From Chitinophaga pinensis (GTDB lineage: Bacteria; Bacteroidota; Bacteroidia; NS11-12g; UBA955), in NCBI GenBank assembly GCA_945871905.1, contig CAMBXL010000001.1, positions 310,001 to 374,000 on the forward strand: 64,000 nt of DNA, in the 5' to 3' direction. The translations under genes were made by a program, and so were the position numbers. Under the pieces are notes generated by a model. That model was given only the letters and a program-made list of their open reading frames with translations, ran no database searches and was not told the origin of the DNA. Shown one piece after another: positions 1 to 64,000 of the stretch (position 1 is its first letter; every line of letters begins with the position of its first letter).

Positions 1-1
1 A

Positions 2-661
2 TATAATTCTTCGGTTTTGCTTGTTCAATGCGATGTAAGTAAGGAAAGTGATTGTAAGTTTTTAATAGAAGAAACTATTCGTCAATTTTCTACTTGTGAT
101 GTTTTAATAAACAATGCAGGTATTAGTATGCGTGCAATTTTTAATGATTGTGATCTAGAGGTTATAAAAAAGGTAATGGATGTGAATTTTTGGGGAACCG
201 TTTATTGCACTAAACATGCTTTACCATATTTGCTTCAATCCAAAGGAACTGTTGTTGGTGTTTCCTCAATAGCTGGTATTAAAGGATTGCCTGCAAGAAC
301 CGGCTATTCTGCCTCAAAGTTTGCAATGCATGGTTTTTTGGAATCGCTAAGAATCGAAAATTTAAAAAGTAATCTGAATGTATTAATCGTTTGTCCTGGT
401 TATACAGCCTCCAATATTAGAAATTCAGCTCTCAATAACAAAGGGAATAATCAATCAGAAAGTCCCCTTGATGAGGCTAAACTCATGTCTGCAGAAGAGG
501 TTGCTCAAAGGATTGTAAAAGCTATAGTATCTCGTAAAAGTTATTTGTATATGTCTTTTGATGGTAAGATGCTTTTTTGGTTGAATAAGTTTTTTCCTTT
601 ACTAATGGATAAATTAGTTTTTAATAAAGTTTCTAAGGAAAAAGACAGTCCTTTTAAATAA
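2..661 (+). CDS. Short-chain dehydrogenase/reductase, 5'-truncated by window edge
   Basis: C-terminal ~219 residues of an SDR-family NAD(P)-dependent oxidoreductase. The reading frame is open to the first base, so the start and the N-terminal Rossmann glycine motif lie outside the window; a TTG at 17 is in frame but is not the real start. Visible SDR signatures are the NNAG strand motif (LINNAG), the catalytic serine region (VVGVSSIAG) and the catalytic YSASK (YxxxK) motif. SDR enzymes interconvert alcohols and ketones; the substrate cannot be told. The gene ends 2 bases before the convergent stop of the next gene. Confidence 0.9.
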   Translation, partial: YNSSVLLVQCDVSKESDCKFLIEETIRQFSTCDVLINNAGISMRAIFNDCDLEVIKKVMDVNFWGTVYCTKHALPYLLQSKGTVVGVSSIAGIKGLPARTGYSASKFAMHGFLESLRIENLKSNLNVLIVCPGYTASNIRNSALNNKGNNQSESPLDEAKLMSAEEVAQRIVKAIVSRKSYLYMSFDGKMLFWLNKFFPLLMDKLVFNKVSKEKDSPFK

Positions 662-663
662 TA

Positions 664-3201
664 TTATCTGATTAGATGAAAGGTTCCACGGAACCATCTC
701 TCTACATTGTCGCAACCCACATATTTGGTGTAAAATACATAAACATCTTGTGGTGCTAAATCGCCTTTTATAGTTCCATCCCAAGTAACCGAAGGGGTAT
801 TGGATTCGAAGATTTGTTCACCCCATCTGTTGTATAATCTTAGTTGGTAATCAGCACCAGGGTCACTGTATTTATTGCCTGGATACACATCGTTAATATT
901 GTCTCCATTTGGCGTAAATGCATTTGGCATAAACAGGTCCGAAGGGAGCGCATTAGGGTCTTCTTTAATTTGGATAGAATCTGATATGATACAACCATTT
1001 TTGTTTCTAATGGTTACGGTGTATGTGCCTTCTTGTGTTACAACAATTTGCTGTGTTGTGGCACCTGTATTCCATAAGTACTCTTCCATATTGTCTGCTG
1101 CAATTAATGGATATCTTGAGGATAAACAAATGACAGTATCGCTACCCAATCCACCATCTATTTCTGGATATTGAATAATGTTAATAGTATCAGAAGCCAG
1201 ACATCCTTCTTCTGTTTCAATGTTTATAAAATACTTGCCAGGGGCGGATACAAATAATTGTTTACTAGTAATTTCCCCGTTCCACAAGTAGGATTTGTAA
1301 TTTCTTTTGGGGTCTAATGTTCGAGAGATAGGACCACAATAAAAGGTATCTGGTCCCAAATCTAATCCAATAAAGTAAAAGTCAATATCGGCAGTGTCGT
1401 ATATTGTACAAAGTTTGTTTGCCGCGGTTACAATATAACGTCCCCTTTGGGAAACAGTAATTTGTGGAGTTGTATCACCTCTATTCCATAAATATCTAGT
1501 TTCTGCTTGAGTTTGAGTGTGGAAATTTTCGCCATCTAAAATGGTTCCTGTACCTTCGCAAATAGAGGTGTCTCTTAGTCGGGTTCTTGGAGGTGGATAT
1601 AATACAAAGGTAATGCTGTCTTCGCCTAAACAGCCATTTTGATTAACTACTTTTACCCAATATGACCCAAGCGAAGGGATAAAAACGGAGGCGTCTGTTG
1701 TATTGTCGTTCCACAAATAGGAACGATAACCATCTTTTCCTTTGTATGTAAATTGAACAAAGCTGTCTCTACATATGACGGAGTCTGGGCCTAAATCCAA
1801 CTTACTTAAATCATTGAAAATATCAATGGTGTCTTTAGAAGAGCAAGGGAAATCAGTAGCTGTAACAATGTATCTTCCTGCTTTGTTTACAGATAGATTT
1901 CTTGTTGTTTCGCCGGTGTTCCAAACATAACTTAAATTGGGTGGATTGCTAATTAATGTAGTTGTAAAAGGGCCACAAAATAAAGTGTCTTTAGGCAATT
2001 GAGTTTTAAATCTCTTCTTTACTTCTATTTCATACCTGAATGTATCCGAGCATAAGTTTGTTTTTGCAACAAGTTGGATTGTGTAGTTGCCGGGAGCGTT
2101 ATATCTAAAGGAAGGATTTGTTTGTATTGAGGAGTTGTTGCTGCTGTTAGGGTCTCCAAAATCCCACAAATAGCTTGTTCCTCCTGAACTTCTATTTTGG
2201 AATAGGACTAAGTCGGATTCGCAGCTTAAACTAGGCGCAAAGAAAGATGATACTACGTCAAAAACACATTCACTAATGTTAAACTGATAATCTCTTTTGG
2301 TTTCGCCTATTAATACACCTTTTCTATATTCCAATACTTTTACTCCAATTACATAATTTCCGGTTCGGTCTGGTGTTAGTGTCAATTTCCCTGTTCTGCT
2401 ATTGACACTTAATGTAGGTTGACCATTAATTTGAAAGTTGGTGTTATAATTGCTTGTCCACTGTACTTTTCTACTATTATCATCAAAAGGGTAGGTCGGA
2501 GGTTTAGTATTCACTGGATCAAAAATGTTGGGTTTAACGCCAGTAGGACTTCCAACGTCATCATCTCCACCTAAAAAAGGTTGATAAAGTTCGTAAACCA
2601 ATGAATCTCCATTGTCATCTATGGCGCTGTGGTCAAAATTTAAAGGTGCATTTGTGCATAAAAAATTGGGGGGTAAATATTTAAAAAAAGGAGATGAGTT
2701 TCCCATTTTTACATCCTTAATTTCTGTCCAATAAGTGGCTCCTACATCGTCAGGAAACATAATATTGTCAATAATTCTGTTTCTGCAACAACGTTCAAAT
2801 GTAATAGTGTAACCCCTGCCAGAATTATCTGGTAATGATAATTGAGTCGTGTATGTATAACGAATGACACATTCAGTTGGTTTATTTTTAATGCAATTGT
2901 AATTTAAGTCAGCAATTTTTGTAGGATTGAAACCTTGGATGTTTCTTTTGCTCAGTGAAAGTAAAGCACTGTTCTTGTTTCTGTTGTCAAAAACGTGAAT
3001 GGTGATGCCCTCAACATCATCTTCAATAACACCCTCAAATGCATTTTTACAGTCAAAATAAACATATAAGGTAATGTTATATAGGTAGTTATTGCCACTT
3101 CTTCCTGCATATTTATACATCATTTCACCCCCTACAATGTGAGAAGCGCTTGATTTAAATGCGAATAAAACACACAATATGACGGTGACAATTAACCTCA
3201 T
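664..3201 (-). CDS. Secreted T9SS type-B (gliding motility-associated C-terminal) protein with PKD domain
   Basis: 845 aa. It has an N-terminal signal peptide ending near ASHIVGG, a region of about 300 residues of unassigned fold, and a PKD-type beta-sandwich at about residues 315-395 (YLWDFGDP motif, NPSFRYNAPGNYTIQL). Several repeated Ig-like units follow, with the pattern LGPD..C...YLWN.G.....V...G.Y.V.....GC..SDTI. The C-terminal ~90 residues contain FTPNGDNINDV and YNRWGEQIFES, the CHU_C/TIGR04131 domain that directs type IX secretion and surface anchoring. It is probably an adhesin or cell-surface protein; the ligand is unknown. A possible -7 element (TAACTTTG on the minus strand, 3219-3226) lies just upstream. 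Confidence 0.88.
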   Translation of the reverse strand: MRLIVTVILCVLFAFKSSASHIVGGEMMYKYAGRSGNNYLYNITLYVYFDCKNAFEGVIEDDVEGITIHVFDNRNKNSALLSLSKRNIQGFNPTKIADLNYNCIKNKPTECVIRYTYTTQLSLPDNSGRGYTITFERCCRNRIIDNIMFPDDVGATYWTEIKDVKMGNSSPFFKYLPPNFLCTNAPLNFDHSAIDDNGDSLVYELYQPFLGGDDDVGSPTGVKPNIFDPVNTKPPTYPFDDNSRKVQWTSNYNTNFQINGQPTLSVNSRTGKLTLTPDRTGNYVIGVKVLEYRKGVLIGETKRDYQFNISECVFDVVSSFFAPSLSCESDLVLFQNRSSGGTSYLWDFGDPNSSNNSSIQTNPSFRYNAPGNYTIQLVAKTNLCSDTFRYEIEVKKRFKTQLPKDTLFCGPFTTTLISNPPNLSYVWNTGETTRNLSVNKAGRYIVTATDFPCSSKDTIDIFNDLSKLDLGPDSVICRDSFVQFTYKGKDGYRSYLWNDNTTDASVFIPSLGSYWVKVVNQNGCLGEDSITFVLYPPPRTRLRDTSICEGTGTILDGENFHTQTQAETRYLWNRGDTTPQITVSQRGRYIVTAANKLCTIYDTADIDFYFIGLDLGPDTFYCGPISRTLDPKRNYKSYLWNGEITSKQLFVSAPGKYFINIETEEGCLASDTINIIQYPEIDGGLGSDTVICLSSRYPLIAADNMEEYLWNTGATTQQIVVTQEGTYTVTIRNKNGCIISDSIQIKEDPNALPSDLFMPNAFTPNGDNINDVYPGNKYSDPGADYQLRLYNRWGEQIFESNTPSVTWDGTIKGDLAPQDVYVFYTKYVGCDNVERWFRGTFHLIR

Positions 3202-3239
3202 TTATTATATTAGACGTACAAAGTTAAAAAAAGTTTCAT

Positions 3240-6191
3240 TTATTTTTGATTTATTATTTTCATATATTGATTCAAAAACTGTTCCGCTTCTTTTTTCTTG
3301 CCAATTTTTTCTAATTCAGTGCCCATATAATAGTAAGCTTCAGCATTGTTTGGTTCTAATTGTATAGCATATTGCAAGTTCATAAATGCAGAATCCAATT
3401 CGTTTAATCTTAATTGTGCCTTACCTAAACCTAAATAACCCCTTCCAACATTTCCGTACGTTTCCAAAAATGAATAAAAATGATTTCTGGCCAAATCGTT
3501 TTGGTTTTGTAATAACTTAATTTCTCCCATCAATAATGGGGCAGAAGCATTCTTTTTGTTTTTGAAAGCTTGAGAAAGGTTGTCGTATGCTTTGGTTAGT
3601 AAATTTAAATCAGGGCTGTTCGGGTTTTTCATCATTGCCTGAGTGTACATCACTTCTCCCACACTTTGAAGGGCATCATAATTGCCAATTTTTAATTTAA
3701 TGGCAATGTTATAAAAGTACAAAGCGCTGTCTAATTGCATTTTTAACTTATAAGCATTGGCTACTCCTCTGGCAAATTCCTCTTCTAAAGGGTTATACTC
3801 ATAAGCCAATTTATAAAAATAAAGAGCGCTGTCGCCATTATTCTTTTTTAAATATTGATTGCCTTTGTGACCATAATGGTTTTCTGCTTTTACAATTGCG
3901 GTTATGGGAACTCCACCAACATTGATAACATGTATAGTGCCTTTGGGCGGCCAATAACCATCTAATATTTGGTTTTTTGAAAGAGTTCTTGTACTCCAAA
4001 TAGCGTAATCCCAATTGTTGTTCATCCATTCCATTTCTCTAGTCCATAAACAAGGGACATCTTTGCCTGCTTCAACAAATGTTTTTAAAGCTTCTTGATT
4101 CGAATTTGCATTGATTTTGAATTTAGGATTGCCATTGTTGTCTTTTTCTAATATTTCTGGTTTGTTTTTTACAAGCCATTCAAAAGCCTCTCTTGGTGTT
4201 TGGTTCCAGTAATCTATGTCATAATGTCCATGAGCCCCTTTAATCCCTCCAATTATTTCATTGAAGTACATGTATTGATAAGGGTGGTTTTTTATATTCC
4301 AAGCGATTGGACTTATTAAACTCGCAATGAAAACTCCCCAAATTACTAGTCTTACTGTTTTATTCTTAAAGAATAATCCTATTTGATGCCAAGCTAAAAC
4401 AGAAAGCACCGTCAATGTTGGGTAGATAAACAAAAAGTGTCTCCATCCATTATACACATATGATTTTTTGTAAATAGCGTAAGCCAATGGGAAAACAGAA
4501 GAAAATATCAGTAAAAAAAGAATTAATTTACCCAAAGTATCTTTTTTAAACCAATTGATAATCGGGCCAATAAATACACCAAATAATAATCCTACAGGGG
4601 CTGTTATTAAAATCATTTTAGGGATATAATACCATGGTTTTTCGTACAAACGAACACCCTCAAATAATTCATAATAAGTTAGCAAGCCAAATTTTTCAAA
4701 TTGTTTTAATGCATTAAATACACCTGTTAAGGGTTGTCTCAATGCGTATGGCCAAAAGAATATTCCGAAAATATAGGCACTAATGGAGATTATTACAATT
4801 GTTTTAATATGTGTTTTAAAGGTTTTATTGGCATTTTTCTTGAACTGAAAAAACAAACAATACAATCCAATAAACATTACCATATATCCAAAAATAAGTA
4901 ATGCACCAACCCTTACACTCAAAGCAAAACCGATAGCAATGGCAAGCATTACTTTGGTTTGATGTTTCGGCTTAGGTAATTCTTGAAGCAGTTTTACTAA
5001 GTAGTAAATGGACATGATATAACCTGTTGCAAAAGGAATATCTTTGGAATTGTTAAAGAAATGTCCATACAAGGAAGGCGATGCGAATAAAGCAATAACC
5101 GTAATTACTGCGGGAAGCCAACCAGAGAGTCGTCTAACAAGTAAGGCTGTGAATAATACTAAAAAGAAACCAATAATTGAATCAACCAAATGTCGCGCAT
5201 AATACTCGTTTTCAAATCCAAATGTATTATTAACGGCACGGATTACTAAATCCACACTTGAACCATAAGAGAGTTTCCCGAATTCGCTAATTTTAGGGTC
5301 AAACATTGTTGTGTCACTTCCAAAACTGGTGTAAAATTTGATAACATGTTTGGAGAATTCATTGTGTGCAGGTTCATCCCAAGTGACATTGTAATCTTTG
5401 CTGGTGTAAGCCATGCCAATGAGAAGTGTCAAACATAATACAGCAAATGTTTTTTTATAAATAGGGGCATTAATATTGGTCCAAGAATTAGACTCTTCCT
5501 TAATATTTGTTACTTTGAAAAAACTAGTCCAAAACAGTTGAAATCCTAAAAGTTTATTCTTAATAGCAGATTTTAAGCCATCTCCAAATACAAAATCATT
5601 GGCCCCTAAATCAAATGAAACGGGCGTATTTAGTTGTTCCTTTTCAGTAAGTGCAGCAATATGCCAAGCGTCTTTAATTTTGTTTTTAAGGACAATCTTT
5701 TCAAACAGGTCTAAAGGCATTAAAACGGCTTCACAAGTTGATAAGTTAGATTCAACTCCTGAAAATAGTTTACCCCAAAAGTTAGTAATGTAATGAAGAT
5801 ATTTTTGAAAAAAACCTGATTTTTGAGGAAGTAAACCATCAGCAACAACAACTTTGTTCGTGACAAATACCTTATTGGCTTTTTGAGACCATTTTAAGTA
5901 AAGCGAAGGCTCGTTTGCCAAAGGAAGTTTTAATGGAATTACATTTTTAATGTTCTCATCAAAAGTAACGCCATTAATGATTTTGATTTTTCCGTTTTGA
6001 ATCAGATTTTCAATTTCTTTGGACTTCAACGATTGGTCCGAATACAATTCTAGCGGGTGGTTTGGTTTGAAACAGATTTCTGCTAATTGGATTAAATCTT
6101 CTTCGGCTTGAGGTGATCCATTTGAGGATACAATATAAATAGCCGTGTTTGACCCATTTGATTTGATTTTATCACTTTGATGATTGCTCAT
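3240..6191 (-). CDS. Large membrane protein: GT39/ArnT-like glycosyltransferase core with C-terminal TPR repeats
   Basis: 983 aa. Three parts are visible. Residues 1 to about 240 are soluble and could be a degenerate GT-A-like domain, but I cannot name it. Residues ~245-680 hold about ten hydrophobic segments. The first is followed by an extracytoplasmic WDEPAH acidic motif, and NNSKDIPFA occurs further on, as in lipid-phosphate-sugar-dependent glycosyltransferases (GT39/GT83, ArnT/PMT type). Residues ~790-983 contain tetratricopeptide repeats (SALYFYKLAYEYNP, SALYFYNIAIKL, AFMNLQYAIQLEPNNAEAYY). A role in glycosylating protein or envelope glycan from a polyprenyl-linked sugar is inferred. 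It lies 24 bases downstream of ruvA on the same strand but may be a separate unit. Confidence 0.75.
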   Translation of the reverse strand: MSNHQSDKIKSNGSNTAIYIVSSNGSPQAEEDLIQLAEICFKPNHPLELYSDQSLKSKEIENLIQNGKIKIINGVTFDENIKNVIPLKLPLANEPSLYLKWSQKANKVFVTNKVVVADGLLPQKSGFFQKYLHYITNFWGKLFSGVESNLSTCEAVLMPLDLFEKIVLKNKIKDAWHIAALTEKEQLNTPVSFDLGANDFVFGDGLKSAIKNKLLGFQLFWTSFFKVTNIKEESNSWTNINAPIYKKTFAVLCLTLLIGMAYTSKDYNVTWDEPAHNEFSKHVIKFYTSFGSDTTMFDPKISEFGKLSYGSSVDLVIRAVNNTFGFENEYYARHLVDSIIGFFLVLFTALLVRRLSGWLPAVITVIALFASPSLYGHFFNNSKDIPFATGYIMSIYYLVKLLQELPKPKHQTKVMLAIAIGFALSVRVGALLIFGYMVMFIGLYCLFFQFKKNANKTFKTHIKTIVIISISAYIFGIFFWPYALRQPLTGVFNALKQFEKFGLLTYYELFEGVRLYEKPWYYIPKMILITAPVGLLFGVFIGPIINWFKKDTLGKLILFLLIFSSVFPLAYAIYKKSYVYNGWRHFLFIYPTLTVLSVLAWHQIGLFFKNKTVRLVIWGVFIASLISPIAWNIKNHPYQYMYFNEIIGGIKGAHGHYDIDYWNQTPREAFEWLVKNKPEILEKDNNGNPKFKINANSNQEALKTFVEAGKDVPCLWTREMEWMNNNWDYAIWSTRTLSKNQILDGYWPPKGTIHVINVGGVPITAIVKAENHYGHKGNQYLKKNNGDSALYFYKLAYEYNPLEEEFARGVANAYKLKMQLDSALYFYNIAIKLKIGNYDALQSVGEVMYTQAMMKNPNSPDLNLLTKAYDNLSQAFKNKKNASAPLLMGEIKLLQNQNDLARNHFYSFLETYGNVGRGYLGLGKAQLRLNELDSAFMNLQYAIQLEPNNAEAYYYMGTELEKIGKKKEAEQFLNQYMKIINQK

Positions 6192-6215
6192 TTTAAGTAT
6201 TTTTTTAAATAAAAG

Positions 6216-6806
6216 TTACAACTGTTTTAGAGATTGTTTAATTAGGAACTCGACACTTAACTCTAGCTTATTGTTATTGGTGATTTTGAGTAGTGTTTTT
6301 TCTGCAATATTTCGTTGAAATCCAAGGGCTTGTAATGCTAATAATGCTTCATCAAATGATTTAGGTGCTGCATTTACAAATTGGTCAGGATCCATTGATT
6401 GGGAAAGTTTGCCGATTTTATCTTGTAATTCTAGTATAATTCGTTGTGCCGTTTTAGGTCCAACACCTTTAACAGCTTTCAACAAAGACAAGTTTCCAGT
6501 CGAAATAGCACTTATGATTTCTGTGGGAGATTGCCCGCTTAATATCATTCTAGCAGTGTTCGTGCCAACCCCATTTACTATAATAAGTTGTCTAAATAAT
6601 TGACGCTCAGTTTCGTCAAAAAAGCCATAAAGGTAGTGGCCATCTTCTTTAATGGCCAAATGGGTTAAAATACGAATGTTTTTTTCCGATTTTATCTTTT
6701 CGTATGTGTTGATGCTTATTTGTAAATGAAAGCCAATTCCATTGCAATTTAGAACCAAGAATGCAGGATTAGCATGTTCTATTTTACCTTCTATAAAATC
6801 ATACAT
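6216..6806 (-). CDS. ruvA: Holliday junction branch migration protein RuvA
   Basis: 196 aa, the normal RuvA length. The N-terminal OB-fold (MYDFIEGKIEH.. NGIGFHLQIS) is followed by two helix-hairpin-helix motifs (LIIVNGVGTNTARMIL and LLKAVKGVGPKTAQRII) that bind the junction DNA backbone. The C-terminal domain III (DEALLALQALGFQRNIAEKTL) contacts the RuvB motor. RuvA tetramers hold the four-way junction during recombination repair. The gene starts 3 bases after the ilvE stop, so the two are probably co-transcribed in the order ilvE-ruvA. Confidence 0.96.
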   Translation of the reverse strand: MYDFIEGKIEHANPAFLVLNCNGIGFHLQISINTYEKIKSEKNIRILTHLAIKEDGHYLYGFFDETERQLFRQLIIVNGVGTNTARMILSGQSPTEIISAISTGNLSLLKAVKGVGPKTAQRIILELQDKIGKLSQSMDPDQFVNAAPKSFDEALLALQALGFQRNIAEKTLLKITNNNKLELSVEFLIKQSLKQL

Positions 6807-6809
6807 AAG

Positions 6810-7889
6810 CTATGCAATTATAGATTCATTTTGTTCTATACATTTTACCCAATTATGAGTATCAGGTATTTGCAAAGTTTTAATTAATTCTAATTCAGTT
6901 TTTAATTTGAAGCCCAATAAATCTTCAGTTACAACTAAATTGTATTTTTCGTCACGGAAACCAAAACAATCAATGTGAGTAATGGTCGCAGCAGTTCCTG
7001 TAACAAACATTTCAACTAAATCACCGTTTGAATGCCATTTAAGTAAATCTTCAACTAGAATTGCTTGTTCGAAAATTGGAATTTGATGGTCTTTTATCAT
7101 TTTAATGACGGAATCTCTTGTAATTCCGGCAAGTAATGAATCTGTTAAATTAGGGGTATAAACGCCATTTTTGGTAACAACGAAAATATTGCTAGTACCA
7201 GTCTCTTCCAATTTAGTATGTGTAATTCCATCGGTCCAAAGGACTTGGTCGAATCCATCTTTTTGAGCTAAATTCCTAGGAAATAAAGAAGCCGCATAAT
7301 TGCCTGCACATTTTGCGCTTCCAACCCCACCAGCAGCAGCTCTTGTGTAATGCTCTTCTATTTTAACTTTAATGTTCCCTGCATAATATGAACTAACAGG
7401 GCAAGCATAAATCATGAAACTGTAATTGTCACTCGATTTTACACCCAAAAAATCATCAGTTGCAAACATAAAAGGTCTTATATACAATGAACTTCCCACT
7501 GAGGAAGGAATCCAATCTTTGTCTAAATTTACTAGTTTGGATAAAGCCTCCATGAAAATTTCTTTTGGTAAGTGAGGCATACTCATTCTGTCAGCAGAAC
7601 GGTTTAATCTGTTTAAATTTTCTTCGGGTCTGAAAAGAGTTATTTCACCATTTGGTGTTTTGTAGGCTTTCATTCCTTCAAAAATAGATTGACCATAATG
7701 AAGAGCTGAAAGGGTAGGACTCATTGGAATTTTTCCAAAAGGAACGATCCTCGGGTCGTGCCATTCATTATCGTGATAATCGCAAATGAACATATGGTCG
7801 GTAAAAACTTTACCAAAACTGATGTTATTTGGATCGAAATCTGAAATTTTTGAATTTTCTGTGGGATTTATTGTAATTTTGAAACTCAT
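6810..7889 (-). CDS. ilvE: Branched-chain amino acid aminotransferase
   Basis: 359 aa, fold-type IV PLP enzyme that interconverts branched-chain amino acids and 2-oxoacids. Diagnostic segments are SALHYGQSIFEGMKAY near residue 61, the PLP-binding lysine in GGVGSAKCAGNYAASL (about K193), and the LEETGTSNIFVV and GITRDSVI motifs. The length and the N-terminal pattern fit the longer, eukaryote-like BCAT class common in Bacteroidota. It is divergent from the hypothetical gene at 7914, with only 24 bases between the start codons, so promoter elements must overlap coding sequence. A fused branched-chain-type 2-oxoacid dehydrogenase E1 is encoded elsewhere in the window (46611). Confidence 0.95.
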   Translation of the reverse strand: MSFKITINPTENSKISDFDPNNISFGKVFTDHMFICDYHDNEWHDPRIVPFGKIPMSPTLSALHYGQSIFEGMKAYKTPNGEITLFRPEENLNRLNRSADRMSMPHLPKEIFMEALSKLVNLDKDWIPSSVGSSLYIRPFMFATDDFLGVKSSDNYSFMIYACPVSSYYAGNIKVKIEEHYTRAAAGGVGSAKCAGNYAASLFPRNLAQKDGFDQVLWTDGITHTKLEETGTSNIFVVTKNGVYTPNLTDSLLAGITRDSVIKMIKDHQIPIFEQAILVEDLLKWHSNGDLVEMFVTGTAATITHIDCFGFRDEKYNLVVTEDLLGFKLKTELELIKTLQIPDTHNWVKCIEQNESIIA

Positions 7890-7913
7890 TTCACTTGCGA
7901 AATAATCAAAAAA

Positions 7914-8414
7914 ATGGAGGAAAACCTAATTTTATCAGAAAATTTTCCGGAACTACTCGCCCAATTTATGGATGGGGAGTTTTATCAAATTCAAGAGAGT
8001 CGTTGGTATGACAAGTTTGAATACGAAGGAGAGAACAAATATCGCTTTTTAAATATAGTTAATCACACCGAAAATAAAAGTCTTTCTGAGGAGGATAGTT
8101 TGTTCTTTTACAAGTTTACAAATGCCATTCAATCCGAAAAATACAAAATGGATAAAGATGGTTTTGCTGTTTTAAACATTAGTCTTTATCCTGGCGTGGA
8201 ATGGAAGAACATCATTGAAGTTTTTCAACCTAATTTTTGTTTCTTTTGGGGTGTGAGTCCCTCTCAATTTGGTGTAAATATTAACAAATACAAAGCATCT
8301 GTTCACGATAGTATTAAAATGCTTTATGTGGATAGTATGAATTCGGTTTTTTCAAACAGTTCGTTCAAGTTACAATTATGGGAACAAACAAAGCCATTGT
8401 TCGGTATTAAATAA
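7914..8414 (+). CDS. Conserved-looking hypothetical cytoplasmic protein
   Basis: 166 aa with no signal peptide, no membrane segment and no motif I can name. It is rich in aromatic residues and acidic near the N-terminus (MEENLILSENFPELLAQFMDGEFY). The central segment FAVLNISLYPGVEW..IIEVFQPNFCFFWGVSP looks like an alpha/beta protein core. It sits 13 bases upstream of rdgB in the same direction and is probably co-transcribed with rdgB and queA. Its size and position suggest a small accessory protein, but no function is assigned. Confidence 0.75.
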   Translation: MEENLILSENFPELLAQFMDGEFYQIQESRWYDKFEYEGENKYRFLNIVNHTENKSLSEEDSLFFYKFTNAIQSEKYKMDKDGFAVLNISLYPGVEWKNIIEVFQPNFCFFWGVSPSQFGVNINKYKASVHDSIKMLYVDSMNSVFSNSSFKLQLWEQTKPLFGIK

Positions 8415-8427
8415 TCTTTTTTAATGT

Positions 8428-9012
8428 ATGCAAGAATTGATTTTTGTATCAACCAATAAGGGGAAGATAAATGAAATTAACCAACTGTTAAAAGAAGGTT
8501 TTAATGTCAAAGGATTACACGATATTGGTCATTTTGGAGAAATAGAAGAAACAGGGTCTACACTTCAAGAAAATGCCTTAATAAAAGCACAAACGATTAA
8601 TGATGTATTTAAGATAAATTGTTTTGCCGATGACAGTGGTTTGATGATTGAATCACTAAATAACCAACCTGGCGTAAAAAGTGCAAGATTCGCAGGAGAA
8701 AAAGCTACAGACGATGCTAATATTAATAAAGTTTTAAATTTAATGGAAGGGGTGGAAAACAGAAAAGCCTCTTTCAATACCGTTATTTGTTTAATATGGA
8801 ACAATGTAAACTATTATTTTGAAGGAAAAATTGAAGGTAACATCGCTAAACAACCCTCAGGGGAAAAAGGATTTGGTTATGACCCAATATTTGTGCCTAA
8901 TGGGTTCGATGTTTCGTTCGCACAAATGACAAATGAAGAAAAAAATAAAATTAGCCACAGGAAAATAGCAGTTCAAAAATTAATCAATCAACTCATTAGT
9001 TTTGCCAAGTAA
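8428..9012 (+). CDS. rdgB: Non-canonical purine NTP pyrophosphatase (RdgB/HAM1)
   Basis: 194 aa, typical family length. It hydrolyses dITP, ITP and XTP to monophosphates and keeps deaminated purines out of DNA and RNA. Motifs seen are the N-terminal FVSTNKGKINEI loop that binds the triphosphate, FADDSGLMIESL with the catalytic acidic residue, PGVKSARFAG, and the C-terminal EKGFGYDPIFVP and MTNEEKNKISHRKIA signatures. ATG 8428 is preferred over ATG 8424, which is in another frame. The stop overlaps the TTG start of queA by 11 bases. Confidence 0.95.
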   Translation: MQELIFVSTNKGKINEINQLLKEGFNVKGLHDIGHFGEIEETGSTLQENALIKAQTINDVFKINCFADDSGLMIESLNNQPGVKSARFAGEKATDDANINKVLNLMEGVENRKASFNTVICLIWNNVNYYFEGKIEGNIAKQPSGEKGFGYDPIFVPNGFDVSFAQMTNEEKNKISHRKIAVQKLINQLISFAK

Positions 9013-10198
9013 AGAAGATTTATTTATAGATATTAATGCTTTTGACTACCCACTTTTAGAAAGTCAAATTGCTCAGTTTGCACTAGAACCCCGGGATTCA
9101 TCAAAGTTATTGATTTATAAGGTTAATGACCAGTCAATAAAAAAAGATGTTTTCAAAAATTTAACAGAAAATGTGCCCACTAATGCGTCCTTTTATTTTA
9201 ATAATGCCAAAGTTATTCCAGCTAGAATTTTCCTAACAACAATTACAGGTGCTAAAATTGAGGTTTTTTTGCTTAAGCCTTTTGATAAGGATTATCAACA
9301 AGCAATGTCAGCACAACATTATATTATATGGGAATGTATGATAGGGAACAAAAAGAAATGGAAAAATGATGAATTATTAACGCTCAATCTCAATGGGAAT
9401 CTTGTTAATTTTGAATTAGTTAACGATACAATTGTTGAAATTAAATGGACTTTTGATTTGCCTTTTGTTTCTTTGTTAACGGAAATTGGCAAAATTCCCT
9501 TGCCGCCATACATCAAAAGATTGAGCAATGAACATGATGAAACAAGATACCAAACTGTTTATTCTAAAATAGAAGGTTCTGTTGCAGCGCCAACTGCTGG
9601 ATTGCATTTTACAGAAGCAGTTCTTGAGTCTATTATTAAAAGGACACAGGGTAAACGGGAATTAACATTGCATGTTGGTGCAGGTACTTTTTTGCCAGTT
9701 AAGGTTCAAAATGTAATTGAACATACCATGCACGAAGAGCATTTTTCGGTTGAGATTTCAACAATTAAGCAGTTGCTTAATGATGAGTATGTTATAGCAG
9801 TTGGAACAACATCTGTAAGGGTTTTAGAAAGTTTATATTGGTGCGGGGTGAATGTTATTAATAAAACAGCAAATCCATTTTGTATTGATCAATTTGCGGC
9901 ATTCAATGAGGGGGTTAAAGTATTACCCGACTATAAAAAAGTATTAAGCTCACTTGTTCAATTTTTAGAGTCTGAAAAAAAAGAACAGTTAATTGGCATC
10001 ACCTCAATAATGATTTTCCCTGGGTATGATTTTAAAATAGTGCGCGGATTAGTGACCAATTTTCACCAACCAAAATCAACATTAATCTTATTGATTTCAG
10101 CATTTGTAAACCAAAATTGGAAAGGAATTTATCAATATGCTTTAGAAAATCAGTTTAGATTTTTGAGTTATGGCGACAGTTCTATACTTTTAAGATAA
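9002..10198 (+). CDS. queA: S-adenosylmethionine:tRNA ribosyltransferase-isomerase QueA
   Basis: 398 aa. It transfers and isomerises the ribosyl group of SAM onto 7-aminomethyl-7-deazaguanine in tRNA, giving epoxyqueuosine. Family signatures are NNAKVIPARIFL, SVAAPTAGLHFTEAVLE, LHVGAGTFLPVKVQNVIEHTMHEE, AVGTTSVRVLES and TNFHQPKSTLILLISAF. The start is most likely TTG at 9002 inside the rdgB end: the frame is closed by a stop at 8981-8983 and there is no ATG before the conserved INAFDYPL segment. Overlap with rdgB implies translational coupling. Confidence 0.94.
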   Translation: MPSKEDLFIDINAFDYPLLESQIAQFALEPRDSSKLLIYKVNDQSIKKDVFKNLTENVPTNASFYFNNAKVIPARIFLTTITGAKIEVFLLKPFDKDYQQAMSAQHYIIWECMIGNKKKWKNDELLTLNLNGNLVNFELVNDTIVEIKWTFDLPFVSLLTEIGKIPLPPYIKRLSNEHDETRYQTVYSKIEGSVAAPTAGLHFTEAVLESIIKRTQGKRELTLHVGAGTFLPVKVQNVIEHTMHEEHFSVEISTIKQLLNDEYVIAVGTTSVRVLESLYWCGVNVINKTANPFCIDQFAAFNEGVKVLPDYKKVLSSLVQFLESEKKEQLIGITSIMIFPGYDFKIVRGLVTNFHQPKSTLILLISAFVNQNWKGIYQYALENQFRFLSYGDSSILLR

Positions 10199-10292
10199 AG
10201 TTTTTATGAAAATTATAAATTTTGGGTTTATTTTCGCAAACTAAAATTAATTTGGCACGAAATTAGATTCTTGCTAATTAATTCAAATATCT

Positions 10293-10820
10293 ATGAAATT
10301 AAGAATATTATTATTTGTTATATTAACGACATTCACTTCTAGTCAGTTATTGGCTCAAAAGTTCGGATATGTAGACACTGATTACATATTGTCACAGATG
10401 ACAGAATTTAAAGCGGCCCAAAAACAACTTGACGAAGCTTCTCAAAAATGGGAACAAGAAATTAAATCATTTCAATCCGAAATAGACAAAATGTACAAAG
10501 AGTACAAGTCGGAAGAAATAATGTTAAGTCACTCACAAAGAGAGGAAAGAGAATCCACAATAGTAAAAAAAGAAGAAGCCCTAAGAGAGTTTGAACAAGA
10601 TAAATTTGGTGTAAATGGTCAATTATTTAAAAAAAGACAAGAATTAATTAAACCTATCCAAAGTAAAATATCAGAAGCTATTTTAAAAGTAGCCAAAAAT
10701 AATGGTCTTGATTTTATTTTCGACAAATCAGCTAATATGAATATTTTATACAGTAATATAAAATATGACAGAAGTGGTGATGTTTTAGACGAATTAGGTG
10801 TAGTCCCTGATAAAGATTAA
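10293..10820 (+). CDS. OmpH/Skp-family periplasmic chaperone (first of tandem pair)
   Basis: 175 aa. The signal peptide runs from MKLRILLFVILTTF to about LLAQ, and the mature protein begins KFGYVDTDYIL, the usual OmpH start. It is mostly a charged coiled coil (KAAQKQLDEASQKWEQEIK..) closed by the C-terminal IQSKISEAILKVAKNNGLDFIFD motif. Skp/OmpH trimers hold unfolded outer-membrane proteins in the periplasm. The second copy starts 13 bases downstream. Such tandem copies are common in Bacteroidota, usually near BamA; no bamA is seen in this window. Confidence 0.92.
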   Translation: MKLRILLFVILTTFTSSQLLAQKFGYVDTDYILSQMTEFKAAQKQLDEASQKWEQEIKSFQSEIDKMYKEYKSEEIMLSHSQREERESTIVKKEEALREFEQDKFGVNGQLFKKRQELIKPIQSKISEAILKVAKNNGLDFIFDKSANMNILYSNIKYDRSGDVLDELGVVPDKD

Positions 10821-10833
10821 TTAAAAAAGTACA

Positions 10834-11406
10834 ATGAAAAATAATATATTAAAATCCCTGTCGTTAGTTGCGTTATTGTTTGTTTTTAGTCAAACTAATG
10901 CTCAAAAAGTTGGTCATTTAAATTTTCAAAAAGTAATTGAATTATTGCCTGAGTTTCAAACAGCATCAGATGAATACCAATTGTTCCAAGCTTCATTAGA
11001 AGATGAGTTGACCCAAATAGAAGTTGAAGCTAAAAAAACACAAAGTTTAATTGAGATTGAACAAAAAAAGCCTCAACCAAGCGCGCCAAGATTAAAATTG
11101 TTAGCTCAAAAAATGGAAAAATATCAAGTTAGCTATCAAGAGATAAGTCAAACAATTCAAGAAAGCTTAAAAGAAAAATACAATGAATTAATTGATCCTT
11201 TGAAAGAAAAAGTTTCTTTGGCAGTTGCAGAGGTTGCTAAGGAAAATGGTTACACCCATGTAATGGATGCAAATAATTTGATTTATGCTGATGAAAAGTT
11301 TGATTTGGAAACTTTAGTAAAAGCAAAATTAAATATTAAAGACAAGCCAGCACTTCCAACTGTGAAAGCTCCCGGGGCTGTAAACGGAATGGGTACAGGT
11401 AGATAG
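10834..11406 (+). CDS. OmpH/Skp-family periplasmic chaperone (second of tandem pair)
   Basis: 190 aa. The signal peptide ends near QTNAQ, and the mature N-terminus KVGHLNFQKVIELLPEF parallels the preceding gene. A coiled coil in the middle is followed by LKEKVSLAVAEVAKENGYTHVMD, matching the OmpH C-terminal strand region. A short Pro/Gly-rich tail (PALPTVKAPGAVNGMG) is absent in the first copy. The two proteins are clearly paralogous but diverged, so they could form mixed trimers or have different clients. The stop is immediately followed by the TTG start of murI. Confidence 0.92.
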   Translation: MKNNILKSLSLVALLFVFSQTNAQKVGHLNFQKVIELLPEFQTASDEYQLFQASLEDELTQIEVEAKKTQSLIEIEQKKPQPSAPRLKLLAQKMEKYQVSYQEISQTIQESLKEKYNELIDPLKEKVSLAVAEVAKENGYTHVMDANNLIYADEKFDLETLVKAKLNIKDKPALPTVKAPGAVNGMGTGR

Positions 11407-12249
11407 TTGTTCAAAAAACATAAATTGGATTCAAATTATTCCATTGGTGTTTTTGATTCTGGAGTAGGAGGACTCACCGTTTTTGAAGAAATTGTGAATG
11501 CCCTGCCTCAATATAATTTTATTTATTTAGGAGATAATGCACGAGTACCCTATGGTACTCGTTCTTTTGATACAGTATACCAATATACTTTAGAAGGGGT
11601 AACAAAATTACATGAATTAGGATGTAGGTTAATCATTATTGCTTGTAATACAGCATCAGCGAAAGCCTTAAGAACCATTCAGCAAAACGATTTTCTTAAA
11701 TTTGAACAGCCATTCAAGGTGCTAGGTGTCATTAGACCCACTACTGAAGAAATTGGTGGATTAACAAAAACTAACAAGGTTGGTATTTTGGCAACCTCGG
11801 GAACCGTAAATTCCCAATCTTATGTTATAGAACTTAATAAACTACATCCTCAAGTTCAGGTTTTTCAAGAAGCTTGTCCAATGTGGGTGCCATTAATTGA
11901 AAATAACGATTTTAACAACGAGGGTGGACTGTATTTTATAAAAAAGAATATACAAAACCTATTGTCCCAAAGTCCTGATATAGACACAATAATATTAGGT
12001 TGCACTCATTATCCGTTGATAATGGATATTATAAAACAAAATATTCCGAGTCACATAAAAGTAGTTTCCCAAGGAAACATTGTTGCCTCCAGTCTTAAAG
12101 ATTACTTAATAAGACATACAGAAATTGAAACAATTTTACAGAAAGAAGGGAAGAGATTGTTTTTGACCACAGAAGATCCAAATTTATTTGACGAAAAAGC
12201 AAAATTATTTGTTAAAAACCAAATAAATAGTCAGATTATAGAAATTTAA
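11407..12249 (+). CDS. murI: Glutamate racemase
   Basis: 280 aa. It makes D-glutamate for peptidoglycan. Both catalytic cysteines are visible, in IIACNTASA (about C80) and ILGCTHYPL (about C199), together with the N-terminal GVFDSGVGGLTV and YLGDNARVPYG motifs. No ATG exists before FDSGVGG. The start is taken as TTG 11407, directly abutting the stop of the second OmpH gene, or TTG 11425. Zero-base spacing suggests coupling to the OmpH operon, linking cell-wall precursor supply with envelope chaperones. Confidence 0.95.
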   Translation: MFKKHKLDSNYSIGVFDSGVGGLTVFEEIVNALPQYNFIYLGDNARVPYGTRSFDTVYQYTLEGVTKLHELGCRLIIIACNTASAKALRTIQQNDFLKFEQPFKVLGVIRPTTEEIGGLTKTNKVGILATSGTVNSQSYVIELNKLHPQVQVFQEACPMWVPLIENNDFNNEGGLYFIKKNIQNLLSQSPDIDTIILGCTHYPLIMDIIKQNIPSHIKVVSQGNIVASSLKDYLIRHTEIETILQKEGKRLFLTTEDPNLFDEKAKLFVKNQINSQIIEI

Positions 12250-12391
12250 TTAACTGATTTACAGTAGTTAAATAAAAAACAGTTGCCTTATTGCAGCATT
12301 ACAAGTTTTACTTTCGTCAAAAAAGGTATAACTGAAAAAATTGATGTTGTTTTTATCCTTTTTAAAGTGTGTGTTTAAAAGTATCGTTAAG

Positions 12392-12462
12392 GGGTGGGCT
12401 GTATTTTTTGTTTTGATTATTTTGAATCTAGTGTTAATTTGCTCGAGTTTAAAAGCCCACCC
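12392..12462 (+). promoter_or_regulatory. Inverted repeat bracketing the leader of the hydroxyacid dehydrogenase gene
   Basis: GGGTGGGCT at 12392-12400 is perfectly complementary to AGCCCACCC at 12454-12462, giving a 9-bp GC-rich stem around a 53-base AT-rich loop in a low-GC region. The 3' arm ends 4 bases before the preferred ATG at 12467, so in RNA it would lie over the ribosome landing site. Function is not known. A translational control element or a remnant of a small insertion are both possible. Confidence 0.5.
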
Positions 12463-12466
12463 ATTA

Positions 12467-13420
12467 ATGATACAAAAAATCAAAATCTCAATTGTTGATG
12501 ATTTTCACCCCGTCTTTTTAAAACAACTTCAGCCTTTTTTTGAGGTTGATTATCAGCCATCTATAGAAAGAAAAGACATCTTAAGCCAAGTTTACAACTC
12601 TGAAGTTATAGCAGTAAGAAGTAAAATTAATTTTGATGAATCGTTAATAAAACTATTGCCAAATCTAAAATGTATTGCCCGAGGTGGCGCAGGAATGGAC
12701 AATATTGATGAGGAATATGCTATCAAAAGAGGAATTGTTCTTTTGAATGCTCCCGAAGGAAATAGAAACGCCGTTGCTGAACATTGCATAGGATTACTCA
12801 TTGGGTTAAGTAAAAATATAGTTAAGGGTCATCAAGAAGTTATTGATTTAAATTGGGATAGAGAGGGTAATAGAGGTTGGGAAATAAAAGGTAAAAAGAT
12901 AGGAATAATAGGTTATGGAAATACAGGATCAACCTTTGCACAAAAATTATCTAGTTTTGATTGTGAAGTTTTGGTCTATGATAAATACAAAAACGCAGAA
13001 TCAAATGCTTACCTAAATAATGTAGATTTGGAAACGCTAAAAAAAGAAAGTGATGTAATTAGTTTACATGTTCCATTAACTAAAGAAACCAATCAAATGA
13101 TTGATAATTCATTTATTGAAGGATTAAAACAGGGGGTAGTATTGATAAATACGAGTAGAGGAAATGTCGTAAATCAGTCTTCTTTGTTAAATTGGATAAA
13201 AAGTGGAAAAATAAAACAGTATGCAACTGACGTGCTTGAGAACGAAAATTTAAAGACATTTAATGCGTCAGAAAATCTATTATTTGAGGGTTTGTTATCT
13301 ACAAATCAAGTGATTATAACTCCTCATGTGGCTGGTTGGAGTCATGAAAGTTATTTTAATATTGCGGATGTGTTGTCTAAAAAATTGATTGATTTTTCGT
13401 CAAGCGTAAAAAAAAATTAG
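12467..13420 (+). CDS. D-isomer 2-hydroxyacid dehydrogenase (3-phosphoglycerate dehydrogenase-like)
   Basis: 317 aa from ATG 12467. The frame is open upstream to 12341, but those 42 residues are hydrophobic and unlike this cytosolic family. Motifs are RGGAGMDNIDEEYAIKRGI, the NAD-binding Rossmann segment KKIGIIGYGNTGSTFAQ, VILINTSRGNVVN with the catalytic arginine, and the ITPHVAGWSHES histidine region. It oxidises a D-2-hydroxyacid with NAD. There is no ACT or regulatory C-terminal domain, so it matches the short SerA-type of Bacteroidota; serine synthesis is the likeliest role but other 2-hydroxyacids are possible. Confidence 0.85.
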   Translation: MIQKIKISIVDDFHPVFLKQLQPFFEVDYQPSIERKDILSQVYNSEVIAVRSKINFDESLIKLLPNLKCIARGGAGMDNIDEEYAIKRGIVLLNAPEGNRNAVAEHCIGLLIGLSKNIVKGHQEVIDLNWDREGNRGWEIKGKKIGIIGYGNTGSTFAQKLSSFDCEVLVYDKYKNAESNAYLNNVDLETLKKESDVISLHVPLTKETNQMIDNSFIEGLKQGVVLINTSRGNVVNQSSLLNWIKSGKIKQYATDVLENENLKTFNASENLLFEGLLSTNQVIITPHVAGWSHESYFNIADVLSKKLIDFSSSVKKN

Positions 13421-13500
13421 TTAAAAGTTGAAATAAATAAAAAAAACTATGAAATTGCCTCGCTTTTTAGAGATTAAAAAATTGTTATTTTAAAATAAAT

Positions 13501-16500
13501 ATGAAGAATAAGTTTACTATCCAATCCCTGTTAATGTTTTTTATGACATTTGGATTTGCCATGATGATGAATGCGCAAACAAACATGGGTTTTATCAGGG
13601 GCGTTGTCGAAAAGGACAATGAGCCAATGTCCAACGCTATTGTTGTATTATACAACTCAAACGCTGAAGAGATTAAAAAAGTTAGAACTGAAAAAAACGG
13701 TTCTTTTACCTTTATTAACCTTGAGCCAGGATTGTACAATATCAAAGTTCAAGGAGATGGAATACGTTTCGAATCCAAAGAATTTGACGACATCAACGTG
13801 ACAACCGAAGGAAAAGTTTTGACCCTAACAGTAGAAGTTAAAGTTGTTCAAGTGGGTGAAGGTGAAAAAGGCCTAAAAAAAGATAAACAACAAAGAGCTA
13901 AATTAGAGCAAACCTCAACAACTGCAACTGTTAGTGGTGATCAAATACAACAAACTGGATTTAGAGGAGCAACATCAATGGCTCAGTTCCAGTCGGGTGT
14001 AACCAATACAAGAGGCGGATTAAGTGGAAGAGGTTCTCGTACTGATGGAACGGCTGTTTTCGTGGATGGTGTTCGTGTAAACAACTCAAACATTAACCAA
14101 GGGATGAATGGTCAAGTTGACATTATGCAAGCAGGGATTCCTGCTCAATATGGTGACTTTACTGGTTTGGGGATTTCAATTACCACTAAAGGGGGTGTTT
14201 CTTCTCGTAAAGTGGGAAGTTTTGAAGCACGTTCCACAAGCATGTTTAATGCTTATCACCACAACTTATTCGAAGCCTTTTATGCAACACCAATATTGTG
14301 GAAAGAAAACCCTAGATACAAAACTGGCGAAAGTGATGTAAAACGTATTCCTATTGCAGCAATGAATATATCTGGTAGTTTGAACTACAACAGAGAACCT
14401 AGTCCTTCATATATTGGTTACTATGTTATTAAAGATGATCGTTTAGCTGAAATAGAGAAAAACCCTTTGAGAGTAAATACAGACGGAGGATTAGTTCACA
14501 ATGCAAACTATTTAAATGAGAATGATTACGATAATGTTAAAGTGAGACCAAATGTTTATTCGTTGTCATCTTCTGCTCAAGCAAAATTAGATTTTAGATT
14601 GTCAGATTTAGCAACCTTAACAGCTTTTGGTAACTTTGTATACTCCAAAGGGGTAAACGGAGGTAACAATATTATGGCTTATAAAGACAATCCATTAAGT
14701 ACTAATTTATATACTTTAGGTTATGTTAAATACACACAAAACTTTAAAGGTCCCGACTCAGCCAGAAAAGCAGACAATGTGACTTTAAATAACACTTATT
14801 TTACAGTTCGTTTTGACTACCAATCTACTTGGGCTAAAAATATGGACAACATTCACAGAGAAGATTTGTTTAACTATGGTTACATAGGTAGATTTGTGCA
14901 TTATCCAAATGAACTTTTTGCTTATTATGGTAATTTAAATAATCCAAATGCAGCTGCAAGAAAAATGGTTGACCAAAATGGAGATACTGTTTATTTAAGG
15001 AATTTTTGGGAACAAATAGGATTTAGAGATACTGCGATTAGATTCCAACAAGCTAATATTAATACTGTAAGAGGAAATTATACCAATTCATTATTTAATA
15101 GATTTAATGAATTAGGTGCAAATGTTACATTTGACCAACAAATTTTACAACAACAAGGTTTGTTAAATGGTTACAATCCAAACAATATTTATTCATTGTG
15201 GAATTCTCCTGGAACACAATTATCAGGTTACGGAAAATCACAAAGAGAAACTTATACTTTCTTTGCAATGGGAGAAACAGAAGTAAAAGGACCTCAAAAT
15301 AGCAGTAAAAAAGCTTCATCAGGTCATAAACTACAATTCGGGTTAACCTATGAACAAAACGTAACTAGAGCATTCTCAGTTGGAGCAAATAACCTTTGGA
15401 GAATTATGTACCAATATGCGAATAATCACATTGCAGAATTGGATAGAAGTAATCCAATATTATCTTACGATGCAAATGGCGTATTCCAAGACACTGTTAG
15501 ATACAATCGTTTGGTAAATAAAGAAGCTCAATCGCAATTTGATAGAGAATTTAGACAAAGTTTAATCAGTAAAAATGCGAAAGATGTTTATGGAAATCCA
15601 ATAACTGAAACCACTTTCTTAGACATCAATTCTTATGCACCTTCAGATTTTAAACTATCTATGTTTAGCGCTGACGAATTATTGAACAATGGTAGTGGCG
15701 TTGTTTCTTATTATGGTTATGATCATTTAGGAAACAAATTAAGAGGAAGACCAAGTGTAAACGACTTTTTAGATGATAAAAACAAACGTTCAATTGGCGC
15801 ATTCAATCCTATTTATACAGCAGCTTGGTTCCAAGATCAATTCTTTTTTAAAGATTTAGAATTCAGACTTGGTTTAAGATTAGAGCGTTATGATGCGAAC
15901 CAATTGGTGTTAAAAGATCCGTATTCACTATACCCAATTCAACAAAAAGGTGAAGTAAAAGAATTAGATGGTAATGTTATAACTCACCCAGAAAATATTG
16001 GAGATGATTATGCTGTTTATGTTGATGATGTAAACAACCCAAGAAGAATATTAGGTTATAGAAAAGACAATAATTGGTACGACGAAAATGGAACTTTATT
16101 GTCTTCACCAGATTTAATTGCAAACAGAACAAATAATGGTAAAGTAGCTCCATTGTTAGTTGACCCAACTAGACAAGAGGTAACAAGAGAATCATTTAAA
16201 GATTTCCAACCAAAAGTAAATATCTTACCACGTATTTTCTTCAAATTCCCATTAAACCCAAAAAGTTTGTTCTTTGCAAGTTATGATGTGTTAGCTCAAA
16301 GACCTGGTGCAAACTTTGCAACTATTGATGATTATGTTTTCTTAACACAAAAAGCAACAAACTCATTAAATAACCCTGCATTAGGTTCACGTATCACTAC
16401 AGATTATCAAATTGGTTTTAAACAACAGTTGTCTCCAACTACATTATTTGGATTCACTTCATACTACAGAGAAACCAAAAATGACATTTCTGCATTCCAA

Positions 16501-17304
16501 TTTAACAATGCTTATCCTATAACATACATTAGTTTCAATAACTTAGATTTTAGTACAGTTAAAGGTTTAATCTTGGAAGTGGATTACAAAGCTCCAAACA
16601 ATATGAGTTTAGGTGGTAACTATACCTTGCAATTTGCAGATGGTACAGGTTCAAATATCAACTCACAAAGAGCATTGATAGCGAGTAACCAACCAAACTT
16701 AAGAAGTTTGTTCCCAATGGGAGAGTTAGATATTCGTCATCAGTTCAAAGGGGTGTTTAACTGGTCATTCTTCGATGGCAAAGGAACTACACCAAAAGAA
16801 AGAACAAAGCGTAAATATTTAGGTCCAGTAATTGGAAAAACCAAAGTATTAAGTAATACTAATATTAACTTAACATTTACCGCAGTTTCTGGTTTACCTT
16901 ACACTGCAACATTACAACCCGTACAATTGGGTTCAGCTAACCGTTCACCAATTAAAGGGACTCCATTTGGTTCAAGATTACCTTGGCAGTTTAACTCAAA
17001 CTTAAATATTCAAAAAGATGTGCCTTTGTCTTGGACAACTAAAGAAGGTAAGAAAAAAGGCGCTAGTTTACAAGTTTACTTATTTGTAACTAACTTGTTG
17101 AACACAAGAAACGTATTCTCTGTAAATACTTACACTGGTTCTGCAGAGGATGATGGATTCTTAAACTCACCTCAAGGACAACAAGCATTACAAAATCAAT
17201 TAGACGCAGCGGCTTATACTTTCTATTACAATGCTGCGGTAAACAGTCCATTCAATTATCAAGCGCCTAGAATGATGTATTTAGGAACAAGATTTATGTT
17301 TTAA
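13501..17304 (+). CDS. TonB-dependent outer-membrane receptor with N-terminal CarboxypepD_reg-like domain
   Basis: 1267 aa. The signal peptide ends near MMNAQ. A carboxypeptidase-regulatory-like beta-sandwich follows (IRGVVEKDNEPMSNAIVVLYNSNAEE, about residues 30-110). A plug region includes DQIQQTGFRGATSMAQFQSGV and GTAVFVDGVRVN. The long beta-barrel ends in aromatic MMYLGTRFMF, as in outer-membrane barrels that finish in phenylalanine. The protein imports or processes a ligand with TonB energy; the substrate is unknown. It heads a three-gene set with a large secreted protein and a PorV-like barrel, spaced 23 and 24 bases apart, so a joint export or surface-assembly role is inferred rather than simple nutrient uptake. 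Confidence 0.9.
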   Translation: MKNKFTIQSLLMFFMTFGFAMMMNAQTNMGFIRGVVEKDNEPMSNAIVVLYNSNAEEIKKVRTEKNGSFTFINLEPGLYNIKVQGDGIRFESKEFDDINVTTEGKVLTLTVEVKVVQVGEGEKGLKKDKQQRAKLEQTSTTATVSGDQIQQTGFRGATSMAQFQSGVTNTRGGLSGRGSRTDGTAVFVDGVRVNNSNINQGMNGQVDIMQAGIPAQYGDFTGLGISITTKGGVSSRKVGSFEARSTSMFNAYHHNLFEAFYATPILWKENPRYKTGESDVKRIPIAAMNISGSLNYNREPSPSYIGYYVIKDDRLAEIEKNPLRVNTDGGLVHNANYLNENDYDNVKVRPNVYSLSSSAQAKLDFRLSDLATLTAFGNFVYSKGVNGGNNIMAYKDNPLSTNLYTLGYVKYTQNFKGPDSARKADNVTLNNTYFTVRFDYQSTWAKNMDNIHREDLFNYGYIGRFVHYPNELFAYYGNLNNPNAAARKMVDQNGDTVYLRNFWEQIGFRDTAIRFQQANINTVRGNYTNSLFNRFNELGANVTFDQQILQQQGLLNGYNPNNIYSLWNSPGTQLSGYGKSQRETYTFFAMGETEVKGPQNSSKKASSGHKLQFGLTYEQNVTRAFSVGANNLWRIMYQYANNHIAELDRSNPILSYDANGVFQDTVRYNRLVNKEAQSQFDREFRQSLISKNAKDVYGNPITETTFLDINSYAPSDFKLSMFSADELLNNGSGVVSYYGYDHLGNKLRGRPSVNDFLDDKNKRSIGAFNPIYTAAWFQDQFFFKDLEFRLGLRLERYDANQLVLKDPYSLYPIQQKGEVKELDGNVITHPENIGDDYAVYVDDVNNPRRILGYRKDNNWYDENGTLLSSPDLIANRTNNGKVAPLLVDPTRQEVTRESFKDFQPKVNILPRIFFKFPLNPKSLFFASYDVLAQRPGANFATIDDYVFLTQKATNSLNNPALGSRITTDYQIGFKQQLSPTTLFGFTSYYRETKNDISAFQFNNAYPITYISFNNLDFSTVKGLILEVDYKAPNNMSLGGNYTLQFADGTGSNINSQRALIASNQPNLRSLFPMGELDIRHQFKGVFNWSFFDGKGTTPKERTKRKYLGPVIGKTKVLSNTNINLTFTAVSGLPYTATLQPVQLGSANRSPIKGTPFGSRLPWQFNSNLNIQKDVPLSWTTKEGKKKGASLQVYLFVTNLLNTRNVFSVNTYTGSAEDDGFLNSPQGQQALQNQLDAAAYTFYYNAAVNSPFNYQAPRMMYLGTRFMF

Positions 17305-17327
17305 TTAAAAAAAGAAAAAAAGTTATT

Positions 17328-20300
17328 ATGAAAAGTGTTTTTATAAAATTAAAAGTTGTGGCCGTGTTAATGTCTGTTTCGCAGATGTTATCGGGAGCTG
17401 AAATTAAAAACTTCAATTCAACGACAAACGGAAACGGTCATTCACAAAAAAATAGCAATGGTTTTGCTGAATTTGCAAACAATTGTAAAGCTGCTTCACA
17501 AAGTGCGGATTTAGATGTGAACAATGTTAGAACCCGTATATTAAATGGCGGTGATATGTGGTGGGATTTAAACAATCCAAAATATGAAATACCTAAAGTG
17601 TCTGATGCAAATAGTGTAAGAAAACATTCTTTGTTCGCAGGTGCATTGTGGATTGGTGGATTAGGAAGAGGAGACGGTAACCTAAGAATGGCCGCCATGA
17701 CATACAGACAAAGAGGAAACGATTTTTGGCCAGGTACTTTGGACCAAGCTTCAGTAAGTACAGACGGTGGTCGTTGTGAATCTTGGGATAAAATGTTCAA
17801 AGTAACTCGTGACGAATTATTGAAACAGCAAAATTCTGGATTTACAGATTTATCAAAAGGTATTTTAGAATGGCCAGCTTATGGTAATCCTAATATTCCA
17901 TTTGCAACAAATCAAACAACAGATTTGGCGCCTTTCTTTGACTTAGACGGTGACGGTTTTTATGACCCAACCAAAGGAGACTATCCGATTTTGGATCCAA
18001 CCAGAGACAACGACAAAAACTTACCGAAAGATCAACCAGACCAAATGATTTGGTTCGTATACAACGACAGAGGTAATGTGCACTCTGAAACAGGTGGTAT
18101 TCCTATTGGTTTGGAAATTCAAACAACAGCCTTTGCGTTCCAAACCAATGATGAGGTAAACAACATGACTTTCTACCGTTCTAAAGTAGTTAACAGAGGT
18201 TTTGAAGCTTTGGATAAAACTTATTTTGGTCAATGGGTGGATGCGGATTTAGGAAACTATGCTGATGATTATGTTGGTTGTGATGTAGGTAGAAGTTTAG
18301 GCTATTGCTATAATGGGGATGACAATGATGAGGGTGTATTAGGATATGGTTTAAATCCTCCTAGTATCGGTGTCGATTTCTTTGAAGGTCCATTGGATTC
18401 AGCAGGAAACGAACTTGGAATGGGTGCCTTTGTTTATTATGACAATAACTTTAACCCTGTAAATGGTAATCCAAACAACGCTATTGATTTTTACAATTAC
18501 TTACAAGGTAATTGGATGAATGGTGTTTGTATGAAATATGGCGGTAATGGTGTTAATGGTACCGTTTGTACTCGATATATGTTTGATAACGGAACTAACA
18601 CTGCAACTGCAATGTTACCTACATGGACAGAAAAATCAGCAGGTAATCAACCAGCAGATAGACGTTTCTTACAATCTGCAGGACCATTTACTTTGTTTAA
18701 TGGTGCCGTAAACTATGTAACAGTAGGTGTAGTTTGGGCTAGAGCAACATCGGGTGGTGCTACAGGTTCACTTAGTTTGTTAAAATTAGCAAGTGATAAA
18801 GCACAACAGTTGTTTAATAATAAATTCGATTTACCTGATGGTCCAGAACCACCAGCTGTAGAAGTTCAAGAATTAAACAATGAATTAGTTATGAAATTGT
18901 TCAATACTGATTTACCTGAAAACTATTTTGAAGCTATCAAAAATGAATTAGGCCAAACAATTGAATACAAATTCCAAGGTTACTTGTTGTATCAATTGAA
19001 AGATGGTACAGTTTCAAATACAGAATTAGACAATATCGAAAGAGCAAGATTAATCTATCAATGTGATATTAAAGATGGTATCTCTACTATGATTAATAGA
19101 GAGTTTGATGCATCAGTTTCAGCAAAAATACCAAAACTAAAAGTTGACGGACAAAACCAAGGTGTACAAAGAACATTAAGTATCAAAGAAGATGCGTTCG
19201 CATCAGGTTCAAATAAAACACTTATTAACTTTAAGAATTATTATTACCTAATGGTGGCTTATGGATTCCCTTCAAATGACCCTAACAAAGAAGAAGATGT
19301 TCAATACTTGCCAGGTAGAAATACGGCTAAATTTACAGCTTACCCAAGAAACACTTCACCAGAAAATGGAGGAAGTATGCAACAAGCCTTTTACGGAGAT
19401 GGTCCTATTTTGAAACAAATTAATGGTCAAGGTAACGGTGGTCAAATTATTGAATTTAGCAAAGAAACTATCGAAGCTATTATTAGTAGTTCAAAAAACA
19501 AAGTGGATGAGCCAGTTTATTTAGGCGGAAGAGGCCCAGTAAATATTAAAGTTGTAGATCCTATGAAAGTTCCTAATGCTAATTTTGAATTTAGATTCAT
19601 AGAACCTAGACAATTAAGAGTAAATCCAAGAGGAACTGGTTCAAATAGATACCAAGATTCTATTGCAGCAGGTAGTTTTTGGATGTTAATTAATTCAACT
19701 ACAAATGATACGGTCTATTCTGAAGGGTCAATCGCTACAAAAATCGAAACTATACAAGGAAGAGATTCGATAGCGGGTGGTAAAAAGAATGGTCCAAAAG
19801 TAAAACTAACCAATAGTTTAAAAGATTGGGGATTAGCCGTTGAGATAGTTCAAGTACCAAGTCCAGGAAGAAATCCTTATGGAGAACCTTCAAACGGATT
19901 CTTGAACTACAATGTAAAATTTGCAGATGAAAACAAACAATGGTTAACAGCCGTATTCGACGTAGATGGTGACAATTCACCACTAAATTGGATTCGTTCA
20001 GGAACCAATGGTTTGTCGGCAGCTTTTGACGCATATACAAGTGACTTTAACGCGGATTTTGACCCTAACCACGGAGGGAACGATTCATACGATCCTTACG
20101 AAGTATTTGAAAAAATTTGGGATGGTAGAATTGCTCCTTATGCATTAACAGCTAGAGCACTTGGTGCAAAACCTTCTGGAACTGGTGCAGGTTCAATATT
20201 ATACAGCCCAGCATTTGCTAACTCAGCTGTTGCTGATAATCCAATATCTGAATTAGCTAGTATCAAATTAGTATTAACGCCAGATGTTAGAAAATGGACC

Positions 20301-21272
20301 CGTTGTGTTGTTGTAGAAATGGGAGAGGATGTTGTATTAACACAAGGCGCAACAGCTAAGTTTAACCTTAGAGCAGCTAATTCTAAAAAACCTAACTTTA
20401 ATCCTTCAGACGGAAGTTTAATCAATTGGGTAGAAGATCCAACAGAAACAGGCAGAAGCTATTTCCCAGGGTACGCAGTAAACTTAGAAACTGGAGAAAG
20501 ATTAAATATCATTTTTGGAGAAGATTCATATGTTCCTTCAGAAAATGGAAATGACATGATTTGGAATCCAACAAGTGTTCAATCCAATGGTACTTATGTT
20601 TCATTTGGAGGTAAACATTTTATCTATGTAATGGGAAGTTACCAAGGTATGAATACTAGAGGATACAGAGGCCCAATTTATGATGAAGGTATAGAATATA
20701 AGAATCTATTAACTTCAGGTGGTTTCGACAAAAGAAGAGTGTTCTCTCAAGCAATGTGGGTTATTCCTGCTTTAGCTGAAAGAGGGTTTAATTTAAAAAA
20801 TGGTGTTCCTCCAACAGAAGTTGATATTTCTATTAACATGAGAAAACCATTCACCAAAAAAGCCTCAGAAATTGGAGATTCAACCAAATTGCCAGCTTAC
20901 ACTTTCTCAACAGAAAGTATCTTCAATAATATCAATGAAAAAACTGGTAAAAATGCAGTTAACTTAATCAATATTGTTCCTAATCCATATTACGCAACTT
21001 CTGCATACGAATCAAGTGCGATAGATTCACGTGTTAAGATTACTAACTTACCTCCAAAAGCTACAATTTCTGTTTACACATTAAATGGTACATTGGTAAG
21101 AAGAATCAAAAAAGATGATAACGAAACTTTTGTTGATTGGGATTTAAAAAATAACAATAGAGTTCCAATAGGAAGTGGTTTCTATATCATACACGTTGAT
21201 TGTGGTGATTTGGGAGAAAAGATATTAAAATGGTACGGCGTTATGCGTCAATTAGATTTAGATACATATTAA
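17328..21272 (+). CDS. Large secreted protein with FlgD-like C-terminal T9SS sorting region
   Basis: 1314 aa. The signal peptide runs from MKSVFIKLKVVAVLMSV to about LSGA. The N-terminal part has NNVRTRILNGGDMWWDLNNPKYEIPK and HSLFAGALWIGG, a pattern I associate with Bacteroidota exported proteins of unknown function. A calcium-loop-like stretch FFDLDGDGFYDPTKGDYP follows. The last ~90 residues (NIVPNPYYATS.. VKITNLPPKATISVYTLNGTLVRRI.. WDLKNNNRVPIGSGFYIIHVD) are FlgD/T9SS type-A-like. It is probably carried across the outer membrane by T9SS and displayed with its neighbours. No enzymatic motif was recognised. Confidence 0.8.
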   Translation: MKSVFIKLKVVAVLMSVSQMLSGAEIKNFNSTTNGNGHSQKNSNGFAEFANNCKAASQSADLDVNNVRTRILNGGDMWWDLNNPKYEIPKVSDANSVRKHSLFAGALWIGGLGRGDGNLRMAAMTYRQRGNDFWPGTLDQASVSTDGGRCESWDKMFKVTRDELLKQQNSGFTDLSKGILEWPAYGNPNIPFATNQTTDLAPFFDLDGDGFYDPTKGDYPILDPTRDNDKNLPKDQPDQMIWFVYNDRGNVHSETGGIPIGLEIQTTAFAFQTNDEVNNMTFYRSKVVNRGFEALDKTYFGQWVDADLGNYADDYVGCDVGRSLGYCYNGDDNDEGVLGYGLNPPSIGVDFFEGPLDSAGNELGMGAFVYYDNNFNPVNGNPNNAIDFYNYLQGNWMNGVCMKYGGNGVNGTVCTRYMFDNGTNTATAMLPTWTEKSAGNQPADRRFLQSAGPFTLFNGAVNYVTVGVVWARATSGGATGSLSLLKLASDKAQQLFNNKFDLPDGPEPPAVEVQELNNELVMKLFNTDLPENYFEAIKNELGQTIEYKFQGYLLYQLKDGTVSNTELDNIERARLIYQCDIKDGISTMINREFDASVSAKIPKLKVDGQNQGVQRTLSIKEDAFASGSNKTLINFKNYYYLMVAYGFPSNDPNKEEDVQYLPGRNTAKFTAYPRNTSPENGGSMQQAFYGDGPILKQINGQGNGGQIIEFSKETIEAIISSSKNKVDEPVYLGGRGPVNIKVVDPMKVPNANFEFRFIEPRQLRVNPRGTGSNRYQDSIAAGSFWMLINSTTNDTVYSEGSIATKIETIQGRDSIAGGKKNGPKVKLTNSLKDWGLAVEIVQVPSPGRNPYGEPSNGFLNYNVKFADENKQWLTAVFDVDGDNSPLNWIRSGTNGLSAAFDAYTSDFNADFDPNHGGNDSYDPYEVFEKIWDGRIAPYALTARALGAKPSGTGAGSILYSPAFANSAVADNPISELASIKLVLTPDVRKWTRCVVVEMGEDVVLTQGATAKFNLRAANSKKPNFNPSDGSLINWVEDPTETGRSYFPGYAVNLETGERLNIIFGEDSYVPSENGNDMIWNPTSVQSNGTYVSFGGKHFIYVMGSYQGMNTRGYRGPIYDEGIEYKNLLTSGGFDKRRVFSQAMWVIPALAERGFNLKNGVPPTEVDISINMRKPFTKKASEIGDSTKLPAYTFSTESIFNNINEKTGKNAVNLINIVPNPYYATSAYESSAIDSRVKITNLPPKATISVYTLNGTLVRRIKKDDNETFVDWDLKNNNRVPIGSGFYIIHVDCGDLGEKILKWYGVMRQLDLDTY

Positions 21273-21296
21273 TCAATAATTATAGAAATATTAAGA

Positions 21297-22436
21297 ATGA
21301 AAAAATTAGTTTTAGCATTAAGCATCGCCTTTACTTGTTTCCAAGTCAATGGTCAAATAAGTGACGGCCCTGCAAGAGCAGGTCAATATGGATTTACTCA
21401 ATTATTGGTTAATGGATGGGGTAGTTCAAGTGGAATGGGTAACGCCTACTCTTCAGGAGTATCAGGTGTTGAATCATTTTACTTAAATATTGCGGGATTA
21501 GGGAAAGTTACCAATACGGAAATTGCGTTTAGTCGTACTTCTTGGTTAGGTGGAACAGGTATCAATATCAATACTTTTGGCTTTGGTCAAAAAGTTGGTG
21601 AGGGTGTTATTGGAATCAGTGTTCAGTCTTTTTCTATTGGTCAAATTCCAATTACTACAGTGGATCAGCCAGATGGCGGTATCGGAACGTACAAACCGTC
21701 AATTAGTAATGTTAACTTAGCATACGCTCACAATTTCTCTGAGAGAATATCAGCGGGTTTAAATGTGAAAATAGCCAGTGAATCTACACCAGATGTTAGA
21801 GTTGGTGCTATGGCATTTGATGCAGGTTTACAATATGCCGATCAGTTTTTGAGAGGAAAAGCAGTGAAATACCAAAACCCAGAAATGAATCCAGCAGCAG
21901 CGAGAGGGAGCGATATCAGATTTGGTGTAAGTATTAAGAATTTGGGAACAGATGTTAGACATACAGGTGACGGATTAGCTACTAAGTCTAATATAGATGG
22001 TAAAGAGTTTACTACAACCACTTCACAAAGAGCAGATAAAGTTTCATTGCCTTCGCAAATTAACATTGGTTTGGCTTATGATTTTCGTTTAGATAAAGAC
22101 GCTAATACCTATTGGAATCGTTTAACTGCGGCTTTAAATTTTACAAATAACGTTGCCATGGCGAATCAAACATCTTTAGGTTTAGAATATGCCTTCAAAG
22201 AAATTTGGTTAATTAGAGGTGGATTTAATTATGAGCAAGGAATTTTTAATTATGAAACTAGAAATAATGCCTACACCGGTTTAAATCTAGGAACTTCTAT
22301 CCAAATTCCTTTAATGAAGAAAAATGACAAAGGTTTCCGAACTAAATCTGATGCGTTAGGAATTGATTATTCTTATAGAGCAACAAGACCTTTTACCGGA
22401 ACCCATACTTTTGGCCTAAGAATCAAACTTGATTAA
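21297..22436 (+). CDS. PorV/PorQ-like (UPF0164) outer-membrane beta-barrel protein
   Basis: 379 aa. The signal peptide ends at about FQVNGQ. The mature part starts with GQYGFTQLLVNGWGSSSGMGNAYSSGVSGVESFYLNIAGLGKV, the conserved N-terminal segment of the PorV/PorQ/UPF0164 family of FadL-like barrels. It ends in FGLRIKLD. PorV shuttles T9SS substrates to the attachment complex. This copy is probably a dedicated paralogue for the secreted protein encoded 24 bases upstream. A hairpin terminator follows 26 bases after the stop. Confidence 0.82.
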   Translation: MKKLVLALSIAFTCFQVNGQISDGPARAGQYGFTQLLVNGWGSSSGMGNAYSSGVSGVESFYLNIAGLGKVTNTEIAFSRTSWLGGTGININTFGFGQKVGEGVIGISVQSFSIGQIPITTVDQPDGGIGTYKPSISNVNLAYAHNFSERISAGLNVKIASESTPDVRVGAMAFDAGLQYADQFLRGKAVKYQNPEMNPAAARGSDIRFGVSIKNLGTDVRHTGDGLATKSNIDGKEFTTTTSQRADKVSLPSQINIGLAYDFRLDKDANTYWNRLTAALNFTNNVAMANQTSLGLEYAFKEIWLIRGGFNYEQGIFNYETRNNAYTGLNLGTSIQIPLMKKNDKGFRTKSDALGIDYSYRATRPFTGTHTFGLRIKLD

Positions 22437-22460
22437 ATATCAAAAAAAATAGTATTTTTG
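22429..22460 (+). promoter_or_regulatory. Probable promoter for greA
   Basis: TTG at 22429-22431 and TATTTTTG at 22453-22460 are separated by 21 bases. This is close to the Bacteroidota -33/-7 consensus, with spacing slightly long. It overlaps the end of the preceding gene and abuts a terminator hairpin. Confidence 0.5.
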
Positions 22461-22461
22461 C

Positions 22462-22497
22462 ACAAGTGCTTTCATTTTGAGAGCACTTGTTTTTTTT
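22462..22497 (+). terminator. Rho-independent terminator after the PorV-like gene
   Basis: ACAAGTGCT (22462-22470) pairs perfectly with AGCACTTGT (22482-22490) around an 11-base loop, followed by a run of eight T. It ends the three-gene TonB/T9SS unit and lies 18 bases before the greA start codon. Confidence 0.8.
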
Positions 22498-22515
22498 AAT
22501 AACCAATATAATAGA

Positions 22516-22989
22516 ATGTCAGATATAGTATACTTAACCAAAGAGGGTTATGATAATTTGAAGAAGGAAATAGATGAGCTTAAAAAAGTTCAAAGACCTG
22601 CTATAAGTGCGCAAATAGCTGAGGCAAGAGACAAGGGTGACTTGTCTGAAAATGCTGAATATGATGCCGCTAAAGAAGCACAAGGGTTATTAGAAGCTAA
22701 GATAGCCGGTCTTCAAACAATGTTCTCTAAAGCAAGAATTATTGATGAATCTAAACTTGATAATTCAAAAGTGAATTTGTTGAGTAAAGTGAAAGTGAAA
22801 AACTTAAATGCTAACAGAGAAATGGTGTATATGATAGTCTCAGAAAAAGAAGCAGATATGAAGTTGGGTAAAATTTCAAGTAAATCAGCAATAGGTGCAG
22901 GTTTAATTGGTAAAGCGCAAGGTGATATTGTAGAAATTCAAGTGCCTGCAGGAATCGTAAAGTTAGAAATTTTGTCTATTAGTCTATAA
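22516..22989 (+). CDS. greA: Transcription elongation factor GreA
   Basis: 157 aa from ATG 22516; upstream in-frame residues would run through the terminator stem and are not conserved. It starts SDIVYLTKEGYDNLKKEIDEL, the coiled-coil that reaches into the RNA polymerase secondary channel, with the acidic tip in ARDKGDLSENAEYDAAKEAQG. The C-terminal FKBP-like domain has MVSEKEAD-type residues, SSKSAIGAGLIGKAQGDIVEIQVPAG. It stimulates cleavage of backtracked transcripts. A HIT-family gene follows after 7 bases. Confidence 0.95.
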   Translation: MSDIVYLTKEGYDNLKKEIDELKKVQRPAISAQIAEARDKGDLSENAEYDAAKEAQGLLEAKIAGLQTMFSKARIIDESKLDNSKVNLLSKVKVKNLNANREMVYMIVSEKEADMKLGKISSKSAIGAGLIGKAQGDIVEIQVPAGIVKLEILSISL

Positions 22990-22996
22990 AGCCAGA

Positions 22997-23389
22997 ATGT
23001 CAACTATTTTTGATAAAATCAATAATAAGGAAATTCCATGTTATAAAATACATGAAAATGATGATTTTATGGCGTTTTTAGATGTTAATCCAATTGCCAT
23101 TGGACATAGTTTAGTTATTCCCAAAAAACCGCAAGATTACATCTTTGACATGTCTGATGATGATTTGATGGCATTCCATTTGTATTCAAAAAAAATTGCT
23201 TCTGCTCTCAAAAAATCGATAGAATGTAAAAAAATCGGTGTTGCAGTTATAGGGCTTGAAGTACCCCATGCACATATTCATTTAGTGCCTATGAGTAAGG
23301 TCGGTGATCTTAATTTTACTGCTGAAAGATTAACCTTGTCATCAAGAGAGTTCGAAGATATTTGTAGTCAAATTTCATCGAATCTTTAA
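22997..23389 (+). CDS. HIT-family nucleotide hydrolase
   Basis: 130 aa. It contains the histidine triad PHAHIHLVP with H91, H93 and H95, and the N-terminal IFDKINNKEIPCYKIHENDDFMAFLD pattern of bacterial HIT proteins (HinT-like). These enzymes hydrolyse AMP-lysine or other nucleoside phosphoramidates. It is 7 bases behind greA, so co-transcription is likely; a greA-HIT pair is a frequent Bacteroidota arrangement as far as I recall. The natural substrate is not evident. Confidence 0.93.
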   Translation: MSTIFDKINNKEIPCYKIHENDDFMAFLDVNPIAIGHSLVIPKKPQDYIFDMSDDDLMAFHLYSKKIASALKKSIECKKIGVAVIGLEVPHAHIHLVPMSKVGDLNFTAERLTLSSREFEDICSQISSNL

Positions 23390-23466
23390 CTCATTCATCT
23401 TTGTTTTCACAAACATTTATATTTAAATCACATTAGTTATTATCTTCGTAACTCTTTCTGTTATTT

Positions 23467-25878
23467 ATGAAGTGGTTAATTCTTGTTGTTTTATTCTGTG
23501 CTGTTGGATTCTCCAATGCACAAAGATTTACCATAAAAGGTCTTGTAAATAATTCTGCAGGGGAATCGGTTGCTTATGTAAATGTGTCCATATTAGAAAT
23601 GCCGATTATGGGAACATCTACTAACTTAAAAGGAGAGTACACATTTCGATTGGAAGAAGGTAGTTACACATTGGTTTATAATATTACAGGTTACAAAACC
23701 TTGAAATATCCAATTATTGTGAGCAAAAATGCGACCTTAAGTCCCGTTATTATTGAACAGGATGAAACTGAGTTTGTAGGCGTAAAAGTCTCTATGAAAA
23801 AGGTTGATCGCTCTGAGGAAATTATTAAGCAAGTTATTGCGAATAAGTTAAAGTATTTGTATACCACAAGTTATTCAAATGAGGCGTATATAAAAGCCAC
23901 TTTGGTGAATGAGTTTGTCCCAAATAAAAAAGATACTCTAGACTCATTATCAATGCCAAACATAACCATGGCAGAAATTCATTTAAAAACATTTTTTTCA
24001 TCACCCAATAAAATCAAAGAAGAAAGAAAAGCTGTTGTTTTAAGAGGTAATACACAAGATTTGTTTTATTTGAGCCATACGGAAGGAGATTTTAATTTTT
24101 ACAAGAATTTAATCCAAGTGCCTGCTTTAAGTGAATCACCTTTACTATCTCCTATTTCAAACAGTGGTTTAATAGCATACAAATACAAATGGATGGGCGT
24201 GTTTTATGAAAATGATATAAAGTTCTACAGAATAAAAGTAAGTCCGGGCTTACTTGGGAATGCACTGTTTAGTGGCGAATTGGTAATACAAGACAGTACA
24301 TGGTCTATTAAGTCTCTTAGTTTGGTAGCCCCCAAATACCACACGCCTGAGTATGATTTTTTTGAAGTCAATCAGACGTATGGTTTTGAATTAGGAAAAT
24401 ATCACTTAACTAGGCAAGAATTTAATTACCAAACAGGGACAAAAAAAAATCACACAAACGGAAAAACCATCGTAATTTATTCGAATTTCGAAGATTCTGT
24501 ATTACTGAACAAACGGTTTTTTAATAATGAGTTAAGTTCAACATCCCAAGAAGCTTACGAAAAAGATTCTCTCTATTGGCAAGGCATACGTAAAGAGCCT
24601 TTTTCGCCATTAGAGATAGCTTTTATCCGTAAATCAGACAGTCTTGTTGCCTTAAAATCACAGAAGTTTTGGCAAGATTCTGTGGATGCGGTATACAATA
24701 AAATTACATTGAAAAAATTGTTCTTATTTGGACAAGGCAATTACAACAGAAGTAATGAACGTTCATGGTCATTTAAACCTCTAATTTTTGTATATCAACC
24801 TTTATACATCGCTGGTCCAAGAGTGGATTATTGGGTAGGATACAACAAGGAGAGTAAAAACAAGAAAGAGTTTAACGCTTTTATTAGAACTAATGTGGGT
24901 ACAATTAACAAGGATTTAAAAGGAAGTGTATCGATATCAAGGTTATATAATCCTTTTAAAAGAGCCTCTTATTCAATGAGTTTTGGTAGTGATTTTGGAA
25001 TTATCAATCCTTTTGAATCTTGGATTAGATTATTTTCTCGTGCTAATTTTTATGTGCATGATTTTGCTAGTTTTTCTCATCGAAAGGAAATTATAAATGG
25101 ATTGTATGTTGGGCTAGGAACCGAGTTTTCAAACAGAAGGTCAGTGAGTAATTTAACATTTGACTCAAGAGGCGATAGTTTATGGGGAGGTAACACCGAT
25201 ATTATTGATTTTAGTTTTTACCAAGCCTTGTATTTTTCAACTTTAATAAGCTACGTTCCCTTTCAGAAATATGTAAGGGAGCCTTATCAAAAGTTAATTT
25301 TAGGTTCGGCTTGGCCTGAACTCTCAATTAGGTATCGCAAAGGGGTTCCTGTTTTTGGGAGCGTTGTCGATTTTGATTATTTGGAATTTGGTATTGAACA
25401 CGATTTGAAAGTTGGATTATTAGGCAATACCAAGTATCGTTTTGTAAGTGGAGAGTTTCTTCAATCCAAAGATTTAAGGATAGTAGATTATAAATTTCAA
25501 CGTAGGGCTGGCCCTGTGTTTTTTACTAATCCATTGTTTTCTTTTCAGGGTATAGACAGTACGTATAATACATTACAACGCTTTTATGAGTTTCATTACT
25601 TACACCGTTTTAATGGGGCTTTAATTAATAAAGTGCCATTGCTAAAGAAGTTAAATATTATAGAGGTAGCAGGGGCGGGTTTTCTTTACACAAAAGAACG
25701 AAACTTTAAATATGTAGAAGCTTTTGTCGGAATAGAAAAGTTAATACGTTTTTGGAACGAGCGTTTTAAACTAGGGGTGCTTTTGGTAGCCGCTCAAAGT
25801 AATTTGTATAGTTACAGACCTCAGTTGAAATTCACGATTGAGGCTTATAACAAGGTGCGAAATAAATGGCCTTACTAA
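23467..25878 (+). CDS. DUF5686 / carboxypeptidase-regulatory-like outer-membrane protein
   Basis: 803 aa. A signal peptide (MKWLILVVLFCAVGFSNAQ) is followed by a carboxypeptidase-D regulatory-like beta-sandwich, about residues 22-100 (RFTIKGLVNNSAGESVAYVNVSI.. GEYTFRLEEGSYTLVYNITGYKT). The long remainder resembles DUF5686, predicted as an outer-membrane barrel (repeated aromatic alternating strands, GAGFLYTKERNFKYVEAFVGIE). The family is widespread in Bacteroidota and its function is not established. It is convergent with the next gene with no intergenic base. Confidence 0.82.
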   Translation: MKWLILVVLFCAVGFSNAQRFTIKGLVNNSAGESVAYVNVSILEMPIMGTSTNLKGEYTFRLEEGSYTLVYNITGYKTLKYPIIVSKNATLSPVIIEQDETEFVGVKVSMKKVDRSEEIIKQVIANKLKYLYTTSYSNEAYIKATLVNEFVPNKKDTLDSLSMPNITMAEIHLKTFFSSPNKIKEERKAVVLRGNTQDLFYLSHTEGDFNFYKNLIQVPALSESPLLSPISNSGLIAYKYKWMGVFYENDIKFYRIKVSPGLLGNALFSGELVIQDSTWSIKSLSLVAPKYHTPEYDFFEVNQTYGFELGKYHLTRQEFNYQTGTKKNHTNGKTIVIYSNFEDSVLLNKRFFNNELSSTSQEAYEKDSLYWQGIRKEPFSPLEIAFIRKSDSLVALKSQKFWQDSVDAVYNKITLKKLFLFGQGNYNRSNERSWSFKPLIFVYQPLYIAGPRVDYWVGYNKESKNKKEFNAFIRTNVGTINKDLKGSVSISRLYNPFKRASYSMSFGSDFGIINPFESWIRLFSRANFYVHDFASFSHRKEIINGLYVGLGTEFSNRRSVSNLTFDSRGDSLWGGNTDIIDFSFYQALYFSTLISYVPFQKYVREPYQKLILGSAWPELSIRYRKGVPVFGSVVDFDYLEFGIEHDLKVGLLGNTKYRFVSGEFLQSKDLRIVDYKFQRRAGPVFFTNPLFSFQGIDSTYNTLQRFYEFHYLHRFNGALINKVPLLKKLNIIEVAGAGFLYTKERNFKYVEAFVGIEKLIRFWNERFKLGVLLVAAQSNLYSYRPQLKFTIEAYNKVRNKWPY

Positions 25879-26772
25879 TTAGAATTGATGACATTTTTGT
25901 CTTCCATTCATTTTACTTCTTCCTCTTCGCATATTCCCGAAATCCGATCCTTTTTTACCATTCCCTAAAGTTATATTGTAAGCGAAACAAATAAAGAAAA
26001 AGGTATCATTGTTTTTAGGGTCACCTCTTATGGCACCTGGTGAGCTAAACCCAGGTATATCGGAGATATTTCTGTCGGCAAGCGCAGCAGCATCTGGACC
26101 TTTTGCAGCAATTAATAAATTTGGGTCAACATAATTGGTGCTCGCATCGTCTATGTAATCTGTTTTTGATTTTCTTAAATTAAGCTCCATTGACAGATAT
26201 TGTCCTCTGCCAACAGCCCATTTATGGCCAATACCAAAAGGGAAGCACAATGAACTTAATTTGTAAGGTTCTTTTCCAGATACTGCAAACTGACCTTCTG
26301 TGCCAAAATCTCTTAACTCATAAACGTTGCCATTTAATCTCGTTTTGGGGTTAAAAGTAAAGTATCCTACACCACCAAATAAGTACCACATCCCTTTTTT
26401 GTTTCTTGAATTATAAAGATTGATTTCTGCGGTCAAATCACCTTCAAAAATGTTGCTGTAAAAGTTTAAGTTTCTACCCCTGCGTTCTCTGTTAGAGGTG
26501 TATTTATCATTCGCAGAAACTCTTGCATACCAAAGGTTAGTTCTAATTGCAAAATATTTGTTGAAATTAAATCTAAAACCAGTTGTTACAGCATAACGGG
26601 TTGAGAGTATATCTAAGTCTTGAAAATCATTTGTTCCAAGAAACGGTTTGCCTCCTAAATCTCCTAGAAAATGACTTGATGAAACTCCAAACATAAAGTT
26701 AACCGATTGGGAATAAGTCTTTATACTTAAAGATGTTGTTAAAATTAATAAAGTAAGTGTTTTATTTATCAT
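25879..26772 (-). CDS. DUF6089-like outer-membrane beta-barrel protein
   Basis: 297 aa. The signal peptide ends near IKTYSQ. The mature N-terminus SVNFMFGVSSSHFLGDLGG, and the motifs FRFNFNKYFAIRTNLWYARVSAND and WYLFGGVGYFTFNPK, are typical of the Bacteroidota family of small barrels (DUF6089, PorG-related). The C-terminal RRGRSKMNGRQKCHQF is basic and unlike the usual barrel ending, so the last residues may be a periplasmic tail. It could be structural or a T9SS-related PorG-like protein; the assignment is by pattern only. Confidence 0.7.
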   Translation of the reverse strand: MINKTLTLLILTTSLSIKTYSQSVNFMFGVSSSHFLGDLGGKPFLGTNDFQDLDILSTRYAVTTGFRFNFNKYFAIRTNLWYARVSANDKYTSNRERRGRNLNFYSNIFEGDLTAEINLYNSRNKKGMWYLFGGVGYFTFNPKTRLNGNVYELRDFGTEGQFAVSGKEPYKLSSLCFPFGIGHKWAVGRGQYLSMELNLRKSKTDYIDDASTNYVDPNLLIAAKGPDAAALADRNISDIPGFSSPGAIRGDPKNNDTFFFICFAYNITLGNGKKGSDFGNMRRGRSKMNGRQKCHQF

Positions 26773-26814
26773 GTTATAGATTATTGTAATGTAAATATAG
26801 GGGTTTTGTAACTA

Positions 26815-27426
26815 TCAACCAACATTTTTAATTTCAAAAATTTCTGAATTATTATCGTAAATAACCGATAAAATTTTTAGATTTATTAATTTGATTAAAC
26901 TTCTTATTATCGTTCTTTTTTTGAAAGGCAACAAGCTTATTAAACTATTTAGTTTCAAAGGCCCATTTTCACGCATTATTTGCATAATTTCCGATTCAAA
27001 ATAGCCATAAGTATTTTTGCCTATGTTTTGGGTTTTATTATTAAATTTAAGCCACTCATAAGTAACAATGCCAGCTTTGAAAGTGTGATCTTCTTGTCTT
27101 ATATAAACAATTTTATTTTTTTCCGCATCTAAAGCGAACACAGGTTTTTCGGAATTTTCTTCAATAGTAACCTCTAAGATTACTTTTTTATCAATTGAGT
27201 GTTCTTTAAATTTAAATTCTACAGGAGGTACACAATAAAGTTGTGCAGCCATTTCAATCATGTATTTTTCTTCCTCTGATTTTACACCTGCAATGGTTTT
27301 GTTGTCCCTAACTCCCACTAATAATGTGCCTCCTTTGGTGTTGGAAAATGCACAAATAGTTTTGGCAATTTTATAAGCGTCAGAAATGGTATGCTTAAAA
27401 TCGAGTTGAAGCCCTTCACCATTCAT
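26815..27426 (-). CDS. AlbA_2/Schlafen-like putative ATP- or DNA-binding protein
   Basis: 203 aa from ATG 27426; an earlier ATG at 27462 would add 12 residues. The N-terminal half matches the Schlafen AlbA_2 domain: GLQLDFKHTISDAYKIAKTICAFSNTKGGTLLVGVRDNKTIAGV. The last ~60 residues form a winged-helix-like unit (YFESEIMQIMRENGPLKLNSLISLLPFKKRTIIRSLIKLINLKIL). AlbA_2 domains bind nucleotides or nucleic acid and are often in transcription regulators. It starts about 40 bases downstream of the M16 peptidase stop on the same strand, and may share its transcript. Confidence 0.75.
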   Translation of the reverse strand: MNGEGLQLDFKHTISDAYKIAKTICAFSNTKGGTLLVGVRDNKTIAGVKSEEEKYMIEMAAQLYCVPPVEFKFKEHSIDKKVILEVTIEENSEKPVFALDAEKNKIVYIRQEDHTFKAGIVTYEWLKFNNKTQNIGKNTYGYFESEIMQIMRENGPLKLNSLISLLPFKKRTIIRSLIKLINLKILSVIYDNNSEIFEIKNVG

Positions 27427-27466
27427 GATTAGTAGATTGATATGGTTAATACTTTTTATCAATTGT

Positions 27467-28699
27467 TTATTCTGATGTAAAGATAAGGCGACTCATTTGG
27501 GCTATTTCGAAAATTTCATTAGCTATGTCCTGAATAGTATTTGCTTGTATGTCTTCAATTTTTTTGATTGCATCTTCCAAACTTTCAATAGGATAGTAGT
27601 CTTGCGCTAAGTTTTTGCCTAATGCTAGTATAACATTCAAACGATGTTCTTCTGATAACGAGATTTGTCCTATAAATTGATTCTTTGCTTGGTTAAGCTG
27701 AAGTGTCGTTAATGGTTTTGATTTTAATAAATTCAATTCCTTGTTTATTAAATCTAAAGTTTTATTTAGGTGTTTTTTTTCTGTTGAGAAATAACAATGA
27801 AACAATCCTGTGTCTTTAAATGCCGAATAACCACTTTCAATGTTATAAGTATAGCCGTATTTTTCTCTAATGCTAAGATTTAACCGTGAATTCATGCCTG
27901 GACCGCCTAACAAATTATTGAGTAATAATAAAGGGATTCTGTTTTTGTGATGATATGGATAGGCAATGTTCCCAACAATAGCATGACACTGAATATGTTC
28001 TGTTTTTTTTGTTTGGTCTGTCTTTCGGTAATGCTTAAATACGTCTCTTTCTGGAATTGGTTTGTTAGGTAATTCTGATACACAAGTCTTTTCAATGTGC
28101 TTTAATGCCTCTTTAAAAGTCAATGAAGAACTAATACTCAGTGCAATATTTGAAGTTTGGTAATACGTATTATGAAAATCAATTAAAGTTTTTTGTTGGA
28201 TCTGTTGGATGCTTTCTTGGCTGCCTAAAATATTTGGACCCAATGAGTGTTTGTTAAATATTGACTCCTGAAATTCATCGTAAATGTTTTCTTCTGGAGT
28301 ATCTAAATACATATTAATCTCTTCCGAAATCACCTTTTTTTCTTTTGTTAATTCTTTCTCAGGAAAAGTTGAATTAAAGGTCAAATCACTCAAAAGTTCA
28401 AGTGCTCTTTTGAAATGAGGTGCTGTTACTGTCGCATAAATAGTGGTTATTTCTTTGGTTGTAAAAGCATTCATTTCACCACCAACTATTTCCAATCTAT
28501 TAATAATGTGGTAAGCGTTTCTTTTTTTAGTGCCTTTGAATAACATGTGCTCAAAACAATGGGCTGTACCGGGGATTTCTCCATCATCTCTCGAGCCAGC
28601 ATGGATAGTAAACGCAATATGCGAAGCTATAGCTTGAGGAAAATGGTGGTACATTATTTTTAATCCATTGTTTAGTGTATGTATAATATAGTCTTTCAA
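27467..28699 (-). CDS. M16-family zinc metallopeptidase
   Basis: 410 aa. The inverted zinc motif HCFEH lies in GTAHCFEHMLFKGT (H47, E50, H51), with the downstream acidic ligand region EINMYLDTPEEN. The family core is a pair of alpha/beta domains; the second carries the R-Y-type motif NSRLNLSIREKYGYTYNIESGYSAF. At 410 aa it is the usual single-chain processing-peptidase-like size. There is no signal peptide, so a cytosolic peptidase is expected. Its start abuts the stop of the nitronate monooxygenase-like gene with no gap, which implies coupled translation. Confidence 0.92.
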   Translation of the reverse strand: MKDYIIHTLNNGLKIMYHHFPQAIASHIAFTIHAGSRDDGEIPGTAHCFEHMLFKGTKKRNAYHIINRLEIVGGEMNAFTTKEITTIYATVTAPHFKRALELLSDLTFNSTFPEKELTKEKKVISEEINMYLDTPEENIYDEFQESIFNKHSLGPNILGSQESIQQIQQKTLIDFHNTYYQTSNIALSISSSLTFKEALKHIEKTCVSELPNKPIPERDVFKHYRKTDQTKKTEHIQCHAIVGNIAYPYHHKNRIPLLLLNNLLGGPGMNSRLNLSIREKYGYTYNIESGYSAFKDTGLFHCYFSTEKKHLNKTLDLINKELNLLKSKPLTTLQLNQAKNQFIGQISLSEEHRLNVILALGKNLAQDYYPIESLEDAIKKIEDIQANTIQDIANEIFEIAQMSRLIFTSE

Positions 28700-29638
28700 T
28701 TAGAATGAAATTAAAGAAGATTTAGCAAGTTCGTATTCTTTTAATAAGTCGGAAAATAGCTCAGCAACCGGTCGAGATTTCTTAATCATGGAAGCCACTT
28801 GACCAATTTCAAGTTCACCTTCTATCAAATCACCTTCAAACATCCCTTTTTTTGCTCTGCCACGGCCAAGTAATTGTGTAAGTTCTTCCTTGCTTGCACA
28901 ATTTTGTTCGGCTTGTTTTACTAAATCATAAAAAGGATTTTTTATTAATCTAACAGGTGTTAATGATTTCAAACTTAGTTCTGTGCCTCCATCTCCTGTT
29001 TCTATGATTTTGTTTTTAAAGTTTTGATGGGCACTGCTTTCGGCACTTGAGGCGAATAAACTACCAATTTGTACACCATCTGCACCCAATGCCATACAGG
29101 CTGCAATAGCATTTCCACTTCCTATTCCACCTGCTGCAATCACAGGGATGTTAACGGCCTTTTTTATCATTGGAATTAAACACAATGTTGTCGTTTCCTC
29201 ACGACCATTATGACCGCCAGCTTCAAAACCCTCAGCAACAATTGCATCAACCCCAGCTTGTTCACTTTTTATGGCAAATTTTGTATTTGAAACAACATGA
29301 ACCACTTTAATGCCGTGTTCTTTTAATTTACTTGTCCATGTGGCTGGATTTCCTGCACTTGTAAATACTATTTTTACACCCTCTTCTATAATGATAGCCA
29401 TGTGCTTGTCAATGTCAGGGTATAGTAATGGAACGTTTACACCAAATGGTTGGGAGCAAACTTTTTTGCATTTTTGAATGTGTTCTCTCAGAATTTCAGG
29501 ATACATACTGCCCGAACCAATAAGTCCTAATCCACCATTATTGCTTACAGCAGAAGCTAATTCCCAACCACTGCACCATATCATACCTCCCTGAATAATG
29601 GGGTACTTGATTTTAAATAATTCAGAGATTTTGTTCAT
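28700..29638 (-). CDS. Nitronate monooxygenase / FabK-like FMN TIM-barrel enzyme
   Basis: 312 aa. The sequence YPIIQGGMIWCSGWELASAVSNNGGLGLIGSG is the classical N-terminal FMN-binding start of nitronate monooxygenases and FabK enoyl-ACP reductases. Further motifs are AEGFEAGGHNG, IPVIAAGGIGSGNAIAACMALGADGVQIGSLF and PVRLIKNPF. These enzymes use FMN either to oxidise alkyl nitronates or to reduce enoyl-ACP, and sequence alone does not settle which. It heads a cluster with the M16 peptidase and AlbA_2 genes. Confidence 0.88.
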   Translation of the reverse strand: MNKISELFKIKYPIIQGGMIWCSGWELASAVSNNGGLGLIGSGSMYPEILREHIQKCKKVCSQPFGVNVPLLYPDIDKHMAIIIEEGVKIVFTSAGNPATWTSKLKEHGIKVVHVVSNTKFAIKSEQAGVDAIVAEGFEAGGHNGREETTTLCLIPMIKKAVNIPVIAAGGIGSGNAIAACMALGADGVQIGSLFASSAESSAHQNFKNKIIETGDGGTELSLKSLTPVRLIKNPFYDLVKQAEQNCASKEELTQLLGRGRAKKGMFEGDLIEGELEIGQVASMIKKSRPVAELFSDLLKEYELAKSSLISF

Positions 29639-29799
29639 TTTGTTTCTTGTAAAAACTTAATATTATGCAAATATACAAATTAATGAATCGAGGTTTTCTA
29701 TGCGTTCTGTAAAGATTGTACATATGTGTATTGAATAGTATGCATTTAAGTTAATGTTGATTTAGGGTTAATAATTAATCTATATAAAGTATTCTGTTT

Positions 29800-29829
29800 T
29801 TGAGTTAAGTTTGAACCTAAATTATTTTG
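29800..29829 (+). promoter_or_regulatory. Weak candidate promoter for the M3 peptidase gene
   Basis: TTG at 29800-29802 lies 20 bases before TATTTTG at 29823-29829. The -7 box is one base short of TAnnTTTG. It is 7 bases upstream of the start codon, so the transcript would have almost no leader. Confidence 0.3.
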
Positions 29830-29836
29830 AACTAAA

Positions 29837-31540
29837 ATGAGTAGAAATTGTATCCCTGAAAGTTTTAATATTACCACTTGGGAATTATTGTTGCCTTATT
29901 ATGAAAAGGCCATAGACTTCCCAATTAACAGTGCCGATGAATTTGATGATTTTTTGAAGTATATCAGTGAATTAGAATCTATGGTTAGCGAGGATTTAGC
30001 GTGGCGATACATAAAAATGACTTGCGATACCAATAATGAAGAGTTGGAAAAAAGGTATGTGGATTTTGTGAATTTAATTCAGCCACATATTGCTCCATTT
30101 GAAGATAAAATTAATCAAAAAATACACCAATCACCCTATAAATCAGCTTTAGAAAAAGAGAAATCGTATTTTATTTACTTTAGGTCAATAGCCAATTCTA
30201 TTCAGCTGTATCGTGAGGAAAATGTGCCACTATTTGCCGAAATTCAAACACTTTCCCAAAAATATGGTTCGATTACAGGTTCTATGTCTGTTGAAATTGA
30301 TGGTAAAGTATTGACTTTACAACAAGCTTCTAATATTTTAAAAGAACCAAATCGTGAGCGCAGACAAATGGCTTACGAAAAAATTCAAGCCGTTAGGTTT
30401 GATAAAGTAGATGAGTTGAATGGTTTGTTTAATGAACTAATTCAATTGAGACACCAAGTTGCAAAAAACTCGGGTTTTAGTGATTTTAGAGATTACATGC
30501 ACCAAGCCATGGGGCGTTTTGATTATTCGGTTCAAGATTGTTTTGATTTTCATGCAGCCATTGAACAGCAAGTCGTTCCATTGTTGAAAAAGATAGAATC
30601 AGAACGTAAAAATACACTTGGCTATGAAACATTGCAACCATTCGATTTGGCTGTAGATCCAAGTAATAGACCAGCATTAAAACCATTTGAAACCGGAGCT
30701 GAATTGCTAGAAAAGTCCATTCAATGTTTTACTGCAATAGATCCTGAATTTGGGGAAAATCTAAAGACAATGAAACAAAAATGTTTTTTGGATTTGGAAA
30801 GTAGGCTAGGGAAGGCGCCAGGTGGTTATAACTACCCTTTAGCAGAAAGCGGGGTTCCTTTTATATTTATGAATGCCGCCGGAAGTTTGAGAGATGTTGA
30901 AACAATGGTTCACGAAGGAGGACATGCTATGCATAGTTTTTTAACAGAACATTTATCCCTTAACGCGTTTAAAAATGCACCTATGGAGGTGGCTGAAGTG
31001 GCTAGTATGTCTATGGAACTATTAAGTATGGATACTTGGAATGCCTTTTTTGACAATGAAGGTGATTTGAAAAGAGCAAAAATTGAACAGCTTGAAGGCG
31101 TTATTGCAACTTTGCCTTGGATTGCCACCATTGATGCTTTTCAACATTGGATTTATACACATCCACAACATACTATTGAAGAGAGGGTAGAAGCATGGAA
31201 AAAAATATCACACCGATTTGATACAGGTGTTACCGATTATTCCAAATACCAACAATATCTTTCCAATAGTTGGCAAAAACAATTGCATTTATATGAAGTG
31301 CCATTTTATTATATCGAATATGGTTTTGCGCAATTAGGTGCCATTGCTATTTGGCGTAATTTTAAAAAGGATAAAGTAAATGGATTGATGGGATACAAGA
31401 ATTTATTGTCAAAAGGTTACACTGTCACAATTCCTGAGTTATTTGAGTCAGGCGGCGTTAAGTTTGACTTTTCAAGTAACTATGTTGGTGAGTTGTTTCA
31501 ATTTGTTTGGGACGAATTAGAGCAATTAAAGAAGAATTAA
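29837..31540 (+). CDS. M3-family oligoendopeptidase
   Basis: 567 aa. The zinc motif HEGGHAMHSF (HExxH, about residue 359) is followed by the downstream glutamate ligand in APMEVAEVASMSMELL, characteristic of the M3 family (PepF/thimet-type). The N-terminal half is the helical lid. There is no signal peptide, so it is a cytosolic peptidase that trims short peptides. It is followed 13 bases later by the DUF3352-like gene on the same strand. Confidence 0.93.
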   Translation: MSRNCIPESFNITTWELLLPYYEKAIDFPINSADEFDDFLKYISELESMVSEDLAWRYIKMTCDTNNEELEKRYVDFVNLIQPHIAPFEDKINQKIHQSPYKSALEKEKSYFIYFRSIANSIQLYREENVPLFAEIQTLSQKYGSITGSMSVEIDGKVLTLQQASNILKEPNRERRQMAYEKIQAVRFDKVDELNGLFNELIQLRHQVAKNSGFSDFRDYMHQAMGRFDYSVQDCFDFHAAIEQQVVPLLKKIESERKNTLGYETLQPFDLAVDPSNRPALKPFETGAELLEKSIQCFTAIDPEFGENLKTMKQKCFLDLESRLGKAPGGYNYPLAESGVPFIFMNAAGSLRDVETMVHEGGHAMHSFLTEHLSLNAFKNAPMEVAEVASMSMELLSMDTWNAFFDNEGDLKRAKIEQLEGVIATLPWIATIDAFQHWIYTHPQHTIEERVEAWKKISHRFDTGVTDYSKYQQYLSNSWQKQLHLYEVPFYYIEYGFAQLGAIAIWRNFKKDKVNGLMGYKNLLSKGYTVTIPELFESGGVKFDFSSNYVGELFQFVWDELEQLKKN

Positions 31541-31553
31541 TTTAAAAAATTAT

Positions 31554-33566
31554 ATGAAGAAGATAGTAATTGTTTTAGTAGTTTTATTGCTAGCCATCGG
31601 AGGGTATTTTGCTTGGTTAAAGTGGAGTCCCAATAAATTTACAGATGTATTTTATTTAATCCCTGATGATGCTGTAATGGTTGTTGAAACCCAAGACCCT
31701 ATTAATAATTGGCAAACTTTCAGTTCCTCTGAAATGTGGAGTGGTTTAAAAACATTTCCTCCGTTTGCTGAAATTACCCGCAATGCAGATGTTTTAGATG
31801 AAGTAATTAAATCGAATCAACAGGTATTTGGTTTATTAGGTCAAAGGCATTTGCTGATTTCAATTCACATGACTAAAGCCAAAGATTATGATTTTGTTTA
31901 CTATGCAGACATGCAAGAGGCTTCTAAGTCATCGATGATTAAAGCTTCGTTGGTTAGTGTGATAAAACAATTCGGCTTTTCACAAACCGTGAAAAAAGTG
32001 GGCGATGTGGAAGTTAATGAGTTTCTTGACCCACAAACAAGAGAAGTGTTATCAATCTGCTTCGTAAATAACTATTTGGTTTGCTCTTACAACAAAGGAC
32101 TTATAGAAAAGGTTGTTACAACGTCTCAGTTGCCTACCTCTCAGTTAGGAACCCAAGCAAGGTTTGATGAAATTGACAGATTAACCAGTCAGGAAGGCTT
32201 GTGTAGGATATTTGTAAACTATAAAACATTGCATCAATACATGGGGGTGTATATGGAAGATGTAAGTGATTTAAAATCATTGTTTACATCGCTACATTAT
32301 ACAGGATTTGACATTAACCTGAAAGATAACTTAGTTTTAGCAGATGGGTCAACTGTTGTTAATGACAGTTTGAGTTCAGCCCTTCAGGCATTGTCTGTTT
32401 CAGGCAAGTCAAACAGTGAGATTGAGTCGATATTCTCGGAAAAAACCTCGTTTTTGTTTTCACTAGGCTTTACTGATTTTAATACCTTTTACTCTAATTT
32501 TGAAAAAGTATTGAAGGCAGATGCTGAGGCGTATGCAAAACAAGATGCAGCGGTAAAAAAGTTGGAGAAATTCTTGAAAATTAGTTTACAAGAACAGCTC
32601 TTCGATTGGATGGGAAGTGAAATTGGAATTGCGCAGTATGAAACCGATGTTTTGATAGGGAATAAAGTAAAAAATGTAATGGCCATAAAAGCCAAAGACA
32701 TAGCTCTAGCAACAGAACAATTGGCTTATATAGAAAAACAAATTAGAAAAAGAACTCCTTTAAAGTTTAAAGAGTTAAACTACAAAAACTATCCCATAAA
32801 GTATTTGGAAGTAAAAGGCTTATTCAAAACAATACTTGGAAATATGTTTGAGAAGATTGAAAAGCCGTATTATACTTTTTTAGGAGATTTTGTGGTTTTA
32901 AGCGACGACCCCAAAACCTTATTAATGACCATTGATGATTTTATAGAACAAAAAACATTGTCAAATAAAGAAGATTTCAGAACATTTAGAGGGCAAATGC
33001 CAGAAAAGATTAGTGTGCTTGCTTATGTAAGTCCGGATAGGCATTTTGGGAATTTTAAAGGGTTGTTGAATAAAGAAAGTTGGGAGAGTTCCAAAAAGAA
33101 TCAAAATCACATAAGATCGTTTCAACAAATTGGTTTATCACTCTCCGGAGATGGAGATGTAATGAGAACTGTTTTTTGTGCGGATTATAGAAAATGGGAA
33201 AAGTTAGAAGAATTGCCTATTCAACCTATAGATACCGCTTCAATAGATTTGTTTCAAGATACACTTAGTGCGCTTGATTTGTTTATAGTTAGCAATTTTC
33301 AAGACAATATGAGTAATACATATTATGAAAGTGGTCAAGTGAAAACCTCCGTTGAAATGGAAGGGAAACTCATGGATGGCGCCTACATTGAATATTATGA
33401 AAATGGCATAGTAAAAGTAAAAGGGCAATACAAAAAAGGCGTAAAAACAGGGACATGGAAATATTACACTCCAAATGGAGTCCTAGAAAAGCGAGATAAG
33501 CCAAGCAATACAGAAGAAGATAATATGAGTTTTTGGGACAAAATATTAGGAAGAAATAAAGAATAA
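31554..33566 (+). CDS. DUF3352-like membrane-anchored protein with C-terminal MORN-type repeats
   Basis: 670 aa. A single N-terminal membrane helix (KKIVIVLVVLLLAIGGYFAWL) anchors the protein. The next ~530 residues resemble DUF3352-type proteins (FYLIPDDAVMVVETQDP, repeated internal duplication, LVLADGSTVVNDS). The last ~70 residues have MORN/YwqK-type repeats (YYESGQVKTSVEMEGKLMDGA, YYENGIVKVKGQYKKGVKTG, YYTPNGVL). MORN repeats often mediate contacts with lipid or proteins at membranes. No function is assigned. A terminator was not seen after it; the tRNA promoter follows within 10 bases. Confidence 0.78.
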   Translation: MKKIVIVLVVLLLAIGGYFAWLKWSPNKFTDVFYLIPDDAVMVVETQDPINNWQTFSSSEMWSGLKTFPPFAEITRNADVLDEVIKSNQQVFGLLGQRHLLISIHMTKAKDYDFVYYADMQEASKSSMIKASLVSVIKQFGFSQTVKKVGDVEVNEFLDPQTREVLSICFVNNYLVCSYNKGLIEKVVTTSQLPTSQLGTQARFDEIDRLTSQEGLCRIFVNYKTLHQYMGVYMEDVSDLKSLFTSLHYTGFDINLKDNLVLADGSTVVNDSLSSALQALSVSGKSNSEIESIFSEKTSFLFSLGFTDFNTFYSNFEKVLKADAEAYAKQDAAVKKLEKFLKISLQEQLFDWMGSEIGIAQYETDVLIGNKVKNVMAIKAKDIALATEQLAYIEKQIRKRTPLKFKELNYKNYPIKYLEVKGLFKTILGNMFEKIEKPYYTFLGDFVVLSDDPKTLLMTIDDFIEQKTLSNKEDFRTFRGQMPEKISVLAYVSPDRHFGNFKGLLNKESWESSKKNQNHIRSFQQIGLSLSGDGDVMRTVFCADYRKWEKLEELPIQPIDTASIDLFQDTLSALDLFIVSNFQDNMSNTYYESGQVKTSVEMEGKLMDGAYIEYYENGIVKVKGQYKKGVKTGTWKYYTPNGVLEKRDKPSNTEEDNMSFWDKILGRNKE

Positions 33567-33573
33567 ATCTTTT

Positions 33574-33604
33574 TTGTAAATTAAAAGAGAACTTCTTACT
33601 TTTG
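33574..33604 (+). promoter_or_regulatory. Promoter of the tRNA region
   Basis: TTG at 33574-33576, 20-base spacer, and TACTTTTG at 33597-33604 give a full match to the Bacteroidota TTG-N19/20-TAnnTTTG consensus. It is followed by CAATCCCG, as is common in front of stable RNA genes. It would transcribe the broken tRNA copy and then the intact tRNA. Confidence 0.75.
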
Positions 33605-33656
33605 CAATCCCGTTAACAAGTTGTAGATTTGTTAAAAATGTTGGGGCCCTTAGCTC

Positions 33657-33674
33657 TCACGCCCTACAGCGTGA
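33657..33674. repeat. 18-base hairpin inserted in the D-loop of the broken tRNA
   Basis: TCACGC and GCGTGA are perfect reverse complements around the loop CCTACA. It replaces ATT of the parental tRNA D-loop, with the flanking tRNA bases intact on both sides. Confidence 0.75.
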
Positions 33675-33693
33675 CGGTTAGAGCAACTGACTC

Positions 33694-33711
33694 TCCCGAT
33701 AGCTATCGGGA
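33694..33711. repeat. 18-base perfect palindrome inserted in the anticodon loop of the broken tRNA
   Basis: TCCCGATAGCTATCGGGA is fully self-complementary. It replaces ATAAT of the parental tRNA and removes the anticodon. A degenerate relative may lie at 37863-37884. Confidence 0.8.
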
Positions 33712-33756
33712 CAGTGGATACATGGTTCGACAACCATTAAAAAATGTCAAATGTTG

Positions 33757-33830
33757 GGGCCCTTAGCTCATTCGGTTAGAGCAACTGACTCATAATCAGT
33801 GGGTGGCTGGTTCGATTCCAGCAGGGCCCA
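33757..33830 (+). tRNA. tRNA with anticodon CAT, probably tRNA-Ile2 (lysidine-modified)
   Basis: 74 bases fold into a complete cloverleaf: acceptor GGGCCCT/AGGGCCC, D-arm GCTC/GAGC, anticodon stem ACTGA/TCAGT with loop CTCATAA, and T-arm GCTGG/CCAGC with loop TTCGATT. The discriminator is A. CCA is not encoded (ACCCC follows). The CAT anticodon could be Met or Ile2. The acceptor pairs C4-G69 and C5-G68, the GGnCCCTTAGCTC start and the GCTGGTTC..CCAGCAGGG T-arm are closest to E. coli tRNA-Ile2, which TilS modifies to read AUA. Confidence 0.88.
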
Positions 33831-33836
33831 CCCCTT

Positions 33837-33865
33837 AAAAAAACCTCCTAATCGGAGGTTTTTTT
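33837..33865 (+). terminator. Rho-independent terminator after the tRNA
   Basis: AAACCTCC (33841-33848) pairs with GGAGGTTT (33854-33861) around TAATC, with further A:T pairing and a T-run. It lies between the tRNA and the GIY-YIG gene, so the latter needs readthrough or its own promoter. Confidence 0.85.
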
Positions 33866-33878
33866 ATTTACTCTTTTT

Positions 33879-34175
33879 ATGAAAGAAATTTGTGCATACA
33901 TATTGTATTCACTAAAATTAGACAAGTACTATATTGGTGCCTGTCAAGACGAATTGCAAAAAAGAATTGACAATCATAATACTGGTTTTTATGGTTCAAA
34001 AACATTTACATCAAATGCGAATGATTGGATTTTATATTTAAAAATAGAAACCCAAGATTACGCTCATGCAATAAGAATTGAACGTAAAATTAAATCGATG
34101 AAGAGTAGGGTTTATTTAGAGAATCTTAAAAAGCATACAGTATTAGTAGAAAAGGTGTTTAATAATACTTTGTAA
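33879..34175 (+). CDS. Small GIY-YIG endonuclease-domain protein
   Basis: 98 aa, a stand-alone GIY-YIG nuclease domain. The GIY-like strand is AYILYS (residues 6-11), YIG is in KYYIGA (17-21), the catalytic arginine is in LQKRIDNHN (R29), and the metal-binding glutamate is in IRIERKIKSMKSR (E68). This is the UvrC-N/UPF0213-like short class. All core catalytic positions look present, so it is probably active. There is no DNA-binding extension. It lies 48 bases after an intact tRNA and between two fragments of a broken tRNA copy. That position suggests a tRNA-associated mobile or repeat-processing nuclease rather than UvrC-type repair; this is inference. Confidence 0.88.
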   Translation: MKEICAYILYSLKLDKYYIGACQDELQKRIDNHNTGFYGSKTFTSNANDWILYLKIETQDYAHAIRIERKIKSMKSRVYLENLKKHTVLVEKVFNNTL

Positions 34176-34484
34176 CAAAATGCAACTGACTCTCCCTTTC
34201 TCACTCGCATCTTGCGAGTTAAAAACACCTTTACCTCCTGTATCTCTTTGATGTGTTTTCATATTTCTGTTGTTTTGTTATTGAGACATTAATAATCAAA
34301 TACAAATGTATTTATTTTTCAAATTCATTTTACATTTATTAATAACACCAGAGGCAGAGTTGAAAATGACTCACAAGATGTGAGCGAGAAAGATTTATCA
34401 ATCATATACTCTAAATCCCAATTATTTACATACGTTTTTTTTATTAATCGCTTTAAAATGATAGTTTTGCGTCTTTAAATCAAG
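34176..34484. other. 309-base noncoding stretch
   Basis: It holds the tRNA fragment and the inverted repeat pair at 34182-34392, then an AT-rich stretch with a -7-like TAGTTTTG at 34462-34469 that could start transcription of the next gene (no clear -33 TTG). No open frame of note was seen. Confidence 0.7.
34182..34392. repeat. tRNA-fragment repeat plus imperfect inverted repeat pair downstream of the GIY-YIG gene
   Basis: GCAACTGACTCTCCC (34182-34196) is identical to 33683-33697 inside the broken tRNA. It runs straight into a 24-base arm (34196-34219) containing the hairpin ACTCGCA-TCT-TGCGAGT. The reverse complement of 34369-34392 matches that arm at 21 of 24 positions, and that second arm itself contains CTCACA-AGA-TGTGAG. 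The 149 bases between the arms carry no gene. Confidence 0.7.
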
Positions 34485-34820
34485 ATGAAACTAACCATAA
34501 CAAGTATTGAGTTAAAAGGAATTCTAAAGTTTTTTATTTTGTCGCAGCAAGCTTTGTTTATACTAAAACAATTGCGAAGTTCTCAATGTAAAGGGTTTAA
34601 GAAAAAAGGAATTTGGACCACTCATTACACTATGACGCTATGGAATTCGGAGCAAGAAATGAAAGCTTTTGCACACAGTGGGGCTCATTTGTCTGCAATG
34701 AAGTTAAGCCAAAGTATTGCCAAAGAAATTAAAATATTAACCATAGATGCCAATGAATTCCCATCATGGAATCAGGCTATTGAATTGCTCAATCAACAGG
34801 GGAAATCTTTTAAATATTAA
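34485..34820 (+). CDS. Small alpha/beta-barrel (ABM or DUF3291-like) protein
   Basis: 111 aa with no signal peptide. The segment KKGIWTTHYTMTLWNSEQEMKAFAHSGAHLSAMKLS resembles dimeric alpha-beta barrel proteins (antibiotic-biosynthesis-monooxygenase-like, DUF3291), which often have W-T-LW..E.M.AF..SG.H. The N-terminal region LTITSIELKGILKFFILSQQALFILKQL fits the first strand-helix. The family includes small oxygenases and stress proteins; no substrate can be inferred. It seems to be an independent unit, 52 bases ahead of the RluA-like gene. Confidence 0.65.
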   Translation: MKLTITSIELKGILKFFILSQQALFILKQLRSSQCKGFKKKGIWTTHYTMTLWNSEQEMKAFAHSGAHLSAMKLSQSIAKEIKILTIDANEFPSWNQAIELLNQQGKSFKY

Positions 34821-34872
34821 TTTAACTTTGTTTGAAAATCAAATTTAAAGAGTTCCTTTAATAGCACTATTT

Positions 34873-35553
34873 TTGCCAACATTGAAACCTACTATTTCTT
34901 TTAGAATACAAGACCATATTCTCTATGAGGACAATCATTTGATTGCCATTTTTAAACCTTCGGGCGTTTTGGTGCAAGGCGACCAAACAGGCGATGTGCC
35001 ACTTTCAGATTTGGTAAAAGCATTTATAAAAGAACGTGACCAAAAACCAGGTAACGTTTTTTGTGGGGTTATTCATCGAATAGACAGACCTGTAAGCGGT
35101 GTTGTTGTGCTTGCAAAAACTAGTAAAGCCTTGTCTAAAATGAATGAACTGTTTAGAGAAGATGCAATAAAAAAAACATACCGAGCTTTAGTCAATGGTC
35201 ACCCCGTAGAAGAAAAGAAAGAATTAAAAGCCTTTTTAAGAAAAAATAATAAAATATTAAAGGCGGATGTGTTTATGAAAGAAGTAGACAATAGTAAAGA
35301 ATCAATGTTGTCTTATCAGTTGTTGGAAAAAAAAGGGACACAATCGCTTTTAGAAGTGTATCCAATTACAGGACGTTTTCATCAAATCAGAGCAATGTTA
35401 GCTTCAATAAAATGTCCAATTGTGGGCGATGTAAAATATGGAGCTCCACAAGCGCTGAAAAACAAGTCAATCTGTTTGCACGCATACCAAATTGAATTTA
35501 TTCATCCTATAAAACAAGAACTTGTGAAAATAACTTGCAAAGAACCTTTTTGA
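34873..35553 (+). CDS. RluA-family RNA pseudouridine synthase
   Basis: 226 aa. The catalytic aspartate is in VIHRIDRPVSGVVVLAKTSKA, and the family motifs ILYEDNHLIAIFKPSGVLVQ and TGRFHQIRAMLASIKCPIVGD are present. There is no S4 domain, so it is of the short RluA/TruC-like type, modifying rRNA or tRNA uridines; the target position cannot be told. The start is TTG: 34873 or, more likely, the in-frame TTG 34882, because a -7-like TATTTTTG covers 34868-34875. No ATG precedes the conserved segment, and the frame is closed at 34846-34848. Confidence 0.88.
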   Translation: MPTLKPTISFRIQDHILYEDNHLIAIFKPSGVLVQGDQTGDVPLSDLVKAFIKERDQKPGNVFCGVIHRIDRPVSGVVVLAKTSKALSKMNELFREDAIKKTYRALVNGHPVEEKKELKAFLRKNNKILKADVFMKEVDNSKESMLSYQLLEKKGTQSLLEVYPITGRFHQIRAMLASIKCPIVGDVKYGAPQALKNKSICLHAYQIEFIHPIKQELVKITCKEPF

Positions 35554-35576
35554 TTGATAAATTCATTTTACATTTG
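35550..35576 (+). promoter_or_regulatory. Candidate promoter for proline dehydrogenase
   Basis: TACATTTG (35569-35576) fits the -7 consensus; TTG at 35550-35552 is 16 bases before it, slightly short. It is 18 bases upstream of the start codon. Confidence 0.45.
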
Positions 35577-35594
35577 CACTTACTTTAAAATCAA

Positions 35595-36755
35595 ATGCCC
35601 AATTTGGATTTCAACAACACCGAAATTGCCTTTGCACACAAATCTAATGCTGAATTAAAAAAAGCAAGATTACTGTTTCAAAGTTTTAGTTACCCTTTTA
35701 TCATCAAACAAGGCCCTAAAATAGCCAACTTATTTATTGATATTTTACCACCTGTAAAAAGTTTAATTCGCCATACTTTGTTTGCCCAATTTTGTGGTGG
35801 AGAAAATATTCAGGACTGCCAAAAAACAGTTCAAGTGTTAAGCAAATCGAATATTGGGACAATTTTGGATTATTCCGTTGAAGGGGAGGAGTCTGAAAAG
35901 GTGTTCGATGATACGATGAACGAGGTTATCGATACCATTGCAATGGCAGCAAAATTTAGAAATGAAATCCCCTTTTCGGTTTTCAAAACGACAGGTATTG
36001 CCAGAATGGAATTGTTAACAAAAGTGAATGCGAATGAGCAACTAACTGATGTGGAAAAAGAGGAGTTTGATAGAGTTAAGTCAAGGTTTGAGCGAATTTG
36101 CGAAAAAGCACATCAAAACAAAGTACGTTTATTTGTAGATGCCGAGGATTCTTGGATTCAAGATGTAATAGATGATTTAACGTATCAAATGATGGCAAAA
36201 TACAATAAAGAGTCGGCCATTATTTACAATACCATTCAATGTTACAGAACGGGTAGAGTTTCACATCTTCAGTCAATATTAAGTACAACGGATTATTTTT
36301 TAGGATTTAAGTTAGTTCGTGGAGCCTATATGGAAAAGGAACGTGAGCGTGCTTTAAAAATGGGATATGTTTCTCCCGTTCATGCCAATAAAGAGAATAC
36401 AGACAAGGAATACAACGATGCCTTAAAATTTTGTGTTGAACACATTGATAGAATTAGTATTTGTGCTGGGACTCACAATGAGCAAAGCTCTTTGTATCTA
36501 GCCAATTTATTAACAGAAAAAGGACTTTCAAGTCAACATCCTAATGTTTTCTTTGCTCAATTATTAGGGATGAGTGATCATATCTCTTACAACTTAGCAA
36601 AAGGGGGTTACAGGGTTGCTAAATATGTGCCTTACGGTCCTGTAAAAGCGGTGTTACCATACTTAAGTAGAAGGGCACAAGAAAACAGTTCGGTAAAAGG
36701 ACAAGCCAGTCGCGAACTGAATTTAATCAATATTGAATTGAAAAGAAGAGGGTAA
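35595..36755 (+). CDS. Proline dehydrogenase
   Basis: 386 aa, FAD-dependent PRODH (TIM-barrel) that oxidises proline to pyrroline-5-carboxylate. Family segments are GENIQDCQKTVQVL, ILDYSVEGEES, FRNEIPFSVFKTTGIARMEL, VRLFVDAEDSW, YNTIQCYR, LGFKLVRGAYMEKERERA, ICAGTHNEQSS, FFAQLLGMSDHISYNLA and KYVPYGPVKAVLPYLSRRAQEN. It is a monofunctional eukaryote-like type rather than PutA; the P5C dehydrogenase partner is not in this window. Confidence 0.93.
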   Translation: MPNLDFNNTEIAFAHKSNAELKKARLLFQSFSYPFIIKQGPKIANLFIDILPPVKSLIRHTLFAQFCGGENIQDCQKTVQVLSKSNIGTILDYSVEGEESEKVFDDTMNEVIDTIAMAAKFRNEIPFSVFKTTGIARMELLTKVNANEQLTDVEKEEFDRVKSRFERICEKAHQNKVRLFVDAEDSWIQDVIDDLTYQMMAKYNKESAIIYNTIQCYRTGRVSHLQSILSTTDYFLGFKLVRGAYMEKERERALKMGYVSPVHANKENTDKEYNDALKFCVEHIDRISICAGTHNEQSSLYLANLLTEKGLSSQHPNVFFAQLLGMSDHISYNLAKGGYRVAKYVPYGPVKAVLPYLSRRAQENSSVKGQASRELNLINIELKRRG

Positions 36756-36771
36756 AAGGGGGTAGTAAAAA

Positions 36772-37746
36772 CTACCAGCCCAATATCCAAGCAAATATCA
36801 ATGGAGATACAATAGTTGCATCACTTTCCACAATGAATTTAGGCGTGTGGATGTCTAATTTACCCCAAGTAATTTTTTCGTTTGGTACTGCACCTGAGTA
36901 AGAACCATAACTTGTTGTTGAATCAGAAATTTGACAGAAATAGCCCCAAAAAGGAACGTCATGCCATTCTAAATCTTGGTACATCATTGGCACCACACAA
37001 ATAGGGAAATCACCTGCGATACCTCCACCAATTTGAAAGAATCCTACACCTTTGCCTGAGCTGTTGTTTCTATACCAATCAGCCAACCAAACCATGTATT
37101 CAATACCACTTTTCATTGTGGAAGCTTTCATTTCATTTTTAATAATATAACTTGCAAAAATATTTCCCATGGTGCTGTCTTCCCAACCTGGAACAACAAT
37201 TGGAATGTTTTTTTCTGCAGCTGCTAGCATCCAACTGTTTTTTGGATCTATTTCGTAATATTGTTCTAAAACGCCACTCAATAACATTTTATACATGTAT
37301 TCATGCGGAAAATAGCGTTCACCTTTGTCATCTGCGTCTTTCCAAAGTTGATGAATGTGTTTTTGCAATCTTCTGAATGCTTCTTCTTCAGGAATACAAG
37401 TGTCTGTTACTCTGTTATAATGGTTTTCCAATAAATCCCACTCGTCTTGCGGACTTAAGTCGCGGTAGTTGGGAACACGTTTGTAATGGCTGTGAGCTAC
37501 CAAATTCATGATGTCCTCTTCTAAATTTGCACCAGTACAACTGATGATAGCCACTTTGTCTTGTCTAATCATTTCGGCTAAAGAAAGCCCAAGTTCAGCT
37601 GTACTCATGGCACCAGCTAAAGTAATCATCATTTTTCCGCCTTCATTTAAAAAGGTTTCATATCCTTTGGCGGCATCCATTAATGCTGCTGCGTTAAAGT
37701 GTCTGTAATGGTGTTCTATGAAATTTGATACTGGTCCTTTGCTCAT
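36772..37746 (-). CDS. Deoxyhypusine synthase-family protein
   Basis: 324 aa from ATG 37746; an upstream non-conserved extension to 37803 is rejected because it overlaps the promoter. Segments MMITLAGAMSTAELGLSLAEMI, ISCTGANLEEDIMNLVAHSHY, IVVPGWEDSTMGN, GGGIAGDFPICVVP and SGAVPNEKITWGKLD match the deoxyhypusine synthase family, including the lysine that forms the enzyme-imine intermediate. In eukaryotes and archaea the family modifies eIF5A/aIF5A. Bacteria lack that partner, and bacterial homologues are reported to make homospermidine or related polyamines. NAD and spermidine use is inferred. It is divergent from a bacilliredoxin gene. Confidence 0.9.
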   Translation of the reverse strand: MSKGPVSNFIEHHYRHFNAAALMDAAKGYETFLNEGGKMMITLAGAMSTAELGLSLAEMIRQDKVAIISCTGANLEEDIMNLVAHSHYKRVPNYRDLSPQDEWDLLENHYNRVTDTCIPEEEAFRRLQKHIHQLWKDADDKGERYFPHEYMYKMLLSGVLEQYYEIDPKNSWMLAAAEKNIPIVVPGWEDSTMGNIFASYIIKNEMKASTMKSGIEYMVWLADWYRNNSSGKGVGFFQIGGGIAGDFPICVVPMMYQDLEWHDVPFWGYFCQISDSTTSYGSYSGAVPNEKITWGKLDIHTPKFIVESDATIVSPLIFAWILGW

Positions 37747-37776
37747 GATTGTATTTTTTTGACGTATTTGTGGCTG

Positions 37777-37807
37777 CAAAAGTAACCATTTTTGTAAATT
37801 CATTCAA
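37777..37807 (-). promoter_or_regulatory. Promoter of the deoxyhypusine synthase-like gene
   Basis: On the minus strand, TTG (37805-37807) is 20 bases before TACTTTTG (37777-37784), a full consensus match. It interleaves with the divergent promoter at 37792-37821. Confidence 0.75.
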
Positions 37808-37821
37808 ACAAATTATATTTG
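37792..37821 (+). promoter_or_regulatory. Promoter of the bacilliredoxin gene
   Basis: TTG (37792-37794), 19-base spacer, TATATTTG (37814-37821), a full consensus match. The leader to the start at 37987 would be about 160 bases, including the degenerate palindrome at 37863-37884. Confidence 0.7.
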
Positions 37822-37862
37822 TGCCGTGTTAGTGGTTAATAGTTAATGGGAAATAGTTAAGG

Positions 37863-37884
37863 GTCCCGAAAGAATTATCAGGAC
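37863..37884. repeat. Degenerate palindrome, possible relative of the 18-base tRNA-insert palindrome
   Basis: GTCCCGA (37863-37869) faces TCAGGAC (37878-37884), one mismatch from a perfect inverted repeat. The outer bases match TCCCGATAG..ATCGGGA at 33694-33711, suggesting a decayed copy. Confidence 0.4.
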
Positions 37885-37986
37885 TTCAATAGTTTTTGAA
37901 ACAATTATGGAAAATAGCAATTAAAAAATCAACCGCGAAACACTTATAAAATCTAAAATCAAAAATAATAAAATCAACAATAATAT

Positions 37987-38403
37987 ATGCCATATCCAGA
38001 AATGTTAGTTGCTCCAATGAGAGCCGAGTTAACCAATAATGGTTTTACTGAATTAAAAACCCCCGAAGAGGTCGATGCTCATTTGAGCTCAGCAACTGGG
38101 GTAAGTTTAGTTGTTGTGAATTCAGTGTGCGGATGCGCTGCTGGTTCTGCCCGTCCAGGTATTGTTAGGTCCCTTAACAATGACAAAAAACCTGATAATC
38201 TATTTACTGTTTTTGCTGGTCAAGATACCGAAGCTGTCGCAAAAGCTAGAGAATTTATGTTGCCATTCCCTCCATCTTCTCCTTCTGCCGCTTTGTTCAA
38301 AGACGGTAAGTTGGTCCATTTTATCCAAAGGTTAGAAGTGGAAGGTCACACTGCTGACCAAGTCGCTGAAAATTTAAGAAACGCTTACAATCAACATTGT
38401 TAA
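37987..38403 (+). CDS. Bacilliredoxin (BrxA/BrxB, YphP/YqiW family)
   Basis: 138 aa, the usual family size. It starts MPYPEMLVAPMRAELTNNGF, and the CGC active-site motif lies in VVNSVCGCAAGSARPG (C48, C50). In Bacillus these thioredoxin-fold proteins remove bacillithiol from thiolated proteins. Many Bacteroidota make bacillithiol, so redox repair is a fair inference; no bsh gene is visible here. A strong hairpin terminator follows 22 bases after the stop. Confidence 0.94.
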   Translation: MPYPEMLVAPMRAELTNNGFTELKTPEEVDAHLSSATGVSLVVVNSVCGCAAGSARPGIVRSLNNDKKPDNLFTVFAGQDTEAVAKAREFMLPFPPSSPSAALFKDGKLVHFIQRLEVEGHTADQVAENLRNAYNQHC

Positions 38404-38425
38404 TTAACACTGTTTTCAATTTATT

Positions 38426-38459
38426 AAAGGTCTTAACTTTTCGGTTAAGACCTTTTTTT
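38426..38459 (+). terminator. Rho-independent terminator after the bacilliredoxin gene
   Basis: AAAGGTCTTAAC (38426-38437) pairs with GTTAAGACCTTT (38444-38455) in a 12-bp perfect stem with a 6-base loop and a T-run to 38459. Confidence 0.88.
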
Positions 38460-38490
38460 AGTTTTGAAAATACTTAATAGAAGGTTGAAA

Positions 38491-39360
38491 TTAAATTAAT
38501 TGTGCGATTTTACTAGCTACCAATAGTTCGGGGTTTACTTCACTTTTTATAGTGTTTATTTTTTTGAGTGAATACATTACATTTTCAAGCATTTTTTCAC
38601 TCACATTCTGGTCGGTTGTCCATTCAGTACTATAAAACCAATCGTAACTATCTTCAAGTTTAAGGTTAAATCGATGATGAACTTCTTCAATGCTGTTTGG
38701 GGCTTTCATGAATTGTTTAGCCGAAAAATTGATGACTTGATTTAGTTCTTTAATTTCTGGTGAATGGTTTTTGATTAAATCATTACTAGCAATCATTTGA
38801 AAGCAGGACCAAGGCGTAATAAATTCGCCAATTCTTTTTAATTGACCATCGTCAACGCATGGTTTAGTGGTGTATTTCTCCCAAAAAAATACTTGAGAAT
38901 CATTTTTACTCAAAGAGGTTAGGGCACCATCCATATTTTCAATTAACAAAAAATCATTATCTTGAATGCTTTTACCCCTGATTTCGGCATCAATAAGTGC
39001 CATCAAATGGCTTCCACTTCCTAATCTACTAATGGCATATTTCTTACCTTCACATTCGCCTATTGTTTTTAAATTAGAATGAATGCCAGTATGAATGCCC
39101 CAAATAAGAGGAGTGCTAATGTATTGTTTTATGATTTTTGCTTCAAGTCCATTAATAATTGCTGCAACTACACCTTCAGTTAGTCCAACGGCAATGTCAA
39201 TCTCATTATTAGCGATTGCTTTAGTCATTGCGCCAGTTCCAGCTGGGAAATAGTGCCATTCGAGTTCAATGTTTTTGTTTTTGAATAAATCAAATTCATT
39301 GGCAAGGATAATTGGAAGGTTAAAGTGTTCGGGCACACCGCCCATTCTTATTTTTAGCAT
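38491..39360 (-). CDS. Orphan periplasmic-binding-protein-like (type 2 PBP fold) protein
   Basis: 289 aa. It starts MLKIRMGGVPEHFNLPIILANEFDLFKNKNIELEWHYFPAGTGAMTKAIANNEIDIAVGLTEGVVAAI, the pattern of SsuA/NMT1-type substrate-binding proteins. It has no signal peptide or lipobox, and no ABC permease or ATPase gene is nearby. It therefore resembles soluble PBP2-type proteins (like the fungal Ca3427 group) and may bind a small ligand such as a pyrimidine precursor in the cytosol. The function is open; a catalytic role cannot be excluded. Confidence 0.75.
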   Translation of the reverse strand: MLKIRMGGVPEHFNLPIILANEFDLFKNKNIELEWHYFPAGTGAMTKAIANNEIDIAVGLTEGVVAAIINGLEAKIIKQYISTPLIWGIHTGIHSNLKTIGECEGKKYAISRLGSGSHLMALIDAEIRGKSIQDNDFLLIENMDGALTSLSKNDSQVFFWEKYTTKPCVDDGQLKRIGEFITPWSCFQMIASNDLIKNHSPEIKELNQVINFSAKQFMKAPNSIEEVHHRFNLKLEDSYDWFYSTEWTTDQNVSEKMLENVMYSLKKINTIKSEVNPELLVASKIAQLI

Positions 39361-39468
39361 GTTTAACAGATTAACAAATTTGCGTCATTTTGGTTTCACT
39401 GTTATTTAAAAAAACAAACTTTTAAAATGGGTATAAACAAGGTAATTGGAACAGAGTTAAAGTATGGT

Positions 39469-39498
39469 TTGGTTTTTAAAATTAATTAATTATCTTTG
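39469..39498 (+). promoter_or_regulatory. Promoter of the rpsF-rpsR-rplI operon
   Basis: TTG (39469-39471), 19-base spacer, TATCTTTG (39491-39498), then CAGCCC. It is a perfect fit to the Bacteroidota consensus, with a leader of about 25 bases before rpsF. Confidence 0.85.
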
Positions 39499-39530
39499 CA
39501 GCCCTTAAAAAAATAAATATACAAAAAAGT

Positions 39531-39905
39531 ATGAGTTTAGTTAACTATGAATCTGCAATCATTTTAACACCCGTACTGTCTGAAGCACAAATGCAAGAAG
39601 CGGTTAAAAGCTACAGACAGTTGGTTGCGGAGCACGGAGGCAAAATGGTACATGAAACCAATTGGGGTTTGACCAAATTAGCCTATCCGATTAAAAAGAA
39701 ATCAACCGGCTTCTATCATTTCTTTGAATTTCAGGCAAACCCTGAGTTCATTGCCAACTTAGAAACAGTTTATCGTAGAGATGAACGAATTTTAAGATTT
39801 TTAAACACCAAATTAGACAAACACGGTGTATTGTTTAATGAACGTAAACAAAAAGGAGAAATTGCACCAGCTCCAAAAATCGTAAAGGAGGACGCTAAAG
39901 TATGA
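39531..39905 (+). CDS. rpsF: 30S ribosomal protein bS6
   Basis: 124 aa. It opens [36 protein letters not shown], with the W and K-rich strand [25 protein letters not shown] and [15 protein letters not shown]. bS6 pairs with bS18 on the 30S platform. In Bacteroidota (Flavobacterium johnsoniae structure) bS6, bS18 and bS21 occlude the anti-Shine-Dalgarno end of 16S rRNA. There is no Shine-Dalgarno before its start (AT-rich leader), as is normal for the phylum. It overlaps rpsR by 4 bases (ATGA). Confidence 0.97.
39884..39891 (+). promoter_or_regulatory. Strong Shine-Dalgarno site of rpsR
   Basis: AAAGGAGG ends 10 bases before ATG 39902, inside the rpsF coding region. It matches the complement of the 16S 3' tail. 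Such sites are rare in this phylum and no other start I read in this window has one, except rplI. Confidence 0.75.
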
Positions 39906-40171
39906 GTAAGCAAGCATCACAAGAAACTTTCGGTTTCAACACACAACCAACCGTTATAAAAAAGAAATATTGTCGTTTCAAAAAACACAATATTAAGTAT
40001 GTAGACTACAAAGACGCAAATTTCTTGTTGAAATTTATGAATGAACAAGGTAAAATTCTTCCAGGAAGAATCACCGGAACTTCAGATAAATACCAAAGAA
40101 AAGTGTCTACTGCAGTTAAACGTGCTCGTTTTATGGCTATTTTACCTTATGTAGCTGACGGTTTAAAATAA
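39902..40171 (+). CDS. rpsR: 30S ribosomal protein bS18
   Basis: 89 aa. It contains [65 protein letters not shown], the classical bS18 fold with RITG, Q-R and R-A-R RNA-binding residues. The start overlaps the rpsF stop as ATGA and is preceded by a strong Shine-Dalgarno sequence. It binds bS6 on the platform. Confidence 0.97.
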
Positions 40172-40180
40172 TTTTAAAAA

Positions 40181-40186
40181 AGGAGG
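40181..40186 (+). promoter_or_regulatory. Strong Shine-Dalgarno site of rplI
   Basis: AGGAGG at 40181-40186 lies 9 bases before ATG 40196, in the 24-base gap after rpsR. It is the second strong site in this operon. Confidence 0.75.
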
Positions 40187-40195
40187 ATTTAAAAA

Positions 40196-40648
40196 ATGTC
40201 AAACATGAAATTAATTTTAACCCAAGATGTTAGAAATCTTGGACATAAAGATGATGTTGTTAGTGTTCGTCCAGGATATGGAAGAAATTACTTAATTCCA
40301 CAAGGAATGGCTAAATTAGCAACTTCGTCTGCACTTAAAATGTTAGCAGAAGATGTTAAACAACGTGCATTCAAACAAGAAAAAATCAAAAAAGATGCGG
40401 AAGCTCTTTCTGTAAAACTTGAAGGAATCAAAGTGATTCTTAAAGCTAAAACAGGAACAAGTGGAAAAATCTTCGGTTCTATCACAACTCTACAAGTTTC
40501 TAATGCTCTTAAAGACATGGGAATTGAAGTTGATAGAAGAAAAATTGTTTTTACTGAAGAGCCTAAAACAATTGGTGAATACAAAGCAAATATCAATCTT
40601 CACAAAGAGGTTACCAAATCTATCGATGTGGATGTTGTCGCTGAGTAA
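40196..40648 (+). CDS. rplI: 50S ribosomal protein bL9
   Basis: 150 aa. The N-domain MKLILTQDVRNLGHKDDVVSVRPGYGRNYLIPQGMA has the conserved GYGRN-LIP motif. A helical linker and the C-domain (KTGTSGKIFGSITTLQVSNALK, VDRRKIV) follow. The start could be M1 (40196) or the next M (MSNMKLIL); the Shine-Dalgarno spacing fits 40196. It is the last gene of the operon and is followed by a hairpin terminator. Confidence 0.97.
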   Translation: MSNMKLILTQDVRNLGHKDDVVSVRPGYGRNYLIPQGMAKLATSSALKMLAEDVKQRAFKQEKIKKDAEALSVKLEGIKVILKAKTGTSGKIFGSITTLQVSNALKDMGIEVDRRKIVFTEEPKTIGEYKANINLHKEVTKSIDVDVVAE

Positions 40649-40669
40649 TTGATTTTCAATATAACTTTT

Positions 40670-40701
40670 AAAAAAGGGATGAAATTTTTCATCCCTTTTT
40701 T
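40670..40701 (+). terminator. Terminator of the rpsF-rpsR-rplI operon
   Basis: The A-run and GGGATGAAA (40670-40684) pair with TTTCATCCC and a T-run (40687-40701), leaving a very short loop. It may also work in the other direction. Confidence 0.85.
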
Positions 40702-40740
40702 CGTTTTCTTTATTTCTAAGCTTATCTTTGAACTTCTGTT

Positions 40741-43700
40741 ATGTTAAAAAAACACATTATTTTATTCTCCCTGTTAGTTGTTGCTCATTTCGGTTTCGCT
40801 CAACTTAATAATCAAAAAGGACTCTTATGGCAAATTACTGGAAACGGGCTTAAAAAACCAAGTTATGTCTATGGCACTATGCACGTAAGTCAGAAAATCG
40901 CCTTTCACTTAGGTGATTCATTTTATATTGCCCTTTCTAAGTCTGATGTAGTAGCCTTGGAACAAAATCTAGACAGTGTCATTCACAAATGGATTACCGA
41001 TGATGAAGAGGCTTCAGAAGCTAACAAGGTTGAACAAAAAAGTACTTATGGTTTTCTTAATCTCTATACTTTTGGACTAAGTAGTTATAACAAAAAATTG
41101 ATAGCTAAGAAATTGAGCGCCGAAGCCCGTGAAGTTAATTATTTACTTAAAAGAGGTGATCAAGATGATTTTGAAGAAGATGCTTGGCTCGATTTATACA
41201 TATACCAATTGGCCAAAAAAATGGGTAAGGATTTTACAGGTGTTGAAGGGTTTGAAGAAAGTCGAGAATTAGTGAAAATAGCGGGCAAAGAACCTAAGGA
41301 TGCTAAACCTAAAAAGAAATTCAAAAGAAGTACTTATCAACTGAGACAACAAATGGGAGATGCCTATCGCAAAGGGGATATTTATATGATTGATTCTATT
41401 GATAGAATGACCGAAAGTGAACACTATTTGGAATATATGCTATATAAACGCAATGCAAATATGGTTCGTCGAATGGATTCTATTATGAAGTTAGGTAAAG
41501 TCTTGTTTACTGGTGTTGGTTGTGCCCACTTGCCGGGTGAAAAAGGAGTACTAAATATGCTGATAGCACAAGGTTATAAAGTAAGAGCTGTGCAAAGTAT
41601 CGCAAAGGAAAAAAGTAAAATGGCTAAAAAGTTTGAAGAGAAAAACTACGTCCATAAATACAATACTTTTACGTCCGACGATGGCTTAATTTCAGCCTCT
41701 TTGCCTTCAAGATTGTCGCAAATAAATGACAATAGTTATTTCACAACATACCTTTCTCCCGATTTAGCCAATAGTCACTATTTTCAAATCGAAAAAATTA
41801 AATCGAATGCAATCTTCTCTGGAAAATCTCCTGAAGATATTTTAGAAGAAATAGATACGATGATTTTCGAAAATATTCCGGGTGAAATAACCAACAGAAA
41901 GGCCATTATGTCCAACGGTTTTAAAGGGATTGAAATAGTAACTAAACTGAAAACAGGTGATTTGAATCGTTTTCACATTCTCGCTTCACCATTCAATATC
42001 TACATAGTTAGATTGTCTGGGAAAAAGAATTTTGCGATTTCAAAGGATGCTAATAATTTCTTTAATTCATTAAAAATTAATGAGGGTCAAAATCTGAATT
42101 GGAACTCAACAAGTAGTCCCGATAGTGTTTTTAACATACAACTCCCCGTTTATAACAAAGCGACTAAGTTTGCTTCAATTAATAAAGCGGACCCATCTTA
42201 TGAACATTTGGTTTATGAAAAAAACACAGGAAATACCTATCTAATTAAACAATTGGAAGTTGTTAATCAAAATTATTTGGAAGAAGATACGTTTGAATTA
42301 CAGGTAATGTCTTTAGGTTTTGCTTCAACCGATAATTTTACACCAATTAATCGACAGTTTATACAATTAGAGGGTTACCAAGGCATGGATGTAACTTATG
42401 AAAACAAACTCAAAAATAAGATACTGGCCCGTTTTGTTTTGGTAGGAACAAGATACTTAATGTTTGTATTAAGACCTTCACAAGAAGCCGATTTTAGCCA
42501 TATTTTCTTCAAATCTATTTCTTTTAATCAAAGACCCAAATATCAGTATTTTGAATATTCAGATACTTTAATGCATTTTAAAGTAAAAACCCCAATCAAT
42601 CCAAGTTTGGTAAAGGAAAGTTCAAATGAGGACTACTATGGTTATGAACCTATTGATGACGATGAAAAAAAACGCAAAGATTTTTATCAAGGTTCCTTCA
42701 ATGAAATGTATTTTATTCCTGAAAATACCCACGATTTTATAGCCGTAAAAAGATACCAATATGGATATTATGAAAATCAAAGTAAATTGCCAACGGCGTA
42801 CTACAATTCTTGGAAAAAAACAGCTTCTTTAAAAGTGACAGGAGAAAGTTATTTTGAAAAGAATGGAGTTAAATACAGCTTGTTTTCATACACTGATACC
42901 AACACCCATCGAATCATCAAAGTGCTTAATTCTTTGAATGGGATTAATCGTTATTATGTCGAAGCTTACACTGACTCAATTAAAGGGAATAGTGATTTTG
43001 TAAATACATTTATCAATACTTTTGAAATTATTGATACTGCTCGTAAAGGAGATATTTTTGAGAAAAAAGGCTACCGTTTTATCCAGGATTTTGTAAGTAA
43101 AGACAGTATCAAAAGAAAGTCAAGTATCAGCTATTTAGAAGATATTGAGTTTACTAAAAAAGATTTTAAAGCTTTGTGTAGCATCATTGATACCATATCT
43201 ATGAAAGGAGATGCAGCCCCAATAAGAACCTCATTGATTGAAAAGTTAAGTGCCATTGATAGCGCATCTAACATAACTATTCCTTATTTGCAAAAATTGT
43301 ATAATCGCTTTTCAGACACTGCTTATTTGCAAATAGTCATTTTAAAAGCAATTGCGTCTCAAAAAAACAGTATTGCTTATCAAACCATTAAACCCATTCT
43401 TGCTAATGATTTGCCAATCTCGGATGATGAAGATGAAATGGAATCTATGCTTTATGCCTTTTCGGATTCATTAAAATTGACCAAACAAATATTGCCTGAG
43501 TTAATTGCTTTAACCAGTATTTATGAATACCGAAATACTGCTTATAGAATGTTGTCCATAATGAAAGATAGTGGTATTATCAATGAAAAAGATTATGCCA
43601 ATATTCATGACAGATTAGTGTTTGAAACCACTATTGAATACAAGCGAATGATGGCAGCTTTGACTAAGGATGAAAATGCCGAAAATGTCTATGAAACGAG

Positions 43701-44436
43701 GTCATTTTACAATATGATGGGGTATAGAATTCCTGAAAAAAACAATAGAGAAAGCTATGATTATGATGATGGTTTTTATTCTCATGATTTGCTTTCTGAT
43801 ATTTTAGATTTGTCATTGCCATTGTATAATAAAAGCAATTCATTAAAGGGGGTTGTAAATAAAATATTAACCATCACTAATAATACCAAGCGTTTAAGTT
43901 TAATGCCCGTTTTGCTTAAATATGAATTGTATTACCATGATTCTGTGTTTATGTCTTTAGCAAAAAACAAAGATACACGCAATGAATTGTACTCTATCTT
44001 GCACAAATCTAAAAAGTTAAATAAGTTTCCTAAAGAGTTCTTAAACCAAAAAGATTTCGTTTTAGCCGAACTATACGCCCTTTCAAGTGAGTATAATAAA
44101 ATTGATACTGTTGAGTTTTTATCTACAAGAACACTTATTTTGGGTGAAGACACAAGTTTAGTTTACTTGTATCAATATCAAATTGAAGATGAGTCAAATT
44201 GGTTCTTGTTTGTATCATCATCGCTTCCAACTGATACCACAAAGCTTAACGCCGATTTAAGTAAAGTACTTTTTGAAAGTGAGACGAGAATGTTAGGGTC
44301 ATTAGAAACTAACGAAGAGGTTTTTTCTTCCATTATGTTTGATACATTAATGGCTTACAAACGAACTAATAATGGCGGCTATTACAACAGATACGCTAAT
44401 TCCAGAAAATACAGAAGCTCTTACAGTAGATACTAA
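40741..44436 (+). CDS. TraB/GumN-domain protein with very long C-terminal region
   Basis: 1231 aa. A signal peptide ends near FGFAQ. A TraB/GumN domain (about residues 22-290) shows the YGTMHVS motif near residue 43 and the GVGCAHLPGEKGVLNML motif near 257, which with nearby acidic residues form the proposed metallo-hydrolase-like site. The remaining ~900 residues contain several repeated units beginning TFTSDDGLISASLPS, SPDSVFNIQLPVYNKAT and DTLMHFKVKTPINP, about 180 residues each. They look like repeated beta-rich domains, followed by a helical repeat-like stretch (about 810-1200). No C-terminal T9SS signature was seen. It is unusually long for the family. Its stop overlaps the convergent hemW stop in CTAA. 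Confidence 0.78.
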   Translation: MLKKHIILFSLLVVAHFGFAQLNNQKGLLWQITGNGLKKPSYVYGTMHVSQKIAFHLGDSFYIALSKSDVVALEQNLDSVIHKWITDDEEASEANKVEQKSTYGFLNLYTFGLSSYNKKLIAKKLSAEAREVNYLLKRGDQDDFEEDAWLDLYIYQLAKKMGKDFTGVEGFEESRELVKIAGKEPKDAKPKKKFKRSTYQLRQQMGDAYRKGDIYMIDSIDRMTESEHYLEYMLYKRNANMVRRMDSIMKLGKVLFTGVGCAHLPGEKGVLNMLIAQGYKVRAVQSIAKEKSKMAKKFEEKNYVHKYNTFTSDDGLISASLPSRLSQINDNSYFTTYLSPDLANSHYFQIEKIKSNAIFSGKSPEDILEEIDTMIFENIPGEITNRKAIMSNGFKGIEIVTKLKTGDLNRFHILASPFNIYIVRLSGKKNFAISKDANNFFNSLKINEGQNLNWNSTSSPDSVFNIQLPVYNKATKFASINKADPSYEHLVYEKNTGNTYLIKQLEVVNQNYLEEDTFELQVMSLGFASTDNFTPINRQFIQLEGYQGMDVTYENKLKNKILARFVLVGTRYLMFVLRPSQEADFSHIFFKSISFNQRPKYQYFEYSDTLMHFKVKTPINPSLVKESSNEDYYGYEPIDDDEKKRKDFYQGSFNEMYFIPENTHDFIAVKRYQYGYYENQSKLPTAYYNSWKKTASLKVTGESYFEKNGVKYSLFSYTDTNTHRIIKVLNSLNGINRYYVEAYTDSIKGNSDFVNTFINTFEIIDTARKGDIFEKKGYRFIQDFVSKDSIKRKSSISYLEDIEFTKKDFKALCSIIDTISMKGDAAPIRTSLIEKLSAIDSASNITIPYLQKLYNRFSDTAYLQIVILKAIASQKNSIAYQTIKPILANDLPISDDEDEMESMLYAFSDSLKLTKQILPELIALTSIYEYRNTAYRMLSIMKDSGIINEKDYANIHDRLVFETTIEYKRMMAALTKDENAENVYETRSFYNMMGYRIPEKNNRESYDYDDGFYSHDLLSDILDLSLPLYNKSNSLKGVVNKILTITNNTKRLSLMPVLLKYELYYHDSVFMSLAKNKDTRNELYSILHKSKKLNKFPKEFLNQKDFVLAELYALSSEYNKIDTVEFLSTRTLILGEDTSLVYLYQYQIEDESNWFLFVSSSLPTDTTKLNADLSKVLFESETRMLGSLETNEEVFSSIMFDTLMAYKRTNNGGYYNRYANSRKYRSSYSRY

Positions 44437-45545
44437 ACAAATAGTTTTGAGGCTATAGCATCAGCATAAAGCATCCCTTTTGGACTTAATTTTAAGGCTT
44501 TGTCGTTCAACACGACAAAGCCTTTTTTTATTTCTTCGGTTAATTGTTTTTTTAGGTCGTCTACTGGAATGTCTAATTCATTCAATTTCTCAATATCAAT
44601 GCCATCACTCGTTCTTAAGCTAGTCATTAGGTATTCATTGATTCTGTTTTCTTTGCTCAATTGTTCTTCTTCAAACGGTCGTTTATTGTTTGACAATGAT
44701 TCTATATACAATTTAATGTCTGAAAAATTCCAACTTCGGGTAATAAGATTGTATGAATGAGCGGATGGTCCAATGCCAAGATATGGTTCCCCAGCCCAAT
44801 AGGAAGAGTTGTGCTTTGCTTTTTTGCCTTTTAATGCATAATTACTGATTTCATAATGCTCATATAGGTTTTCTTGAAGAACTCTATCGGCCATTTCAAA
44901 TTGTTCGGCACTTAAATCATCATTCGAACTTGGATATTGTCCTCTTTTAATCAGTTTTTCCCAAGGTGTGTTTGGTTCAAGTGTTAATCCATAACATGAA
45001 ATATGATGAACCCCTAATGTAATAGTTTTATTTAAATTACTCAGCCATTGTTCGTGGGTTGAATTGGGAATTCCAAAAATTAAATCAATACTTACTTCAA
45101 AGTTGAGTTTTAAGGCCTCTTTAATGGATGATTCAGCTTCTTCACTATTATGAGCTCTGTTCATCCACTTGAGATGAGAATCGAAGAAGCTTTGAACGCC
45201 TATACTCAATCGGTTTATCCCCATTGATTTCCACTGAATAAGTCGTTCCAAGTTAATGTCATCTGGATTAGCTTCTAATGTTAACTCAGAGATTTCAGTT
45301 AAATCATAGTTTGCTTTTACCGAGTTTATTATGTTTTCAAGATAGTTAAATTCAAGATAGGAGGGAGTGCCTCCGCCAAAATAGAGTGTTTTGATAGGTT
45401 CTGTGATTTCATTGTTGCGTAATGCTATTTCTTTAATGAGGGCATCTACCAACAGTGATTGGTTTTTTTTACCTTTTTCGAAGTAAAAATTACAATAAAT
45501 GCACGCTTGTTTACAAAAAGGGATGTGAATATAAATACCTGCCAT
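44433..45545 (-). CDS. hemW: Radical SAM heme chaperone HemW
   Basis: 370 aa from ATG 45545 (MAGIYIHIPFCKQACIYCNF). The CX3CX2C cluster motif is C11, C15 and C18. Further motifs are LYFGGGTPSYLE, TLEANPDD, RLSIGVQSF and DLIFGIPN, plus a C-terminal winged-helix segment. HemW is related to oxygen-independent coproporphyrinogen oxidase but delivers heme to target proteins. The relation to HemN is only by family; HemW is favoured by the length and the missing second cysteine-rich N-terminal extension. The window's ActA carries six heme motifs, so heme delivery matters here. Confidence 0.92.
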   Translation of the reverse strand: MAGIYIHIPFCKQACIYCNFYFEKGKKNQSLLVDALIKEIALRNNEITEPIKTLYFGGGTPSYLEFNYLENIINSVKANYDLTEISELTLEANPDDINLERLIQWKSMGINRLSIGVQSFFDSHLKWMNRAHNSEEAESSIKEALKLNFEVSIDLIFGIPNSTHEQWLSNLNKTITLGVHHISCYGLTLEPNTPWEKLIKRGQYPSSNDDLSAEQFEMADRVLQENLYEHYEISNYALKGKKAKHNSSYWAGEPYLGIGPSAHSYNLITRSWNFSDIKLYIESLSNNKRPFEEEQLSKENRINEYLMTSLRTSDGIDIEKLNELDIPVDDLKKQLTEEIKKGFVVLNDKALKLSPKGMLYADAIASKLFV

Positions 45546-45688
45546 TTCAGAAGGCAAAGTAAAGGCAATTAAATTACATTTCGACTGAAAATCAGGACTT
45601 AAATCTCTATTTTTTGAGAATATAATTAAGATTTATTTGGGTTTTAAGGAAAAAATATGTTTAATTTGTTAAAATAAAATAAAATAGT

Positions 45689-46495
45689 ATGGCTACAATC
45701 AACAAAATTCTCGTGCCATTTGCCAATTCTCCATCCGCAATTGGTGCTCTTAAAACTGCAATCTCAATTTCAAAACTTTTGAATTCAAAATTGTACATTA
45801 TTCACGTTGTAACTTCTTTGTCTGAGTCAAATATAATTGACCAAATCAGAGAAGTTTGCAACTCAGAAAATATGCAGTTTACATTTATTGAGAGAAGTGG
45901 GCAAATCCACAAAGAAATTATTAAAGTGGAAGTTGAATTAAGTATTGACTTAATTGTTATGGGTGCTTATGGCGTATCTGGTTGGCAACAATTGTGGGTC
46001 GGTAGCAATGCTTTTAAAGTGGTTAGTACTTCGCATTGTCCTGTTTTAACTTTACAAGGTGATGTGTCCTCTTTTGTTGGATTCTCTAAGATTATGTTAC
46101 CTTTGGACGACAGTGAAGAAACCAGACAAAAAATCAATCACGTTAAATTGTTTGCTAAAGCATTTGATACAGATGTGTTGATTTTTAATGTTTCTAAAGT
46201 GATGAAAGTAGAGTCTAGAGTTAAGTTAGCTAAATACGCTCATCAGGTAGAAGAATTGTTGAGCAAGGAAGGGATTAAAACCACCTTTGATGAAAGTTAT
46301 GGTAACAATGTTGCCGAGGATTGTATCAAATTTGCCCAAATGCATAAATGTGACTTAATAACAATTATGACGGAAACAGAAAATACCAATAGTTTTTTTA
46401 TGGGCACCTATGCACAACAATTGGTAAGCACTTCTACAATACCTGTTTTAACGATTCACTCTCGTTCGGTTACTAAATTACAAAGTTTAGCTTAA
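45689..46495 (+). CDS. Universal stress protein with two USP domains
   Basis: 268 aa, tandem USP (UspA) domains. The first has the ATP-type loop GAYGVSGWQQLWVGSNAF, fitting G-x2-G-x9-G-S, in the form seen in ATP-binding USPs. The second (SKIMLPLDDSEETRQKINHVKLFAKAF.. MTETENTNSFFMGTYAQQLVS) lacks that loop and is probably non-binding. Both start with (I/K)ILVPFANSP or MLPLDDS. USP proteins respond to starvation or stress. It stands alone, and no regulatory site was identified. Confidence 0.92.
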   Translation: MATINKILVPFANSPSAIGALKTAISISKLLNSKLYIIHVVTSLSESNIIDQIREVCNSENMQFTFIERSGQIHKEIIKVEVELSIDLIVMGAYGVSGWQQLWVGSNAFKVVSTSHCPVLTLQGDVSSFVGFSKIMLPLDDSEETRQKINHVKLFAKAFDTDVLIFNVSKVMKVESRVKLAKYAHQVEELLSKEGIKTTFDESYGNNVAEDCIKFAQMHKCDLITIMTETENTNSFFMGTYAQQLVSTSTIPVLTIHSRSVTKLQSLA

Positions 46496-46519
46496 TCTCC
46501 CTTTTTTAAACGGTTGAAT

Positions 46520-46540
46520 AACATTACTGTCGGTAATGTT
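46520..46540. promoter_or_regulatory. Inverted repeat upstream of the E1 dehydrogenase gene
   Basis: AACATTAC (46520-46527) and GTAATGTT (46533-46540) are perfect reverse complements around TGTCG. No T-run follows, so it is unlikely to be a terminator. It could be an operator or a transcript hairpin in the 115-base gap between the two genes. Confidence 0.45.
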
Positions 46541-46610
46541 GGGGTAGATTTATTGCAGTTTTTTAGGCTATTTTTTTTATTTTTCGTAACATTGCAACTC
46601 CAATTTAATA

Positions 46611-48656
46611 ATGGTTACAAAAGAGATTTTACTAAAGGCTTATCTATTAATGTCGAAAGCCAGATGCATGGCTACAATATATGAAGAAAACCGACCTATC
46701 ACAAAATATGTTCACTCCACAAGCAAAGGACACGAAGCTATTCAAATAGCAGCAGGTTTTTTGTTGAAATCTATAGATTATGCAGCTCCTTATTACCGTG
46801 ACGAAAGTATGCTTTTGGCTATCGGTATGCAGCCTTACGAGTTGATGTTACAATTACTCGCAAAGGCTGATGATCCCTTTTCTGGTGGTAGAACCTATTA
46901 TTCTCATCCTTCTTTAAAAAGAGAAGGAATGCCAACTATTCCACACCAAAGTAGTGCAACTGGTATGCAAGCAATTCCCGCAACAGGAATGGCGCACGGT
47001 TTAAAATACAAAGAAAGTCAGGGTTTGTTAGAGTCCATCGAACCTCCAATAGTATTGTGCAGTATTGGCGACGGAAGTATGACAGAAGGGGAAGTGAGTG
47101 AAGCGCTTCAAATGGCTGTTTTAAAGGAATTACCAATTTTGTATTTAGTTCAAGACAATGATTGGGGTATTTCTGCAAGCGGTGATGAAATGAGAGCAAT
47201 GGATGCCTATGAATTTGCGGCAGGATTTAAAGGACTCAAAAGAGTACGAACTGATGGAAGTGATTTTGTAACGTGTTATGAAGACCTACAATCTGCTGTG
47301 TCTTGGGTAAGAAAAAACCGCAAACCAATGTTGTTGCATGCCAAAGTGCCTTTATTAGGTCATCATACAAGTGGTGTAAGAAGCGAATGGTACAGAGATG
47401 ATTTTGAACAAGATATTGCAGACGACCCTTTTCCAAAATTAAAAAAAGTGTTGTCTGATTTGGGAGTGTCTATCCAACAATTGGACGAGATTTATAAAGA
47501 AGCGGAATTAGAAATCAAAGAAAGTTTTGAAAGAGCAGTCAATGCGCCACAACCTTTGCCTGAAACATTATACCTCCATGAATTTGCAGAGACTCCAATC
47601 AAAGAAGAGGCCGGAGAGCGCTGTCCTGTTGGAAAGGAACCTATTGTAATGGTTGATGCAGCATTGTTTGCCTGTGACGAAATACTTAAGAACCATCCTG
47701 AAGCACTTTTATATGGACAAGATGTTGGAATGAGATTAGGAGGTGTGTTCCGTGAAGCAGCAACATTGGCAAAAAAATATGGGAAAGACAGAGTTTTTAA
47801 TACCCCTATCCAAGAGGCTTATATCGTTGGTTCAACAGCAGGAATGAGCGCTGTAGGTTGTAAACCAATTGTTGAAATTCAGTTTGCAGATTATATTTGG
47901 CCGGGTATCAATCAGTTGGTCGAGGAATTGTCAAAAAGTTGTTTCCTTTCTAACGGTCAATTTCCAATTCAATCATTGATAAGAATCCCTACAGGGGCTT
48001 ACGGTGGTGGAGGTCCCTATCATTCCGGTACCGTAGAAAGTAGTATTCTACAGATTAAAGGCATAAAAGTAGTTTACCCAAGTAACGCCGCCGATATGAA
48101 AGGGTTGTTAAAAGCCGCTTTTTATGACCCTAATCCAGTGGTTATGTTTGAGCACAAAGGGCTCTATTGGAGTAAAGTACCCGGAACTGAGTTGGCCAAA
48201 ATGCCAGAACCATCTGAAGATTATGTGATTCCTCTTGGTAAAGCTAATATTGTTCAAACCGCTAGTGAAGATGCCGTGAAATATGGAGAATCAATAGCTG
48301 TAATTACTTATGGAATGGGTGTTTATTGGGCTTTAAATGCTTCTAAATCTATGAGTGAAAATGTTGAGATTGTGGATTTAAGAACTTTAAATCCTTGCGA
48401 TGATGAAACTATTTTTAAAGTTGTAAAAAAACATGGTAAAGCCATTGTTTTGACCGAAGAAACTTTAAGGAATTCATTTGCCGAAGCAATAGCAGGAAGA
48501 ATTCAAAAAAATTGTTTTCAATATTTGGATGCGCCAATAGAAATTGTGGGGTCAGCTAATTTACCAGCAATCCCTCTTAATGTTGAACTCGAAAAAGAAA
48601 TGCTTCCAAGTGCTGAAAAGTTGAAAATAATAATGGAAAAACTGTTGGAAAACTAA
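46611..48656 (+). CDS. Fused alpha/beta E1 2-oxoacid dehydrogenase (branched-chain type)
   Basis: 681 aa. The N-terminal half is the E1 alpha subunit with the thiamine diphosphate motif GDGSMTEGEVSEALQMAVLKE..DN near residue 152, plus HTSGVRSEWYRDDFEQDIADDPF. The C-terminal half (from about 340) is E1 beta: LLYGQDVGMRLGGVFREAATL, FNTPIQEAYIVGSTAGMSAVG, VEIQFADYIWPGINQLVEE, PVVMFEHKGLY and VVDLRTLNPCD. Such fused E1 proteins are common in Bacteroidota and work with E2 and E3 to oxidise pyruvate-like or branched 2-oxoacids. Neither E2 nor E3 is in this window. ilvE at 6810 makes the branched-chain substrates likely. Confidence 0.93.
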   Translation: MVTKEILLKAYLLMSKARCMATIYEENRPITKYVHSTSKGHEAIQIAAGFLLKSIDYAAPYYRDESMLLAIGMQPYELMLQLLAKADDPFSGGRTYYSHPSLKREGMPTIPHQSSATGMQAIPATGMAHGLKYKESQGLLESIEPPIVLCSIGDGSMTEGEVSEALQMAVLKELPILYLVQDNDWGISASGDEMRAMDAYEFAAGFKGLKRVRTDGSDFVTCYEDLQSAVSWVRKNRKPMLLHAKVPLLGHHTSGVRSEWYRDDFEQDIADDPFPKLKKVLSDLGVSIQQLDEIYKEAELEIKESFERAVNAPQPLPETLYLHEFAETPIKEEAGERCPVGKEPIVMVDAALFACDEILKNHPEALLYGQDVGMRLGGVFREAATLAKKYGKDRVFNTPIQEAYIVGSTAGMSAVGCKPIVEIQFADYIWPGINQLVEELSKSCFLSNGQFPIQSLIRIPTGAYGGGGPYHSGTVESSILQIKGIKVVYPSNAADMKGLLKAAFYDPNPVVMFEHKGLYWSKVPGTELAKMPEPSEDYVIPLGKANIVQTASEDAVKYGESIAVITYGMGVYWALNASKSMSENVEIVDLRTLNPCDDETIFKVVKKHGKAIVLTEETLRNSFAEAIAGRIQKNCFQYLDAPIEIVGSANLPAIPLNVELEKEMLPSAEKLKIIMEKLLEN

Positions 48657-48711
48657 ATTGTATTTGTTTTTCTACTCTTTTTTGATTTAATTTGAATAAT
48701 AGTAGAGAATA

Positions 48712-49641
48712 ATGAGCCAATTTTACACTCCTTTTTTTCGTTTTTTTTTCATATTTGTTTCGGTCGTAATGGTCGTATCTTGTTCCAAAAAAGATGCTAC
48801 TGTTGTTCCTAATAATAAACCTAAATCTTATGACGATGTATCAACTGTTAAGGTTGAAAATTATATCAACCGAATCTATATTGATTTATTGGGTAGAGAA
48901 CCTTTAGATGCTGAATCAATAAGAGATTTAGAATTATTGAGAAAAGGGGATTTATCAATCAAAAGTAGGCAAGATGTTATTATGAGATTAATGACAGATT
49001 CCATTTTTGTGCCAGGAGATTCATCATACAGAAGAGCCTACTATCAAAGAATTTATGATTTAACTAAAGCAAGATTGCTTGAAGGAGCGTCAGAAGAAGA
49101 AATAAGTCAACCTATTGGAATTGCGCAGTTTTCATTATTGACCTCAAGGTTATTGGGCGATTCAATTGGCGTGTTTTCTGCCATGGCTACTATAGATAGA
49201 TGTAAAAATGTTCTCAAATCCAGAAGAGCATACCAAGTTGGTCAAATCCAAATAGGAGACATGTATGCTTACATGTTGGATAACCCAATTTATGATGTAA
49301 TTAATATGAATTCATTCAATTTTGTGAATGCGTCTTTTGATGATTTGTTTTTTAGATTCCCAACTAGAGATGAGTTTAGTATTGGTTTCGAAATAATAGA
49401 AAAAGGCAAAGGAGGATCACTTTTTGGAGGTTATGCTGATAATAAGTATGCCTATTGTCAAATGTTAGTTAAGTCGAGGGAATTCAGCGAGGGTTTAATA
49501 AAATGGTGTTACCTTACTTTAGTGGGAAGAGAACCGACTACCCAAGAAACGGTAAACCTAATGGATGATTTTTACAAAACAAAGAATTTACAAAAAGTTC
49601 AACTTTTAATAATGAGTACAGATGAATATGCACAGTTTTAA
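48712..49641 (+). CDS. Lipoprotein with DUF1549/DUF4214-like 'LLGREP' motifs
   Basis: 309 aa. The lipoprotein signal ends at VVSC (lipobox). The region YINRIYIDLLGREPLDAESIRDLELLRKGDLSIKSRQDVIMRLM resembles the N-terminal segment of planctomycete DUF1549 proteins, and a second copy CYLTLVGREPTTQETVNLMDDF..LLIMSTDEYAQF lies at the C-terminus, as in DUF4214-like helical repeats. It is the first gene of a six-gene operon. Function is unknown. It ends overlapping the next ORF start by 20 bases. Confidence 0.75.
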   Translation: MSQFYTPFFRFFFIFVSVVMVVSCSKKDATVVPNNKPKSYDDVSTVKVENYINRIYIDLLGREPLDAESIRDLELLRKGDLSIKSRQDVIMRLMTDSIFVPGDSSYRRAYYQRIYDLTKARLLEGASEEEISQPIGIAQFSLLTSRLLGDSIGVFSAMATIDRCKNVLKSRRAYQVGQIQIGDMYAYMLDNPIYDVINMNSFNFVNASFDDLFFRFPTRDEFSIGFEIIEKGKGGSLFGGYADNKYAYCQMLVKSREFSEGLIKWCYLTLVGREPTTQETVNLMDDFYKTKNLQKVQLLIMSTDEYAQF

Positions 49642-50119
49642 ACTAATCTTTATCTTATTTGGTCTTCTTTCTTTTATTGCTTGTCAAAAAAAGACCGAGT
49701 ATCAAGTCGTTAATACAGATTCTTATGGAGATAATTTAAATAAGAACAAGGCCAAATCAAACATTGAATATCACAGTATTTTAACGACAAATTTATTCCA
49801 AAAACCATCTTCGGTAAATGAATTAAGTCGCACTGATAGGGTCATTCAAAGCTGTGGTGATAAATCTTTAATCAACGAGGTTATTATTAGTAACTATATG
49901 AACTCTAGTCAAGTAAAATTGCCTACTAGAAAATTTATGGTGGATAGTACTGAACGTTTTATTGAAGAAACCTACGTTAGGTTTTTTATTAGAAGACCAA
50001 CAGAAGCAGAAAGAACATGGTTCAGAAATTATATAAACGCGAACAAAAGTAATCCTAATTTTTCTCCTGAATTAGTTTATACCGCTTTTGCAGCCTCTGA
50101 TGAATATTTTTTCTATTAA
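49622..50119 (+). CDS. Small lipoprotein, shorter relative of the preceding gene
   Basis: 165 aa. A lipobox is seen in LLSFIACQKK. The C-terminal RFIEETYVRFFIRRPTEAERTWFRNYINANK..LVYTAFAASDEYFFY shares the (L/I)xRxPTxxE..S(T/D)EY layout with the preceding protein. It overlaps that gene by 20 bases and is followed by the DUF1501-like gene 17 bases on. It may form a partner with the first lipoprotein at the outer or inner membrane; this is inference. Confidence 0.72.
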   Translation: MNMHSFKLIFILFGLLSFIACQKKTEYQVVNTDSYGDNLNKNKAKSNIEYHSILTTNLFQKPSSVNELSRTDRVIQSCGDKSLINEVIISNYMNSSQVKLPTRKFMVDSTERFIEETYVRFFIRRPTEAERTWFRNYINANKSNPNFSPELVYTAFAASDEYFFY

Positions 50120-50136
50120 AAATTAAATCACAAAAA

Positions 50137-51477
50137 ATGAAAAGAAGAGATTTTGTAAAACAAACAGCTAAAATAGCAACAGCGGGATTGGTATTACCTT
50201 ATCTACTGCCAAGTGGAAGGTTGTTTGCACGAACCAATGAACCTAAGGCGGAACATGTGGTTTATGTGTTGTTTGGAGGTGGATTAAGACAACAAGATTC
50301 TATTTTGCAACGTTATTTGTCTGATAGTCAGGGTTACAATGTTGAGGGGAATATCATGTACAATATGTTAGAAGGCGCAGCACCCTCTACTAAAATTGCC
50401 TATGGAACAACACCTTCTGGACAACCGAATGGCAGTCAACCAATTCCTAAGATTTTATCACAATCTATCCAAAAGCAAGGAACCCTATTTGCTGAAATGC
50501 GCGCCATTTCTGGGGGGCATTATGGCGGATTAAATTCTTTGGTAACAGGAAGTGGAGTTCAAGGGCAAGGTTTAAAAGTAAGGCCCGTAAATCCTACTAT
50601 TTTTGAGTATGCCCGTAAATTTGGAGGTTTTAAAGCAACAGATGTTTGGTTTATAGGAAATACAATATCAAACTCAACGCCTTTACTCAACTCAAGTCGT
50701 CACCCCGATTTTGGATTACAATATGGCGCTAACTTTTTTGCACCCGGAATAACATTTGGAGGTGACGGAAGAGCCACGCTGTCAAATGCGAAAATTTACC
50801 ATCCTCAAGAGGAGCTTGAGCCTATGTATAAAATGAAGAACTTTTTAGACAATTCATTTAATATAAGACAAGGCGATATCCCTGGAATAAAAAATACGGA
50901 TGAAGAAAAAACACGTATCAAAACGTTTATTGAAGAGACATTTAACAGACAAAGTGCAGGACTACTTCCTATGCCACCCGTTTCAGGTGGTGACGGTTCT
51001 ACAATAGGTTATGCAGCCGAAGTGTTAAGGGTTTTTAAACCCAAATTATTGGTTGTGAATATGAGCAATATCGATGGATGCCACAGTAACTTTACAGGAT
51101 ACCTTCAAGCCATGCACAAAGCTGACCATGCCCTTGGCTTTTTATGGAATTATATTCAAACACAAATTCCGGAAATGAGTGGAAAAACCATAATGACTTT
51201 TGTGCCTGAATGTGGAAGAAATTTAAATCATAATCCCATCTTAGATGAAAATGATTGGTATGGTTACGATCATGGTGATGCTAACTCTTTGAGGGTTTTC
51301 GGAGGAATGGTTGGTAAAAATGTTCCTTCAAATTTAATGATTGGTTCTGAAAATAATCCAATTGGTAAAGTAACCGATTTTACATTGACAATTGCAGATA
51401 TTTTAGGTTTCAAAGACCAGGTAAAGTCTGCCGGAATTATTGACCCCGATGCACGAAGTTTGTTTGATAGAATTTAA
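50137..51477 (+). CDS. DUF1501-like Tat-signal protein
   Basis: 446 aa. The Tat-type signal MKRRDFVKQTAKIATAGLVLP carries RRDF-K and a hydrophobic core. The body has HVVYVLFGGGLRQQDSILQRYLS, SGGHYGGLNSLVTGSG, VVNMSNIDGCHSNFTGYLQAMHKADHALGFLWNYI, FVPECGRNLNHNPILDENDWYGYDHG and VTDFTLTIADILGF. These match the layout of DUF1501 proteins, with an alkaline-phosphatase/sulfatase-like fold whose activity is not established. D, H and N residues at several of these sites could bind metal. Folded export by Tat suggests a cofactor or assembled metal. Confidence 0.8.
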   Translation: MKRRDFVKQTAKIATAGLVLPYLLPSGRLFARTNEPKAEHVVYVLFGGGLRQQDSILQRYLSDSQGYNVEGNIMYNMLEGAAPSTKIAYGTTPSGQPNGSQPIPKILSQSIQKQGTLFAEMRAISGGHYGGLNSLVTGSGVQGQGLKVRPVNPTIFEYARKFGGFKATDVWFIGNTISNSTPLLNSSRHPDFGLQYGANFFAPGITFGGDGRATLSNAKIYHPQEELEPMYKMKNFLDNSFNIRQGDIPGIKNTDEEKTRIKTFIEETFNRQSAGLLPMPPVSGGDGSTIGYAAEVLRVFKPKLLVVNMSNIDGCHSNFTGYLQAMHKADHALGFLWNYIQTQIPEMSGKTIMTFVPECGRNLNHNPILDENDWYGYDHGDANSLRVFGGMVGKNVPSNLMIGSENNPIGKVTDFTLTIADILGFKDQVKSAGIIDPDARSLFDRI

Positions 51478-51487
51478 TTAAAAGCCT

Positions 51488-52444
51488 ATGAATAAGAGAA
51501 ATACAAAATTATTTATTTTCCCTACTTTGATTATTCTGTTTTTGGGGGCTTGTTCCAAAAATAAAAATGATAATCCTTATGACAATTGGAAAGACGATGT
51601 TAAAGAATCTCCAATTAACAATGTTGATATTGATCCAAATTCAATTCAAGGGTTACATAAGAATATTTTTAAACCTACTTGCTCTAACAGCGGTTGTCAC
51701 GATGGTAATTTTGAACCTGATTTTAGAACCATTGAAAGTACGTACAACTCATTAATAAACCGTTTGAGTACCAATACAGACCCTAATCAAGCTCAGTTTT
51801 CAAAAAGGGTAGTGCCAGGGAATGCTTCACAAAGTATGCTCTTACACAGAATATTAGAGTTTATCCCAGGAAGTCAAGGAAAAATGCCATTGACGACTGA
51901 CCCCGGTAGTGATTGGCCTGAAAAAAAAGTAACTTATATTGAAAATATTAGAACATGGATTAATAATGGCGCAAAAGACCAATTTGGAAATAGTCCAAGT
52001 AATATTGATTTTACGCCTCAAATGGGTGGTTTACTCGTTTTTGTTAACGGTTCAACAACCCCTTTGCCTCATGTAGGTTACCAGCCGGTTTTTGTGCCTT
52101 CCAGCGCTAATCAAGTTAAAATAATGATTTCTATTCTCGATGATAAAACGCCATTGTCGCAGTTAGGTCCCAATACAATTAATTTTTCACTGAATCCTTA
52201 TGAGTTTAAAGGCACTGAACAAACTTTGGCAAAAGAAAGCTCTCCATTTTTAGGCTTAGGTGTTTCAGGAGAAACGGTTGAATATTGGTACAGTATAACG
52301 TTGCCGCTTTCCTCTATAGGAGTTTCAGGTGATGTGATATGGTGCAGAATAAATACAACAGATAATGTTAATCCAAGCCTGTTTATTCCCTCTAGTGAAA
52401 CTTCTTTTAATTTTAAAAAATACTTCGCAATAAAGATTAATTAA
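51488..52444 (+). CDS. Lipoprotein with CX4CH motif (possible c-type heme protein)
   Basis: 318 aa. A lipobox is at LGACSKN. The N-terminal third has FKPTCSNSGCHDGNFEPDFRTIESTYNSL, a CX4CH motif instead of CXXCH, followed by NRLSTNTDPNQAQFSKRVVPGNASQSMLLHRI and KMPLTTDPG. Planctomycete-type PSCyt1 domains and Bacteroidota relatives carry similar short Cys-His segments. Heme binding is uncertain because the spacing is wider than usual. The C-terminal two thirds are beta-rich. It overlaps the next gene by one base (TAATG). Confidence 0.7.
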   Translation: MNKRNTKLFIFPTLIILFLGACSKNKNDNPYDNWKDDVKESPINNVDIDPNSIQGLHKNIFKPTCSNSGCHDGNFEPDFRTIESTYNSLINRLSTNTDPNQAQFSKRVVPGNASQSMLLHRILEFIPGSQGKMPLTTDPGSDWPEKKVTYIENIRTWINNGAKDQFGNSPSNIDFTPQMGGLLVFVNGSTTPLPHVGYQPVFVPSSANQVKIMISILDDKTPLSQLGPNTINFSLNPYEFKGTEQTLAKESSPFLGLGVSGETVEYWYSITLPLSSIGVSGDVIWCRINTTDNVNPSLFIPSSETSFNFKKYFAIKIN

Positions 52445-52875
52445 TGAGACAAATTATTATCTATAGCTTTTTGTTTTTAGTTTTACAGAATTGTAAAAAA
52501 GACAACTCAAATGCGGTCCCAAGTATAAAGTTTATTTCGATTAGTGCGACAGAAGTTGTTCAGTATAAGGACAGTTTGGAAATTAAGTTTGAATATTCTG
52601 ATGCCAATGGAGATTTAGGAGAGATAAATCCCGACCAAAATGCTATTTATGTCAAAGACAGGCGTTTGACAAAACCTGATTATTATTTTATTCCACCACT
52701 TTCACCTCCTACAAGTTCTGTTTTTATCAAAGGTGAATTAATAGTGAAAATTAAAAATACATTTTTGCTTGGAACTGCGCTTCAGGAAACAACTAATTTT
52801 GAAGTTAAATTAAAAGACAGGGCAGGACAATGGAGCAATTCCATTGTTACACCTGAAATTATAATTAAAAAGTAA
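52444..52875 (+). CDS. Small putative lipoprotein
   Basis: 143 aa. The lipobox is LVLQNCKKD. The remainder is beta-rich, similar to a short Ig-like fold (IKFISISATEVVQYKDSLEIKFEYSDANGDLGE.. NFEVKLKDRAGQWSN), a pattern common in Bacteroidota surface lipoproteins that lie beside T9SS proteins. The start overlaps the previous stop (TAATG), and the 1181-aa gene starts directly after its stop. Function is unknown. Confidence 0.75.
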   Translation: MRQIIIYSFLFLVLQNCKKDNSNAVPSIKFISISATEVVQYKDSLEIKFEYSDANGDLGEINPDQNAIYVKDRRLTKPDYYFIPPLSPPTSSVFIKGELIVKIKNTFLLGTALQETTNFEVKLKDRAGQWSNSIVTPEIIIKK

Positions 52876-55800
52876 ATGAGACATTTGTTTACATATTTAG
52901 AAGGGTTTAAAACCTATAAATTGGTTTTATTAGGACTTTTTATGTCTTTGTTGCATGTTAAGGGGCAAACGGAATATAAAATGTCTAATGCAAAGGTCTA
53001 TGCTTGTAAAGGCTCATTAAAAGACAGTGAAGCAAATCAACAATCAACTACTAAATATGCCAATAATGAAGATTTGATTTTTACTATCATAGTAAAAGGG
53101 GCAAGCTCTATTTCTATCAAATTTAAAGGTAGTTTTTGTACTGAGGCAGGCTCTGATTATTTAAAGGCATACAGAGGAAAAGACACAACTGGTACTCTAA
53201 TTCGCACTTATACAGGAACAATTAATAATCCAACCAACATTACATCAAACGATTCTGCCATTACTTTTTATTTCCATTCTGATAAAAATATCGTTTGTGA
53301 CGGATGGGAACTGACTTGGGAAGGTAAAATTACAAAAGTACCTCAACCCAAATTTAGCCCAATCACAAATCCAACATGTAATTCAACTAAAATTAGAGTT
53401 ACTTTAGACCAACCTTTCAATTGTGATTCTGTAAAAGCATCCAGTTTTAAATTGTCGGGAACACTGTCAACGGCCATAACTTCAGTTACGCCTATTTCAT
53501 GTAATTCCAAAAATGAAACCAATACCTTTGATGTTTCTTTTGCTAGTGCACTGAACAGAAGTGGTAATTATTCCTTGCTGCTAACTTCCTCTTTTAAAGA
53601 TGCTTGTGACAGTGTTTGGGTGATAAAGTCAACTCTGAATTTTAAAATAACAGATTGTCCTATACAAGTAGATTTAAGGAGCAATAGATTGGTCATTTGT
53701 AAAGGCACCTGTGCAAATCTTACAGCCATTATAAGTGGTGGAAATGCAAGTAGTTATTCATACACGTGGCTTAGTGGTGGATTGTTTTCTGCACCACCTC
53801 AAACAGTTTGTCCAACAGCTACAACCACTTATATTCTGAGGGTTTCTGATGGAGTTTCAGTGCCAGGGTTAGACACCGTAGTTATTACCGTTTTAGATCC
53901 TCCTGTTGCTCAAAATGATACAACAGTTTGTCAATCATCCCCTTCGTTTAATTTAAAAGCAAATCCAAGTGGAGGTGTTTGGTCTGGAACCGGAATTACA
54001 AGTGCTGCAAATGGTACCTTTAGTCCAAGTGTGGCAAGGGGCGGAACTTTTAAAATAGCCTATTCAATTGGTGGTTGCGCAGATACTGTTGTAGTAACCG
54101 TCCGCCCAATTAGTGCAGGAACTCCATTAGCGGCTTGTCCTTCTTCTTCGGCATTTATGGTGTCAGGATTTACGCCGCCTGGGGGAACTTGGAGTGGTCC
54201 CAATATTAGTGCTGCAGGACTTATTACACCGCCTTCAAGCAGTGGTTCTTTTACCGTTACCTATTCTTGGAATGGTTGTACAAGTGATAAAATTATTAAT
54301 ATCGACTTAATTAATATTGTCAAAAGAGATACCATTTGTAAGTCAAAAGCAATTGATACTTTCAAAAACTTTACACCAATTGGGGGAACATGGACTGGCC
54401 CAGGTATAACAAATTCAAGGTTGGGGATTTCAACACCTCCGACAGCTGCCGCAGGGAATAAAATTTACATTTATACCATTAATGGTTGCCGCGATACACT
54501 TAGAAGGTTTATTCAAGAAATTGATGCCCGATTTGATGAAATAGCATGTCCCGATGCTGGTCAAAGATTATTGCCTCAAGGATTGCCCGTAGGTGGATAT
54601 TGGACAGGTAAAGGTGTTTTTGATGCCAATAATGGTTTGTTTGATGCCGATAGTTTTAGAGTGCCTAGTAAATCCACTTTTGTTCAAACTAACTTAACCT
54701 ATCATGGATTAAATGGATGTAAAGATGTTAAAATAATGTTCTTGAGATACACAAGGTTTTATAAAGATACGGTTAAAAATTGTGTTTCAGACACTGCTTA
54801 TTTTATGAGAAATGCTTATTTGCAAAACGATCCTTGGAATATGATGTTTACAGGGAGCAATGCAATAGTAGGTTTTGGTGTTTACAATCAAAAGTTTAGC
54901 CCAACCTTGGCTGGTCGAGGAACTTTTCATACAATAATAGGGACAGCAAATGGTTGTCAAGATACTATCGTTATTCAAGTTTTTAATAGAGCAAATATCC
55001 AGAAAGACACGGTGTTTTGTATTGCAGACGATGCTTATCAATTAGTAAATAGGGAAGGTGCCGGATTATTCTTCGGCCCTGGAATTACAAATGCTCAAAA
55101 AGGAACTTTTAACCCTGCTATTGCCGGTGTTGGAACTCACTTAATCTTATTTAACTTGCCAGGAAAATGTACTGATACCGTTAAAATTAAAGTCAATGGA
55201 TTGCCCAATGTTTCTATATTTGGGTTAAGTGATTACTATTGTTACAAAGATTCTATCACTCAGTTAGGTTTAAATCCTGTAGGTGGAAAATTGTTGGGTA
55301 ATGGAATTATTGGAACTACATTTAATCCTAGTATTGCCAAACAAGGTCAACATAAAATTACATACACTTTTGGTTCAGGAAAATGTATCAGTACTTTTTC
55401 TAAAGACGTTACAGTTGGAGAGCCGTTAACTTTGACATTGTCAAAAAACAAAGACAGTATATGTATTGGTGAAACAGTAGAATTATCAACCATAAGTAAG
55501 GGTGGTAATGGTAATTCAACTATAGTTTGGAGTAGTGGACAAATGAATGTGCCCAATATTTACGAAGCACCCAAAAGAACTTCTCAATACAGTGTTGTGT
55601 TAAAAGATGGATGCAGCGATTCTGTTCAAAGACAAACTTCAATTTATGTTCATCCACCCTTGTTTGGAAGGGTTCAAACTTCTACCAAAATGTGTTTTGG
55701 GAATCAAGGTTTTGCCGAGTTGAAAATGAACGATACAGGCCCTTATTCTTATACTTGGAATACCATTCCAATTCAAAAAACAAGTAGAATTGTGGCCCCT

Positions 55801-56421
55801 GTGGCAACCACTTATAAAGTAAAGGTTAAAAATCTTGAGACCAATTGTTTTTATGACACAAGTGTTGCTATTCCGGGATATGATAAGATAAGAGCTTTTT
55901 TTACAACGGTCCCTTCTTCCCAATGTTTATACAGTAATAATGCGTTATTGAAAATAATCAATGCCAGTGAAGGTGGAACCAGTGGTATCTGGGATTTTGG
56001 CGATGAAAATACCGAGACTTATGATGAACAATTGAATCCTACACATTTGTATAAAGGAGATACAGACCGTTATGAAATTAAACTCTTTATTTCAAATGAA
56101 GGAGGGTGTAAAGACAGTTTTAAAGCCAGTATTTGTGTGATAGATACTCTAAGTTTGTTCGTCCCTGATGCATTTACCCCAAATGATGATGAAATCAATG
56201 ATGTATTCAAAATTCATTCTCTATCGATAGTGAAACTTGATTTGAAAATATTCAATAGATGGGGTGAATTGTTGTTTGAAACCAATGATCCTAAAAAAGG
56301 ATGGAATGGATTCTATAAAGGACAATTGTGTCCAACCGATTATTACGTTTATCAGGTCAAGTACAAAGGAAAAACAACGCCATGGAAATACAAGAATGGC
56401 GTGTTTTATTTGCTTAGATAA
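52876..56421 (+). CDS. Large secreted CUB / Ig-like repeat / PKD protein with T9SS type-B C-terminus
   Basis: 1181 aa. The signal peptide region ends near HVKGQ. A CUB-like domain covers about residues 40-150 (EDLIFTIIVKGASSISIKFKG.. GSDYLKAYRGKDTTG.. SAITFYFHSDKN). A series of units follows with the pattern GGxWxGxGI...G.F.P..A..G.. and GC.DT. A PKD domain occurs near 1035-1090 (GIWDFGDENTETYDEQLNPTHLY), and the C-terminus is CHU_C (FVPDAFTPNDDEINDVF.. FNRWGELLFETNDPKKGWNG). It is exported by T9SS and anchored at the surface. It closes the DUF1501-type operon, with no gap to the previous gene. Confidence 0.88.
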   Translation: MRHLFTYLEGFKTYKLVLLGLFMSLLHVKGQTEYKMSNAKVYACKGSLKDSEANQQSTTKYANNEDLIFTIIVKGASSISIKFKGSFCTEAGSDYLKAYRGKDTTGTLIRTYTGTINNPTNITSNDSAITFYFHSDKNIVCDGWELTWEGKITKVPQPKFSPITNPTCNSTKIRVTLDQPFNCDSVKASSFKLSGTLSTAITSVTPISCNSKNETNTFDVSFASALNRSGNYSLLLTSSFKDACDSVWVIKSTLNFKITDCPIQVDLRSNRLVICKGTCANLTAIISGGNASSYSYTWLSGGLFSAPPQTVCPTATTTYILRVSDGVSVPGLDTVVITVLDPPVAQNDTTVCQSSPSFNLKANPSGGVWSGTGITSAANGTFSPSVARGGTFKIAYSIGGCADTVVVTVRPISAGTPLAACPSSSAFMVSGFTPPGGTWSGPNISAAGLITPPSSSGSFTVTYSWNGCTSDKIINIDLINIVKRDTICKSKAIDTFKNFTPIGGTWTGPGITNSRLGISTPPTAAAGNKIYIYTINGCRDTLRRFIQEIDARFDEIACPDAGQRLLPQGLPVGGYWTGKGVFDANNGLFDADSFRVPSKSTFVQTNLTYHGLNGCKDVKIMFLRYTRFYKDTVKNCVSDTAYFMRNAYLQNDPWNMMFTGSNAIVGFGVYNQKFSPTLAGRGTFHTIIGTANGCQDTIVIQVFNRANIQKDTVFCIADDAYQLVNREGAGLFFGPGITNAQKGTFNPAIAGVGTHLILFNLPGKCTDTVKIKVNGLPNVSIFGLSDYYCYKDSITQLGLNPVGGKLLGNGIIGTTFNPSIAKQGQHKITYTFGSGKCISTFSKDVTVGEPLTLTLSKNKDSICIGETVELSTISKGGNGNSTIVWSSGQMNVPNIYEAPKRTSQYSVVLKDGCSDSVQRQTSIYVHPPLFGRVQTSTKMCFGNQGFAELKMNDTGPYSYTWNTIPIQKTSRIVAPVATTYKVKVKNLETNCFYDTSVAIPGYDKIRAFFTTVPSSQCLYSNNALLKIINASEGGTSGIWDFGDENTETYDEQLNPTHLYKGDTDRYEIKLFISNEGGCKDSFKASICVIDTLSLFVPDAFTPNDDEINDVFKIHSLSIVKLDLKIFNRWGELLFETNDPKKGWNGFYKGQLCPTDYYVYQVKYKGKTTPWKYKNGVFYLLR

Positions 56422-56442
56422 AGTTCAACGAATGGGGGAAGC

Positions 56443-57216
56443 TTAAAAAGCGGCGCCTATTCCCAAAGAAAAGTTCAATGTATTTTGTCTAGAAAAGGCA
56501 AATTTAACAATATTGTTTTCCAAATCACCTCTTAACGTTTGTGAGGGATTAATGCTTTGATAATCTTCAACAGGAGGACTATAAAAATTCAAAGGCAAAT
56601 TAAACTGAATCATTTTATTGATAAAGATACTGTTGTCAATAAATCGTTTGGAGCCAAATCCAATAAAAAAGGTACTTAAAGAAGTTGATGTATAAGTAAT
56701 TTTAGGTAATAAAATAGGATTGCTGTTGTAATCGGTATAATATAATTTGCTCTCTTTGATGTTTATAAAACTATGAGACAAGCCATATGCAAAATATTTA
56801 CCAAGTGGGGCAACGGCACCATTATTTCTGAAATAAACCTGACTAGAAAGTTGAATTGACGTTACATTAAAGTCGATTAAACCTTCATAAACATAGTAAG
56901 ATTTATTGTTGTATTTTATATCTTCACTATCAAAAATATCAAATAAGTATTCATTGTCAACTCTAAAGCCACCGTTACTTACAGATAACAAAATAGTTTT
57001 TTTTCTGTTTAATACTCTTTCAAAAGTGATTTGTAAATTGGGGTTTTGAGAAAAATACTGACCATGACTCACCAAAGGGTCTTTTTTAACAATTCCAACA
57101 ATGTAATTAAGGCTTAAACAATTCTTTTTACCTAAATAGCCGGGAATACTTTTTTGTCCAAGAATAAAACCTTGGATTGAAAATAATAAAATTAAAGGAA
57201 TATATTTTAGTTGCAT
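56443..57216 (-). CDS. Hypothetical outer-membrane-like protein paired with M48 protease
   Basis: 257 aa. The signal peptide ends near FILGQ. The body has alternating aromatic strands (LQITFERVLNRKKTILLSVSNGGFRVD, YFAYGLSHSFINIKES, STFFIGFGSKRFI) and ends FSLGIGAAF, with a terminal phenylalanine, so a small beta-barrel is likely. No family name is assigned. Its start overlaps the stop of the M48 gene by one base, so the two are translationally coupled. Confidence 0.75.
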   Translation of the reverse strand: MQLKYIPLILLFSIQGFILGQKSIPGYLGKKNCLSLNYIVGIVKKDPLVSHGQYFSQNPNLQITFERVLNRKKTILLSVSNGGFRVDNEYLFDIFDSEDIKYNNKSYYVYEGLIDFNVTSIQLSSQVYFRNNGAVAPLGKYFAYGLSHSFINIKESKLYYTDYNSNPILLPKITYTSTSLSTFFIGFGSKRFIDNSIFINKMIQFNLPLNFYSPPVEDYQSINPSQTLRGDLENNIVKFAFSRQNTLNFSLGIGAAF

Positions 57217-59537
57217 TATGATTTTACTTGGTGGAATAGTGAATAGATCATTGTTTTTAAATGGTCAGTGCGTTTTTTTACTTTATAATTGTCTCTTTGT
57301 ACATAAACAACTTTACCTGTTTTTAAGTCGAATATGATAGAGCTTAATTGTAAATTATGCTCAGGTAATACGGATAAAATATATGGAATTAGTAATGGGT
57401 AAACAATAATTGAACCAATCAGAAATTCTGGCTCTATAGTTTCTCTGTATATTTTTTGTGTGATGCCAGAAAGCATTACATGATTTGTTCCGTATTTCTC
57501 TTGTATTAAGTCGATATTATTAATGTTATACATTACAGATTGTCCTTCATTATTGTTAATCCATTCTGTTACCCATTCCATTAGTTCGGAATATTGATTG
57601 ATTAATTCAGTGTTTAACTGTTTTTTGGCTGACATGTCAATAAAATCAATGTCGATGCCATTCAATTTAGCCATGTCTTTGTACAATTTTGCCAAAGCAA
57701 TAGTGGTTTTTTCATTGTCCAATAAATTCTCTTTTGAGTTGCCATCTACAAATGTATATTTATCGTAATTTGGATTTAATAAAACCATTTTTTTAATTCC
57801 AGCAGTTTCCCCAAATCGCTTAATATACCAACTACTTGTAGGGTCTTTTCTTTTTGATAAATTTGAGTTGGTTTTTTCATCCTCATCCTTGTAATTGTAT
57901 ATAGAAAATTGTTGACGTAAAGATTTTACAAATAAGCTATCACTTAATAATTTAGAAAACCCTAAAATGTTGCTACTGCTTAGTTTATTTGAACTTGAAC
58001 TAGAGATTGATTTGAATTCAGAAGATGGAGAATCAGACTTTTTGTTTTTATCCTGATAAGCTTTAATGATTTTCATCTTTTCAGTTTTACTCAAAGCCTC
58101 AAACTCAGGTTTTAATTTTAACTCTTCTAAAGTGATACTCTCATCAATGTCTAGTTTTTTCTCAATATTTAAGGTTGTGGAGTCCTTAATAATGTGCGCT
58201 GTAAAAGAAGTAGGAGTTGATTGTGTTTGTTTGAACATTAAATACAATGATTGCTCAAACAAGTGCTTGCTAAACGAGTCATTTTTGTTACTTTGATATG
58301 CATTCCATGTATTTCTAACATTGATGATTGACAAAGTATTAAGGTCAACATAGGTTAAAAAAGCATGTACTTTTTGAGTGACACCCTCTAACTCTTTGAT
58401 ACTTTTTTCTTTGGTGTAAGTGCTTGGTTCATCGGTAATACGTTTGTTAGTTTGTCCATATAATGCTATTGCAGACATTTTGTGAGCAAATGCTGTGTCT
58501 TTGTATTTTTTCTTGTATAAATAGGATAAATAGTATACACGTTGGTAATTGCCATAATTTAAATTGATGAAAAATAACTCTATACGCGCTTGTTGTTGTA
58601 TGGTTTTAAAATAATCCTCACCAAATAAATACAATGCATTGTTGTTGTTTTTTGATTTAGTATAAAAAATTTCTAGTTCAGCTTTTCTCTTTTTGATATT
58701 CGGGTGACTTGATTCTTCATCATCTTCATCTTCCTCTGCAGTTATTCTAGATTCAATTTTGGGAGCTACATAATCTAATTTAAAAAGACTGTCTTCAAAA
58801 ATATTGGTCGACCAATCAATTTCATCGTAGGGTAAATAAGAAAACAATAACATGTCAAAGGATGAAATTGCTGCATTTTGAGCATATTTTGTTTTACTAA
58901 ATAATTCAAAACCATCTTTATCTGCTTCCAATTCATCCTCTTTTGAATAATGGTAAGTTGCTTTTAGTTTGCTTTCTAAATCTAGGTTTCTAAAATCACC
59001 TTTACCTTTTGAAATATCTTGTTGTCTTTTGTATTTTTGGATGCTGTGTTTACTTTTGTAATGAGAAATTTCATGACATAAAATATAGGCTAATTGTGCC
59101 TCATTCTCAACTTGACTCAATAAGCCAACGGTAACAAATACTACACCTTGGTCTGTCGCAAAAGCGTTAACAGAACTTGATTTTAAAACATAAAAACGAA
59201 GTTTGCCTGTTAAGCTTGGGTCATTTGACATTATAGTATTAGCAACCTTGTTGACATAATCAGTTAAAACATCACCATATAAGATTTTACCACTAAACAA
59301 AATGTTGTCTATTGAAAAGTTTGCATTGAAAACAAACTCTTTTTCGGTTCTTTTAACTCTATTACTTTTATTGCTTTTGTTGATTTTTTGATAATCAGCT
59401 TCTATTTTTTTAGAAGTTAATGATAAAAAGTCTTTAGGAATTAACCCCTGACATCTTAGAGGCTGATAGGAGATTTTTTGAGAGTAAGCGCTAAATCCAT
59501 AAAAAATAAGGATATAGCAAATAGATAAGTATTTCAT
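57216..59537 (-). CDS. Secreted M48-family metalloprotease with long C-terminal extension
   Basis: 773 aa. A signal peptide ends near FSAYSQ. The HEISH motif lies in QLAYILCHEISHYKSKHS (H155, E156, H159), with the third ligand region KEDELEADKDGFELF. M48 proteases of the BepA/Loip class degrade or assemble outer-membrane proteins. After about residue 230 the protein goes on for some 540 residues with helical and Lys/Ser-rich linker segments and no recognised domain. This is much longer than BepA-type proteins, which end in TPRs. Coupling with the barrel gene suggests a substrate or partner relation. Confidence 0.85.
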   Translation of the reverse strand: MKYLSICYILIFYGFSAYSQKISYQPLRCQGLIPKDFLSLTSKKIEADYQKINKSNKSNRVKRTEKEFVFNANFSIDNILFSGKILYGDVLTDYVNKVANTIMSNDPSLTGKLRFYVLKSSSVNAFATDQGVVFVTVGLLSQVENEAQLAYILCHEISHYKSKHSIQKYKRQQDISKGKGDFRNLDLESKLKATYHYSKEDELEADKDGFELFSKTKYAQNAAISSFDMLLFSYLPYDEIDWSTNIFEDSLFKLDYVAPKIESRITAEEDEDDEESSHPNIKKRKAELEIFYTKSKNNNNALYLFGEDYFKTIQQQARIELFFINLNYGNYQRVYYLSYLYKKKYKDTAFAHKMSAIALYGQTNKRITDEPSTYTKEKSIKELEGVTQKVHAFLTYVDLNTLSIINVRNTWNAYQSNKNDSFSKHLFEQSLYLMFKQTQSTPTSFTAHIIKDSTTLNIEKKLDIDESITLEELKLKPEFEALSKTEKMKIIKAYQDKNKKSDSPSSEFKSISSSSSNKLSSSNILGFSKLLSDSLFVKSLRQQFSIYNYKDEDEKTNSNLSKRKDPTSSWYIKRFGETAGIKKMVLLNPNYDKYTFVDGNSKENLLDNEKTTIALAKLYKDMAKLNGIDIDFIDMSAKKQLNTELINQYSELMEWVTEWINNNEGQSVMYNINNIDLIQEKYGTNHVMLSGITQKIYRETIEPEFLIGSIIVYPLLIPYILSVLPEHNLQLSSIIFDLKTGKVVYVQRDNYKVKKRTDHLKTMIYSLFHQVKS

Positions 59538-59600
59538 TAGATGTTGAATTGCAAAGAAAATGTAATTTGTTTATCTGAACAATCATTTTTTTATTAAGAT

Positions 59601-59631
59601 TTGGATTGAACTATAAATTAATCTAATTTTG
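59601..59631 (+). promoter_or_regulatory. Promoter of the TlpA-like gene
   Basis: TTG (59601-59603), 20-base spacer, TAATTTTG (59624-59631). It covers the TTG at 59629, which excludes that codon as a start and supports ATG 59647. Confidence 0.7.
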
Positions 59632-59646
59632 AACTTCAATTTTAAT

Positions 59647-60153
59647 ATGAAAATTAAAACTAACCTTATAATATCTCTAGTTTTGGCTTCTGTAGCCACT
59701 TTTTTAATTATAAAATTTATGAATAAAAACACAACATCTGCTCCTGAAAACCCTTTTTTTTCCTCAAAATTAGTTGATTTGGAGGGGAAAATATTTGAAC
59801 CGAATCAACTTAAAGAGTCTGTTTTTGTGGTTTCTTATTTTCAAACATGGTGTAGCGATTGTGTCAAAGAACAACCTGAATTATTAAAATTGGAAAACCA
59901 TTTTAAAGAGCAAAATTTTAAAGTTTTAATGGTTAGCGATGAGCCTATAGAATTAATGACAAAGTTTAAGGAAAAATTTCAATCTCAACTTAGTTTTTAT
60001 CAACTACAAGACCCAATTAAATCCATTGGCATATCAAGATTCCCGACAACTTATTTAATTGATAAAAATGGGGTTGTTCAAGAAGTAAAAGTAGAGGGTA
60101 TCAATTGGTACACCCCTGAAATTATAGAGAAAGTGTCTAAATTGCTTAAATAG
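59647..60153 (+). CDS. TlpA-like membrane-anchored thioredoxin
   Basis: 168 aa from ATG 59647. One N-terminal membrane helix (NLIISLVLASVATFLIIKF) is followed by a thioredoxin fold with the TWCSDCVKEQPELLKL active site (C69 and C72) and the cis-proline segment ISRFPTTYLID. It is a TlpA/ResA-like extracytoplasmic reductase that may keep apocytochrome or protein cysteines reduced. The multi-heme protein gene actA lies about 2.2 kb downstream, with fmt and a T9SS protein gene between. The active-site dipeptide SD is unusual (typically GP, EP or PP). Confidence 0.9.
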   Translation: MKIKTNLIISLVLASVATFLIIKFMNKNTTSAPENPFFSSKLVDLEGKIFEPNQLKESVFVVSYFQTWCSDCVKEQPELLKLENHFKEQNFKVLMVSDEPIELMTKFKEKFQSQLSFYQLQDPIKSIGISRFPTTYLIDKNGVVQEVKVEGINWYTPEIIEKVSKLLK

Positions 60154-60180
60154 ATAATTGGAGATTAGTAATTCGATTCC

Positions 60181-61110
60181 TTACATTTTCAAACCATTTA
60201 TAAAATCTGCAGTTGACATTCTTTTCTTTCCTTCAACTTGCAGCTCAATGATTTTTATTTGAAAGTCGGAGCAATGTGCTGTAAAATCTTTATTTGAATT
60301 GATTTCCAACAGACCAATTTCGGTCGATTTGTTGCTAAGAATCTCAACTTTAAATAGTTTTAATTTTTTATTATTCCAAGTGGTATAAGCACCAGGATAG
60401 GGAGACAATCCTCTAACTAAGTTGAATACTTGTTGCGCTGTTTTTTCCCAATTAATAACACAATGTTCATCGAATATTTTGGGAGCATGTGGGAATTCTC
60501 CAGTTTCTTGCTGAGTTAATTGAATACTTCCACTACTTATCATTTCAAGACTTTTACAAACTAATTCAGCGCCTTGATACATCAATCTTTCATAGAGTTC
60601 ACCAATGGTTTCGTAAGGGTGGATTTCTGTTTTTTCTCTTAAAATTAAATCACCCGTGTCAATTTCATGTTTAAGGAAAAATGTAGTAACACCTGTACTT
60701 TTTTCGCCATTAATAATCGCCCAATTGATAGGCGCTGCACCCCTGTAATTAGGCAAGTAACTTGCGTGAAGATTAAAAGTTCCCATAGGTGGCATATTCC
60801 AAACAATTTCAGGCAGCATTCTAAATGCAATAACAATTTGAATATCAGCATTTAGTGATTTTAGTTCATTTATAAATGCTTCGGATTTTAAGTTGATTGG
60901 TTGTAAAATGGGAAGTTGAAGTTCAATAGCAGCTTTTTTTACAGCAGACATTTGCAATTGATAGCCTCTGCCAGCTGGTTTGTCTGGCGCAGTAACAACA
61001 GCAACAACATTGTACCCGTTTTCAATAATTTTTTTCAAAGCACAAACAGCAAAATCGGGAGTGCCAAAAAAAACAATCTTCAAATCCTTTTTAGAAATTC
61101 GTTGTATCAC
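60181..61110 (-). CDS. fmt: Methionyl-tRNA formyltransferase
   Basis: 309 aa. It transfers formyl from 10-formyl-THF to initiator Met-tRNA. Motifs seen are IVFFGTPDFAVCALKKI, TAPDKPAGRGYQLQMSAVKKAA, FNLHASYLPNYRGAAPINWAIINGE with the catalytic N/H/D region, and DTGDLILREKTEI; a C-terminal domain follows. There is no ATG near the start: GTG 61110 or TTG 61083 is the start. A -7-like TAGTTTTG on the minus strand (61115-61122) would place the transcript start at about the GTG, so leaderless initiation is possible. Confidence 0.94.
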   Translation of the reverse strand: MIQRISKKDLKIVFFGTPDFAVCALKKIIENGYNVVAVVTAPDKPAGRGYQLQMSAVKKAAIELQLPILQPINLKSEAFINELKSLNADIQIVIAFRMLPEIVWNMPPMGTFNLHASYLPNYRGAAPINWAIINGEKSTGVTTFFLKHEIDTGDLILREKTEIHPYETIGELYERLMYQGAELVCKSLEMISSGSIQLTQQETGEFPHAPKIFDEHCVINWEKTAQQVFNLVRGLSPYPGAYTTWNNKKLKLFKVEILSNKSTEIGLLEINSNKDFTAHCSDFQIKIIELQVEGKKRMSTADFINGLKM

Positions 61111-61223
61111 ATTGCAAAACTAATTGATTTTAATGGAAGGTTAATGATTCTTTAAACAAATTGAAATTCTTTACTATTAGTTGAAAAAATAGATTATAAT
61201 TGCATGATATATACATACATAAT

Positions 61224-62135
61224 ATGAAATTAACATTTACCATTTTATTCGCATTATTGATTGGGGGACTTGTGAAAGCACAAACAGAATACACATTGAC
61301 ACACTCAACTGGCACTTATACTGAATTATCCGCAAGTACAAATATCAATAAAGTATGGGATTTTGAAGATGCAATGATAAAGTTGCCATTTAAGTTCAAA
61401 TACTTTAAAAAAGATTTTGATACTATTTATGTAACTATGCAAAGTGCTTTTTTCTCAAGACCAGGATTGAATTTTGACAATATATTTTATGGGTCTTTTA
61501 ATTATTTTCCTGAGAATGATGACCCCAATTTGTCACCAGTATCATACGCAATTACAGGAACTGCACCCAACAGAATATTAAAGTTACAATTTAAGAATGT
61601 AAAAGCCGAGGTAATAGATATTGAGGAAGAATTTACCGCCAATTATCAAATGTGGTTCTATGAAACAAGTAGTAAATTTCAATTTCATTTTGGACCGAAT
61701 GTAAACACCGATTTAAATTTAAATGAACACATTATGGGTTTTATTGATGTTGATAACAGTCCATACTTGGCGATTTCAGGAACAGCGAGTGAGCCAACAA
61801 TAGTTAGAGTAACTAGTGCAGCTTCCTTCAAAGGGATTTCAAAACATCCATCCAATGGACAAATCTATACATTCAATCCTGAAGCACCCTCAACATCCAC
61901 TCAAACCATAATCAAACCTTATACATTAACATACAATGAAAATGGAATGCTTATTAATTCAAATGTTAATATTGAAATTGAGATTTTGGATTTAAACGGA
62001 AAGTTGATTGCAACACAAAATAATGATAAGGCAAATTCAGTCATTCTAAATACTAATTTGTTGCAAAGCGGTTTATACATTGTTCGCATAAAAGCAGAAG
62101 ATGTATCATTTAATGAAAAGTTAGTCGTTTATTAA
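61224..62135 (+). CDS. Secreted T9SS type-A protein
   Basis: 303 aa from ATG 61224 (MKLTFTILFALLIGGLVKAQ, signal peptide). A beta-rich body of about 200 residues (LPFKFKYFKKDFDTIYVTMQSAFF.. YQMWFYETSSKFQFHFGPN) resembles nidogen/PKD-free jelly-roll-like modules, but I cannot name it. The last ~70 residues (INSNVNIEIEILDLNGKLIATQNN.. LQSGLYIVRIKAEDVSFNEKLVVY) are the TIGR04183 type-A T9SS sorting domain. It sits alone between fmt and actA; its function is unknown. Confidence 0.82.
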   Translation: MKLTFTILFALLIGGLVKAQTEYTLTHSTGTYTELSASTNINKVWDFEDAMIKLPFKFKYFKKDFDTIYVTMQSAFFSRPGLNFDNIFYGSFNYFPENDDPNLSPVSYAITGTAPNRILKLQFKNVKAEVIDIEEEFTANYQMWFYETSSKFQFHFGPNVNTDLNLNEHIMGFIDVDNSPYLAISGTASEPTIVRVTSAASFKGISKHPSNGQIYTFNPEAPSTSTQTIIKPYTLTYNENGMLINSNVNIEIEILDLNGKLIATQNNDKANSVILNTNLLQSGLYIVRIKAEDVSFNEKLVVY

Positions 62136-62321
62136 TTTATTTTATCAAATAAAAAACCAACTATTATTTTTTATAACTAATTGTTTTTCAATTTAATATT
62201 TGTATTATTTAGAATTATTTTAAATTGAATTATTTGTTAATAAATACTTTTTACATTGAGTGAAAGGGCAATATATTTGCGACTTAATTAGTAGTGTCAT
62301 ATTTCAGTCATAATTTATAAC

Positions 62322-63659
62322 ATGGTCAATCACCCATCAAAAAAAATCCTTAGAATTAAAACAATCATTATTTCGATTGTATTGCTTCTTAATCTATCAA
62401 TTTTTGCTCAAGATGGAGCACTTTCTCCTGCAGCTGCAGAAGGCGAAACATTGTTTAAAGCAAATTGTGTGTCATGTCACGCAATGAATTCGAAGCAAGT
62501 TGGACCTGCATTACAAGGCGTTCATACTCGTCGAACTGAAGAATGGATGTTGAAATGGATTAAGAATAACGAAAAATTTAGAGCAAGTGGCGATAAAGAC
62601 GCTATAGCTATCTACAATGAATATGGTGGAGCAGCCATGAATTCATTCGAAAATTTGAGCGATGATCAAATCAAAAGTATCATCACTTATTTTAAAGAAT
62701 GGACACCACCTGCACCGAAAGTTGCAGCAGGTGGAGAGGCAGCCGCCGAAACAACGTCTTTCTACTCAAACAATACGTTGTATATTTTATTGTTTTTAAT
62801 CATTGTTTTAGTAATTCTATTGTATGTACTTAACAAAACAAAAAGAACATTAAAAAGCACTGTTGCAGAGGTTGAAGAACCATCTGAAGAAAAGGCATCA
62901 GCGCCATCAGAATTTCAAGAAAAAATTGCTTACTATAAAAAGAGAATTAACCCAACCATTTTTAAAATGGCGGTAGGTACTGTTGTATTGGGTGGATTGG
63001 CAGCTTATGGATTCTACTTTGGTGTAACAGAAGTAGGTGTTCAACAAGGTTATGCCCCTGAACAACCAATTAAATACTCTCACAAATTGCACGCAGGTGA
63101 ACTAGCTATTGATTGTAAATACTGTCACTCAACAGCAGAATATTCCAAACAAGCAAGTGTGCCAAGTGTAAATACTTGTATGAACTGTCACAAAGGGGTA
63201 CAGTTAAGAGATAAATACAATGGTGAAATTTCTCCAGAAATCAAAAAAATATACACTGCAATGGATTACGATCCTGACAAACCAGCAGGTGAACAATACG
63301 GTCCAAATCCAAAACCAATTCGTTGGGTAAGAATTCACAATTTACCAGACCACGCATTCTTTAATCACAGTATGCACGTAAGCACAGGAGTTTCTTGTCA
63401 AACATGTCATGGTCCGATACAAGAAATGGAAGTGGTACAACAATATTCGACACTTCAAATGGGATGGTGTATTAACTGTCACAGAGAAAGAAATGTAGAT
63501 GTGGAAAATAATCCTTATTATGAGAAATTACACGCCAAAATCAAAGCAGAAAAAGATGACAAATCATCAAACTACGGCAAGTACTTTACAAAAGACGGAA
63601 AAATTAATATTAAACCAGCAGACAACGGTGCACTTGAATGTTCAAAATGTCACTATTAA
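62322..63659 (+). CDS. actA: Alternative Complex III cytochrome subunit ActA with fused N-terminal cytochrome c domain
   Basis: 445 aa. A signal/helix region is followed by a class-I cytochrome c domain (ETLFKANCVSCHAMNSKQVGPAL, CVSCH near residue 53), a membrane helix (NTLYILLFLIIVLVILLYVL), and a pentaheme-type region with CKYCH, CMNCH, CQTCH, CINCH and CSKCH, six heme motifs in all. A second membrane segment (FKMAVGTVVLGGLAAYGFYF) is present. ACIII oxidises menaquinol and passes electrons to terminal oxidases. The actB start is 31 bases after the stop. A -7-like TATATTTG at 62272-62279 precedes it. The extra N-terminal mono-heme domain is a Bacteroidota arrangement. Confidence 0.9.
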   Translation: MVNHPSKKILRIKTIIISIVLLLNLSIFAQDGALSPAAAEGETLFKANCVSCHAMNSKQVGPALQGVHTRRTEEWMLKWIKNNEKFRASGDKDAIAIYNEYGGAAMNSFENLSDDQIKSIITYFKEWTPPAPKVAAGGEAAAETTSFYSNNTLYILLFLIIVLVILLYVLNKTKRTLKSTVAEVEEPSEEKASAPSEFQEKIAYYKKRINPTIFKMAVGTVVLGGLAAYGFYFGVTEVGVQQGYAPEQPIKYSHKLHAGELAIDCKYCHSTAEYSKQASVPSVNTCMNCHKGVQLRDKYNGEISPEIKKIYTAMDYDPDKPAGEQYGPNPKPIRWVRIHNLPDHAFFNHSMHVSTGVSCQTCHGPIQEMEVVQQYSTLQMGWCINCHRERNVDVENNPYYEKLHAKIKAEKDDKSSNYGKYFTKDGKINIKPADNGALECSKCHY

Positions 63660-63690
63660 TCAAATTTAACAAAAAAGGCTAATCAATAAA

Positions 63691-64000
63691 ATGGCAAAAA
63701 AACAATTATACTGGAAAGGTGAAGATGAGCTTTTAAAAACCAAAGAGTTTTTAGCATCTCAAAAAAATGAATTCAGCGAAGCTTTACCTCTTGATGAAGT
63801 GTTTAGTGAAAACAACATGGGGCTAACAGCCAATAGAAGAGATTTCCTTAAGTTCTTCGGTTTTAGTGTTGCAGCAGTTTCTTTAGCAGCTTGTAATCCA
63901 ACCCCTGTTCGTAATATCGTACCTTATTTAGTAAAACCTGAAGAAGTAACTCCAGGTGTAGCTAATTATTATAACTCTATCTGTGGCGCTTGTTCAACAG
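63691..64000 (+). CDS. actB: Alternative Complex III subunit ActB, 3'-truncated by window edge
   Basis: The frame opens at ATG 63691 and runs to the window end (103 codons visible). It begins MAKKQLYWKGEDELLKTKEF, then the Tat-like signal NRRDFLKFFGFSVAAVSLAAC, followed by NIVPYLVKPEEVTPGVANYYNSICGACST, the start of a molybdopterin-oxidoreductase-like domain. ActB is the iron-sulfur protein of ACIII and is Tat-targeted. It is co-transcribed with actA. Molybdopterin is not expected to be bound in ActB; this comes from family knowledge, not from the sequence seen. Confidence 0.85.
   Translation, partial: MAKKQLYWKGEDELLKTKEFLASQKNEFSEALPLDEVFSENNMGLTANRRDFLKFFGFSVAAVSLAACNPTPVRNIVPYLVKPEEVTPGVANYYNSICGACST

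Follow-up and report, generated by a model that had tools for sequence, protein, structure and literature searches.

Short palindromes in the loops of broken tRNA copies that flank intact tRNA genes in Bacteroidota

In the 64-kb stretch of DNA analysed here (hereafter the window) an intact tRNA-Met gene is preceded by a broken copy of itself, in which two loops have been replaced by palindromes of 18 bases each. Which process could place short palindromes so exactly into tRNA loops, and why should this be seen in a copy that lies beside an intact gene? The shared blocks and the two loop-placed palindromes, already pointed out in the initial annotation, were confirmed to the base by alignment with the intact gene, an elongator tRNA-Met (CAT anticodon, 33757-33832; all features given here are on the + strand). 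ARAGORN and Rfam recognised the intact gene alone and called no tRNA in the broken copy, which spans 33644-33740, between a promoter and the intact gene. It is preceded by a duplicated 8-nt leader (AAATGTTG, 33636-33643, second copy at 33749-33756) and begins with the 5' strands of the acceptor stem and the D-stem (GGGCCCTTAGCTC, 33644-33656, identical to 33757-33769), the first identity block thus being 21 nt long with the leader included (33636-33656 and 33749-33769). Palindrome 1 (TCACGCCCTACAGCGTGA, 33657-33674) then replaces ATT of the D-loop, and is followed by a second identity block of 19 nt (33675-33693 and 33773-33791) that consists of the D-stem 3' strand and the anticodon-stem 5' strand. 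Palindrome 2 (TCCCGATAGCTATCGGGA, 33694-33711) replaces ATAAT of the anticodon loop, and the copy ends (33712-33740) with what is left of the 3' strand of the anticodon stem (CAGTG) and with a hairpin that resembles a T-arm (ATGGTTCGACAACCAT, 33722-33737).

A promoter is indeed present ahead of the broken copy, as had been claimed, but its type is better read as that of Bacteroidota, whose sigma factors use the consensus TTTG/TAnnTTTG: the two elements are TTTG at 33573-33576 and, after a spacer of 20 bp, TACTTTTG at 33597-33604. Since by sequence reading there is no -7 box of this type between the broken and the intact tRNA-Met, the two are probably transcribed together. On the 3' side, the intact gene is followed by an intrinsic-terminator-like hairpin (an inverted repeat at 33836-33866) and directly by a small gene for a predicted GIY-YIG nuclease of 98 amino acids (33879-34175; PF01541, 30.9 bits against a cut-off of 22.6). 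Behind this gene lie a further 15-nt tRNA-Met fragment (GCAACTGACTCTCCC, 34182-34196, identical to 33683-33697), made up of the anticodon-stem 5' strand and the first four bases of palindrome 2 (the TCCC end), and beside it a third palindrome (ACTCGCATCTTGCGAGT, 34203-34219) that folds at -8.8 kcal/mol.

Hairpins of this kind are scarce in the window. With G+C of at least 50%, a stem of at least 6 and a loop of at most 6, there are 13 in the 64 kb, and three of these (palindromes 1 and 2 and the one at 34203-34219) fall within 560 nt at the tRNA-Met locus. When 2 or 3 mismatches were allowed, the window had no further site similar to palindrome 1 or 2, except for one 3-mismatch site at 3125, the expectation from shuffling being 0.00-0.02. 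Genome-wide they do recur: pattern searches of the same 2.5-Mb genome yielded seven copies of palindrome 2 and 13 occurrences of the palindrome 1 stem (TCACGC N6 GCGTGA), with none for the backward controls in either case. Of 39 relatives, 16 have palindrome 2 as well, and viral contigs contain it in 37 stretches. The palindromes also occur singly, away from tRNAs. The dispersed palindrome has a fixed length of 18 nt, with T and A at its two ends in 90 of the 93 sites outside tRNAs and, being found at unrelated sites of one genome and in its relatives, resembles in this respect the short palindromic mobile repeats. Direct repeats of at least 3 nt flank 29% of the palindrome sites, compared with 12% in controls.

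About a third of 92 distinct, unbiased palindrome sites are hairpin loops. Nine of these sites are D-arms and 12 lie in one other hairpin repeat, CCCTG-GTCGAAGGG, whose uninterrupted form we take to be CCCTGAGCTTGTCGAAGGG and in which the palindrome repeatedly occupies the loop position (L213-L222, L243). Among the remaining 71 sites, 10 are in hairpin loops (stem of at least 5) against 4.5 expected, and with so modest an excess the idea of strict hairpin-loop targeting outside tRNAs was dropped. A phage source of the tRNA insert was likewise rejected: although on two viral contigs (L013 and L030) the D-loop of a tRNA-Met is occupied by the palindrome, the motif TAGCTC followed by the palindrome was found on none of the viral contigs.

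That motif joins part of a D-arm to the palindrome, and can be used to ask where such copies lie with respect to their intact genes. When some 85,000 species genomes were scanned for TAGCTC directly followed by palindrome 2, 97 stretches were returned, nearly all labelled Bacteroidota (one is labelled Chlorobiota and two just "bacterium"), and the loci reduce to 99 distinct sites. The pattern selects for D-arms and leaves the position of the intact gene unselected, yet the cognate intact tRNA was downstream at 76 of the 99 sites (61 tRNA loci, 16 isoacceptors) and solely upstream at none, three "upstream" flags being due to further tRNAs of a cluster whose 5' ends are alike. Sites that have no downstream cognate are mostly at contig ends or, in one Saprospiraceae genome, in a non-tRNA repeat. 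The palindrome lies at a median distance of 46 nt from the intact gene, usually about 20-130 nt. The arrangement is also present in isolates of Aequorivita, Salinimicrobium, Gelidibacter and Gramella.

Two further surveys were unselected. When any insert of 15-24 nt was allowed in a conserved D-arm, five matches were obtained in 247 genomes, and all five were palindromic or nearly so. A tRNA-by-tRNA survey of four genomes (129 tRNA genes) showed a loop palindrome in 13 of 14 upstream partial copies, counting the tRNA-Asn copy of the genome studied here, which has one palindrome mismatch; the palindromes differ in sequence (TCCCGATAGCTATCGGGA, TCCGCCGCGGCGGA, TCCCGAAGCATCGGGA, TCCCGCAGTTACATGCGGGA, TCTCGGCTTAGCCGAGA and others). 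This genome has broken copies at four of its tRNAs, namely Met, fMet (two in tandem), Asn and Ser. In one relative (G012) the same anticodon loop of tRNA-Met contains TCCCGATAACTATCGGGA, and the copy there extends to a promoter of its own, whereas in another (G001) the orthologous leader is reduced to a T-loop remnant, so that a broken copy can evidently decay. In several loci (L108, L116, L125, L149) the spacer between the broken and the intact tRNA often has half a palindrome (ATCGGGA), perhaps the remnant of a second insert. The tRNA-Ser leader occurs both with and without the broken copy in a single assembly (G000:C14:54844 and G000:C17:106; L315, L316); this pair (C17 compared with C14) is the sole candidate for an empty site, and a doubtful one, as it may reflect a strain variant or an assembly effect.

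The palindromes are therefore confined neither to the tRNA-Met locus nor to random sites: besides being dispersed at non-tRNA sites, they turn up again in loops of other broken tRNAs. This recurrence, across Bacteroidota, in many tRNAs and at independent loci, lends support to the proposal of the initial annotation that some process places palindromes in tRNA loops. Its claim that random decay would not produce such a copy also holds up well, given the scarcity of hairpins in the window, the absence of control matches and the exact loop placement seen in so many tRNAs.

We put at roughly 0.55 the probability that the broken copy arose as a spare, incomplete tandem duplicate of the tRNA gene next to it, and that short palindromic repeats took over its hairpin loops. 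A duplication with one end inside the tRNA gene would yield either a 5' fragment on the upstream side or a 3' fragment on the downstream side, and this is the arrangement that is seen; because one intact copy of the tRNA is always left, such partial duplications would be tolerated. It follows that 3' fragments should be found downstream of intact tRNAs. A search for T-loop palindromes in 49 genomes, mostly picked for carrying the palindrome, revealed this mirror image: about 13 independent 3' fragments with a T-loop palindrome lie downstream of an intact tRNA, and none of the sites in these 49 genomes has its cognate solely downstream. The other sites of this search comprise three that are ambiguous (in one tRNA cluster), one at a contig end and three that are not tRNAs. 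Some of the 3' fragments sit behind a GIY-YIG gene, as does a tRNA-fMet copy (L404) that has palindromes in its D-, variable and T-loops and has kept its anticodon loop.

The most extensive case is that of Bacteroidetes bacterium UKL13-3, which has a complete genome (CP012155.1; L105). Its intact tRNA-Asn is preceded by 11 tandem 5' units of 80 nt, each with a D-loop palindrome, and is followed on the 3' side by about eight tandem units of 410 nt, which combine a GIY-YIG gene and a terminator with a 3' half that has its palindrome in the T-loop. The placement rule is a simple one: 5' fragments are upstream and have palindromes in the D- or anticodon loop, and 3' fragments are downstream and have them in the T-loop.

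The recurrent proximity of GIY-YIG genes suggests how the duplications might arise. All four small GIY-YIG genes of the genome studied here are downstream of tRNAs (Met, fMet, Asn and Gly/Leu; 33879-34175 in the window, and L202, L203, L206, L207). The 98-amino-acid product predicted in the window, with its GIY-YIG domain and its small free-standing gene beside a tRNA, appears to be of the SegB type. SegB is a homing endonuclease of the GIY-YIG family that T-even phages encode as a free-standing gene (PMC13096335, citing Brok-Volchanskaya et al. 2008); the SegB of phage T6, encoded beside tRNA genes, drives tandem amplification of tRNA-segB by microhomology recombination (PMC13096335). The likeness to the arrangement described here is striking. 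The two situations share a GIY-YIG gene beside tRNA genes and tandem repeats of tRNA plus nuclease, the latter represented here by the eight tandem GIY-YIG and 3' tRNA-copy units of UKL13-3; the microhomology that the nuclease gene has at its 3' end with the tRNA (PMC13096335) can be compared with the 15-nt tRNA fragment after the GIY-YIG gene of the window. They differ in that the Bacteroidota cases are on a bacterial chromosome, involve partial rather than extra full tRNAs and have loop palindromes. The cutting motif given for SegB, RAWTSGAAC (PMC13096335), reads GTTCSAWTY on the opposite strand and in that form, by our own reading, fits the conserved T-loop of tRNAs (in the window GGTTCGATTCC, in the tRNA at 33757-33832). 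A GIY-YIG gene acting in cis was not supported as a general cause, since such genes were found beside 4 of 43 broken copies and beside 2 of 39 other tRNAs of the same loci (p about 0.7), with no enrichment; if it takes part, the nuclease would therefore need to do so in trans, or just in some cases.

On the duplication reading, then, small tRNA-linked GIY-YIG nucleases may stimulate the duplication by cutting, as SegB of the phage does. Palindromes of 14-20 nt would subsequently enter single-stranded hairpins at their apical loops, by insertion or in exchange for the loop, and so give the pattern observed; at least some of the loop palindromes recur at many other sites. Because a loop insertion would be lethal in a tRNA that is needed, the insertions would be confined to the spare copies. 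Once there, the palindromes would break up the similarity to the intact gene into stretches of about 20 nt and might in this way protect the spare copy from recombinational loss. If so, it would be clear why nearly all the surviving copies have one.

One may also consider that the broken copy, the palindromes and, where present, the GIY-YIG gene form one tRNA-targeted mobile element, which homes into the tRNA, restores an intact copy and is bounded by the hairpin-capped fragments, so that the palindromes would belong to it instead of having arrived later. The near-perfect association of palindromes with partial copies, in 13 of 14 cases, would fit such an element, as would the position of a GIY-YIG gene between the intact and the broken copies in L106, L107, L404, L406 and UKL13-3, and the tRNA fragment ending in TCCC after the GIY-YIG gene of the window, which resembles the segB/tRNA-Tyr microhomology (PMC13096335). 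We nevertheless consider it unlikely: the tRNA part agrees with that of the local gene across 16 isoacceptors, and therefore arises in place rather than being carried in, most broken copies have no GIY-YIG gene nearby, and the palindromes also occur on their own away from tRNAs.

Alternatively, the broken copy could be a functional leader RNA (a decoy, an attenuator or a processing signal) whose hairpin-capped loops are under selection. Lying between promoter and tRNA it would be co-transcribed, its RNA folds well (z about -2 to -3), and the Asn leader copy is common to many species. In the 5' array of UKL13-3, moreover, the palindrome is constant in 11 of 11 copies, against variation at 7 of the 32 spacer positions, although the array copies were recently amplified, so that no change at 18 palindrome positions is weak evidence. 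A leader role is hard to reconcile with the sporadic presence of the copies (the orthologous leader of G001 being that T-loop remnant alone), with palindrome sequences that vary freely among copies and, above all, with the mirror copies downstream, often behind a terminator, where such a role is impossible; it thus seems quite improbable to us.

The palindromes, being short, dispersed and hairpin-forming, might also be REP elements of the usual kind, mobilised by a RAYT (Y1 transposase) with a preference for hairpin loops, and with tRNA copies as one of its targets. REP elements, marked by GTAG/CGTC, are similarly short palindromes, dispersed and in some cases within genes, that are possibly moved on single-stranded DNA (PMC3733652). 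In contrast to them, the palindromes described here lack the GTAG/CGTC tag, form a perfect, tail-less 18-nt unit, do not flank the RAYT-like gene of the genome and are found strongly in the loops of tRNA copies. The genome does encode a RAYT-like protein (NF047646, 63.7 bits against a cut-off of 80; C7:37222, L208 1228-1749), but this sole candidate has on both sides its own unrelated, partly duplicated 47-nt inverted repeat (GTGGTTGG...), and no transposase could be tied to the palindromes. GTAG is within 12 nt of 5 of 103 sites and CGTC of 7 of 103, where about 7 would be expected by chance. Membership in the REP/RAYT system was accordingly rejected, and we regard this explanation as very unlikely. 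As for an assembly artefact or the chance decay of a tRNA duplicate, the genome is a draft of 31 contigs, but with the same arrangement in the complete chromosome of UKL13-3 and in isolates, and with exact loop placement recurring in many tRNAs, an artefact is ruled out and the explanation as a whole has next to no probability.

With the REP tags absent and the RAYT-like gene bordered by a different repeat, we infer that the palindromes enter the duplicated copies by a hairpin-directed, single-strand insertion whose products survive only in spare tRNA copies. A bolder version, which we offer tentatively and think rather less than an even bet, is that Bacteroidota possess a machinery that recognises hairpin loops of single-stranded DNA (or RNA) and swaps the loop for a palindrome, with redundant tRNA halves beside intact genes, together with tRNA-linked GIY-YIG nucleases, as its main amplifying site. 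The palindromes would then be a new class of minimal mobile element.

Very short mobile repeats that have no known transposase, some of them inside RNA genes or other repeats, are familiar from the small dispersed repeats of cyanobacteria and the palindromic elements of Rickettsia. These belong to other phyla and have other sequences, and we know of no description for them of exact insertion into the loops of spare tRNA copies flanking an intact gene. An intact tRNA with a tRNA fragment nearby is also found at integrative-element attachment sites; here, unlike there, the palindrome of an upstream copy is usually about 20-130 nt from the intact gene with no integrase in between, and the copies lie on both sides of that gene and have their loops replaced. 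Literature searches yielded nothing relevant on the palindrome sequence or on palindromes in bacterial tRNA loops. The components resemble known kinds, their combination and the exact loop placement match none that we know or found, and the phylum-wide pattern is apparently undescribed.

The finding bears on two loose ends, namely how very small palindromic repeats that have no transposase choose their sites, and why GIY-YIG nucleases adjoin tRNA genes. The rule that governs the placement of fragments and loops is simple enough for testing in culturable Flavobacteriia. Spare tRNA copies are in this respect a natural recorder, since insertions into loops survive only there and the known cloverleaf gives their exact positions.
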